The notes under the pieces were generated by a model. That model was not told the DNA's origin and ran no database searches. It saw nothing but the letters and a program-made list of their open reading frames with translations. Shown here one piece after another: positions 1 through 41,131 of a stretch of 41,131 nt of DNA. The DNA comes from a virus, in the IMG/VR virus record IMGVR_UViG_3300035682_000074, positions 1-41,131 of that record; one strand, given 5' to 3'. Each line of letters opens with the position of its first letter. Within the stretch, counting starts at the first letter, position 1. A program made the translations under genes and the position numbers.

Positions 1-1520
1 TTCACCCTATCTACGCTGATGCGTACCGACATCACCTCAAGGAACACTTGACTTCCAATAACTTCAATGCTGAGGCAAGTTTCTTTAGTGTTCTGTTTAG
101 TTCAGCACAATTCGGACTAAACTCAGAAATGCCTAATGATGTCAATGATAATTGGCTGAGTGGGGTTAGGGAAGAAGAAATCCGCATCCGTAATTATTGG
201 GATGGGGATGACAATGCTACCTTGAGGATGAATCACACCTTCAGCGCAAGAGACCTACACACCCCTTGGCAACGGCTTGAGGAGGCGTTCGGTAAGCGAG
301 TTGTCTTTTGGCTTGGCAAGATACCCAGCACTACAAGTTGGGTAGGCATTCCACTTGATGCCTCTCGTGAGTCTTGGGCTAAGTTTAATACATTGATTTA
401 CAATGCTTTTTCAGCCATCCCGTACCCTTCGCCACCCCTTGAGGATGGTGATGAGTTTATTTATAGGGGCGATAGGGCGAGATTCCGCAAAAGGTTAGTC
501 CTTCAAGTTTTCGAGCAGATGGCGGGTTGGCAATTCCCAAGTGACTTTATCGTTTCAGATGGAGAGACAAGCGCATTCCTTATGTCAAGCGTATCGGAGA
601 TAGCAATGCAGTCCGCCTTGGATAACATCCGTATGGAGGTAGAGCGAGTCGAGCAAGAGCGCCTACGTATTGACAGGGCGCCACACGTAGCAGCCTACCA
701 CCAAGGTGTTAGCGATGGCAGCGAACGTAGTTCATACGTATCAAAGGACACGCTGTTCTCTATTGGCTTTGAGGTTGAGAAAGAAGATGCCCACGTTAAG
801 GAGTCTATCAACTATATCAACTTCAAGAATGCTACGGGTTGGGATAAGGAAAGGGATGGGTCGTTAAATTCTGATGGCTACGAAATCATCTCCCCTACCT
901 ACGACCTATACAGTGAGCGCCTTGACCGAGACCTTGAGAACGATGTCCTACGTAACCACGTAGATGCTGAGTACTCCCGTAGGTGTGGCGGACACATTCA
1001 CATAGGTGCGGTTGGTATGAGTGGTCGTACGTTCTTCGACAGGATGTCCCCTTGGATTCCTCTAATGTATTCACTATACGTAGGGCGAATCAATGGTGAG
1101 CATTGCAAGATAAAGTTGAACAACGACATCAAGCATTCCGATGACAAGTACCAATCGGTTCGTGTGCTTAGCAATCGCATAGAACTACGGATACCTAATG
1201 CGGTAGAGGATTCCTCTAACTTACTATGGCGTAGGGACTTGATGCGAATCATTTGTGATAACCTTGACGCGACTCCCCTACGTGTTGTGAGTATGATGAC
1301 CGACAAGCGTAGCCGATTGCACAAGCACCTACGAAAGGTGTATGCTGAAAGCCGTATGCAAGTCAAGTTGCAACTATATGTGTACTTCGCTAATGAACTG
1401 CTCAGTAACGAATACACTATGATACCAGAGCGCATCCCTTCTTGGGAGAAGATGTTCAACAAATCACAAATCGAACACCTGCGCGAATATAACTTCCGTC
1501 AAAAATCTATTACTATTTAA
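1..1520 (+). CDS. Amidoligase-fold (COOH-NH2 ligase-like) protein, 5' partial
   Basis: The reading frame is open from base 3, before the first possible start (TTG at 48), so the gene is cut by the left edge; about 505 residues are visible. The C-terminal half carries the order of motifs seen in Amidoligase_2 proteins of the glutamine-synthetase/ATP-grasp-like superfamily: GFEVE (bases about 765-779), a DGSL turn followed by YEIISP (about 855-895), CGGHIHIG (about 983-1007), and a late R-I-E-L-R-I strand (about 1180-1200). Family members are thought to join a carboxylate to an amine using ATP, as in peptide tagging or cell-wall modification. The substrate cannot be read from the sequence. The N-terminal half is unassigned. 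Family placement is fairly secure; the role is unknown. Confidence 0.7.
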   Translation, partial: HPIYADAYRHHLKEHLTSNNFNAEASFFSVLFSSAQFGLNSEMPNDVNDNWLSGVREEEIRIRNYWDGDDNATLRMNHTFSARDLHTPWQRLEEAFGKRVVFWLGKIPSTTSWVGIPLDASRESWAKFNTLIYNAFSAIPYPSPPLEDGDEFIYRGDRARFRKRLVLQVFEQMAGWQFPSDFIVSDGETSAFLMSSVSEIAMQSALDNIRMEVERVEQERLRIDRAPHVAAYHQGVSDGSERSSYVSKDTLFSIGFEVEKEDAHVKESINYINFKNATGWDKERDGSLNSDGYEIISPTYDLYSERLDRDLENDVLRNHVDAEYSRRCGGHIHIGAVGMSGRTFFDRMSPWIPLMYSLYVGRINGEHCKIKLNNDIKHSDDKYQSVRVLSNRIELRIPNAVEDSSNLLWRRDLMRIICDNLDATPLRVVSMMTDKRSRLHKHLRKVYAESRMQVKLQLYVYFANELLSNEYTMIPERIPSWEKMFNKSQIEHLREYNFRQKSITI

Positions 1521-1522
1521 TT

Positions 1523-1765
1523 ATGAATAATACTATTTCCGAATACGTCAATGGCTACTATGCCTTCCTTGCCTACAAGTATGTGTACTCTCAGATGCAA
1601 GTCCACGACTCCCTATGTGATGGTGAGTTGTGGGATAAGTGCCGAGAGTTCGCTGATAAGTGGCGGGATTGGGATAGAAAAAATGACTCCCCTACTTTCA
1701 GTGGCTACGATTCCTTTATGGAGTTTATAGAGATAGCCTCTCACGATGAAGATGAATTACTTTAA
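1523..1765 (+). CDS. Hypothetical protein, 80 aa
   Basis: This gene starts 3 nt after the amidoligase-like stop codon and is probably co-translated with it. The protein is rich in aromatic residues (Tyr, Phe, Trp) with an acidic tail (HDEDELL) and no membrane segment. I do not recognise a family. Coding is supported by the tight spacing, the ATG start after a T/A-rich gap, and the even spread of amino acids. Position suggests a partner or regulator of the amidoligase-like protein, but that is inference only. Confidence 0.6.
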   Translation: MNNTISEYVNGYYAFLAYKYVYSQMQVHDSLCDGELWDKCREFADKWRDWDRKNDSPTFSGYDSFMEFIEIASHDEDELL

Positions 1766-1786
1766 CCTAATAAACAAATAGAAATT

Positions 1787-1975
1787 ATGAAAACCTATCA
1801 ATTTACCATAATCATAACGAATTCAACAATCATTGAAGTTCAAGCAAATAACATTGTTGAAGGTCTTGAAATTGCTCAAAGTCAAGTATATGATACTGAC
1901 GTAATAAAGAGCCTTTGCAATCCATCGGATGTAGAAGTAGATATTGACCTTTTCTGCGAAGAAGAAAACGACTAA
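1787..1975 (+). CDS. Small acidic protein, first of the shared-leader array, 62 aa
   Basis: The start ATG is fixed by the shared leader ending at 1789. The first half is a beta-strand-like stretch (TYQFTIIITN) followed by an apparent helix; the C-terminus is strongly acidic (CEEEND). There are no membrane segments and no recognised domain. The protein is one of four consecutive small genes beginning MKT. Small acidic early proteins of phages often bind host proteins, but nothing here identifies a target. Confidence 0.6.
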   Translation: MKTYQFTIIITNSTIIEVQANNIVEGLEIAQSQVYDTDVIKSLCNPSDVEVDIDLFCEEEND

Positions 1976-1995
1976 CCAACAAAACAATAGAAATT

Positions 1996-2187
1996 ATGAA
2001 AACCATTCTAACGATAGGCGACCTACGCCAAGCAATTCAGCACCTTGACGACCACGATGTAGTGGTGGTAGAGATACACGAAGGTGAACGCCAAGAAGAC
2101 CTATACACTTTCTACATTGACGACTCAATTACTATTGTGTCCGATGACTTGAACAGCACAATGCGAGAGGTTCGCATTTGTATTTAA
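1996..2187 (+). CDS. Small acidic protein, 63 aa
   Basis: This gene follows the variant leader with one A missing. The sequence has the layout of short phage and plasmid proteins with an N-terminal L-R-x-A-I helix, a D-D/H-D-V turn and a hydrophobic strand (VVVVEI), then a second sheet ending EVRICI. I recognise the layout but no functional family. It is acidic and has no cysteine pair or membrane segment. It belongs to the MKT array. Confidence 0.6.
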   Translation: MKTILTIGDLRQAIQHLDDHDVVVVEIHEGERQEDLYTFYIDDSITIVSDDLNSTMREVRICI

Positions 2188-2206
2188 CCCTTAACAAATA
2201 GAAATT

Positions 2207-2449
2207 ATGAAAACCATAGATAATATATCAATTTATTACAAATTTGAATGCGATGATGAAAATCGTCCATCTAACGTAGACCACGACTTCTATTTTGAAT
2301 TGTCAGAATACGATGAAGTTTTGAAGACGATGGAGGAATTAGATTCTAAGGGATTAAAATACACGCTAGTACTTGAAAGATTTAACAAATTAAATGACAA
2401 CATTATATCAAGAGATTATTTTGTTGCCAACAATGACCTTAACCAATAA
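2207..2449 (+). CDS. Small acidic protein, 80 aa
   Basis: The start is fixed by the exact shared leader at 2194-2209. The protein is acidic, rich in Asp, Glu, Asn and Tyr, with an ISIYYKFE strand, an acidic loop (CDDENR) and a predicted helix around LKTMEEL. No family is recognised. The gene has noticeably lower GC than the amidoligase-like gene upstream, and the next gene's leader begins at its stop codon. Confidence 0.6.
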   Translation: MKTIDNISIYYKFECDDENRPSNVDHDFYFELSEYDEVLKTMEELDSKGLKYTLVLERFNKLNDNIISRDYFVANNDLNQ

Positions 2450-2461
2450 CAAATAGAAATT

Positions 2462-2611
2462 ATGAAAACTTATATCCCACAACAAATCATTGTACCTGTG
2501 TACTACTTCATTGATGAAGATGAAAAGGTGCAATTTGACTTTGAAGAAATGACTCGATTCTTTGAAAACGAATTGAGCAATATATGTTCTACCGATAAAC
2601 AAATTAACTAA
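2462..2611 (+). CDS. Small acidic protein, 49 aa
   Basis: This short open frame starts at the exact shared leader (2449-2464) and ends with TAA at 2609-2611. The protein begins MKTYIPQQ, contains a VPVYYF strand and an acidic segment (IDEDEK, then FDFEEM), and closes with a helix. Its position, leader and start match its neighbours, which supports it as a real gene despite its length. Function unknown. Confidence 0.6.
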   Translation: MKTYIPQQIIVPVYYFIDEDEKVQFDFEEMTRFFENELSNICSTDKQIN

Positions 2612-2627
2612 TAAACAAATAGAAATT

Positions 2628-3368
2628 ATGCCTAACTACTGCGAAAACACCCTTGACATAACTTGCCCACGCGAGGTATTCAATAAACTTCAACCGCTTC
2701 TATTCATCGAGAAGGTGGAGCGCAATGATGAGACGGACAGTCCCCCTTGGACAATGCTGAACAATCAAATGTTTTCTTTCGAAGCGCTACTACCTACACC
2801 ACGAGAACTACGTGGGTTATCAGCCCCCGCAAGTATCGTTACCGAAGAAGAGCGTCAAAAGTTCCTAAAGGATAAGGCTATGGGCAATGCCCTACCTTAT
2901 GGAGAGCCTATCACCAAGGAGATGAGTAAGGACTTTATTAAAAGGTTCGGACACAACGATTGGTATAATTGGCAATTGAATAATTGGGGAACTAAGTGGA
3001 ATGCCGATGTGTACCACATCGAGAGTAACCTACTTAGCGAGCCTAACTCAAGTGAGGTAACTATCAAGGTGTGCTTTAGCACCGCGTGGTCTCCACCAAC
3101 GAATTGGTTTAACAGCCTATGCGATATGCTAAGGGATGATGAGGTGTCTATGGAGATTCGCTACTCCGAGTCGGGGATGGGTTTCGCCGGGACTCACTAC
3201 TTCAATAGCGGAGCGCGATGGGATGCCGAAGGCCGTATCTATATGGTTCAGGATTCTACAGGCAGTCCCGTTACCTACAACGAAAAGACGGATGGTTGGA
3301 GAAACGACAAGGGTCAGTTCGTGGCACAAGATGACATCAGAGAAGAATATGAATACGATAGCCAATAA
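2628..3368 (+). CDS. Api92/YubB-like (DUF1281-type) ferredoxin-fold protein
   Basis: The N-terminus MPNYCENTLDI is the signature opening of the DUF1281/Api92/YubB group (usually MPNWCxNxL). Other family marks are present: a Trp-rich W-Y-N-W segment followed by NNWGTKW (bases about 2960-3000) and FSTAWSPPTNW (about 3085-3120), then a stretch ending in the G-x-x-F-A-G motif. The 246-aa length is normal for the family. These proteins occur in phages and conjugative plasmids and have no established biochemical role; a ferredoxin-like RNA- or protein-binding fold has been suggested. The gene is the fifth to carry the shared leader but starts MPN rather than MKT, so the leader is not limited to one protein family. 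Confidence 0.8.
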   Translation: MPNYCENTLDITCPREVFNKLQPLLFIEKVERNDETDSPPWTMLNNQMFSFEALLPTPRELRGLSAPASIVTEEERQKFLKDKAMGNALPYGEPITKEMSKDFIKRFGHNDWYNWQLNNWGTKWNADVYHIESNLLSEPNSSEVTIKVCFSTAWSPPTNWFNSLCDMLRDDEVSMEIRYSESGMGFAGTHYFNSGARWDAEGRIYMVQDSTGSPVTYNEKTDGWRNDKGQFVAQDDIREEYEYDSQ

Positions 3369-3396
3369 TAAATTAACAATAAATAAATCAACTAAA

Positions 3397-3651
3397 ATGA
3401 AAGAAGTAAAACGTACCTACCTATTTGAGCGTGAATACACTCACGGGATAACGGGTCAACCCGCAAACGTAACGTGCGAACTTGAAATCGACTATGGTCG
3501 GTCTCAATGGAGCATTGACAACATAACTGCACACGTGTTCAACGGAAGTGGATGGTCTACAAACTTACCAAAGATTAAGGCTACCATTGAGATGCACGCT
3601 GAAGTCATTGAGTTTGCTATGCTTGAACTTGGAGATGATGCACCTCAATAA
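3397..3651 (+). CDS. Hypothetical protein, 84 aa
   Basis: I chose the ATG at 3397 because the frame upstream of it overlaps the Api92-like gene and because an A-rich leader (AATCAACTAAA) precedes it. The protein looks like a small beta-rich domain: TYLFEREYTHGI, then alternating strands and a Trp-rich turn (SGWSTNL), followed by a helix (ATIEMHAEVIEFAM). No known family recognised. It probably belongs to the same early transcript. Confidence 0.6.
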   Translation: MKEVKRTYLFEREYTHGITGQPANVTCELEIDYGRSQWSIDNITAHVFNGSGWSTNLPKIKATIEMHAEVIEFAMLELGDDAPQ

Positions 3652-3764
3652 ACTAATCAATAATGTCCTAATAAATCTCAATGTAAAACCCACCCAACGG
3701 ATACGGGTATCTAAATATATGTATCTACTTGTCTATAAAAATCAAAAAACTAAAATTACACTCA

Positions 3765-4220
3765 ATGAATAATCTTGTACATTCTTTTATCTATCTCCTA
3801 AAGCGGGGGATGTTTACTATCATCACTCTTGTTTCGCCATTCAAGCGCAACAAAATCACACGGGTTCAATTCGAAAGGGAGGCTGACGGCCTATGGTACG
3901 TGCTGCTCCCCTCTTGGAAAGGCCTAAAGGCTAACCTTCTAATGGTTGGTGGCACTGAAAATATCCTTGACGCAATCCTAAAGGATGAGCGACGCTTTGG
4001 ATTCAAGCACGCCAACGTGGTTACCATCGAGGTTACTACTACTCCCGACTTGTTGCTCAGGGCCCACGCCTTCCACCTTGTCGAGAAATGCCAGTGGGAT
4101 GGAGCGTACTACCTACACACTCGTAGCAAGAAGACAGTATGGTTTTGCGATGTGCTTAAATATGTTATGGGTGAGTTCCCTGAGACAATGTATTACCGCC
4201 ACGTAATTGGAGCAATCTAA
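3765..4220 (+). CDS. Hypothetical protein, 151 aa
   Basis: I prefer the ATG at 3765 over an upstream TTG (3729), because the intervening residues are lysine-rich leader-like sequence. The N-terminus is moderately hydrophobic (FIYLLKRGMFTIITLV), possibly one weak membrane segment. The rest appears globular, with strands around VQFEREADGLWYVLLP and a helix-rich C-terminus. No domain recognised. A 113-nt gap lies upstream (3652-3764); it holds a direct repeat of GTATCTA but no clear promoter. Confidence 0.55.
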   Translation: MNNLVHSFIYLLKRGMFTIITLVSPFKRNKITRVQFEREADGLWYVLLPSWKGLKANLLMVGGTENILDAILKDERRFGFKHANVVTIEVTTTPDLLLRAHAFHLVEKCQWDGAYYLHTRSKKTVWFCDVLKYVMGEFPETMYYRHVIGAI

Positions 4221-4304
4221 TGTTTATTTATCTACAATAAGTTTTTTCAAATTGCTTGGAATTATAAATTCTCATCAGTAACTTCGCCGTGTTGTCTCCC
4301 AATC

Positions 4305-4345
4305 GCCGCAGCGTAGGGGGTCACAAACCCCCCTTAGCAAGCGGC
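4305..4345 (+). other. GC-rich nested hairpin in an intergenic region
   Basis: The 158-nt gap 4221-4378 has no supported gene in its first part and contains an abrupt GC-rich island. GCCGC (4305-4309) can pair with GCGGC (4341-4345), and inside it GGGGG (4316-4320) with CCCCC (4328-4332) around a TCACAAA loop; short TA/TA and GC/GC pairs can extend it. No T-run follows, so it is not a typical intrinsic terminator. It sits upstream of the short gene at 4379. A structured leader, RNA processing site or small RNA are possible. Confidence 0.5.
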
Positions 4346-4378
4346 TCCGGTGGCTTTGGGCGTACTATTATCTATTTT

Positions 4379-4549
4379 ATGTCATACTTTACCTATAGTT
4401 CCGATAGTTGGAACGAACTGTTATCCTTTAAGAATCAACAAGTTGAAGCACTTCAAAGAAAAGTTCTTGAACTACAATCTAAATTAAATTATTATGAACA
4501 ATTATCTTCTGTCAATCCCGATAGCGAAACAAGCAAGGGCTCAAATTGA
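4379..4549 (+). CDS. Small coiled-coil protein, 56 aa
   Basis: The frame could start at GTG 4289, but that extension translates the GC-rich hairpin into low-complexity Gly/Pro/Ser sequence, so the ATG at 4379 is preferred. Residues from about 14 to 40 form a heptad-like helix (QQVEALQRKVLELQSKLN). The last 56 nt overlap the next gene in another frame. No family recognised. Moderate confidence because of the overlap. Confidence 0.45.
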   Translation: MSYFTYSSDSWNELLSFKNQQVEALQRKVLELQSKLNYYEQLSSVNPDSETSKGSN

Positions 4550-4742
4550 TATTCTCCCCCACGATATGGACTACGGAGTTGGTATAAAACGAATTGACTA
4601 TGTGCTCGAAAGAGGTAGGAGGCTCGGCTTTATTGAAAACGCAGTTGTCTACGCTACAAAGAGATATAGCCTTGCCCTGTATGATGACAATGCCCTTTTG
4701 TATGATAAGTACAACTTGGTCTTGCACAATATAACATTGTAA
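4494..4742 (+). CDS. Hypothetical protein, 82 aa
   Basis: The start ATG lies within the previous gene after an A/T-rich stretch. The stop codon overlaps the next start (TAATG at 4740-4744), a coupling arrangement seen repeatedly in this genome, which supports this frame. The protein is a mixed alpha/beta sequence with a basic helix (IDYVLERGRRLGF) and no membrane segment. No family recognised. Being directly upstream of the endolysin candidate may link it to lysis, but there is no sequence evidence for that. Confidence 0.5.
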   Translation: MNNYLLSIPIAKQARAQIDILPHDMDYGVGIKRIDYVLERGRRLGFIENAVVYATKRYSLALYDDNALLYDKYNLVLHNITL

Positions 4743-5287
4743 TGCTGTTCATCTATGATAAGAGGTCGGTTATGTATCGCAAGGTTCGCTACATCCGGCT
4801 TCTTCTTCTTGTACTTGGATGGACTGGGATAACAATGTTGTCTACGCTTTTTTTTAGGTATGATGAGGATTTGTATGAGCGCATCGTGAATGTCTATCTA
4901 AACGAGCCTAAGTTCTCCGAGGATAGGCTTATCGCCAAACTCAAGCAACTGAATGTTCGTTACCCACACATCGCCCTTGCTCAGGCTCGCATCGAGTCAG
5001 GCAACTATCGTTCTACTATCTTCTTAGAGAACAATAATATGTTTGGGATGAAGCAAGCGAAGTCAAGGATTAACTTGGCTGCGGGAACAAAGAGAGGGCA
5101 CGCCTACTATGATAAGTGGGAGGACAGTGTTCTTGACTACGCCTATTGGTGTGCTACGTATGCCAATAAATGTAGGAGCGAGGATGACTTTTATAATTTG
5201 CTGTCCTCCTATGCGGAGGCTAACTACTATGAGAGCGCCCTACGTAAGACAATTGAAGTAAATAACCTTAAATCTAAATTCAAATGA
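4742..5287 (+). CDS. Membrane-anchored glucosaminidase-like peptidoglycan hydrolase (endolysin candidate)
   Basis: Residues 20-38 (LLLLVLGWTGITMLSTLFF), after a basic stretch, form a signal peptide or signal anchor. The rest matches the glucosaminidase (Bax/FlgJ-like) lysozyme fold: AQARIESGNY with the probable catalytic Glu at residue 85, then NNNMFGMK (98-104), a YDKWEDSVLDYAYW segment and a C-terminal SYAEANYYE segment. Such enzymes cleave the glycan strand of peptidoglycan. A signal-anchor endolysin would not need a holin to reach the periplasm. The ATG at 4772 (MYRKVRY) is an alternative start. An 8-T run lies in the anchor region. The enzyme class is well supported; use in lysis rather than entry is inferred. 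Confidence 0.75.
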   Translation: MLFIYDKRSVMYRKVRYIRLLLLVLGWTGITMLSTLFFRYDEDLYERIVNVYLNEPKFSEDRLIAKLKQLNVRYPHIALAQARIESGNYRSTIFLENNNMFGMKQAKSRINLAAGTKRGHAYYDKWEDSVLDYAYWCATYANKCRSEDDFYNLLSSYAEANYYESALRKTIEVNNLKSKFK

Positions 5288-5424
5288 AACAGCGAGACCA
5301 GTTTATGCGCATTGCAATGGCGCAGTTAAGGAAGGACTACCCGTTCTACCCTCAGCGAATAGCCTATGCTGCCGGGATGTGGAAGAGATTCTACGAAAAA
5401 ATGCAACAAAAAGAAAATAAATAA
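5284..5424 (+). CDS. Small basic protein, 46 aa
   Basis: The start overlaps the glucosaminidase stop codon as ATGA (5284-5287), so translation is probably coupled. The protein is basic and helix-rich with a Y-P-F-Y-P-Q-R-I-A-Y motif in the middle and a Lys/Gln-rich tail. No signal or membrane segment is visible. I do not recognise a family; coupling to the hydrolase is the only clue. Confidence 0.5.
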   Translation: MKQRDQFMRIAMAQLRKDYPFYPQRIAYAAGMWKRFYEKMQQKENK

Positions 5425-5433
5425 TAATACAAT

Positions 5434-5799
5434 ATGATAAACGATTTCGTTAGTTTCCGCCAAGCGGAAGAACTAAGTAACTTAGGCTTTAACTATCGCT
5501 GCTTCGCGAGTTATGGCTACAAAAGCAAAGCCATATCCATATCTATGGATGGGCACGACTCAAGGGTTGCCGCTCCAACCTATGCCTATGCATACGACTG
5601 GATGCGTGACCACGCTAAGATGTTTCCAACCATAGAGACATTCTTTGATGAGGGTATGATGTTTGGCTTTAACATAGGAGTTGTTGACGACCAAGGTGTT
5701 GTGAGCAAAACGAACTGCGAATGCCTATACGAGTCATACCGAGAGGCGCAAAGCGAATGTCTGGATGAGATGATAAATGTGTTTAAACAGATAAAATGA
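5434..5799 (+). CDS. Conserved Bacteroidota-phage type hypothetical protein, 121 aa
   Basis: The opening INDFVSFRQAEELSNLGF followed by a Cys/Phe/Tyr segment matches a pattern I associate with many short proteins in Bacteroidota phages and prophages (FVS..A..L..LGF, later P-T-x-x-x-A-x-x-W-x-R-x). Here the later part reads PTYAYAYDWMRDHAKMFPTIETFF, in keeping with that pattern. No function is established. The stop overlaps the next start as ATGA. Confidence 0.65.
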   Translation: MINDFVSFRQAEELSNLGFNYRCFASYGYKSKAISISMDGHDSRVAAPTYAYAYDWMRDHAKMFPTIETFFDEGMMFGFNIGVVDDQGVVSKTNCECLYESYREAQSECLDEMINVFKQIK

Positions 5800-6086
5800 A
5801 ATCAGACGCTCAAAAGCAAGCACTTGCCGTCAAGGCTATCATCGCGTCACAACTTCTCGTTGAATGCTTTGATGAGTTAGAGCAAACTAATATATACAGA
5901 CAAGACCTTAAGTTCTACGGAAAGAAAATAGTTGGGTCACTTGAGGACTACCTCAACACGGCGTACCGACACATCGACAACCATAAAGAGAACGAGGAGA
6001 CGTTTATGTACATAGAGCGTGCTATCCGTGAGGTGATGGACAAAACACTTAGAGAACTTTTCATCGATGGCGGAGGAAAAGAATGA
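5796..6086 (+). CDS. Hypothetical helical protein, 96 aa
   Basis: The start is coupled to the previous gene by an ATGA overlap at 5796-5799. The protein is almost entirely predicted helix, charged and lacking cysteines apart from one (VECFDELEQ). It ends in a flexible DGGGKE tail and overlaps the next gene by 20 nt. No family recognised. Confidence 0.55.
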   Translation: MKSDAQKQALAVKAIIASQLLVECFDELEQTNIYRQDLKFYGKKIVGSLEDYLNTAYRHIDNHKENEETFMYIERAIREVMDKTLRELFIDGGGKE

Positions 6087-6306
6087 CTACGACTTCATCA
6101 GCCCTTCCCACTACAAACAAGGTAGCAAGGAAGTATGGGAGATGATGGTGGATATATGGGGTAAAGACGCCTACGTAACCCACTGCGAGATGACAGCATT
6201 CAAATATCGAATGCGAATAGGACTAAAGCCAGACCAGCCAATCGAGCGAGACCTCGAGAAAGCACGATGGTATGAGGCGATGGCCAGTAAACTTAAAAAA
6301 CAATAA
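6067..6306 (+). CDS. DUF3310-family phage protein
   Basis: The sequence follows the DUF3310 pattern: PSHYKQGSKEVWEMM near the N-terminus, a central helix with AFKYRMRIG where family members usually read A-x-K-Y-x-x-R-x-G, then ERDLEKARWYEAM near the C-terminus. The 79-aa length is typical. DUF3310 proteins are widespread in tailed phages, sometimes listed as nucleotide-kinase-like, but no activity is established. The gene sits just before the DNA metabolism block. The start at 6067 lies within the upstream gene. Confidence 0.8.
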   Translation: MAEEKNDYDFISPSHYKQGSKEVWEMMVDIWGKDAYVTHCEMTAFKYRMRIGLKPDQPIERDLEKARWYEAMASKLKKQ

Positions 6307-6307
6307 T

Positions 6308-6505
6308 ATGAAGACACAATTTTTTACAATACAAGACAACCTTAAGGGAAAGAAAGAAACACTTGACATTAACTCCTTTGAGGAGTTCGTGAAGGTGTGC
6401 CAAGGATTTCAAGTGCTATGGGAGACTGATGCCATTGACCTATACGTAGGAGATATGTTTAAGCAGCCCCTTGTGGTATTTCGTAAAGAAAAAGAAACTT
6501 GTTAA
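6308..6505 (+). CDS. Hypothetical protein, 65 aa
   Basis: I chose the ATG at 6308, 1 nt after the DUF3310 stop codon; an upstream in-frame start would overlap that gene further. The protein is a short alpha/beta sequence with FEEFVKVCQGF and a final DLYVGDMFKQPLVVFRK. No family recognised. It closes the first early block, because a promoter follows directly. Confidence 0.55.
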   Translation: MKTQFFTIQDNLKGKKETLDINSFEEFVKVCQGFQVLWETDAIDLYVGDMFKQPLVVFRKEKETC

Positions 6506-6506
6506 C

Positions 6507-6537
6507 TTGCAATTAACAGAATTATTAACTACATTTG
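6507..6537 (+). promoter_or_regulatory. Bacteroidota-type promoter (TTG - 20 nt - TACATTTG)
   Basis: TTG at 6507-6509 and TACATTTG at 6530-6537 match the Bacteroidota -33 (TTG) and -7 (TAnnTTTG) elements with a 20-nt spacer. The element lies in the 57-nt gap before the ERF gene, giving a predicted leader of roughly 20 nt. The site before the SSB gene has the same spacer length and many identical bases, which raises confidence in both. Confidence 0.75.
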
Positions 6538-6562
6538 TGAACAACTTTAATCTAATTTAACT

Positions 6563-7180
6563 ATGGCAATTACAAAAAATACTGCTAATGAGCAACTTAC
6601 GCTCGAACAACGCCTAATCTCAATTCAGAGCGAACTAAAGGCACCAAAGTCTCAGTACAACTCATTTGGTAAGTACGCGTACCGCAACCAAGAGGATATT
6701 CTTGAGGCTCTAAAGCCTTTGCTAAGCAAGTATCAAGTGGGTATGAATATATCGGACAGCATCAAGGAAGTCTTCGGACTCGTGTATGTAGAGGCAAGCG
6801 TTTTAATTACTTGCAACGGAGAGACGCGGGCTGCTACGGCACAAGCCGGAATCGACCCAAGCCGAAAGGGGATGGACATTGCCCAATCGTTTGGCTCTTC
6901 ATCCTCCTACGCTCGTAAGTATGCGCTTAACGCTATGTTCCTCATTGACGACACTAAGGACGCCGATGCCACGAACAACCACGCCAAGGACAGTGCGCCA
7001 CGCACACCACGCGTAGCCGCCCCTGCCGCAGCACCTGCTGAGTCAGACCTATTCCTACGAGCCACTCAGTCAATGAAAGAGCACGGCACTCAAGAGCAAT
7101 ACGATAAAATTATTACCTCTGCCGGAGATAAGTTTAACGACTCTCAGAAACTTGCCCTTTCTAAACTCATCAAGTGGTGA
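6563..7180 (+). CDS. erf: ERF-family single-strand annealing protein
   Basis: ERF proteins anneal complementary single strands and drive phage homologous recombination. The diagnostic parts are present in order: an N-terminal helix, FGKYAYRNQEDILEALKPLL (residues about 33-52), a central sheet (VYVEASVLITCNGE), then a block with QSFGSSSSYARKYALNAMF and the closing acidic DDTKDAD. A Pro/Ala-rich linker and a helical C-terminal domain (SAGDKFNDSQKLALSKLI) follow, as in other phage ERF proteins. At 205 aa its length is typical. It has its own promoter and is translationally overlapped with the RecE-like nuclease, its expected partner. Confidence 0.88.
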   Translation: MAITKNTANEQLTLEQRLISIQSELKAPKSQYNSFGKYAYRNQEDILEALKPLLSKYQVGMNISDSIKEVFGLVYVEASVLITCNGETRAATAQAGIDPSRKGMDIAQSFGSSSSYARKYALNAMFLIDDTKDADATNNHAKDSAPRTPRVAAPAAAPAESDLFLRATQSMKEHGTQEQYDKIITSAGDKFNDSQKLALSKLIKW

Positions 7181-7974
7181 GCGAAGAAATAATTCTGTTG
7201 GACGGCACATCGTGGGATAAGAGCACCCTTATCGAAGCGATGCGCGATGACGACTTCTACTATGGTTACTTGGGGAAGGCAGCGATGTCTTCCTCTAACC
7301 TAAAGAAAATCAATGACTCACCGAAGGAATACGAGAGATACGTTAAGTTCGGGGAGGACGGAGACACAACTGCGCTGGTTATGGGTAACCTAATCCATAC
7401 GCTATTGCTTGAGCCGCACTTACAGGAGCGCTTCGAGCCAGTTGAGTGCGCCTCTAAGGCGGCAAACATTTGGAAAGATGCTGTTGCTCACCACGAAGGC
7501 ACGGGTAAGAAACTATTGCTGCGAAAGGACTTTGACAACTGCTACTATGTGGCTGATGCACTGAAGAAGAACAGCATTGTGAAGGATGCCCTTCGTGATG
7601 CTGAATACGAACTGCCCGCTATAAGTATGCTGTACGGCATACCCTTTAGGGGCAAGGCGGACATTAAGAAAAAAGATTCTCCCGTTATATATGACCTTAA
7701 GACCACATCAAACCTTTCTGACTTCAGGAGTAGCGCATTCAAGTATTCCTATGCCGCTCAGGCCTACATCTACTGTACTTTGTTTGATGTTCAGTTCGAG
7801 AACTTTAAGTTCATAGTCATTGACAAAGGCAACAAAGACATTGGGATATTCTCGATGTCGGAGGAGTTTTTTGAGCGGGGACGTAAGTTGGTGGAGCGTG
7901 GTGTTGATACATACATCAAGTACTTCGTCAATGGAGAGGACTTGGAGAACTATGTTGTTTACGGAGAATTATAA
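7174..7974 (+). CDS. RecE-like PD-(D/E)XK exonuclease
   Basis: The protein resembles the RecE/exodeoxyribonuclease VIII catalytic domain (PDDEXK_12 type). Visible elements are MSSSNLKKINDSP and LVMGNLIHTLLLEP (His75), the acidic GKADI (Asp163), the core YDLKTT (Asp174-x-Lys176), and a YAAQAYIY helix (Gln196) from the Q motif. Such nucleases resect double-stranded DNA 5' to 3' to make the single strands that ERF anneals. The gene starts at GTG 7174 or 7177, overlapping the ERF stop, so the pair is probably co-translated. All catalytic positions appear intact. Confidence 0.85.
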   Translation: MVSEEIILLDGTSWDKSTLIEAMRDDDFYYGYLGKAAMSSSNLKKINDSPKEYERYVKFGEDGDTTALVMGNLIHTLLLEPHLQERFEPVECASKAANIWKDAVAHHEGTGKKLLLRKDFDNCYYVADALKKNSIVKDALRDAEYELPAISMLYGIPFRGKADIKKKDSPVIYDLKTTSNLSDFRSSAFKYSYAAQAYIYCTLFDVQFENFKFIVIDKGNKDIGIFSMSEEFFERGRKLVERGVDTYIKYFVNGEDLENYVVYGEL

Positions 7975-7984
7975 ATTATAAATT

Positions 7985-8209
7985 ATGGAGGCTGTTTTAA
8001 AATTCGATATGGGTGATGACACCGATAGAGAAACATTCATTAACTGCTATAAGGGAGACACCTATGCGGAGGCTATTGTCCTATTTGGGGAATGGCTAAG
8101 GATAGAGATGTCTTACAGCGAAGACCGATATAGTGAGTCTCAATACGCTACCCTTAAGTTAGTTAGCGATAAGTTCTTTAATGAGGTTCAATCTACCGTA
8201 GAGCGTTAG
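7985..8209 (+). CDS. Small acidic phage protein, 74 aa
   Basis: The layout resembles a common short phage protein that starts with a hydrophobic strand and an acidic DxxxR-E helix (KFDMGDDTDRETFINCYKG), followed by an FGEWLRIEM helix and a second charged helix. I cannot assign a role. The gene sits between the exonuclease and a second nuclease-like gene, probably on the same transcript, and its leader is ATAAATTATAAATT. Confidence 0.55.
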   Translation: MEAVLKFDMGDDTDRETFINCYKGDTYAEAIVLFGEWLRIEMSYSEDRYSESQYATLKLVSDKFFNEVQSTVER

Positions 8210-8211
8210 TA

Positions 8212-8592
8212 ATGGACTATAATAGCGACTTCAGGTTTGACTTGGAGTTGGGACAGCAAGGTGAGACCACCTTCGGCGCTATATTTTCTGGCACCAAGAT
8301 AGAAGTCAAAACAGACTTCGCGGCTCACCGAACTGGCAACTTCTTCATCGAATATGAGTCACGCGACAAGCCTTCGGGCCTTGCCACTACCCACGCCGTA
8401 TATTGGTGCTTGATTGCCACCAAGACTCCGGAGCGCGTGCTTGACGACAACGTGTTGTTTATGGCTGTCCTCCCCACTGATAGGCTGAAGGAGTTATGTC
8501 GTGAGGCATTTGCAGAAAGAGGATACGTGCTTGGAGGAGACAGCAATACATCTAAGGGTGTGTTGCTCCCCGTAAGCAAAGTGTTCTTATAA
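8212..8592 (+). CDS. Small PD-(D/E)XK nuclease-like protein, 126 aa
   Basis: The sequence has the order D..L..GQQGE, then KIEVKTD (an E-x-K core), then TGNFFIEYESRDKPSGLATT and HAVYWCLI. This resembles compact restriction-endonuclease-fold or Holliday-resolvase-like proteins in phages, in which an acidic residue, the ExK strand and a following E/Q complete the active site. The candidate active residues are Glu and Lys of EVK and an upstream acidic residue. A branched-DNA nuclease role would overlap with RusA downstream. This is a motif-level assignment. Confidence 0.6.
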   Translation: MDYNSDFRFDLELGQQGETTFGAIFSGTKIEVKTDFAAHRTGNFFIEYESRDKPSGLATTHAVYWCLIATKTPERVLDDNVLFMAVLPTDRLKELCREAFAERGYVLGGDSNTSKGVLLPVSKVFL

Positions 8593-8613
8593 ATTCACTA
8601 ACCATAAGTAAAA

Positions 8614-8901
8614 ATGAAAATAGAACTAACAATGACCGAGCTGTTGTTAATCGTTGATATGATTAAAAATGGCATCGAACCAGAGGACAACGAAGGCACT
8701 GACTTCTACACTGAAGATGAACTTAATACCAAAGAAACAATGACTGACATCACTAAATGCTGGGGACACGGATGCGCCCTCAAAGAAACCTGCTACCGCT
8801 TCACCGCCTCCGAAGGTATGTATCAATCCTACTTTATGAACTCACCTATTAAGAACGGCAAGTGCGAATACCAGTGGGATACTAGCGCCAAAGAGAAATG
8901 A
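8614..8901 (+). CDS. Cysteine-motif phage protein, 95 aa
   Basis: The C-terminal half has a compact Cys pattern: KCWGHGCALKETCYRFTAS, then YQSYF and GKCEYQW. I associate this C-x4-C-x5-C ... YQSYF ... C arrangement with small hypothetical proteins in Bacteroidota phages. Four cysteines could bind zinc or an iron-sulphur cluster; this is inference. The first 45 residues are acidic and unassigned. The stop overlaps the next start as ATGA. Confidence 0.6.
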   Translation: MKIELTMTELLLIVDMIKNGIEPEDNEGTDFYTEDELNTKETMTDITKCWGHGCALKETCYRFTASEGMYQSYFMNSPIKNGKCEYQWDTSAKEK

Positions 8902-9146
8902 AAACAGAAAGCAATTTAAACATCACAACAAACGAAGACAGTGCTTTTAAAAAGCAAATTGAGTTTCTACTCGGTAGGGAAGTTCCATTAAGTGCATCCG
9001 AAATTAACTCATTGGCTCACCTAACAACAGGAAACCTATGGGTGATTAAAGTATTAGATAAACTAAATTTATCCATTGAAGACATCATTTACGAAAGAGA
9101 TAGAGACATTCTAAAAGCTGAAGTTCTTAACACCAACGAGAAATGA
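8898..9146 (+). CDS. Hypothetical helical protein, 82 aa
   Basis: The start is coupled to the preceding gene through ATGA (8898-8901), and the end is coupled to the next in the same way (9143-9146). The sequence is mostly helix, mixed charge, with no cysteines. A segment reading LGREVPLSASEINSLAHL could be a small DNA-binding or interaction helix pair, but I do not recognise a domain. Confidence 0.55.
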   Translation: MKTESNLNITTNEDSAFKKQIEFLLGREVPLSASEINSLAHLTTGNLWVIKVLDKLNLSIEDIIYERDRDILKAEVLNTNEK

Positions 9147-9292
9147 GCAAGTACATCAGTGCAGCGTTCTTTAGGGACGTAGTGAACCGCCAACGATTCG
9201 GAGGCGAAGATGAAGGCATCAGCTTTGATTATATGTTGGAACTAATAGAACAAGAAGTAATAAAGAACTATGAAAGCACCACGATTAAATAA
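9143..9292 (+). CDS. Hypothetical protein, 49 aa
   Basis: This short gene has an ATGA start overlap at 9143-9146. The protein opens SKYISAAFFRDVVNRQRF, has a GGEDEG turn and finishes with a helix (YMLELIEQEVIKNY). No family recognised; the spacing and balanced composition support coding. Confidence 0.5.
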   Translation: MSKYISAAFFRDVVNRQRFGGEDEGISFDYMLELIEQEVIKNYESTTIK

Positions 9293-9377
9293 ACAGCATC
9301 GGAAAATGAAGATGCTTAAAATTGTTAAGTCGGATAAGCAGTTCTGCTTACAATTGCTAAATCGGGTTAACGTATAG
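9270..9377 (+). CDS. Possible very short basic protein, 35 aa
   Basis: ATG at 9270 overlaps the previous gene by 23 nt and the frame ends with TAG at 9375. The product is very basic (NKQHRKMKMLKIVKSDK). The same DNA also forms a strong hairpin (9335-9350), so the open frame may be incidental. Listed with low confidence. Confidence 0.25.
   Translation: MKAPRLNKQHRKMKMLKIVKSDKQFCLQLLNRVNV
9320..9355 (+). other. Hairpin with AAGTCGG shoulder
   Basis: TAAGCA (9335-9340) pairs perfectly with TGCTTA (9345-9350) around GTTC. AATTG (9320-9324) and CAATT (9351-9355) can close an outer stem. The shoulder TAAGTCGG (9326-9333) is identical to bases 10673-10680 in the element downstream of 10651. It may be a third, diverged relative or coincidence. 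Confidence 0.3.
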
Positions 9378-9417
9378 GTTGACACCATCACCCAAATAGT
9401 AAACCCATAGATTGACA

Positions 9418-9519
9418 ATGAAAACAGAGACAACAGATACCACAGACCTATGCCCAGTATGCCTGCGAACAACCCAACAGATTAACGAAGGCGATAGCGA
9501 CTGCTACTGCACACAATAA
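9418..9519 (+). CDS. Tiny CxxC zinc-knuckle-like protein, 33 aa
   Basis: ATG at 9418 to TAA at 9517-9519. The product contains DLCPVCLRTTQ and a C-terminal SDCYCTQ, giving C-x2-C and C-x-C pairs that could hold one zinc ion. The A-rich segment between the MazG-like gene and this stop fits a normal gene junction. I do not recognise the family; confidence rests on the paired cysteines. Confidence 0.45.
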   Translation: MKTETTDTTDLCPVCLRTTQQINEGDSDCYCTQ

Positions 9520-9528
9520 CAAAAACAA

Positions 9529-9831
9529 ATGGATACTATACTAGACCTAGAAATGAAAGTAGTAGATTGGGCACACCGCCGCAATCTAGTGCACCCCGAG
9601 AACGTAAACAGCCAAATGCTGAAGGTTATGGAGGAAGTGGGGGAACTTGCCTCAGCCATTGCCAAGAACAAAGAAGAAGAGACCATTGACGCTATCGGAG
9701 ATGTCCTCATTACGCTGATTATTCTGTCCGCTCAGCTTGAACTTAACCCTTGGGATTGCCTAGAGGCTGCCTACGGTGAAATCAAAGAGCGAAAAGGCAA
9801 ACTGGTCAACGGAATATTTATTAAAGAATAA
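9529..9831 (+). CDS. mazG: MazG-like nucleotide pyrophosphohydrolase
   Basis: This is a single-domain MazG-like protein of 100 aa. The metal-binding signature is complete: MEEVGEL with Glu35/36 and Glu39, and EETIDAIGD with Glu51, Asp54 and Asp58. MazG enzymes hydrolyse NTPs or dNTPs to monophosphates. Phage versions are thought to shape the nucleotide pool or modulate the host (p)ppGpp response. It lies inside the replication block just before the SSB gene. The TAA stop starts the structured element at 9830. Confidence 0.85.
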   Translation: MDTILDLEMKVVDWAHRRNLVHPENVNSQMLKVMEEVGELASAIAKNKEEETIDAIGDVLITLIILSAQLELNPWDCLEAAYGEIKERKGKLVNGIFIKE

Positions 9832-9893
9832 AGTAGGAAGTCGTTGACGGCTAGTACGTTGGCGCAATTAGGGATATTTAGCCTACTTTTTTT
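9830..9893 (+). ncRNA. Structured element A: branched terminator or small RNA
   Basis: An 8-bp outer stem AAAGTAGG (9830-9837)/CCTACTTT (9882-9889) closes on an inner 8-bp hairpin CGTTGACG (9842-9849)/CGTTGGCG (9857-9864) with a GCTAGTA loop. The outer stem runs into seven T's (9887-9893), as in an intrinsic terminator. The inner part aligns with the element at 10652. GGATAT (9872-9877) could instead pair with ATATCC (9898-9903), offering a second fold. The enclosed hairpin is larger than a terminator needs. Confidence 0.55.
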
Positions 9894-9903
9894 AAGGATA
9901 TCC

Positions 9904-9934
9904 TTGCTATTAACACTCTTATTAACTAAATTTG
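9904..9934 (+). promoter_or_regulatory. Bacteroidota-type promoter (TTG - 20 nt - TAAATTTG)
   Basis: TTG at 9904-9906 and TAAATTTG at 9927-9934 have the same 20-nt spacer as the ERF promoter, and much of the spacer (TTAAC repeats) is alike. It sits between structured element A and the SSB start at 9951, giving a leader of about 10 nt. A terminator followed at once by a promoter would separate SSB expression from the upstream genes. Confidence 0.75.
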
Positions 9935-9950
9935 TTAAAAATTCATAACA

Positions 9951-10271
9951 ATGGAAAATAAATCAGAAAAAATCTTCTGCGGCTACGTTAAGTCGGTGAA
10001 GTTATGGGACGAAGGCCAACGGGCATTTGTTGAACCACGAGAAGGAGTATCAATGCGTTTCAGCCTTTCAGTTGCTGAAATGAATGACCTTCAGCGTTAC
10101 GCCACCAAGGGGGAGAAGCCTTTCGTTTCTTTCGACCTTAAGCGTAGCTCGAAGGGGTCGTACTACATTGAAGTATCCGACCCATCCACGTGGGCTCAAC
10201 GTCCTCAGGCAGGTCTATCAGCGCCACAGGCTCCAAAAGCGCCCGTAGCCAATGATGACCTTCCCTTCTAG
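9951..10271 (+). CDS. ssb: Single-stranded DNA-binding protein with SSB-type C-terminal tail
   Basis: The 106-residue protein has a beta-rich N-terminal part compatible with a small OB fold (CGYVKSVKLWD, then RFSLSVAEMNDLQRY and PFVSFDLKRSSKGSYYIEV). A Pro/Ala/Gln-rich linker follows, and the protein ends in NDDLPF, the acidic hydrophobic SSB tip that normally recruits repair and replication proteins. It has its own promoter and stands between recombination and replication genes. The OB-fold core is inferred from composition, while the tail is direct. Confidence 0.75.
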   Translation: MENKSEKIFCGYVKSVKLWDEGQRAFVEPREGVSMRFSLSVAEMNDLQRYATKGEKPFVSFDLKRSSKGSYYIEVSDPSTWAQRPQAGLSAPQAPKAPVANDDLPF

Positions 10272-10653
10272 GCTTCTTGAGTCCTCGTTAGTTTACCTTG
10301 TAGGCTTTGAGTGGGGGATGGACATTCTAAAGATTGAATATCCCCTATTCTACGCCTCTACCCCTTCCAAGAAATTACATTGGTTTGAGGTGGTTACGGC
10401 CGCCTCTACTGATGGTGTCGTGACCTTTGATAAGGTGTCGGACAAGGAATACTCTGTCATTTACTTTCCTAACAGGAAAAAGGGAGACAATGTACTACTT
10501 GTTCAAACACATAAACTGAAGCCGACACTTACTGGATTTGAATTGGCTGACTTGATAATCAGAAGAGCCGAGATTCGGGTAGAAGAAATTATCGAGCAAG
10601 GGATATACAATCAGCTCGAGGCCAAGAAGAGCAAGTTAACCGAACCTCAATAA
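10252..10653 (+). CDS. Hypothetical protein, 133 aa (or 111 aa)
   Basis: The frame starts at ATG 10252 inside the SSB tail coding sequence or, without overlap, at ATG 10318 (MDILKIEYPLFYAS). It is an alpha/beta sequence with SVIYFPNRKKGDNVLLVQTHK in the middle and a long charged helix (RRAEIRVEEIIEQG) near the end. No family recognised. The TAA stop is the first part of structured element B. Confidence 0.55.
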   Translation: MMTFPSRLLESSLVYLVGFEWGMDILKIEYPLFYASTPSKKLHWFEVVTAASTDGVVTFDKVSDKEYSVIYFPNRKKGDNVLLVQTHKLKPTLTGFELADLIIRRAEIRVEEIIEQGIYNQLEAKKSKLTEPQ

Positions 10654-10713
10654 AGGGAGCATCTTACTTCAGTAAGTCGGTGGCGTTATGGATACGTTAG
10701 TGCTGTCCCTTTT
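10652..10713 (+). ncRNA. Structured element B: three-way-junction RNA-like element
   Basis: Outer stem AAAGGGA (10652-10658)/TCCCTTT (10706-10712) encloses two hairpins: CTTAC-TTCA-GTAAG (10663-10676) and CGGTGGCG/CGTTAGTG (10678-10685/10695-10702) with a TTATGGATA loop. The second hairpin has one G-G mismatch. Its left strand and what follows align with element A: AAGTCG, TG, CG, TA, TACGTT and GC are shared over about 28 columns. A T-rich tail follows. The loop holds the ATG of a possible 25-aa frame. Confidence 0.5.
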
Positions 10714-10765
10714 ATTTATAGTAATGGCCATAATTGCCATTAAAACAACACCAAAGAATAAATGA
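10688..10765 (+). CDS. Possible 25-aa single-membrane-span micro-protein
   Basis: ATG 10688 to TGA 10763-10765 encodes a hydrophobic span (LVLSLLFIVMAIIAI) followed by a basic tail KTTPKNK. The stop overlaps the next start as ATGA, like many genuine gene pairs here. The ATG lies in the loop of element B, so either the ORF or the RNA could be the selected unit. The basic tail after the span suggests the C-terminus faces the cytoplasm. Confidence 0.4.
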   Translation: MDTLVLSLLFIVMAIIAIKTTPKNK

Positions 10766-11232
10766 ATCTTCAATATTCCGCATCTAGGATGCAAACTTTT
10801 GGCATCGCCATCTCAGACTACTATAGGATTGATATATTTTCAAGCACTCGCAAGGGAGTAGTCGTCAACCTAAGAAAGGCTTCATACTATGTGCTTCGCC
10901 GTAGGGGTATAACATTTTCAGCTATTGCCGCAGTGTTTGATAAGAACCACGCAAGCATAATGCACGGAGCTAAAAGTTGCGCTAACCTACTTGAGGTTCG
11001 AGACCAAGATATGCGTAAGTATGTAGATGTGATTGAACTCATCGCTAACGAAATATTTCAAGAAACCGAGGCCGACAATATGCGCCCCGAAATGAGATTA
11101 AACATATACCGATTAAAGTTTATGGATTTCCTTATCGAGCAGGACAATCTTCTTCCCTCATTTAATTTAAGTGAGCGCAAAATGATGTCTCGAAAGATAT
11201 TTAACGAAGTACATAAAGACTTCTATGAGTAA
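10762..11232 (+). CDS. DnaA domain IV-like initiator protein
   Basis: Residues about 37-80 read NLRKASYYVLRRRGITFSAI, then AAVFDKNHASIMHGAKS. This matches the DnaA C-terminal DNA-binding domain, which has an R-x-x-x-Y-L-L-R helix followed by the G-x-x-F-x-x-x-x-H-x-x-V-x-x-A signature helix. There is no AAA+ ATPase part, so this 156-aa protein would recognise DnaA-box-like DNA without ATP-driven melting. The C-terminal 75 residues are helical and unassigned. It lies directly before the primase-helicase, which suggests a role in replication initiation or loading. The ATG overlaps the upstream micro-ORF. Confidence 0.7.
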   Translation: MNLQYSASRMQTFGIAISDYYRIDIFSSTRKGVVVNLRKASYYVLRRRGITFSAIAAVFDKNHASIMHGAKSCANLLEVRDQDMRKYVDVIELIANEIFQETEADNMRPEMRLNIYRLKFMDFLIEQDNLLPSFNLSERKMMSRKIFNEVHKDFYE

Positions 11233-11386
11233 TAGATTGGCCGCCCCCGAGGCGAAGGCCGAGTCTTTGGTTGCTATGCACGGTAAGGATGATGCCTTAA
11301 AGCACGCCGCGCAATGTATGTATATGGGCAACGACAAGGCATACAAATATTGGAATGATGTAATATTAATAATTGAATCGAAATGA
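11225..11386 (+). CDS. Small linker gene product, 53 aa
   Basis: This short gene overlaps the DnaA-like gene by 8 nt and the primase-helicase by 4 nt (ATGA at 11383-11386), so the three are probably translated together. The product is helix-rich (LAAPEAKAESLVAM, then HAAQCMYMGNDKAYKYW) with two methionines near a lone cysteine. No family recognised. It might be a helicase cofactor by position only. Confidence 0.55.
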   Translation: MSNRLAAPEAKAESLVAMHGKDDALKHAAQCMYMGNDKAYKYWNDVILIIESK

Positions 11387-13227
11387 ATCTACTAGACCAA
11401 AAAGTAACCATATTCAAAAGCGTATTTGAAGTTGGAGCGCCGATGCACATCACCGTTCTGCAGGCACTTGAGAGAATTAAAAATGGCAAACAAATTGAGA
11501 GAATAGCCCTTATCAGGGAAGGCGAGAGAGAGCTAAAAAATAAGCTGCCCGTTGTTCTTTGGTCTGGAGTTTTTGATTCACGAAACGATGATTCTCTTAC
11601 AGAACATAGCGGCCTCATCGTCATTGATATAGACCACGTAACGACATTCTCCACCGTTGAGGAAGTCAAGTCTGTCCTATGCCTTGACCAACACATTTTA
11701 GCCGTATGGATTAGCCCCTCCGGCGATGGAATTAAAGCACTGGTGAACATAACATTCCCAGAGCGCCACAGAGACCACTTCAGGGCCCTTGAGAAGTACT
11801 TTGAGACCAAGTATAACTTAATCATTGATGCCTCCGGAAAGAATGAATCTAGGGCTTGTTTTGAGTCCTATGACCCCGAGTTGTGCATAAAGACAGCATC
11901 GAAGTTCTCCAACCTACTTACCGAAGAATACGAGCGAAAAAAGCAAGAGATTAGGACCGTACAGAAATCAACGGACTACCATCGTCTAAACATAGCGGCG
12001 CAAATGATTCGCCGTGCTCCCGATGGAGACAAGCACAGCACCTTGCTACGTGCGGCAATACTTTGCGGAGGATACATAGCAGCAGGAAGAATGGAGGAAG
12101 ATGAGGTCTTCCGCGTTCTACTTCGCGAGATTGAGCGCCGCGATGTAAACAGCATTGACTCCGCTAAGAAAACAATCACCGATGGAATCGAAGAGGGAAA
12201 GCGTAAGCCTATCCACGAAACCGTTACCGAGGAAGAGAGTGTAACTCGTAAGATGAAGCTAGAGGATGGAGATATGTCCTTTATCGCTCCCGATGATTCT
12301 GATGAACGATGGATTGATGACTTCGCAGAGGGGCGCATACAGCTTGGCCTGACAACTGGGCATCCTGAAATAGACAAACACTTTGTCTACAAGAAGGGGT
12401 TCACCATTATCAACGGACACTCCAACATCGGCAAGACCACACTTGTGCTGCACCTTATGGTTAACGCAGCGATACGGCACAACTGGAAGTGGATTGTATA
12501 CTCAAGCGAGAGCAGGACAGCCTCTATAAAGATGCGCATTATGCAGTACGCCTGCGATTTAAACATTAAGGATATGTCATTCTTGACAAGGAAGAAGGCT
12601 TATGAGTGGGTGAAAGAGCATTTTATATTCATCAACAACAACAAGGTCTTCTCCTATATGGACATCCTACTTTACTGCGAGAAGATTATGAACTACAAGC
12701 AGATAGATGGAATACTAATCGACCCCTACAACTCGCTGCGCGTAGATATGTCGCGAAACTCTGGCGTAGGCGTTCACGAATACCACTACGATGCGGCATC
12801 AGAGTTCCTTACTTTCGCCAACACAAATCAAGTGGCGCTGTGGCTAAATACTCACGCAATCACTGAGGCAGCAAGGCGACGTGGAGAGGATGGATTGCCC
12901 GTTGCTCCGGGGGCAGAGGATAGCGAACACGGGGGTAAATGGGTCAACAGGGCCGATAACTTCCTTACGTTTCATAGAAAGATTCAGCATCACGTTCCTC
13001 AAATGAAGCGCACAATGGAGTGGCACGTAAGAAAGATTCGTGAAACGGAAACCGGTGGAGATACAACGTCAATAGATAGTCCCATCCTCTTGGAAATGAA
13101 TCACGCAAGGACTTCTTTTAGGACTCGCAGTGGGCAATTATTATTCCCGCCGCTTGGCACCAACTTAGAAAAAGAAGAACTTCCGGGTCACATAGAAATA
13201 AATGGTGATTATCAAACTTCTTTTTGA
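11383..13227 (+). CDS. Primase-helicase fusion (BT4734/VirE-N domain plus RecA-fold helicase)
   Basis: The N-terminal part (residues about 20-170) carries IVIDIDHV with Asp82 and Asp84, and SPSGDGIKAL (111-120), as in the BT4734-like/VirE-N domain related to archaeo-eukaryotic primases. A helical linker (about 195-290) follows. The C-terminal half is a RecA-fold helicase: Walker A GHSNIGKT (345-352), an IVYSSES strand (371-377), and Walker B ILIDP with Asp447. The end has WLNTHAIT and a KIRETETGG loop compatible with DnaB-family motifs. At 614 aa this gives a phage primase and DNA-unwinding enzyme in one chain. It is encoded in a coupled unit with the DnaA-like protein. High confidence on the helicase, moderate on primase activity. 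Confidence 0.8.
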   Translation: MNLLDQKVTIFKSVFEVGAPMHITVLQALERIKNGKQIERIALIREGERELKNKLPVVLWSGVFDSRNDDSLTEHSGLIVIDIDHVTTFSTVEEVKSVLCLDQHILAVWISPSGDGIKALVNITFPERHRDHFRALEKYFETKYNLIIDASGKNESRACFESYDPELCIKTASKFSNLLTEEYERKKQEIRTVQKSTDYHRLNIAAQMIRRAPDGDKHSTLLRAAILCGGYIAAGRMEEDEVFRVLLREIERRDVNSIDSAKKTITDGIEEGKRKPIHETVTEEESVTRKMKLEDGDMSFIAPDDSDERWIDDFAEGRIQLGLTTGHPEIDKHFVYKKGFTIINGHSNIGKTTLVLHLMVNAAIRHNWKWIVYSSESRTASIKMRIMQYACDLNIKDMSFLTRKKAYEWVKEHFIFINNNKVFSYMDILLYCEKIMNYKQIDGILIDPYNSLRVDMSRNSGVGVHEYHYDAASEFLTFANTNQVALWLNTHAITEAARRRGEDGLPVAPGAEDSEHGGKWVNRADNFLTFHRKIQHHVPQMKRTMEWHVRKIRETETGGDTTSIDSPILLEMNHARTSFRTRSGQLLFPPLGTNLEKEELPGHIEINGDYQTSF

Positions 13228-13235
13228 TAAATTTG
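13228..13235 (+). promoter_or_regulatory. Possible -7 element TAAATTTG before rusA
   Basis: TAAATTTG at 13228-13235 lies 4 nt before the RusA ATG (13240). No TTG occurs 20 nt upstream (GTG stands there), so this is weaker than the ERF and SSB promoters. If used, the transcript would be nearly leaderless. Confidence 0.3.
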
Positions 13236-13239
13236 TATA

Positions 13240-13809
13240 ATGTATGATGAATATCAAGAACTTACAATCCCACTACCTAAGCCTCCTAGCCTTAACGCGT
13301 TTTATTCTGGGAAACATTGGACTAATCGTTTCAATGAAAAGTCTTCCTTTGGAAAAAAGGTTAAAGAAACGCTTTTATCCTTTGATAGCTTTCACGCTGA
13401 CAAGATTAGTATACACCTTAGCTACAACTGTAGGTTTGACGTTGATAATACCATTGTGGCTATTAAGTTTCTTGCGGACTATTTTAAGTCTAACGGCTAC
13501 ATTGATGACGACACTCCAAAGTATCTTACTTCAATTAGTTCAACATTTAATAATGGACTCGGAAAAGACGAGTTCCTAGCTAAGGTCTGTTGCTGGGGAT
13601 ATAAATTAAGAGAAGATGACGAAACAGCAACTATCGAGGCAGTTCTTTATAGCGATGGAGATGATTCATCACTCAACCACAAATCTGTTCGAGCAGCTTC
13701 ACGACCAGCAAGGAAATCCCCTGCAAAACAAAGAGCAAGTGGAAAGGCTGCTGCAAAAATATCAAGCGGCAATAAAGGAAGAGCTAAGCGGAGTAAGGGA
13801 GGCGATTAA
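13240..13809 (+). CDS. rusA: RusA-family Holliday junction resolvase with overprinted tail
   Basis: RusA cuts four-way DNA junctions. The first 125 residues hold the family pattern: PLPKPPSLNAFYSGKHW near the start, RFDVDN with Asp67 and Asp69, FLADYFKSN with Asp80, then GYIDDDTPKY (Asp89-91), matching the metal-binding acids of RusA. The family normally ends near here. This frame instead continues 64 more residues into a Lys/Arg/Ala/Ser-rich low-complexity tail (ARKSPAKQRASGKAAAK), overlapping another plausible gene by 194 nt. The tail could be genuine and DNA-binding, or the true stop may be lost through a base change or sequence error. Confidence 0.8.
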   Translation: MYDEYQELTIPLPKPPSLNAFYSGKHWTNRFNEKSSFGKKVKETLLSFDSFHADKISIHLSYNCRFDVDNTIVAIKFLADYFKSNGYIDDDTPKYLTSISSTFNNGLGKDEFLAKVCCWGYKLREDDETATIEAVLYSDGDDSSLNHKSVRAASRPARKSPAKQRASGKAAAKISSGNKGRAKRSKGGD

Positions 13810-13828
13810 GGAATACCACAAAGAATGA
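13616..13828 (+). CDS. Helical protein overlapping the RusA tail, 70 aa
   Basis: This frame begins with ATG at 13616, exactly where the RusA domain should end, and its stop overlaps the glycosyltransferase start as ATGA (13825-13828). The product is a charged helical protein with a NKEQVERLLQKYQAAIKEEL coiled-coil-like segment. Its composition looks like ordinary coding sequence, more so than the basic tail in the RusA frame. Function unknown; it was probably the ancestral gene here. Confidence 0.55.
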   Translation: MTKQQLSRQFFIAMEMIHHSTTNLFEQLHDQQGNPLQNKEQVERLLQKYQAAIKEELSGVREAIKEYHKE

Positions 13829-14787
13829 TAAATGTAATCCACTTAGGAGACCTTGGCGGGGTGAACTACCACCGCTTAATCGTTCCATTTCGCAGGCTGC
13901 AATCTCAGGGCCTTAACCTTCATTGGATTGAGTCTCTTAACGAACTTAGGGATATGAATCTTGACTTGGTAGATAACTTAATTGTCTCCCGAAAGGCTTC
14001 CGTCACCAACCATAAGGAGTTTAGCCGTATGCTTAAAAAGCATAACGTGAGATTGATTCTCGATAACGATGATTACTGGGTGTTGAATCCAGAGAATCCG
14101 GCGCGCCAGATATACGAAACATACTACGGGCCAGACATTAAGAAAACCATTAAGATTGCTGACGTAATATGGACACCCTCAACCTACTTAGCCAAGCTAA
14201 TGAGGGCTGTCAACCCCTCTGCAATTATTGAATTTGTAAACAATGCAATCGACACTACGGAACGGCAATGGGCCGAGCAATCCAAGCGACGCTCTTCTGC
14301 TGTTCGCTTTGGCTATGTTGGCGCTATGGCTCACATACACGACGTTAAATCCATAGGCTACGACTTCTCTAAAGTAAACACCTTCGGAGTAAGTGGAATG
14401 GATTACGATGATATATTAAAGTACGACAAGACATCCCCTCCGAAAGACATCTGGAGCTACGGACAGCTGTATAGGCAGTTTGACGTCAGCCTTGTGCCAT
14501 TGATTAAAAATAGATTCAACTCCAGCAAGAGCGACCTAAAGATTGTTGAGGCAGCAGCGACCCATACAGCAGTAATAGCCTCAAACACAACGCCATACAA
14601 TGCCTCAATCATCCACGGAGAGACTGGTCTCTTGGCCTCTACCCCTAGCGAGTGGGCGGAATGCATTGAAATGATGGACAAGAAATTAGCTAAAAAGCTA
14701 TCCGACAACCTTCACGATGCAATTAAGGACTCGCCAAACCACAATTTGGATTTGGTTAATCTGAAAAGAATCAAGTACTTAACGTAG
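13825..14787 (+). CDS. GT-B fold glycosyltransferase-like protein
   Basis: The N-terminus reads INVIHLGDLGGVNYHRLI, a glycine-rich substrate loop typical of GT4-type enzymes. The C-terminal half has the nucleotide-sugar-binding block: SDLKIVEAAATHTAVIAS, then PYNASIIHGETGLLAS and EWAECIEMM. At 320 aa it is short but complete, with DNDDYW in the middle. Phage glycosyltransferases may decorate DNA bases or virion or host surface glycans; the sequence does not say which. It is the last gene of the + strand block and translationally coupled to the gene before it. Confidence 0.75.
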   Translation: MINVIHLGDLGGVNYHRLIVPFRRLQSQGLNLHWIESLNELRDMNLDLVDNLIVSRKASVTNHKEFSRMLKKHNVRLILDNDDYWVLNPENPARQIYETYYGPDIKKTIKIADVIWTPSTYLAKLMRAVNPSAIIEFVNNAIDTTERQWAEQSKRRSSAVRFGYVGAMAHIHDVKSIGYDFSKVNTFGVSGMDYDDILKYDKTSPPKDIWSYGQLYRQFDVSLVPLIKNRFNSSKSDLKIVEAAATHTAVIASNTTPYNASIIHGETGLLASTPSEWAECIEMMDKKLAKKLSDNLHDAIKDSPNHNLDLVNLKRIKYLT

Positions 14788-14807
14788 TCTTACCCCTGAC
14801 CTACGTT
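14781..14807. terminator. Candidate bidirectional terminator at the convergent junction
   Basis: AACGTAG (14781-14787, including the glycosyltransferase TAG stop) is perfectly complementary to CTACGTT (14801-14807) with a 13-nt loop. TAATTT follows on the + strand. The hairpin lies exactly where the early and late transcripts meet. The stem is only 7 bp and the T-run poor, so this is tentative. Confidence 0.4.
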
Positions 14808-14924
14808 TAATTTAGCGTAGTTCTTGCTGTTCTTAGACTTAGAGTACTTAGTCTTAGAATGAATGCCGGGACGCTTCTTGCGCGGCTTACGCAAATTCAT
14901 TTGTATTTCTTTTACTTTAGCCAT
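14790..14924 (-). CDS. Conserved small basic phage protein, 44 aa
   Basis: The frame runs from ATG (14924-14922) to TAA (14792-14790). The product is strongly basic, with RKPRKKRPGIHSKTKYSKSK and NSKNYAKLNVGQG. I recall the RKKRPG-H-x-K-T ... SKNY ... GQG pattern in small proteins of many Bacteroidota phages; no function is established. It could bind nucleic acid, for instance during packaging. It is the last late gene and overlaps the spanin-like gene by 13 nt. Confidence 0.75.
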   Translation of the reverse strand: MAKVKEIQMNLRKPRKKRPGIHSKTKYSKSKNSKNYAKLNVGQG

Positions 14925-15358
14925 CTAGCTATAAGTTTATAAATTAGTAGGGATAACAAAAGTGCTATGATAAATAAAAGCATAGCGTCCTTTAGCTTGT
15001 CAATACGCGTTTTAGGATTGGGCACGTATTCAATAACGGGGACTTTTACCTCTACATTCCTTATGATGTTATAGGGCTTTACTTTAGTCTTTACAATATA
15101 TTTATCCTGATACTTAATGATGGTAGTCTCAACAGTATCGTTGCTTACCACAACGCTGTCACTCCCAGAAAAAGAAACTGTATCCGCATACACAATCTCT
15201 TTTGTTACAACAGTGTCCGTTTTTACTATCACTCTTTCTTGAAGCAGCGAAGGATTTAGCTGCGTGGCTCGATTCAAGTGCCAAGTCGCTCTTTTGTTTG
15301 CCGAGCATCCCACCATCAGTGTGCTCAGCATCAAAAAAATTGTAGTCCATTTATTCAT
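14912..15358 (-). CDS. Unimolecular spanin-like lipoprotein
   Basis: The N-terminus MNKWTTIFLMLSTLMVGC is a lipoprotein signal with Cys18 at the lipobox-like LMVGC. The middle is rich in beta-prone, Thr/Val repeats (VKTDTVVTKEIVYADTV), and the C-terminus has a membrane span (DAMLLFIIALLLSLLIYKLI) with a basic end. An outer-membrane lipid anchor combined with a C-terminal inner-membrane span in a 148-aa protein is the hallmark of u-spanins, which disrupt the outer membrane at lysis. The start overlaps the end of the giant gene by 8 nt. Confidence 0.72.
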   Translation of the reverse strand: MNKWTTIFLMLSTLMVGCSANKRATWHLNRATQLNPSLLQERVIVKTDTVVTKEIVYADTVSFSGSDSVVVSNDTVETTIIKYQDKYIVKTKVKPYNIIRNVEVKVPVIEYVPNPKTRIDKLKDAMLLFIIALLLSLLIYKLIARWLK

Positions 15359-18300
15359 TTTGTTTTTGTGTATATAATTTTCTTACAACAGCGTAGAATT
15401 CTTCGTTAGGGCGGAATCCAACTTCCCTTAAGTCTTTCATAACATCGTTAAACTCCTCAGGTTCAAGCTTTCCGAACTTATCATAAAACACCCTAGCCGC
15501 TTCAGTCTGCGTGTCTGCAAATCTAATACTCATTAGGCTCTTATCAGACTCGGAAGCCAAAACAGTATAAAAATATTTACGCCCTAAACGCTCTCTCTTT
15601 TCCGGGCTAACCTCAGATAAAACCTTGTTAAGCTCCTCTTTATAGGTTTTCCCGTTCTTATCGAAATGACCTTGCTCTTTATGTTTTTTAGCAAGGGATT
15701 TAAGTTTCTCGCTAACCATAAAGTCTTCAGTAGATTCCTCCATCTTTATCTCTTTATCTACCCCCTGCTTTCGGATGTAGTCTCTCCAATTAGGGTTGGT
15801 TGAACGAACAAACACCTTCTGAGCGTTATCCTTAATGCCCTTCAGTTCCCTAGTTACCCTTGTGCCAGCCTTTTCCTCCATTTGCTTCTGTGAAAGGTCT
15901 ACGTCCTCTACGTTAAGAACATCGGTGGCGGCACGCGCTGCCAAGTCCAAAACACCATAGCCTACGCCAACAAGTAAGTTAGTGGTAGGGCTAGTGATAA
16001 TAGACTCAACGCCAGCCTTAAGGCGAGGTGCTGAAATGTCGGGGATAAGCTCAGACTCAGAAGCCTTAGCGATAGCCTTGTAGAAGAACTCTACTCGGTC
16101 ACTTGCACGACTCTCGGCGTATGGCTTTACCGTTCCGAAGATATACTCAGGCACAATCGTAGCATTCCTAAACGAATCGTAGTTAAATACTGACTTGGCA
16201 ATAACCGCAGCGGCAGGTATCCTGTTCATTAAATCAAAAGACTTATCAATGCCGGGAACGAAAAACGGAAGTCCGTCCGCAGCGTTTTCCCAAGCAAGAC
16301 GCACTTCATCGTCGGTAAACTTCTTTGGCTTGCCATTAATCACAGAAGCCCAAGAATGAGCAAGCATCTCCAATGGCACCGTCAGTGGGAGTAATGACTG
16401 AACCTTCTTTAGTCGAATGTACTGACGATTGCCATCCTTATCCTTTGTGGGTAGTAATATTATGTGGTAGCGATAACGCATATATGGGTCTATATCCTCA
16501 TAGTCATCATCGTCTCCATAGGTGAGGATGTTGTAGAACACAAGGCCCATAATGCCAACGGCGTACTGGAAAAATTTAGAAGCAAACTTTTCTGGGTTGT
16601 CCTTAATTCCATTGAATGTAGACATTGTAGCTTGAAAGGCGACGTTTAGGTATGGAGCAACCGCGTCGAGGTCCTTAGTGAGCTTTCCGCCCTTGCTGAA
16701 GTCAACAATGTTCCTAGCCTCAGCAGCAGCCATAAACTTAATCTTCTCTACGCCCTCCTTAGTCTTTGCTAAGTCTGGGAACTGCTGCTTTAGATTTTCA
16801 ATCATCCGCTTATATACGGCCAAACGAATTCCAATCTCAAACGTCTCGCCAGTAAACGCAATGCCTTTAGCAACGCTGTCCCACCGCTTGGCAAGAGTAT
16901 ACTCAAGTTTGTTTTTATACTTTTCGCGGAATCGATATTCGGGACGGAACTCTTGGCTCATAAAGGACATACCGCCACCGTGAGCGAAATAGTCACGAGC
17001 GAGGTCTTGGTCTGTGGCCTTTGAGTAAATGCCAACAGCATAGTCCTTCGCCATCTTCAATAGGGCAACGGGAAGAAAGGAATCCTTGCCGTACACACGC
17101 CCACGCGCCAATACAACAGCTAATGATTCAGGAACCACTAGACCGAATCCGAATGTGATGTTATACCCCGTGGCAAATATCCGTAGGATTGGAGCCCCAG
17201 AAAGCGCAGAAAGAGCCCTCTTGAGTTTGCTGCCAGCACCGAAGTAGCTTCTATTCGAGTCGTTCCACTGCTCTAACATATCGCTTCGCAATTGAAAAGC
17301 ACGAGTCTTTCCCCTCTCCTTATAGAATACATTTTCAAAGCCCTTGTCGGCAGGAGCTACGCGGGCATTTCCATATTGGTCTGTTGCCGCGCTTCCGTCT
17401 GGTAGCTCAATGTAGTTAGCATCGCGAGCGAAGTCAGCAGTGTCGGGCGTTATTTCAGACGCTAGCTCTGCGTTGGCAATGTTTTGGAACCTCTTGGATT
17501 CCGCAGATTTGTATGCCAAAGACAACAGCATACGAGAGTCCATAAGAAGATTGCCTTCGCTTCCCTCTTTAATAGCCTTTAGCACGTCTTGCTTAAGTCC
17601 GGTGCCAGCCCTTTGGAACACCTCATCGTCGAGGTCTTCAAAGATTTTTTCAATAAACTTACGCGGCTCGTAGTCATCCTTGGCGAAACGCTCATAGGTA
17701 GCCTCGTCAATAAGGCCGTTGACTTCGTAAGACTTAAGAACTGCGCGGAACTCAGTAAAGTAAGCATCGGCACGCATATTCAGCTTGCCAAACTGAGTGG
17801 CTCCAAGCTTACGCTCCATAGCGGTGATAGCCTGAATTGACTCCTCTCCGTTGAGTCCCTTCGGATGCTTGGGACGCTCAGCGTAGTCAGAAGCGATGTC
17901 CTTGAGCTTGTCTCGCTGCTCACGGATGTTCATCTTGTCGTTCTCAAGCTCGCTGATAAACTTCTTGTTGGGCTTAGGGCTGTTCTTTTCTCCCTTAATT
18001 AAATCATCAATGGCACCAATATCAATGCGCATCTTTTCTTTAAACGACTCAAGGTTTCCTTCGGCTATCTCCTTGCGCTTATCCCAATTAGAATCAATCT
18101 GGATGACGCGACGCATAAAGATAATTTGGTCAAGAGCCTCCACTTCACCACGAGACAAGTCTTTATATATGCGCTTCTCAGCATCATTAAATAAATATGT
18201 TGCGTTGGCTTGGGCTCCCGCCCTTACGGTCATAAGATTTTCAACATAATCTAAGCTTCCATCTACAAGGGCTTCGCGAATGTCGGCTTGACGGTCTAAC

Positions 18301-21300
18301 CAAGCATTCTTAGATAGGATGTTCTTCTGGACAGAGGTAAATAGCTTCATACGCTCTGCATACTCCTTATCCGAGTCGTAGGATGCCTTGCCCACCTTGT
18401 CGAGCGCTACGTCTTCTGCGCTTTCTTCAAGAGGAGACAGCTTAATACGCTTAGAGAACTGGACGGCCGACTTAGTGAACTGCGTGGGGCTGTTTAGGTT
18501 TGTGAAGATTTTAGGGATAAAGATTGTTTCGCCCCTCATTCCGTATGCATTAAACATACTTATGTACTCCTCAACATATTCATCCGCATCAATGCCAATA
18601 GCGTCGGCCTTCTCTTCAATCTCTGGAAGTGTGATGACCTCTCGAGCGCCAAAGTCTTGAAGCATAATTTTTTCAATCTCTTCAGGTTCAGTTTCAGCAC
18701 CTTCCCTGTCCATAAACTCAAGATACTTCTCGTATGACTTGTTGGGGATTGCATAAAGAACACCAAGAGATGCGTAATGGTCGTCGATAAGAGTCTCATC
18801 GTGCACCTTAAGGGCAAATTCGCGACCAGCCTTCTTAACATACGCTAAGTTGTTTAGGGCAATACGGCGTGCGCCATCAGTTCTTTCATCAAACTTATGA
18901 GACTTCTCTTCGATGTTAAGTGCTGTTTTGTACTCCTTGGAATTCTTATCAGCCTTGCTCAACACTTCGTTTACTTTTTTAGAGAACGACTCATAAAGCG
19001 GATGCATTTTATCCTCTCCAGCAGCACTAAACTCAAGTGCCGCATACTCAATATCTGGGAACATTGTAGGGATAAGCTCTACTGTTCTGGCAAATACAGG
19101 AAATGCGTTTAGATATGGCGGGACGTTTTGATACTTAAATATCTTAGACTCGTACGCTACGGTAATTTTATTTGACGTAGGGTCGTAGTACAAATTAATG
19201 GTATATTCATCATTGAGGCCGTCGCGCTTTAGGTTGGTCTTTTTACCAATGCCTTCGTCGCCATCAAACTCATCCGGGACTACATCAAGACCCATATAGT
19301 CTTCAGGAAACTGCCAAACGTGGGGAAAGGAATAAGTTCGGTCATACAGGCCAGATTCTGTCATTGCTCTGCTACCCATATCGGCAATTGTCATCTCAAG
19401 GTCAGCAATAGAAACAGCGCCTTTAGACTCAATGTCCTTTAAACGCTTCTCCAGATTGTTGTCGGTACCGCTTGCTATTTTGATATACTCATCAAGAAGC
19501 GCCCTTGGCTCCGAGAAGAATGTTTCCGGGGATACCTCATTACCAAGCTCTGCCTCAAAAATCTTGTATCCACCAAGTCCGTTAACTGTCTTCACCTTGA
19601 ATATAGGCATAGACGGGTCATAGCCAATCTCATCAAGGATTGACTCAAGAGACTCCTTGAAGTCTGGTATTAAGTATTCAGAAATCCCATTCTGCATATA
19701 GTTTGGGTCTTGGAAAGTCTTAACAGCAATCTTGCCTACAATCTTAACAATGTTTACACTAAACCGAGAAAGGTCAACTTCTTGCCTTGGGGAGAGGGGC
19801 ATTCCTGTTGAAGCGTCAGTTATGCTACCCCCATCGAGCTTAATCTTATGGAATGATGATTCAACCGCTCCGGCCTCTCCAAGGTATTCTCCTATACTCT
19901 TACGCACATACAGCACGCCCTCTTTTGCATCAGCTTCAATCTTATCAAGAAGCTCTTGGCTAAGCTTGTTTAGAATTGGCTTTTCCGTTTTGATATATGT
20001 TGAAACATATTCATTATCAGGGATTAACGCAGCAAGCTTTCCAAATATTGGATTGTTCTTTAGGGTGCGCTCAGTATCTTTTGACCTTAGGTTCCCTATG
20101 TTTGAGAAACTAAGAGCTGAAGCTATCTGATTGATTGCGTTAGCCTTAAGCTTATTAAGTGCGTCGATGCTTACCTGAAAAGAGCCGGATTCCCCGTCAT
20201 ATCCACCGGGGTTGTATGGGGAGCCAAAAGCCTGATAGGTATACTCTTTGCTGCCAAAAGCCAGATAGAACTCCTCAGCATAAGTAATTGCCGAGCTATT
20301 CAACGATATAGAGCCTGTCTTAAACACGGCAGACTGTTCGTCCATCACCTTAGCCATCTCAATAGCATCAGCAGAGTTCTCTTTGTTGTCAACCTTGGCC
20401 TTTAATGCAGCAATAATTCTGTCCTTGGCTTCTTCAATTGTTTGTGCCTTGTAGTCACTAAACGCAGGCACCTCACTAGCGCTCTTGAGCAAATTAGCAA
20501 AGTCATCAAGACGCGAGCCGACAGTAAACTCCTGAATGGTAAGAGGCGTAGGGCGTAGCTGCTCCTCGAGCTTTGGCTTAGCCGCTTCAACCACTTGCTT
20601 TACAGAATTAATGTCAGCTAAGTTCTCATTGAAGTTATCGCGGATGTAAGTCTGAAAAGCATCAGCAAGCGCCGTATACGCTAGGGCTTCACGAATCTCC
20701 TTATCGTTAAGGTCAACAGTCTCGTAAACCTTCTTGCCCTTAAGCTTACCAAACAGACCTTCAGCCTGAGCAATATCAATCATCTGCTGGTACTCGTCAA
20801 TTGCCATATTGACAATAGGGTCGGCCCCGCGTTTGGCGCCTACGATGCTTGACATAATGGCATTGAAGGCATTGGTGCTGTTTTCCTTCAGCATCTCAAC
20901 GAACACTGCGCTATAGCCGTAGATAGATTGGTCTACGTTTCTTGCGGCAGCATTGATTACAATATACTTGTCAGACTTAAGGCCCTTCGGGATGTTGTAT
21001 CCCTTCTTGCGGAACCCTTCAACAGCATCCGCTGGCATCATCTGGTCGGTAATCGTACCAGTGCGCAAATCAGGGAAGTTAAAGAATCCAACCTTAGAGG
21101 CATAGTTAAACTTCTTATCGTTGACAACAACAAATGGAAGCTTCATCTTTACCGATAGCTTTTCAATTAGCGGCAATACAGTCGATAGGGCAGGATTTAG
21201 GTTTTGAATTTCATTGGCGGGCACGATGTCATCCTCAATGTTGACACGAACCTCGGTGTCCTCCGACATAAAGCGTCGGATAATGGTCTGTTTCTCCTCA

Positions 21301-24300
21301 CGGGTGGAGAACTGATACTTGTTTAGTGCGCTACGAACAAGCGCTCCTTTGTCTAGACGGACAGCCTTACCTGCTGCAAAGCTGTTGCGCATCTCCGTAA
21401 GGAAATCAAGAAGTTCTTTCTTGTTCTGGATTCGCTTGGTTATACCAAGATGACTTAAAATTCTGTTAATCAGATTCTTAACTCTATCTAGAAACGACGG
21501 GCTTTGGTCAAGCAAGTCAAACAACTCAGGGTCAGAGAATTGAGCAGTAAACTCAGTTACAATCTCCTTAGCGTCACCACTCTTGAGGACCACGCGCATA
21601 CGACGCATAGCAGCAGTATTGGAAATAGCGTCAGGAGCGTTCTCAACGAGCTTGCGAATCTCATTAACAAGCCTGTTGGCAAACAAAGAATCTTTAGCCA
21701 CTAACGCATCAATGACGGGGTGGATGATTTCGTGGCGTATTACCCGGAACTCGTTCTTGCTAATCTCCCTATCGGTAGTGGGCTCAAGCAGTATGTGTAT
21801 TTCATTGTTGGCCGCATCGTAGTACCCTTCGGTATCTCCAGTGCGCTGCTCTTCGGCAAGGGTGCTATCAATAGAATCCTGCGTGTAGTGAACTACTAAC
21901 TTGACGTTTGGAGCAAGGTTAAATAGAACACTTAAGTAACGGTTAATGACATCTGATGTCTTCTTGGACACCCCTTTGAGCTTACCTCCAATAGATAAAA
22001 CCTCAAGGTTCTTCTTTGCGTCTGACTCATCCTTAGTAAGCTCCTGCTTCTTTGTCTCTGCTTTGGCTGGGCGCTTTTTAGGCTCAACTTTACGCTTTGT
22101 TTCTACTCGACGAGTAACAGCTTCATAAGCCTGCTCAAAGTCGTACTGAGGAATATCTCCTAGCTGTTCTATTTGGCCCTGAATAGCAAGGTCAAGAGCG
22201 AGGTTAGCGTCTTCAGCCGTCTCACGCACCTTAGACATCTTGGCTATCTCTTCCGTGCGATTAAGAATAACAAATGTCTGGGCGGACACGTCTTCGCCAA
22301 GCGGAGTGCGCTTACGAACCCTAGCCCCCATAATACGTCCGCTGTCGTCAAATATAGACTCAACGTACTCAATATCGGACAGTCGAGGGAATGCATCAAC
22401 TACTCTGCGCTGCTCAATACGAACAATGTCGTCACCCCATTTCTCGCCTTTGTTCTGCTTAATCTCCTCTGGGGCGGCACGCCTATATGTTACAACATCT
22501 ACGTTGCCATCGGGCTGCACCTCAAGCATAGAGATGGCGCCGTAGCGCTCGTCTCCTACTCGGACAGGGGCAAACTGGAGCCTTTCTTGGAGGGGGAGCT
22601 TGTCAACCCTTTCTGCTTTAGGGCGTTCAACTCTTTTAGGAGCTCCAACTGGGACTCTTTCGGTAATGTTTTCAGCAGTAATTTCTGTTTTGTTGTCATA
22701 ATAATCAATTTCGTCAAAAAGTTCGGTAAGTAATTCAATGGATGCTTCACGCTCAATACCCTCTGGCATAGAGCTTATTCGGCCAATAGCTTCAAGAATC
22801 TGTTCCTGTGCCGCATCAGCATCTTTAATGTCCACGAAGTTGCCTTCCTGCACTTGCTGAAAGATGGGCAAATCAGCGATTTGAGACACCTCTGCCTCAT
22901 AGTTAGTGGTTACTTCTTCAACCCCTTCTTCGATAGGTACTTGAAGAACTCCACCTGCTTGAGGCGTTTCTGCGCCTGCTCCTTCGATAGGCTGGGCTTC
23001 GACAACGGTTTCCCCTTCGACGATAGGACTTGGTAGCCCTGCTTCTTGCGTAGTATCATAGCCTTCAGATATGGTTTTGATTTGTTTGTACGTGTCCATC
23101 ATTCTGGACGCGAGAATGTCTTTAGCTGCTTCGTCTTCAGATGCAACACGCTGCTGCGCCATATCTTCAAGCTCTAAGCTTAAAGCGTAGGTCGTTGCGC
23201 GGTCCTCTGGAGTCATTGACTCGAAGTACTGAATACTTGACTTCATCTCACCATTGCGGCGCTTGGTGAGCTCTAAGATGTCGCTAGCAATTACTTGCCT
23301 GTCTTCGGCGGTAGGAGCCTGTAGTAGCTCCTCCTTGCGTTTCTTGATGGCGGAGTCAATCTTCTTCACTTCGAAGTTTCTACCCATCTTGTTAGCCAAG
23401 ACGATAGGAACTTCAACAGCAAGAGTTGGTGCTGTTAACACTCCGGCCATACCGACACCAGCAGCAGCAGAACGCCTAAATGCGTCAAACGCCCCGTCAA
23501 GGGTTGCGTCTGTGCCCTGAGCAACAGCATCGTTTACGTATTGAGTTACGCCAGTGATACCCTCACCGATAGCGTTTTCAGATACGTTGAGTGTTCCGTT
23601 GTATACAAGACCCTTAAAGTATTGAGATAGAGCCTTTTGTGAGGCTTGTTTGGTTGCGTCAACAGCAAGTCCGCGCAGGGCTCTTGTAGCGGCTCTTGCT
23701 CCGGCAAGTTCGCCAACGCCCTCAGCTAGTCCAGATATACCAACATATCCAAGCTGTCCCATCGGCTCAAGCTTCTTAAACCATTCTTCATCCTTGACCT
23801 CTCCGTATACTTGAGCTGCAGATAAAGAAGACAGAATTGCAAGTCCAGTCATTGGATTTTGAAGAGATGAGGCGCCAGCTGCAAGCATAATTGGGGCGCT
23901 TTGTGCAGTAGTATTCAAGGCAATACGCGCTGCGTTTGAATACTCGGAGTCTTTTATAGAATCAAAAAAGTCTTGCTCGAACTGCGTTGTGTTTCTACGC
24001 ATTTCATCGTCAAACAAAGCATCAGATACTTTGTATGGTATGCCGAACGGGTCTACATCAACCCCCACAACAGACTGAAGGCCCTTAATTATCCCTCGAG
24101 CCCCCTTCGCCAATGATGCCGCTGCGTCAACAGCAAAGTTTTGGTCATTAAAGCGCTTATCTCCAGATAAGTCCATACCAACACCTTCGTTGAGCCAAAG
24201 GTCTGTCTCTAGCTTCTTTAAATATTCTTTGTCTTGCTTTTTGCCCTCGGGAACAGCCTGAAGAATAGTCCCCTTTACGGATTGCTGGAGTTCTTTCCAA

Positions 24301-24884
24301 ATCTTGTCGTTCTCGGCTTTCTTGTTTAAGTTTAGCTCTCTATTTTTAGATTTCTCGAGTTCATACTGAAGATATGGTGCATTGCCTTGAGCCTGCTGAA
24401 GAGCCTGAATTCTTTCTGTTTCAGCGATTTCTCTTGGCGTAGTAGCGGGAGTTATTCTTTTAGCCCTGTTATCTACGATGGTTTTGAATATGTTTTCAAC
24501 CTGAGGCTGTTCCCCAACTTGACCCTCCGTAATGTCGCCCTTAGCTATCGCATCATCAACAATAGAACGGGCAGCATTGTTATAGATTGACTGTTTGTCT
24601 AGTCCAAGGCTACGAGCCTCACTTTGAGGCTTTAAAGGCTGCCGTGAAGGTGTAGCTTTTGCCGAAGGCCCGGAGGGTAATTGAGAAGCCGTAGATTCCT
24701 GCTTGGCCCGTGAAGGTTCTTGTGGAGATACCGCTTGTTCTTTTTTTTTTACTCCGTACTTCTTCTTAAAGTCGCCTACAACAAACTGAATAGCGTCATC
24801 CGATTCCTTATTAAACGACATCTTTTGTACGATGCCATCAAGTCTAGCTCTGTCTTGCTCGGATAAAATCAGTTCGTCTTCCAT
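15351..24884 (-). CDS. Giant polyvalent virion protein, 3177 aa, with HEIIH metallopeptidase motif
   Basis: The protein starts at ATG 24884, overlapping the upstream gene by TGATG, and spans 9.5 kb. Residues about 250-520 are alanine/glycine-rich and hydrophobic, like ejected internal virion proteins. H1051-E-I-I-H1055, within RVIRHEIIHPVID, matches a zinc metallopeptidase helix. A segment near 1905-1965 ends in LEFSAAGED. The C-terminal third has AARNIVDFSKGGK (about 2720), a membrane-like FFQYAVGIMGLVFYNIL span and PYMRYRYHI, resembling large polyvalent protein-associated domain 38 (LPD38). Such proteins are thought to be injected with the genome and act in the host early. The pieces between are not assigned. 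An A10 run lies at residues 48-51. Confidence 0.8.
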   Translation of the reverse strand: MEDELILSEQDRARLDGIVQKMSFNKESDDAIQFVVGDFKKKYGVKKKEQAVSPQEPSRAKQESTASQLPSGPSAKATPSRQPLKPQSEARSLGLDKQSIYNNAARSIVDDAIAKGDITEGQVGEQPQVENIFKTIVDNRAKRITPATTPREIAETERIQALQQAQGNAPYLQYELEKSKNRELNLNKKAENDKIWKELQQSVKGTILQAVPEGKKQDKEYLKKLETDLWLNEGVGMDLSGDKRFNDQNFAVDAAASLAKGARGIIKGLQSVVGVDVDPFGIPYKVSDALFDDEMRRNTTQFEQDFFDSIKDSEYSNAARIALNTTAQSAPIMLAAGASSLQNPMTGLAILSSLSAAQVYGEVKDEEWFKKLEPMGQLGYVGISGLAEGVGELAGARAATRALRGLAVDATKQASQKALSQYFKGLVYNGTLNVSENAIGEGITGVTQYVNDAVAQGTDATLDGAFDAFRRSAAAGVGMAGVLTAPTLAVEVPIVLANKMGRNFEVKKIDSAIKKRKEELLQAPTAEDRQVIASDILELTKRRNGEMKSSIQYFESMTPEDRATTYALSLELEDMAQQRVASEDEAAKDILASRMMDTYKQIKTISEGYDTTQEAGLPSPIVEGETVVEAQPIEGAGAETPQAGGVLQVPIEEGVEEVTTNYEAEVSQIADLPIFQQVQEGNFVDIKDADAAQEQILEAIGRISSMPEGIEREASIELLTELFDEIDYYDNKTEITAENITERVPVGAPKRVERPKAERVDKLPLQERLQFAPVRVGDERYGAISMLEVQPDGNVDVVTYRRAAPEEIKQNKGEKWGDDIVRIEQRRVVDAFPRLSDIEYVESIFDDSGRIMGARVRKRTPLGEDVSAQTFVILNRTEEIAKMSKVRETAEDANLALDLAIQGQIEQLGDIPQYDFEQAYEAVTRRVETKRKVEPKKRPAKAETKKQELTKDESDAKKNLEVLSIGGKLKGVSKKTSDVINRYLSVLFNLAPNVKLVVHYTQDSIDSTLAEEQRTGDTEGYYDAANNEIHILLEPTTDREISKNEFRVIRHEIIHPVIDALVAKDSLFANRLVNEIRKLVENAPDAISNTAAMRRMRVVLKSGDAKEIVTEFTAQFSDPELFDLLDQSPSFLDRVKNLINRILSHLGITKRIQNKKELLDFLTEMRNSFAAGKAVRLDKGALVRSALNKYQFSTREEKQTIIRRFMSEDTEVRVNIEDDIVPANEIQNLNPALSTVLPLIEKLSVKMKLPFVVVNDKKFNYASKVGFFNFPDLRTGTITDQMMPADAVEGFRKKGYNIPKGLKSDKYIVINAAARNVDQSIYGYSAVFVEMLKENSTNAFNAIMSSIVGAKRGADPIVNMAIDEYQQMIDIAQAEGLFGKLKGKKVYETVDLNDKEIREALAYTALADAFQTYIRDNFNENLADINSVKQVVEAAKPKLEEQLRPTPLTIQEFTVGSRLDDFANLLKSASEVPAFSDYKAQTIEEAKDRIIAALKAKVDNKENSADAIEMAKVMDEQSAVFKTGSISLNSSAITYAEEFYLAFGSKEYTYQAFGSPYNPGGYDGESGSFQVSIDALNKLKANAINQIASALSFSNIGNLRSKDTERTLKNNPIFGKLAALIPDNEYVSTYIKTEKPILNKLSQELLDKIEADAKEGVLYVRKSIGEYLGEAGAVESSFHKIKLDGGSITDASTGMPLSPRQEVDLSRFSVNIVKIVGKIAVKTFQDPNYMQNGISEYLIPDFKESLESILDEIGYDPSMPIFKVKTVNGLGGYKIFEAELGNEVSPETFFSEPRALLDEYIKIASGTDNNLEKRLKDIESKGAVSIADLEMTIADMGSRAMTESGLYDRTYSFPHVWQFPEDYMGLDVVPDEFDGDEGIGKKTNLKRDGLNDEYTINLYYDPTSNKITVAYESKIFKYQNVPPYLNAFPVFARTVELIPTMFPDIEYAALEFSAAGEDKMHPLYESFSKKVNEVLSKADKNSKEYKTALNIEEKSHKFDERTDGARRIALNNLAYVKKAGREFALKVHDETLIDDHYASLGVLYAIPNKSYEKYLEFMDREGAETEPEEIEKIMLQDFGAREVITLPEIEEKADAIGIDADEYVEEYISMFNAYGMRGETIFIPKIFTNLNSPTQFTKSAVQFSKRIKLSPLEESAEDVALDKVGKASYDSDKEYAERMKLFTSVQKNILSKNAWLDRQADIREALVDGSLDYVENLMTVRAGAQANATYLFNDAEKRIYKDLSRGEVEALDQIIFMRRVIQIDSNWDKRKEIAEGNLESFKEKMRIDIGAIDDLIKGEKNSPKPNKKFISELENDKMNIREQRDKLKDIASDYAERPKHPKGLNGEESIQAITAMERKLGATQFGKLNMRADAYFTEFRAVLKSYEVNGLIDEATYERFAKDDYEPRKFIEKIFEDLDDEVFQRAGTGLKQDVLKAIKEGSEGNLLMDSRMLLSLAYKSAESKRFQNIANAELASEITPDTADFARDANYIELPDGSAATDQYGNARVAPADKGFENVFYKERGKTRAFQLRSDMLEQWNDSNRSYFGAGSKLKRALSALSGAPILRIFATGYNITFGFGLVVPESLAVVLARGRVYGKDSFLPVALLKMAKDYAVGIYSKATDQDLARDYFAHGGGMSFMSQEFRPEYRFREKYKNKLEYTLAKRWDSVAKGIAFTGETFEIGIRLAVYKRMIENLKQQFPDLAKTKEGVEKIKFMAAAEARNIVDFSKGGKLTKDLDAVAPYLNVAFQATMSTFNGIKDNPEKFASKFFQYAVGIMGLVFYNILTYGDDDDYEDIDPYMRYRYHIILLPTKDKDGNRQYIRLKKVQSLLPLTVPLEMLAHSWASVINGKPKKFTDDEVRLAWENAADGLPFFVPGIDKSFDLMNRIPAAAVIAKSVFNYDSFRNATIVPEYIFGTVKPYAESRASDRVEFFYKAIAKASESELIPDISAPRLKAGVESIITSPTTNLLVGVGYGVLDLAARAATDVLNVEDVDLSQKQMEEKAGTRVTRELKGIKDNAQKVFVRSTNPNWRDYIRKQGVDKEIKMEESTEDFMVSEKLKSLAKKHKEQGHFDKNGKTYKEELNKVLSEVSPEKRERLGRKYFYTVLASESDKSLMSIRFADTQTEAARVFYDKFGKLEPEEFNDVMKDLREVGFRPNEEFYAVVRKLYTQKQNE

Positions 24885-26197
24885 CAGTACCTATATTTTG
24901 CTCTAAGGTCCGCAGGATTAGTCCCTGCGGGTGCCCCAGTAGCTCGTCCCGAAGATACGTCATTTCCAAATAAGAAATTGTAGGTGCGCGGGTCGTTCTT
25001 GCTTACTAAGTACTGCTGTAATGCGGCCACATCTTGAGCTGACGCATCATTAAATGCCGGTGAAGCCCCATCTTCAAAAACGTTAGAGGCATCATCTTCG
25101 CCCTGCTTGTATGACACATAAATTGTCCCATCTTTCTTTTTTCCAAACGATGTAATTTGTCGAGAGCCAGAATAAATGTTGCCTAGAGCCTGAAACTCTG
25201 TGCCGGTTTTAGGAGCCGTGGGTTGTTCTATATTGGTTCCAAGTCCACGCATAGTAACCTTAGCCGACTTGCCTTCTTCAAGTTGACGCTCAAATGGAGC
25301 GTGTAGCGTCTGTTTTCCGTCACCAAACATAAAGTCAGAACCACCCTTATTTCTATTTAGCGCGTCCTGTCGGGCTTCAAAAGGGCTAACGGAAGCTTCG
25401 GGTACAATTAGGTCTGTGTAGTTTTCTACCTCTCTTTGAAACGCAGATACCCATTCATTATAAAGAGGATTATCCATAATTCCATCAACTTCATTGTAGT
25501 CGGTAATCTCCCCGTTACTTCCAAGTTGCCTTCGAGTCAACCCAGACCAAATGGCTGCATTTTTTTGAGAATCGGGTTCGCGGAGCGTTGCCGCCGTGGT
25601 CTCTCTAATCCAATTAAGCCTGTCTTGCTCGTTGTACTTTCCAGTCTTAGGGTCAATAAAACTAAACTGAGCAGACTCATCCCAGTCCTTACGAAGTTTG
25701 CGTGCGAACTCAGTGGGGTTGGTGACCTTATAATCTATTCTTCGGTCTAATACAAATGGTTGTGAAGCCCTCGATATAATCTCATCTGCAGATAAAGATT
25801 CAGTATTATACTGAGAATAGATGTCCCTTGCATTGCGCCCCCCTAGATTAAATTTACTGGGGTCAGCCATAGCGCTTGTGGTTTCCTTTAATATGGACCC
25901 GGTATAGGCTACGCCCGCACCAGCAAGCTCGGAGTAATTTTGATATGCGCGTCCAAGAGCGGTTCTCCCCGACGGGGTATCATTCATCTCAAGGTCAATA
26001 GAAAGATTTTCTACGTCATCCCAAGCCTTTTGAACTTCAGGCCGAACGCCATCTAAAAGCTGTCCTTGCCTCTTGGTAAACTTACCTAAGTACTCAGCAA
26101 GTTGATTTTGCCGCTCACGCTCTTGCTCTTTTAATTGCCTAGCGTACCCAACTAAATCTGGGACATTAAGAGGTGTGGATATTGGAGTGACTGCCAT
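24884..26197 (-). CDS. Virion cargo or ejection-like protein, 437 aa
   Basis: The protein starts with MAVTPISTPLNVPDLVG and a charged helix (KEQERERQNQLAEYL), followed by long acidic helical segments and a Ser/Gly-rich C-terminus. It lacks membrane spans. It lies between the 287-aa cargo-like gene and the giant protein and is translationally coupled to both (1-nt stop/start overlaps), an arrangement expected for subunits assembled in the capsid together. No named domain recognised. Confidence 0.6.
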   Translation of the reverse strand: MAVTPISTPLNVPDLVGYARQLKEQERERQNQLAEYLGKFTKRQGQLLDGVRPEVQKAWDDVENLSIDLEMNDTPSGRTALGRAYQNYSELAGAGVAYTGSILKETTSAMADPSKFNLGGRNARDIYSQYNTESLSADEIISRASQPFVLDRRIDYKVTNPTEFARKLRKDWDESAQFSFIDPKTGKYNEQDRLNWIRETTAATLREPDSQKNAAIWSGLTRRQLGSNGEITDYNEVDGIMDNPLYNEWVSAFQREVENYTDLIVPEASVSPFEARQDALNRNKGGSDFMFGDGKQTLHAPFERQLEEGKSAKVTMRGLGTNIEQPTAPKTGTEFQALGNIYSGSRQITSFGKKKDGTIYVSYKQGEDDASNVFEDGASPAFNDASAQDVAALQQYLVSKNDPRTYNFLFGNDVSSGRATGAPAGTNPADLRAKYRY

Positions 26198-27060
26198 TAC
26201 TTCTGCTTATTGAATTTTTTTAACAACTGACGGAAGTAAACGCTTTCTTTGCTAAGCTTCTTTTGCTGCGCTGGGTTAAGAATAACTTCTCCGCCTGTCA
26301 TCTCGCCAATCTTTTTACCTTTCTTCACGATGTCAATTGGATTAGCCTTATGGTCAAACTTACCGCCTGTGACCATACCGCCATTTTCCATAGCCCGGCC
26401 GCGTAGTCCGAGCTCGTCAAAACCCCCTGATTCAGTTTCACCTATTGCCATTGAGCCTCCGTCGTCGTCCGACTCCTTCTTGCCTTTCCTTGTTCCGGAC
26501 GTTGCGTCCACAAGTGTCTTGGCCAAGCTTGAGGCTCCGGCAAAAAGATTCTGAGTGCCGCCAGAGCGTGCCGCACGAGTTTCATCGAGACGACTTTCAT
26601 AAAAATCAGTTCCTCTTTTAATGGCCCTTTCATCTGCCGCAGCAAGGTTTAGAGCAGCGTTTTGCTCACGGGCAATCTGCTGATTGTAAACATCTTGAGT
26701 AGCCTGCTGAGTACCCATAGCCAACGGCTGAAGGCCAGCAGCAACAGCTTGTGCGCCGCCAGACTGCAAGGCCTGAAGATATGTAGCGGAAGCTCTGTTT
26801 ATTTGGTCAATGTTTTGCTGCACAAGTGCTTGGTTTTGAGCGCTTTCAAACATCTCCCTATAGGAGGCCGGGGTGGCAGTAGACGGAGCCTTTAATTTTC
26901 TCTCGGCCGCCAATCCACCAACAAGCTCACCGGCGCCGACGACGCCTTGACCAATTGATAAAGCGCCTTGCGCTAGGGCGGGTATTGCCTTTAAGGCTCC
27001 TGCCAATAGCGCTCCACCCGCAATATATTTTTTAACTGGTTTTTGTTTTTTAGACTTCAT
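26197..27060 (-). CDS. Internal virion cargo protein (gp14-like layout), 287 aa
   Basis: The N-terminus is basic (MKSKKQKPVKKYIAGGALL), then a hydrophobic glycine-zipper-like segment (residues about 13-50, GALSIGQGVVGAGELVGGL), an alanine/glutamine-rich helical core and a C-terminal GEMTGGEVILNPAQQKK motif that I associate with cargo proteins of Bacteroidota phages. Short phage proteins with this layout are ejected to form a channel across the host envelope. The gene overlaps its downstream neighbour by 1 nt. Confidence 0.65.
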   Translation of the reverse strand: MKSKKQKPVKKYIAGGALLAGALKAIPALAQGALSIGQGVVGAGELVGGLAAERKLKAPSTATPASYREMFESAQNQALVQQNIDQINRASATYLQALQSGGAQAVAAGLQPLAMGTQQATQDVYNQQIAREQNAALNLAAADERAIKRGTDFYESRLDETRAARSGGTQNLFAGASSLAKTLVDATSGTRKGKKESDDDGGSMAIGETESGGFDELGLRGRAMENGGMVTGGKFDHKANPIDIVKKGKKIGEMTGGEVILNPAQQKKLSKESVYFRQLLKKFNKQK

Positions 27061-27064
27061 AATG

Positions 27065-27072
27065 CAAAGATA
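27065..27072 (-). promoter_or_regulatory. Possible -7 element TATCTTTG before the cargo gene
   Basis: On the minus strand, TATCTTTG occupies the 16-nt gap between the nozzle gene and the 287-aa gene. No TTG is found 20 nt upstream. The transcript would be almost leaderless. Weak candidate. Confidence 0.25.
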
Positions 27073-27076
27073 TTAT

Positions 27077-30000
27077 TTATTGTTGTCCTAGCTCGTTGTG
27101 TAGGTTGCTTTTAGAAAATATAGCGTTGACCGCATACATTTCCGTTTCGTTTATGTCGTTATTACTTAATCGAATCTTAAGGTAATAGTCCCTCATTTGG
27201 TCGCCCTCAATGGCTCCATTTCCAAGAGCCACAATAGTGTCACCATTTGCCACGCCAACGACTGCGGCGGAACAGCTAATTGTGGAAGAAGCAGTGATGC
27301 CAGTTACCGTAATTGCCAAGGGCACTAATGTAGAGCCAGAGACCTTAAATAAAGATGCTCCAATAGGGAAGGGGACAGCCCCAACTGGCGTCGTAAACGT
27401 AATGTTAGAGCCACTAACTCCACCCGCAGCGACGGCTCCAAGGACAAAGACCTCAGATGAGCCACTAAGGCTCGTAATAGTTGGGGTGCCAGTGTTGGCG
27501 CTAGAGTCCCTAGGGATGTAGGCGTAGTAGTAGCGCTCTTTCTTTTCGTAGTCTCCGTAAGGATAGAAAACGTCTTCTACCGTTACTGGCGTATTAGAGA
27601 TTGACGTAGACTGGTCTGTATTGCTTAGCGTGGCAGCCCAAGATGAGTCTCCTTCAATGCTCAGGGCCTCGTAGGCCTTTACCATTGAATTGTTTTGAGA
27701 CGATATGACCTCCACAACAGCGCCAAATGCAGAACCATAGTAAGTGGCTCTGTTTGCTGCGTCAGAGTGCAGATACATAACCCCAGACTTAAAGGTGTAT
27801 AACGCATCGTCTACGGAGGCAATAGCCTCAGGGCGATAAGAATACAAGGTGTTCCATACCCCTCCATTAATGTCGTACGCTGCGGTAAAGTCGCTTACAG
27901 TGCCCGTAGGCGAGCCAATTGTTCCGCTATAGCCAGCACAATCGTTGGTAAAGGAAAAATTACCTTGAGCCAAGTCAAACAGAATCGTTACAAAGAAGTC
28001 ATACGTTGAGTTCGTGGCAACGCCATAGATAAGTCCAGTCTGGCCGATGAACTCCTCGCCAACGTATGCTGGCTGTCCATCAACTAGCTTGTCCAAGAAG
28101 ACGATACAGTTTAAGCTGTCCTCGAACTCATCGCAGATGTCTTCAAAGTTCCTGATTTCCGTAGAGAAAGTAAACAAGTCATCATCATCAAATTCAACGT
28201 CAGCAATAACTCTATTGCCAGCAGCATTTGTTTGAACTCCATAAGAATATGTTAATACTCCATTGGTTACAGATACATCAGCTGATGTTATCAAATCTGC
28301 GGAAATAATATACTCATCTGATTCGTTGTCTACTCCGCCAATAACCTTCTGACGTGAAGTTAGTGTGGTGATATAACGGAAGTTCTCCTTGAAAAACGAA
28401 TCCATCTTAACCTCACTAATTAAAGTAATGCCATCTCGAGATATACGAATAATTTTTCCGCTACGAACATCTGCAAAATAAACTCGACCCCTGTCAAAGC
28501 CAAAAGATTCTGGGTTATTGTTGATTCCGTAGTCACCAAGATAGTAGTTCGGAACGCTAAAGACATTGCGAGAAATGGTGATTGCCTGACCGCCGTCAGA
28601 AGATTCAATTACATTTCGCCCAATAACGACATATCCAGCCTTGCGCTCTTGGAGTAAGTACATTCTGTCGTCGTCTCCAATTAGCTGTTTGATTGCCCCA
28701 AACCGATAGTCAAAGTCCTTGAAATTAGCAAGCGAAGGGTTAAAGGAAGACAAGCCAAGTCTGCTGTTTCCTATCAGGTATGGCTCAGAGTATACAACGG
28801 AGGCCTGATGGTAAGTTGTTTCCGCCTCTGGTATCACCGCGTGAACACGGCCAATAGAGGTGGACTTAGAAGAGAAAAAATCGCTTACGGAATAGTCCTC
28901 GATAAAGGACAGTTCAAAGTTGTTGGAATAGGCTTTTGCGCCCATCTTTAGAAGCCTAGGGCGATAATAGCTGTCCCCTTGGGAGAACTGAATAACTGCG
29001 TCTGAGCTATTAGATAAATTCAATGTGTAAGAACCAACGGAAAACGAACCACTAATAATTCTTGCGTAGAATACATAATTATAGATGCCATTTACCTGAG
29101 CATATACATTCCCGACAATTAATGTGTTTCCAGAGGCGGTAAGAACGTCTCCGGAATAGACAATAATGTCTGAGTAAAATATTAAGCCATCACCGTCAGC
29201 GACAACCGCAACGCTGAATGGACTAACTGTAGTCCTTTGACCTTGGTGAATTCCGTTTACTACGGGGAAGTTCTCTCCTATCTCGTAGAAAAACTGCTCC
29301 GACGCTGGTAGGTTTTGCCTGTAGACTTCAATAATGCATTGGTTTCTCCAGTTGTCTACCCCCGTGATAATGCTATAATTATCCCATTCGGTTTCTTCGC
29401 TCGAGCGAACGGCAATAAATTTACCCGTAGTATTAAATGTGTCCTCATCGCTAGTAAGGTCAAGGATTGGATTCGTGTCAATGTCGTTTATGAAATCAAA
29501 ATATCCAAGTACTTCAAGATTAATACTTGAGCGCTCTAGTTGTCCGTATTGTATTATTCTAAGTCTGTCTCCTCGCTGAAATGAATAATCAATGTCGGCA
29601 GAAAATAACTCTCTATAGGAATCATTCTTACCCTCAAGTGAGCGCAAGGACAGATAGGTGACCTCTTCGAATGAAGAAATGCCAGCAAATGGCTTTGCCT
29701 GAAGGTTTGTTGCCGTAAAGGCAGAGGTAATAGAGTATTGAAACTTATTAATAATAGTATTTATTGGCGCATAAACAGGCGCCCATTTCACCGCCCAAAG
29801 TGGGGCGTTGTGCTTTACCCTAAATACAGAGTTTACTCGGCCATACAAATCATTCTCAGATGCTCGGTTGTCAAACCATTTGACATACATATCCGAAACG
29901 GTCTGCACGCCCCCGTTCCTATTGAACTGGTCGTAGTATACAATTCCAAAGGAGTGAGTTGCGCCAGCCTTAAATGCTTGATACCCATCAACATCTCCCT

Positions 30001-32020
30001 TGGTTAATACATTGGAGTCAAAAGATACTGGCGGATTCTCTAAGTCTTCACTTTTAGTTAAAAACGTAGTATCGCCAGTTAATGGGAGAAAATCATTGTT
30101 GCCGGCGTTTGGAACAAATTCATCGTTGGATATATTGATTTCAGTAAATCCTCTATATGAATTATTATCTCCGGGATATATAATGGCCGGCGTGTTTACA
30201 AAATCTATTTGATTAAATAAAACATTTGTTGCGGGATATTTTTCACCAAGCGTGCGTCCCTTTGTAAACAAAGACTTAATCATTGAAAGTGGAACTATCA
30301 TATTCGTGACAGAATCCACAAGGCTAGATACGTTGAAATTATACCCAAGTTTAGCGGATAGCGCTGCACTAGTAATGCTCATCGTAAACCTTAAATTGTT
30401 TACAAGCGCCCCAGTATCGTCAGCAATCCGCAATTGACCTGAGCCAGCAAAAAACATCCACTTATTAGAATTGGTAGCCCCGGGCCCCAGTTCTTTTACT
30501 TTAGTAATTCTCGTAGCGTAATCAAAGTCCGTCACATCGGAGTCGAAAACTAAATTGTAGTTGCCAACAATGGCGGCCTTAATCATACTAATGATTTCTG
30601 CCTTTGTAGTTCCAGCTGGAACTTGAATTGTTTCGGATATAGACAATGGAGATGCCTTAACCTTAATTCCACCACCAATTGGAAGACTAGGCGTGCCAAT
30701 TTCAACGTATTGCTGCGTAATTCCAGCGTAGTCGCGGTCAGTTTGGGTAGCCTTATCCGTTTGCACCCACTGACAATAAACCTGGCCTCCGTCAACTGTG
30801 ATTCTACCTAAATTTAACGCAAACGTTATATTCAATATAGACTTCTCGGCAGTAACGCTTGGAATCGTGGTAATGTCAATATCAAATGCTTTTCTTCGCT
30901 GGGTATTGATTGCAGGCCCAGTTACTGATGGATATGTTACACTTATCGCATAATCTGTCGGCTGGGGGAAGTAATTTGGTATTACATCCACATCAGTTCG
31001 GATGTTAGGGTAGCCATCCGTATAGGCTCCCATTACAAGTCTGTTACCTACAATAGTCAGAGACTCAGCCGTCTGCGGTACGTTATCGTAGATTTTGTTT
31101 ACCTCGTCTTGAGATATGGGCGTGTACAGCTTAGTATTGTCAAATACAACTGATTGCGTAGATGAGTTTGAATTATTAAGAACGGTGGCAATTTCATAAA
31201 AGGCCCCGATGTTTCCATTCCTAGCAATGACAATAATTTCTTTAACGTCAGCCACGCTGTTCGGTACGCTGATGGTAAGGGTGTTGTCTTTAAGCTTTTC
31301 CTCTTCGCTAATGATTCCATCAAAAAACTGAGAAGCAGAAACAGCTAATTCAGAGTAAGGAGAAATGGCGGAGCGCTCACCGTCTTGATAGATGTACTGC
31401 GCAGCAAACTGAAAAGTAGACTTATAAAGATTATTTTGTAGAAGCGTTACGTTTGTTGAAAAAACAAATGTTGGCGCAGTCATAGGTGGCTGTTTGATTA
31501 CCGTTAAGCACGATAACTTCTCGGCGGCAGTACCAGTGGTAAATGCAGCGGGATACAGCCCCAAAAGAGCCCTTGTAACGTTGATTTTCTTCGGAGGGGT
31601 AATTCCCTCTGTAAAGTACAATAAAGTCTCGTCAGAGATGTTTTTAACGGCTGAAGCCCTAATGGTCGCGTAGCGCACAAACCCAAGAACAGAATCTCGG
31701 TAGATTAACTGCGACTCATTGGATGAGGAAGAGAAACGATAGACAGAATGGTTGTTGTTGGAGTTCCAAACAAAAAAGTAAATCTCCCCATCCTGAGTGT
31801 TAGCCAAACTGCCGATAACCTCATTGGTTCCAGCAGGCAGTCCATCACCACTCTTAAACGCAATAGCAGCATTGCCGTAAGCATTTTTGATTACACCACC
31901 ATCGCCGTCAACGTCAGCGGAAAAACGAACGTTTAGCGCGTCCGTCATTTCCGTTGCCGCCACCAATCTTACATCGTCCTCCTTATTGAGTGAGCGAGGA
32001 ATAAGTTTATCAATAGCCAT
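27077..32020 (-). CDS. Tail nozzle or muzzle protein, 1647 aa
   Basis: The protein begins MAIDKLIPRSLNKEDDVRLV, followed by EMTDALNVRFSADVDGDGG and a GNAAIAF strand: the opening I associate with nozzle/muzzle proteins of short-tailed phages, which start with a beta-propeller-like domain. The rest is beta-rich, with many aromatic and Asp/Ser/Thr residues and little helix. Length fits a crAss-like muzzle and exceeds T7 gp12 (about 800 aa). It would form the distal tip of the short tail through which DNA leaves. It directly follows the two ring proteins, the expected order in such tails. Confidence 0.68.
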   Translation of the reverse strand: MAIDKLIPRSLNKEDDVRLVAATEMTDALNVRFSADVDGDGGVIKNAYGNAAIAFKSGDGLPAGTNEVIGSLANTQDGEIYFFVWNSNNNHSVYRFSSSSNESQLIYRDSVLGFVRYATIRASAVKNISDETLLYFTEGITPPKKINVTRALLGLYPAAFTTGTAAEKLSCLTVIKQPPMTAPTFVFSTNVTLLQNNLYKSTFQFAAQYIYQDGERSAISPYSELAVSASQFFDGIISEEEKLKDNTLTISVPNSVADVKEIIVIARNGNIGAFYEIATVLNNSNSSTQSVVFDNTKLYTPISQDEVNKIYDNVPQTAESLTIVGNRLVMGAYTDGYPNIRTDVDVIPNYFPQPTDYAISVTYPSVTGPAINTQRRKAFDIDITTIPSVTAEKSILNITFALNLGRITVDGGQVYCQWVQTDKATQTDRDYAGITQQYVEIGTPSLPIGGGIKVKASPLSISETIQVPAGTTKAEIISMIKAAIVGNYNLVFDSDVTDFDYATRITKVKELGPGATNSNKWMFFAGSGQLRIADDTGALVNNLRFTMSITSAALSAKLGYNFNVSSLVDSVTNMIVPLSMIKSLFTKGRTLGEKYPATNVLFNQIDFVNTPAIIYPGDNNSYRGFTEINISNDEFVPNAGNNDFLPLTGDTTFLTKSEDLENPPVSFDSNVLTKGDVDGYQAFKAGATHSFGIVYYDQFNRNGGVQTVSDMYVKWFDNRASENDLYGRVNSVFRVKHNAPLWAVKWAPVYAPINTIINKFQYSITSAFTATNLQAKPFAGISSFEEVTYLSLRSLEGKNDSYRELFSADIDYSFQRGDRLRIIQYGQLERSSINLEVLGYFDFINDIDTNPILDLTSDEDTFNTTGKFIAVRSSEETEWDNYSIITGVDNWRNQCIIEVYRQNLPASEQFFYEIGENFPVVNGIHQGQRTTVSPFSVAVVADGDGLIFYSDIIVYSGDVLTASGNTLIVGNVYAQVNGIYNYVFYARIISGSFSVGSYTLNLSNSSDAVIQFSQGDSYYRPRLLKMGAKAYSNNFELSFIEDYSVSDFFSSKSTSIGRVHAVIPEAETTYHQASVVYSEPYLIGNSRLGLSSFNPSLANFKDFDYRFGAIKQLIGDDDRMYLLQERKAGYVVIGRNVIESSDGGQAITISRNVFSVPNYYLGDYGINNNPESFGFDRGRVYFADVRSGKIIRISRDGITLISEVKMDSFFKENFRYITTLTSRQKVIGGVDNESDEYIISADLITSADVSVTNGVLTYSYGVQTNAAGNRVIADVEFDDDDLFTFSTEIRNFEDICDEFEDSLNCIVFLDKLVDGQPAYVGEEFIGQTGLIYGVATNSTYDFFVTILFDLAQGNFSFTNDCAGYSGTIGSPTGTVSDFTAAYDINGGVWNTLYSYRPEAIASVDDALYTFKSGVMYLHSDAANRATYYGSAFGAVVEVISSQNNSMVKAYEALSIEGDSSWAATLSNTDQSTSISNTPVTVEDVFYPYGDYEKKERYYYAYIPRDSSANTGTPTITSLSGSSEVFVLGAVAAGGVSGSNITFTTPVGAVPFPIGASLFKVSGSTLVPLAITVTGITASSTISCSAAVVGVANGDTIVALGNGAIEGDQMRDYYLKIRLSNNDINETEMYAVNAIFSKSNLHNELGQQ

Positions 32021-32021
32021 A

Positions 32022-32759
32022 TTAAGCTTTGACTGTTTGCTTGAAATTTTTTCTTATTGTCTTAAGCGCCTCCTCCTTAGAGAACGCCTTAAGCCTGCTG
32101 TTGGCCAACCTGCGCTCATTGTAGTACTCCTGACGAGCGCGAGCCTTTTCTGACTGAGGTACGCTAGAGCGACGCTCGATGAGGTGGTAATAAATATACG
32201 CGCGAAGAGCCTGTTCAGCGTACACGTGGATAGTGGGACTAGCCGCTAAAGCCTCATCAGCAATGTACTCTAAATAAACAGTCGACGCGCCTATATCTGA
32301 GGACAACTCAAACCTATTGTTTTGAGAGTCTACTCTATATTGGCCAGAATAGTTACCACCCCCGAGACCATACATACCTCCGTTGCTTGTGGTATATATG
32401 TACTCCCTGAAAACATAGGAGTCGTAGTTCTGGTTGAAGTCATCGTCAATAACGATAGGGGTTCCTGTGAGGTTAAAGTTCTTGTTTTCTCCGAATACAT
32501 AGATAAGTCCATCGCTTCCAATTCTTCCAATTTTAGTGTAATCAACATAGTCGGCAGGAAAGGCCACGGTGTTGTTTGCATCGACATTTAAGGTGGTTGC
32601 CTTGATGCGTTTTAGAATGTCAAACCCCATCTCGCGGATTCCACGTAGGGCAAAATTTTTAATCACAACTCCCGACGCATTATTTGCGTAGTCATCGTGG
32701 TCCATAGACAGCATAAAGTCAGTAATGACTTGCTCTAACAATACGGTATCCTGTGCCAT
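32022..32759 (-). CDS. Head-to-tail ring/adaptor protein (tail tubular A-like), 245 aa
   Basis: The sequence opens with an acidic helix (VITDFMLSMDHDDYANN), then ALRGIREMGFDILKRIK and FPADYVDYTKIG, matching a pattern common in ring proteins of short-tailed phages with A-x-R-G-I-x-E-x-x-F-D-I and P-x-D-Y-V-D-Y. A glycine-rich loop (GGMYGLGGGNYSG) and a long basic C-terminal helix follow. Such proteins connect the portal to the nozzle. It overlaps the previous gene by one base (TAATG). Confidence 0.7.
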   Translation of the reverse strand: MAQDTVLLEQVITDFMLSMDHDDYANNASGVVIKNFALRGIREMGFDILKRIKATTLNVDANNTVAFPADYVDYTKIGRIGSDGLIYVFGENKNFNLTGTPIVIDDDFNQNYDSYVFREYIYTTSNGGMYGLGGGNYSGQYRVDSQNNRFELSSDIGASTVYLEYIADEALAASPTIHVYAEQALRAYIYYHLIERRSSVPQSEKARARQEYYNERRLANSRLKAFSKEEALKTIRKNFKQTVKA

Positions 32760-33475
32760 TAAATACTAGTTTTTTGTTCTGACGTCGCGTAATTGTAAAC
32801 GTCTGCATCCCTAAGATTCACTCCAATCATTTTAGCAATCTCCACAACAATGTCGGCAAAGTAATGCTCTGGGAGCTCAAAGTCAACGCTGTTCGCTGCG
32901 CTGTACACTTCCTTGCCCGCAACTACCGTGTAGCCAAAGCGTGGCTGAGAGGCTGTCCTTGCCCCCGTAGAAGGGTTTAATCCCTCTGGCTGCTTGTAGT
33001 AGCGAAGCTTGACAGATGCAATAGAGGTTGGTGCCACTTCAATTTGATTGGTTAGCAACGCGGCAGGGAAGGAGGCGGTGGGTGCGCTAAGGGTGCTACG
33101 CAAAACATTTTCCCAGTTCACCTCATCGTATACCACAGGCACGGCCACCGATGGAGATGCCGTTGTGTTAATGGATATGACGCGAGCCAAGTCAGATGGC
33201 TTAGCTCCAACACCAACAGTCAAAGAAACTGTTGCGCTCTTTGAGAAAACCGCCAAATCTTCCTCAACCTGCTTCATCTTCCCCTTGTCTTGCTTTGCAT
33301 CAAGGGCAGCGTTACGCAATCTCTTTGCCAGTGCAGTGCTTTCAAATAGGTTGTTGAAGATATTCATTTGGGCTATGCCCGAGAAGTTATTAAATACAGC
33401 GGGCGTAATAAACCCACGTTGGTCCTTATTAGCTAAGTCCTTGAGGGTTGAGTATACTCGGTTTACACTTGCCAT
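32759..33475 (-). CDS. Second ring/adaptor protein, 238 aa
   Basis: The frame is open upstream to 33508, but I chose ATG 33475 (MASVNRVYSTLKDLANK), because this is the usual N-terminus of the family and a -7 element lies just before it. The pattern SVNRVYSTL, KDQRGFITPAVFNNFS and AQMNIFNNLFE resembles the head-tail ring protein found next to the capsid genes in crAss-like and other Bacteroidota phages. The protein is mixed alpha/beta with a C-terminal helix (VVEIAKMIGVNLRD). It probably forms the second portal-proximal ring. Confidence 0.7.
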   Translation of the reverse strand: MASVNRVYSTLKDLANKDQRGFITPAVFNNFSGIAQMNIFNNLFESTALAKRLRNAALDAKQDKGKMKQVEEDLAVFSKSATVSLTVGVGAKPSDLARVISINTTASPSVAVPVVYDEVNWENVLRSTLSAPTASFPAALLTNQIEVAPTSIASVKLRYYKQPEGLNPSTGARTASQPRFGYTVVAGKEVYSAANSVDFELPEHYFADIVVEIAKMIGVNLRDADVYNYATSEQKTSI

Positions 33476-33494
33476 TATTTTTCTTAGTTTAATG

Positions 33495-33502
33495 CAAATA
33501 TA
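33495..33502 (-). promoter_or_regulatory. -7 element TATATTTG before the ring gene
   Basis: TATATTTG on the minus strand matches TAnnTTTG and lies about 20 nt upstream of the ATG at 33475. It follows a terminator hairpin, so a new transcript would start here. The -33 TTG is not evident. Confidence 0.4.
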
Positions 33503-33511
33503 ACCCAAATA

Positions 33512-33535
33512 ATAAGGGGGCCTGAGCCCCCTTAT
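33512..33535 (-). terminator. Rho-independent terminator after the 275-aa head gene
   Basis: A perfect 10-bp stem ATAAGGGGGC/GCCCCCTTAT (33512-33521/33526-33535) has a 4-nt loop. On the minus strand the stem is followed by TATTTGGG, a modest U-tract. It sits between the stop of the 33556-34383 gene and the next promoter, and is nearly symmetric so could act both ways. Confidence 0.7.
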
Positions 33536-33555
33536 GTCCTTGATGGATTTATGTG

Positions 33556-34383
33556 CTACGCCTTGCTCAAAGAGTCCTGCAACTCATTGTATAAGATAGA
33601 GCCCTTTTCGCTAAGGCAAAAGCGCGTCATAACTTCCGTAGTGTCTTGTCCCGCTGGAGTGGACACAATTAGACGACCGCTATCAAACCAATACATACCG
33701 TCTTCCTTCTCTCTAAGGATTTGATAGTCAATGGCTTTCTTTACAATAGCTCGAGACTGAACTACTGGATTGTCAAATAAGGAAATAAACCGCTGTGGGT
33801 TTCCTTTGGCTTCAAGCAAAAGTTCGCGCTTAATCTCAGCATTCTTTTGATTGGTGTCGATGCCCAAGTAAATGGCCACGGGCAGCAAATCATCAATTCC
33901 TTTATTACGAATCAATCCAATTGCGTCGTGCATAATAAATTCAATGTCCACATCCACCTGAGCCTTGTGCTCGGTATTGACCTCTTCAAAGATTCCGCCT
34001 CCGTTAGCAGTATTGCCGGGGTGCATCGATAAGAACTTTTGAAGAGTAGGGTTTTGAGGAGATGCGTAAATCATACCTTCCTCAAACACGATGTGCTTGC
34101 GAACCGCAAGGGCGCTCTGCTCATCAGTAAATATGGAAGACTCATTGGGGCAGTATCGAATCTGTCTGTTGGTGTTTGACTCAGCGTCATAAATAACAGC
34201 CTCAGATTTAATAGTATATATAACTCCACCTCCAGTTGGGATGTGATAGATTTTTCCCTTTGCCGGAGACTCTTGAGGTTTAGCTTTGGGGAATGTGCGC
34301 TTTGGAGTTGGAACTTCAGCAACTTCTGCTGTTGTTTCCGCCTCAAAAGAGTCAGTTGTTTGGTTTACACGAGGACGTGCCAT
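33556..34383 (-). CDS. Head-associated protein, 275 aa
   Basis: The N-terminus is basic with low complexity (MARPRVNQTTDSFEAETT, then a Pro/Lys/Ser run), followed by YTIKSEAVIYD, IRYCPNESSIFTDEQSALA and IVFEEGMIYASPQNPTLQKF, then HPGNTANGGG. This layout (I-x-F-x-x-G-x-I, P-x-L-x-x-F-L-x-x-H-P) occurs in conserved phage structural proteins. It lies directly after the coat protein with its own promoter and terminator, so a decoration or vertex role is plausible. I cannot name the family. Confidence 0.5.
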   Translation of the reverse strand: MARPRVNQTTDSFEAETTAEVAEVPTPKRTFPKAKPQESPAKGKIYHIPTGGGVIYTIKSEAVIYDAESNTNRQIRYCPNESSIFTDEQSALAVRKHIVFEEGMIYASPQNPTLQKFLSMHPGNTANGGGIFEEVNTEHKAQVDVDIEFIMHDAIGLIRNKGIDDLLPVAIYLGIDTNQKNAEIKRELLLEAKGNPQRFISLFDNPVVQSRAIVKKAIDYQILREKEDGMYWFDSGRLIVSTPAGQDTTEVMTRFCLSEKGSILYNELQDSLSKA

Positions 34384-34414
34384 ATTTAAAAGAATTTAAT
34401 GTTATTAATGACTA

Positions 34415-34422
34415 CAAATTTA
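34415..34422 (-). promoter_or_regulatory. -7 element TAAATTTG before the head-associated gene
   Basis: TAAATTTG on the minus strand lies about 32 nt upstream of the ATG at 34383 and just downstream of the coat-gene terminator. A TTG occurs with a 15-nt spacer, shorter than normal. Likely a promoter for high-level late expression. Confidence 0.5.
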
Positions 34423-34446
34423 TGTATTAAAGTAATACAATAAAAA

Positions 34447-34464
34447 AGGGGCCCGAAGGCCCCT
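34447..34464 (-). terminator. Rho-independent terminator of the coat gene
   Basis: GGGGCC (34448-34453) and GGCCCC (34458-34463) form a stem with a TTCG tetraloop on the minus strand, plus an extra A-T pair, followed by a run of six U's (34447-34442). It is a textbook terminator just after the coat stop. Confidence 0.88.
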
Positions 34465-34485
34465 CTCTACAAGCTAACTCATTGA

Positions 34486-35904
34486 TTATGAGCGCAGGAG
34501 GACGTGCTGGTTAGCTGCTCGAGTAACGAGAGCACACTCAGAACGGTAGTTGAACTGCAAAGCGTCCGTGTTGGTGTTGGTAACTCCAAGGATAGAACCT
34601 GTCATCCAATGCTCCATTTCGCGGCTGTAGCCGTTAGTAGCCTTGTAGTTAAGTTCCAAAGCAGGAGCCTTGTCGCCAGTCTTCGGGTCAGCAATGCGAG
34701 CCAAAGGAATCATAACACCTTGGAACACACTGTTCGCTAACAACGTAGGGTCGTTGAGTAGCTTCCAGTTGTGCTTGTGGAAGGTGTAAGAGCCGCGCAT
34801 AAATGAAGAGAAGCCAAGCTTCACCATATCTGCAGCGTTAGCAAACTGTCCGAACTGAGTAGTAACACCAGCGGTGATGTTAGCAGCCGTAGACGTACCA
34901 TTAGCAATCATATCGTCAATAGCGAGGTCTTGCAGACGGTTAACGTACATAGCGTACTCAGGCATAGAGCCTTGCTTGTCAAGAGCGGTGATGATGCCGT
35001 CAAGTTCGTCAAGGGTAGCGATAGCAGCAGTAGTGGTTGCACCAGAGTTCATAACGATACCACGGTCAGCGATAGCAGAGAAGTAACCTTCAGAGCCAGC
35101 GATTGAACCAAGAGCAGTAAGTCCAGTGTTGGTTACAGACTGACCTAACAACATCATCATCTCACGCTTGTCGAGGAAGCGTTGACGGGTGTCGTTCTCA
35201 GACTTGATGAACCAGCGGTAGTCGCCATTTCCTAGGTTTACCCAGCCAATGTTGGTAGCCTGTGAACCAGTAACCTTGTATACTTCTTTTAGAATCATAT
35301 AAGGGTTGGTACGCTTTACAACGTTTGACTCTAGGTATCCAGTGTTCTGGTCGCTTCCTTGAGAAAACAAGTTTCCTACGATAGGGAAGTTAGCAGAAGC
35401 AGCGGCAGCAGAAGCGCTAAGGCCTCCGCTTGTAAGCGAAACAGCGGTAGCGGCAGCAGTAGCAGTCTGAGAGTATTCGCCAGAAGAAACAGCAGTGATG
35501 ATGAAGCGGTCTACACCACCAACCAAAATTACGTCGTTAACGCGAAGGTACTTCTGAGCAGCAGCCTTAGTGGCTCCAGTGGCAGATGTAGCGGCAGAGG
35601 CCAAGTTCAGCGTCAGGGTAGTTGCAGCGGCAGCAGCAGAAGCGGCTGGAGTAGCAACCTGAAGCTGGTGCAAGCGAGTCTCTTCCCAGTATTGAACCTC
35701 ATCGGCAACACCGTTAGCCTTTACGGCTCCAGTTAGCTGAAGGAATCCAGTGATACCTTGATTACCGTATGTTTTAACCAAAAGGTCACGGTTATCAGGC
35801 TTGTTTACTTGGTTGATGAAATCACCAAGTGAAGTGTATTTAGTCGGGTCTAACCGACGAAAGCTGTTGGGTGAAAAATCCAACGGAGTGTTTGTAGTTG
35901 ACAT
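34486..35904 (-). CDS. Major capsid (coat) protein, 472 aa
   Basis: The protein begins MSTTNTPLDFSPNSFRRLDP and contains KTYGNQGITGFLQLTGAVK followed by VQYWEETRLHQLQ, a pattern expected of coat proteins of crAss-like and N4-like phages. Residues about 82-200 include Ala/Ser/Thr-rich stretches likely to be an inserted domain. The gene follows a scaffold-like gene, has a strong terminator and no distant leader. The assignment combines position, length and pattern. Similarity to a solved coat was not tested. Confidence 0.65.
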   Translation of the reverse strand: MSTTNTPLDFSPNSFRRLDPTKYTSLGDFINQVNKPDNRDLLVKTYGNQGITGFLQLTGAVKANGVADEVQYWEETRLHQLQVATPAASAAAAATTLTLNLASAATSATGATKAAAQKYLRVNDVILVGGVDRFIITAVSSGEYSQTATAAATAVSLTSGGLSASAAAASANFPIVGNLFSQGSDQNTGYLESNVVKRTNPYMILKEVYKVTGSQATNIGWVNLGNGDYRWFIKSENDTRQRFLDKREMMMLLGQSVTNTGLTALGSIAGSEGYFSAIADRGIVMNSGATTTAAIATLDELDGIITALDKQGSMPEYAMYVNRLQDLAIDDMIANGTSTAANITAGVTTQFGQFANAADMVKLGFSSFMRGSYTFHKHNWKLLNDPTLLANSVFQGVMIPLARIADPKTGDKAPALELNYKATNGYSREMEHWMTGSILGVTNTNTDALQFNYRSECALVTRAANQHVLLRS

Positions 35905-35918
35905 ATTGAGTCAGGGTT

Positions 35919-37058
35919 TTATATTTTTATTTTTAGACTATTGTCGCCATACAGATAATTATAAATCTGTTGGGCAACATTGTCAGTACTTTGAGGGGAG
36001 GTGGTGCGAGGAGATGAAACATCTATGTTCGCAGCTTTGTCAACAAGCTTACGCTGTCCGTCGCTCATACCCTGATTATAGACAGACTTGACAATTTCGT
36101 CAATATTATCTAATACAGCGCGGTGCGAATTCAGCAGCTCGAAGTCCCAGCGGCCTCCTTCATCTACGTACTGGTCGAAGAACTGGTCTAACTGAACATT
36201 CTTTTGCTTCAATTGTCCTTTGTAGTCATCCGTGAGTCCGAAGTTAAACTCTTGGCCATTCAAATCGAATGTTAACGCCTCAAGTTCGTCTACTTCTTTA
36301 GACATCGTGGAAATCCACTCTTGGTCAATTGGGCTTTCAATGTTAGTTTCCTGTGCCTCTTGCTTTAAAGGAGCTTTGAAATTCTGTCTTAGAGTTTCAA
36401 TTCCCTTTCTAGCCTTTTCCGCATCAAGCTTCAATTGAATGCTGGATAGCTTTACTTCTTCGTCTGAATAGATACTAGAGTTTGTTTTATACTTAGAATC
36501 TAATAAGAGTTCGATTTCTTCGTTAGAAAGGCTAGGGTATTCAATTGTCATTTGCAATTTAACCGCATTCAGTTCGTCCATTTCAGACGGATTGATTGAC
36601 TGGTACTTAAACCAATCCAGCGGGTCCCTACCCGTTTCAGCAACGAAGTCAGCAATAACCTTTATTCTTTCGTCAATTGATGGGGCTTTTTGAGCTTCCA
36701 GAAGTTGAGTAAGGTGTTCGATGCTATCGATAGATACGCCTAGCTTTTCACTGACGTAGCTTGCGACTGCAGCCTCGAACTCTTGCTCAGACATCTCTGG
36801 CTCGATTTCGTTATTTATTAAAGAACTTTGAACCTCTCCCGGTTCGGGGTTTACTTGCGTCTCTTGAGTTGCTATTGGTTCTGACGGTAGTCCAACGAAT
36901 TCGGGTTCAATCCCTACGTTAGATTCAGATAAATCAATAACGTCGGCACCCTGAGGAATTTCAAACGATGGCTCGTTGAGCTGTGTTCCCTCTGGCACCT
37001 CTCCGCTAGTGACTTCAAAACCAAGTGCCCCAAGGGCGTCTTCCATTTCTTTTGACAT
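35919..37058 (-). CDS. Scaffolding-like protein, 379 aa
   Basis: The protein is acidic, with a disordered Pro/Glu/Gln-rich N-terminus (about residues 15-95), long charged coiled-coil helices (MSEQEFEAAVASYVSEKLG, then LKLDAEKARKGIETLRQNF) and a C-terminal region ending DNSLKIKI. Position immediately before the coat gene, acidic helical composition and lack of enzymatic motifs fit a scaffold that directs capsid assembly. A promoter-like -7 element precedes it. No sequence family recognised. Confidence 0.6.
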   Translation of the reverse strand: MSKEMEDALGALGFEVTSGEVPEGTQLNEPSFEIPQGADVIDLSESNVGIEPEFVGLPSEPIATQETQVNPEPGEVQSSLINNEIEPEMSEQEFEAAVASYVSEKLGVSIDSIEHLTQLLEAQKAPSIDERIKVIADFVAETGRDPLDWFKYQSINPSEMDELNAVKLQMTIEYPSLSNEEIELLLDSKYKTNSSIYSDEEVKLSSIQLKLDAEKARKGIETLRQNFKAPLKQEAQETNIESPIDQEWISTMSKEVDELEALTFDLNGQEFNFGLTDDYKGQLKQKNVQLDQFFDQYVDEGGRWDFELLNSHRAVLDNIDEIVKSVYNQGMSDGQRKLVDKAANIDVSSPRTTSPQSTDNVAQQIYNYLYGDNSLKIKI

Positions 37059-37083
37059 AATATTAAATTTTAATTATAATTAG

Positions 37084-37091
37084 CAAAGTTA
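37084..37091 (-). promoter_or_regulatory. -7 element TAACTTTG before scaffold-coat
   Basis: On the minus strand TAACTTTG lies about 26 nt upstream of the scaffold ATG. A TTG occurs 24 nt further upstream, longer than the 20-nt spacer at the early promoters. The gap 37059-37133 is A/T-rich and has no terminator. Confidence 0.5.
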
Positions 37092-37133
37092 AATAAAATA
37101 ACCTATACTATTTTTCAATAAGTTTCAGTATTG

Positions 37134-37511
37134 CTATTTCCGGAATTTAGCAATTTTCTTGGCAATAGCCTTGGGCTGAGCAACGAACTGCTTGCCCTTT
37201 GCGGTACCCTCGCGCTTAGCGCGGGTGGTGGCTGCGTACTCTTTAGAGCTTAATGATTTGATTGCCTTCTCTGGAAGGTAGCGCTCTCCTGTCTCTCCTG
37301 ATGGCTTGCCGCTTTTGGTGCGCCAGTTTTGCTTGGTCCACTTGCTTAGGCTTGTCTTTGTCTTTGCGCCTGAGTATCCTCCTCCTGCTTTCTTGTAGAT
37401 GGATACGGCAAGCTGCATAGCTCTGGCTGAGTGCTTCCCGCCCATCTTGGCCTTAGCCTGAGCCTTTGACTTCTCCCAAAGTTCTGGGTTTGTTTTTTTA
37501 GCAACCTTCAT
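37134..37511 (-). CDS. DUF5872-like small basic protein, 125 aa
   Basis: Recognisable DUF5872-type pattern: NPELWEKSKAQAK, AMQLAVSIYKKAGGGYSG, LSKWTKQNWRTKSGKPSG and RYLPEKAIKSLSSKEY. The protein is strongly basic (Lys/Ala-rich). This family occurs in phages and large viruses, where its role is unproven; a capsid-associated or nucleic-acid-binding role is possible. Its stop is 75 nt upstream of the scaffold start. Confidence 0.75.
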   Translation of the reverse strand: MKVAKKTNPELWEKSKAQAKAKMGGKHSARAMQLAVSIYKKAGGGYSGAKTKTSLSKWTKQNWRTKSGKPSGETGERYLPEKAIKSLSSKEYAATTRAKREGTAKGKQFVAQPKAIAKKIAKFRK

Positions 37512-37837
37512 TACAATCCCCTTGTGTATTTCTGAGACTTTGGCGGCATCTTTTTGTCTGCCCCAGCACCACCCCAGAAGGCTTTATTGGCCCAATAGGC
37601 AGCACTCATCTTCCCTTTGGCAATGTTCTTAGCGTGGCGAGCTTTAAAGCTCTTACGGGCCTCGGGGCTGTAGTTGTGGCCCATCTTCTGGTCTCCGAAG
37701 CGGATAAGGCGAACCTTGTCGCCAACCTTTGCTAATACGATTCCCTTCTTGGTAGGATGGGACGGGGTCTTCTTGGCCTTGTTTACGCCAGAGAGACCGT
37801 ACTTCTTAAGGAGGTTCTTTACTCTTTCTTCCATCAC
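37511..37837 (-). CDS. Conserved small basic phage protein, 108 aa
   Basis: Family pattern: KKTPSHPTKKG, then VRLIRFGDQKMGHNYS, then SFKARHAKNIAKGKMSAAYW and PPKSQKYTRG. The combination RHxKNIxKGKxSAAYWAN is very common in phage structural neighbourhoods, often next to DUF5872-like proteins, as here. It has no known function. The coupling to its neighbours (37511 is a shared base; ATGA at 37834-37837) places it in the lysis-head transcript. Confidence 0.78.
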   Translation of the reverse strand: MMEERVKNLLKKYGLSGVNKAKKTPSHPTKKGIVLAKVGDKVRLIRFGDQKMGHNYSPEARKSFKARHAKNIAKGKMSAAYWANKAFWGGAGADKKMPPKSQKYTRGL

Positions 37838-38196
37838 TGCTCAAATAATACGAAGAATACAAATCTGCCCCATAGATACGTAGCTATTCCACCAATCCAT
37901 TGGTCGTTTGCCCTACTGACCGCAGCCTTAGGCTCTAGGAGGGCTTTGCGTAGGGTCTCTGTGGTTTTGATGTTCTCAGTAGCAAGAGAGTCGGCAACAG
38001 ACTTCATACCACGATAGTCTACCCCTACAGAGTCAATCTCTTTCTTTAGCCTGACAAACTTGTTGTTCATAGACGCTGCCTGAGACAGCTTAAGAACGAC
38101 TACCGTATCACTCCCCTCCACCCGTTGAATCGGGTAGGATTGCGAGTACGTTAAATGGCACAGCAGCAGGCTGCTCGCTAATAGCAACGATTTCAT
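37834..38196 (-). CDS. Exported protein with C-terminal hydrophobic end, spanin-region, 120 aa
   Basis: I chose the ATG at 38196 (MKSLLLASSLLLCHLTYSQS), which gives a classic signal peptide with a likely cleavage site after the first or second Ser of YSQS; an upstream ATG (38223) would add nine residues. The body is helical (SMNNKFVRLKKEIDS), and the C-terminus is hydrophobic (IGGIATYLWGRFVFFVLF), possibly a membrane span. The start lies inside the upstream coiled-coil gene in another frame (overlap 89 nt), the arrangement of Rz/Rz1 pairs. A lipobox is poor (LLLC). Confidence 0.5.
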   Translation of the reverse strand: MKSLLLASSLLLCHLTYSQSYPIQRVEGSDTVVVLKLSQAASMNNKFVRLKKEIDSVGVDYRGMKSVADSLATENIKTTETLRKALLEPKAAVSRANDQWIGGIATYLWGRFVFFVLFEQ

Positions 38197-38458
38197 CTTG
38201 CATTGTTTTAACTTGTTCAACAAGGGCTGTCTTCTCCTCCTCTAAGGTTGTGATGGTGGCCTTCATTTCTTTGACTTCCGCAACAATTAGATTGTCTGCG
38301 CTCTTTGACACGGATGCAGCCTTTTGCATCGTCTTGTTTGAGTTCTCAAGAATCAAATCAATATCCAATGCCTCTCGCTGCTTTGGCTTTTGTGCGCTGA
38401 GGATTCCACCAATGATTAGAAGGATTAACAGAATTACTGCAGCTTGTATGGCTTTCAT
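38108..38458 (-). CDS. Membrane-anchored coiled-coil protein, inner-spanin (Rz)-like, 116 aa
   Basis: A single N-terminal membrane anchor (AVILLILLIIGGILSA, residues 7-22) is followed by a long helical region with heptads (ATITTLEEEKTALVEQVKTM) and a short tail. This is the form of an i-spanin such as Rz. The start overlaps the upstream gene (ATGA at 38455-38458) and the C-terminal coding region contains the start of a second exported gene in another frame. Sequence match to a named family is not claimed. Confidence 0.55.
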   Translation of the reverse strand: MKAIQAAVILLILLIIGGILSAQKPKQREALDIDLILENSNKTMQKAASVSKSADNLIVAEVKEMKATITTLEEEKTALVEQVKTMQDEIVAISEQPAAVPFNVLAILPDSTGGGE

Positions 38459-38706
38459 CGTGTTTGAATTAGCATTTCGTTCTTTGCACTTGTATACGCT
38501 AAAGCAGAATCCAATTTACGGACGTGCTGGGTGTATTTGTCGACCTTCTGCTCCAAGTCGAGAACACGAGTTTGGCATCGGTCGTCAACCTTTGTGTTGG
38601 TCATCTTCTGGTCTACGTACAGGTAACCGATTGCTACGAGCGCAACAAAGGCGATAGCAGCAACGGGGTTCTTTTGGAACTGGTCAAAGGATACTGGTAG
38701 CTTCAT
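38455..38706 (-). CDS. Membrane-anchored small coiled-coil protein, 83 aa
   Basis: Residues about 14-30 (VAAIAFVALVAIGYLYV) form one membrane span, followed by a charged helix (RVLDLEQKVDKYTQHVRKL). The only cysteine precedes the helix. The layout is that of a lysis accessory or spanin-like protein. Translational coupling to the holin-like gene (ATGA at 38703-38706) and the next gene indicates a single lysis unit. Confidence 0.5.
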   Translation of the reverse strand: MKLPVSFDQFQKNPVAAIAFVALVAIGYLYVDQKMTNTKVDDRCQTRVLDLEQKVDKYTQHVRKLDSALAYTSAKNEMLIQTR

Positions 38707-38957
38707 TTCTTAGCGAACTTTTCTAGTCCTGCGATGCCGAATGAGCCTAGGGTAATGATTACAAAAGAATTATACGTGAACTCGTTGATGACGAGGTCCT
38801 TACCCATAACGCCGGAGACAACGTCCGCAACCATTACCACAACCATTACAGCAAATGACATAAAACCAATGATGGTTTTCTCATTCCAGTTGTTGTCATC
38901 TTTAAAGATAGAGGCAAAGCCCATAAGTTTTTCTTTTATGTAAGTAAAGAGTTTCAT
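38703..38957 (-). CDS. Holin-like two-span membrane protein, 84 aa
   Basis: The protein is short with a basic-amphipathic start (KLFTYIKEKLMGF), two hydrophobic segments (about 30-48, FMSFAVMVVVMVADVVSGV, and about 63-78, SFVIITLGSFGIAGLE) and a Lys-rich tail. Such double-span proteins next to coiled-coil membrane proteins are typical phage holins. The endolysin it would release is not adjacent but probably at 4742. A -7 element and a terminator flank its start. Confidence 0.62.
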   Translation of the reverse strand: MKLFTYIKEKLMGFASIFKDDNNWNEKTIIGFMSFAVMVVVMVADVVSGVMGKDLVINEFTYNSFVIITLGSFGIAGLEKFAKK

Positions 38958-38986
38958 CTGTTTAAATGAATGGGTTTGAAGTGGTA

Positions 38987-38994
38987 CAAAGTTA
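38987..38994 (-). promoter_or_regulatory. -7 element TAACTTTG before the holin-like gene
   Basis: TAACTTTG on the minus strand lies about 30 nt upstream of the ATG at 38957, immediately after the terminator of the fibre-associated gene. Its expected -33 region would fall inside the terminator stem and no TTG is seen there. Confidence 0.45.
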
Positions 38995-39002
38995 GAGTAA
39001 AA

Positions 39003-39024
39003 AGAAAAGCCCCTTTAGGGGCTT
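39003..39024 (-). terminator. Rho-independent terminator after the fibre-associated gene
   Basis: AAGCCCC (39007-39013) and GGGGCTT (39018-39024) form a 7-bp stem with a TAAA loop on the minus strand, followed by TTCTTTTTAC. This ends the tail-fibre transcript before the lysis cassette. Confidence 0.82.
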
Positions 39025-39045
39025 CAGCTTATTAAATACTATGCT

Positions 39046-39411
39046 TTATTCAACTGGTACTGGAGGCAAACAGTAGGCTGCGGTAGGGTTAGCAACGCAG
39101 TATTCGGTAGCGTAGAAGGCATCCCATCCGCTAAACACGTGGGCGTAAGCTCCCGGAACTGGCCATACCTTAAGGGCAACGAAGTCTACAGGCTCTAGGT
39201 CCTGCCATAGGATGTCTACCGCCCACTCTGTAGAGAGGTCGGTACACTCACCCGTCTCTGGGTTGGTGGCAAAACAGATGTTACCAATCTCGTGGACAGC
39301 TACTACTTCGCTGTTGTAAGAGGTGTTACCCTCTTCGTCTGTGGTGGAGATTGTTGCTTTGGCTAATTCCCAAGCTGCTTGGGTGGGGTATTCGTATTTA
39401 TAAAACTTCAT
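39046..39411 (-). CDS. Tail-fibre-associated conserved protein, 121 aa
   Basis: Starts MKFYKYEYPTQAAWELAKA, with VVAVHEIGNICFA, a Cys-containing acidic loop, STEWAVDILWQD and VWPVPGAYAHVFSG near the end. I recall this arrangement (MKFY.YEY ... WAVDILW ... VWP.P) in small proteins that sit beside tail-fibre genes in Bacteroidota phages. Function is not established; fibre assembly is possible. A terminator follows the stop. Confidence 0.6.
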   Translation of the reverse strand: MKFYKYEYPTQAAWELAKATISTTDEEGNTSYNSEVVAVHEIGNICFATNPETGECTDLSTEWAVDILWQDLEPVDFVALKVWPVPGAYAHVFSGWDAFYATEYCVANPTAAYCLPPVPVE

Positions 39412-39429
39412 AGCTGTTGTTGTTATTGA

Positions 39430-41131
39430 TTATAAAGAGGTAAGCTCGGCAAGTTGGTCATTCGTAAGGCGAGTCTTGAATACAAGTGCTTGGGAAATTC
39501 GGTCATTTAAGAATCTTGTTGAACCCGAAAAATTAGCTCCAATGATTACATTTGTTAGGGATGTAAAAGCAAAAGCATTAGCACTTGTTGAGCCTATTTG
39601 TGTTCCATTTATAAATAAAGCAGTGCTACCAGTTTTATAAGCTACGGCTATTTTATACCTGCCAACTGCTACGCTACTTAAAGTAATGTTTGGAAAAGAC
39701 CCAGTGGCAGCGGAACCTTCTAAAATTATTGTATTCGGGGAGCCTTTGCGTAATTCCACACGGTTAGTTATTGTGCCGTCTGAAATGGTTATAAATGATT
39801 GTGCCGCTTCGGCAAAATTTGTAACCTCTGCATCAACAAACAAGGTCCCCTCAGTCTGTCCTATAAGGCTTGTAATTCCCGTTTTTAAAGCAGCATCCGC
39901 CACACGAGTTTGACTCGTTGCAAGCGTGGGGATGTACGAGGTGGCGCAGGCTCCAAGTTCCAACTGGCAGCCCCAAAATGATAAATTGCCGATAAAAGTT
40001 TGCGCACGCATTTGTACTGCCGTGACCGATGTCGCTGCGGTAAATGTAAACGAATAACGAGCCCAAGAAGTAGTGGGCGTGAAATTAAAGTCGGTAGAAA
40101 CGCCATCAATTATCACAAGAATTCGAGCCGTACCGCTTCCGCTAATTGCTTTGGCGTATACCGAAACTGAATAAGTGCCAGCTCCTAAAGACAATACTTG
40201 TGAAACTCGGCTTTGCGATGCGCTCATAGCAAGTACGTCTGCATTCTGATAGCCATCTGGGCTTATTTCAGCATTAGCCGTTACCGTTGTAGTTGATGCA
40301 GACCAGCTAGCAGCATTTAACTGCTCTGAGAATAGCACAAGGTTCGTCCGCTGCGGCTCCAGCAAAAGCTTAGGACAAGTGCTATCGTAGTAATCTAATC
40401 TTGGTATGTTAGCAACAGGACCAACTGATACTGCTGCGGTGGTAGTTGGGATGTAGTCTGTTGCTCCGAAGTCGGAAATTTCTAATTGTGGGGCAGCCGT
40501 TAAAAAGCCTTGACCCGTAGATAGTGTAGAAGCAACTTTAAGCAAATAAGTTACTGGAGAACCAGTAGGCGAAGCCCCCGTTAGAATGGTGACCTCAACA
40601 CGATACCAACCATTCCCGACATTACTTATTTTTGAAGTGCAATTACTTGGTGCTTGAAGCGTGACACCAGTTGATGCAATATCTATATTTTGAACCCAAG
40701 AAGTGCTGCCCCAGTGCGGCCCACTATTGAACTCTAACGATGTGGTTAAATTATGCCCGTCATATTTAAAGTATCGGCTTATGGTGTAACTAATAGAACC
40801 AGTTAATACTGAAGCGGAGCAATTTTGATTGCCATACCGCAAGGTTCCAGATGCCTCGTTTTTAGTAATGAGAGTTGAACTCACGCCCGATATTGGGGTA
40901 TCGCTTGTAATGGTTGTGTAGAGAACCCCAGTTGCACCATTAAATAATAACCCGTTAGGCACTACATTTTCCCGCACCTTTTCAATTAGGCCGTTGCTCT
41001 CAACTCGTGTGGCGCTTGAGGCACGGGTAAAAGTCAGCTGCCCGTCGGTACTGAGGGGCTTTTGTGAGTATATCTTACCGCTCTTGTACCCACTTGGAAT
41101 CATTACTAGGCTGGCGTCTTCGTAGAAACTC
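39430..41131 (-). CDS. Tail fibre/receptor-binding protein, 5' partial
   Basis: The frame is open past its first ATG (41103), encoding SFYEDASLV ahead of it, to the window edge, so the N-terminus is missing. The visible part has FTRASSATRVESNGLIEKV (a common start of phage fibre modules), RYFKYDGHNLTTSLE, several carbohydrate-binding-like beta domains, then DSTCPKLLLEPQRTNLVLF, and a final LamG-like jelly-roll (about 420-557). It is Ser/Thr/Gly-rich with few charged residues. Such proteins bind surface glycans and determine host range. Confidence 0.72.
   Translation of the reverse strand, partial: SFYEDASLVMIPSGYKSGKIYSQKPLSTDGQLTFTRASSATRVESNGLIEKVRENVVPNGLLFNGATGVLYTTITSDTPISGVSSTLITKNEASGTLRYGNQNCSASVLTGSISYTISRYFKYDGHNLTTSLEFNSGPHWGSTSWVQNIDIASTGVTLQAPSNCTSKISNVGNGWYRVEVTILTGASPTGSPVTYLLKVASTLSTGQGFLTAAPQLEISDFGATDYIPTTTAAVSVGPVANIPRLDYYDSTCPKLLLEPQRTNLVLFSEQLNAASWSASTTTVTANAEISPDGYQNADVLAMSASQSRVSQVLSLGAGTYSVSVYAKAISGSGTARILVIIDGVSTDFNFTPTTSWARYSFTFTAATSVTAVQMRAQTFIGNLSFWGCQLELGACATSYIPTLATSQTRVADAALKTGITSLIGQTEGTLFVDAEVTNFAEAAQSFITISDGTITNRVELRKGSPNTIILEGSAATGSFPNITLSSVAVGRYKIAVAYKTGSTALFINGTQIGSTSANAFAFTSLTNVIIGANFSGSTRFLNDRISQALVFKTRLTNDQLAELTSL

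Follow-up and report, generated by a model that had tools for sequence, protein, structure and literature searches.

A probable intrinsic terminator with a branched loop and a tRNA-Arg relic, rather than two copies of one RNA, before the replication genes of a Bacteroidetes-type phage

Our analysis of a 41-kb IMG/VR virus record (IMGVR_UViG_3300035682_000074, all 41,131 nucleotides of which are referred to as the window) suggests that two similar-looking sequences, element A (9830-9893) and element B (10652-10713), have separate identities. Specifically, A is best read as a Rho-independent-type terminator and B as the relic of a tRNA-Arg gene joined to the start of a 25-amino-acid open reading frame (ORF), with their likeness having arisen by chance, a reading to which we assign a probability of about 0.9. 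The initial annotation had instead proposed one branched RNA family present twice. Its account of the letters, the coordinates, the positions at stop codons and the long outer stems was accurate. Other parts held to a lesser degree: the outer stem ends in T's that form a U-tract in A, but the T-rich end of B is coding, and the inner 8-bp hairpin is pairable throughout A and at 7 of 8 positions in B, but is absent from the minimum-energy fold of A in the window. The features of the region are as follows.

9529..9831, + strand: MazG-like nucleotide pyrophosphohydrolase gene (PF03819, 6.8e-07; phrog_1992, 1.1e-35)
9830..9893, + strand: element A, intrinsic-terminator-like (compensatory changes; three-way junction consensus; short terminator in its place in L007-L009)
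9904..9934, + strand: predicted Bacteroidetes-type promoter, TTG-N20-TAAATTTG (31-nt motif found twice in the window; conserved in L003-L009)
9951..10271, + strand: small ORF of 106 aa ending in DDLPF, no family match
10252..10653, + strand: ORF2, 133 aa, no assigned function (in relatives, its final 18 nt double as the 5' end of a tRNA-Arg)
10646..10681, + strand: tRNA-Arg(UCU) relic, left half of element B (match to the tRNA-Arg of L004, score 34)
10688..10765, + strand: 25-aa ORF, MDTLVLSLLFIVMAIIAIKTTPKNK followed by a stop, predicted small hydrophobic protein (same protein in L003)
10762..11232, + strand: DnaA C-terminal-domain-like gene, 156 aa (PF08299, 5.7e-06, below cutoff)

The comparisons herein rest on relatives recovered by a protein search that used the ORF lying between the two elements (9951..10271) as the query, which returned 11 related IMG/VR contigs (L002-L012). 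Further profile searches recovered these contigs again, together with three distant records, and a DNA comparison against an annotated phage collection revealed no close phage. L002 is identical to the window across the A/B region, and the other ten contigs (L003-L012) differ from it. Identity of the primase-helicase protein to that of the window is about 90% in L003-L006, 80% in L007-L009 and 68% in L010-L012.

Element A begins within the stop codon of the mazG-like gene, and in every relative that keeps the gene order (L003-L009) a stem and then a T-run lie directly 3' of that stop. In the window, the outer stem comprises 8 bp (9830-9837/9882-9889) and the U-tract extends to 9893, such that the stable stem and adjoining U-tract of an intrinsic terminator are both present. 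The outer stem also covaries, reading AAAGUAGG/CCUACUUU in the window versus AAGAGGG./.CCCUCUU in other relatives. Across the four distinct sequences available, whose arms we cut out and aligned manually, both partners have changed in 5 of the 8 pairs and every position is paired in every sequence; under the same four-sequence, hand-made alignment, 3 of 500 shuffles were equally good and controls with slid arms scored far lower. Inside this stem lie the 8-bp inner hairpin (9842-9849/9857-9864) and a weak third hairpin at about 9866-9870/9875-9879. The resulting apical loop is branched and 44 nt long, and a short loop of about 3-8 nt is found only in the versions of L007-L009, where the site holds a plain terminator of roughly 33 nt that lacks the branched interior. 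Hence, a simple terminator scan restricted to loops of 3-8 nt missed element A, and we describe A as terminator-like with a decorated loop, given the length and branching of that loop. Termination in the host is predicted. The element sits at the boundary between two putative operons, and a terminator is its best reading. In the mechanism we envisage, the G+C-bearing outer stem and the U-tract would be the working part, ending the upstream transcript that runs from the ERF-family gene to mazG, and the apical loop would have been enlarged into a small branched fold. A separate candidate, that A might be a second tRNA relic, was rejected, as no similarity was found and 31% of shuffles aligned as well.

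Just 3' of A, at 9904-9934, lies the promoter-like sequence TTGCTATTAACACTCTTATTAACTAAATTTG, and the extended 31-nt motif to which it belongs, TTGCNATTAACANNNTTATTAACTANATTTG, occurs twice in the window (6507-6537 and 9904-9934; 0 copies expected by chance), preceding the ERF-family gene and the 9951 ORF, respectively. The motif probably marks two phage operons, and its repeated ATTAAC may include a regulator site. From the layout, a predicted promoter right after A would start the next operon, with a message presumably covering the 9951 ORF (whose product is possibly a single-stranded-DNA-binding-type protein), ORF2, the tRNA relic, the 25-aa ORF, and the DnaA-like and primase-helicase genes. 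The small, weakly DnaA-C-terminal-like protein encoded at 10762-11232 adjoins the primase-helicase.

The identity of element B became apparent from the relatives, in which the same site holds an intact tRNA-Arg(TCT) gene in L003-L006 and L009. ARAGORN called tRNAs across L003-L009, and at the B site the genes fold as cloverleaves in ARAGORN and exceed the gathering score of the Rfam tRNA family RF00005 (64-67 bits in L003, L004 and L009, with L005 and L006 likewise). These tRNAs overlap the 3' end of ORF2 by 18 nt (L003, 3695-3712; L009, 3683-3700), the TAG stop of ORF2 falling within the D loop, and ORF2 of the window ends at the corresponding position with the stop TAA. Neither ARAGORN nor the RF00005 models called a tRNA at B in the window, where remnants of the D arm and anticodon arm persist as CTCAATAAAGGGAGCATCTTACTTCAGTAAGTCGGT. 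Aligned to the tRNA of L004, with the alignment anchored by conserved flanks, this relic scored 34, a value that none of 5,000 shuffles reached. With its T arm and 3' acceptor strand missing and its 5' acceptor strand diverged, the window copy is in our view a pseudogene; judged from its alignment, the left half of B is a degenerate tRNA-Arg(UCU) gene rather than a tRNA, presumably no longer functional. A probable history is that the 3' end of ORF2 was formerly shared with a tRNA-Arg(UCU) gene and that a deletion (net 24 nt) removed the T arm and 3' acceptor strand of this tRNA, alongside which its 5' acceptor strand would have diverged. From the relic itself and from the intact gene in L009, we infer that the tRNA was lost here and not gained, even though L010-L012, the farthest relatives, carry no tRNA. 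A different tRNA-Arg(TCT) is present in L007 (3738-3812) and L008, scoring below the Rfam gathering threshold and sitting 37 nt after ORF2 without overlap, which is possibly an independent replacement. The share of AGA codons looks lower in the window, but a site-by-site comparison of arginine codons revealed no significant shift in response to tRNA loss (13 versus 8, p 0.38). A pattern search of genomes for the origin of the tRNA returned matches across many phyla and was uninformative, and a literature search on tRNA remnants or tRNA-gene overlaps in phages found no report.

From about ATGGATACGTTAGTGCTGTCCCTTTT onward, the right half of B forms the beginning of a 25-codon gene that encodes a membrane-like protein and whose stop is overlapped by the start of the DnaA-like gene via ATGA. 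The protein is identical between the window and L003 (3771-3848) across 10 nucleotide differences in 78 (68 of 78 identical), and that of L004 carries one I/V change. Since the protein is kept despite these nucleotide changes, the T-rich 3' stem arm of B is coding sequence under protein-level constraint, and the small protein is presumably expressed. B does not constitute an independent RNA element, and we ascribe no RNA function to the window copy.

It is against these identities that a single RNA family has to be weighed. The idea of A and B as two copies of a phage terminator class, riboregulator or small RNA draws on the letters that they share in the window (AAGTCG..TG.CG...TACGTT) and on two scoring schemes that gave nominally low shuffle rates of 0.4-1%. 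However, the similarity varies with the scoring scheme (between 0.4-12% of dinucleotide shuffles reached the same level), between 2 and 216 of 2,729 other window segments matched A as well as B did, and unguided alignment, including by MAFFT, placed the two in another register than the one first proposed. In L003, L004 and L006, the counterparts of A and B are dissimilar, with 60-66% of shuffles scoring as high. A covariance model built from A (R1) matched A in six records (E below 1e-20), whereas B was absent from its matches up to an E of 10. A two-sequence model (R2) found both A and B since it had been built from both, and its weak match at the B site in relatives (E 0.27-0.47) covers the start of the 25-aa ORF. 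Similarly, the consensus pattern matched in the window with 0 matches expected, a result that is post hoc, given that the pattern was derived from the two copies themselves. No further members emerged among viral contigs: besides the phage itself, matches to AAGTCGNTGNCG..TACGTTNG looked by eye like segments of other genes, with a single conserved stretch recurring in many of them, and a scan for the inner hairpin of A returned known relatives and matches inside long open frames. Rfam gave 0 matches to the window at the gathering threshold, its permissive matches being irrelevant. No additional copies with compensatory changes linking A to B were found among the viral contigs, an outcome that the initial annotation had named as refuting its proposal, and shuffling showed neither fold to be clearly more stable than expected in the window (A, z -1.21, 29 of 200 shuffles as stable; B, z -1.40, 21 of 200). 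The counterparts of B are a tRNA-Arg gene and a coding start. Some of the letters that B shares derive from the tRNA anticodon stem and from the joint left by the deletion, and others belong to codons of the small ORF; the resemblance is therefore coincidental. With the failure of R1 on B, the dissimilar counterparts and the tRNA and ORF homologs of B, we rejected the single family, which we consider extremely improbable. What stands of the proposal is an element A that is branched, terminator-like and marked by compensatory changes in relatives, but not a family of two copies.

Two further readings would grant one of the elements an RNA role beyond that described above. For A, the conserved three-way junction could be a functional RNA in addition to a terminator, for example, a stable small RNA derived from the 3' untranslated region (UTR) or a terminator regulated through the binding of a phage or host factor. 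In L003-L006, the element folds as a three-way junction at -25.3 kcal/mol, and the L003 copy is more stable than all 200 of its shuffles (z -3.19). A consensus fold of the window and L003-type copies contains 23 pairs, four with compensatory changes, this alignment of the interior comprising two independent sequences; the 16 bases of the inner helix are invariant between the window and L003 as the loop varies, and the third hairpin includes one compensatory pair. Against this, the comparison covers two independent sequences, the third helix carries a T-T mismatch in the window, where the junction shape (-13.0 kcal/mol) gives way to an alternative minimum-energy fold at -15.0 kcal/mol, and the interior is missing from L007-L009, in which a plain terminator suffices. 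We consider such an added function unlikely, and its more specific form, a phage-specific functional RNA grown inside a terminator loop within one Bacteroidetes-type phage clade, slightly less likely again; if true, this RNA would be either a terminator under regulation or a small RNA from the 3' UTR. For B, the relic might have been re-used, with a new AATAAAGGGA/TCCCTTTTATT pairing acting as a terminator or attenuator before the DnaA-like and primase genes. The window does fold this stem, and its 5' arm differs from that of relatives. The 3' arm, however, belongs to the coding part of the 25-aa ORF and occurs even in relatives without the stem, the stability is ordinary (as given above), and a terminator there would split the operon before the replication genes, which makes re-use very improbable.

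Since A reads as a branched terminator and B as a tRNA relic plus the start of a 25-aa ORF, our results call for no new RNA family. The removal of a false family leaves in its place a probable operon boundary, made up of a terminator and a promoter, and, within one phage lineage, a tRNA gene in decay that is intact in close relatives. Those relatives form a small natural series for tRNA loss, spanning an overlapping tRNA (L003-L006 and L009), a relic (the window), a different tRNA-Arg (L007-L008) and none (L010-L012).

Relative to known systems, each component combines familiar and deviating traits. Element A resembles an intrinsic terminator in having a stem and T-run right after a stop codon, in the preservation of that stem by compensatory changes, and in the predicted promoter of the next operon lying downstream, whereas its loop is branched rather than short (44 nt in the window and similar in L003-L006). 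The B site matches a phage tRNA-Arg(UCU) of RF00005 in the five relatives in which it is intact, and the window retains D-arm and anticodon-arm remnants, although its copy is without the T arm and the 3' acceptor strand. Finally, the TTG-N20-TAAATTTG sequences at 9904-9934 and 6507-6537 resemble the Bacteroidetes sigma-ABfr promoter, for which the consensus is TTTG/TAnnTTTG (PMC6847099), but both window copies share a 31-nt motif (ATTAACA...TTATTAAC) that extends beyond this known consensus.
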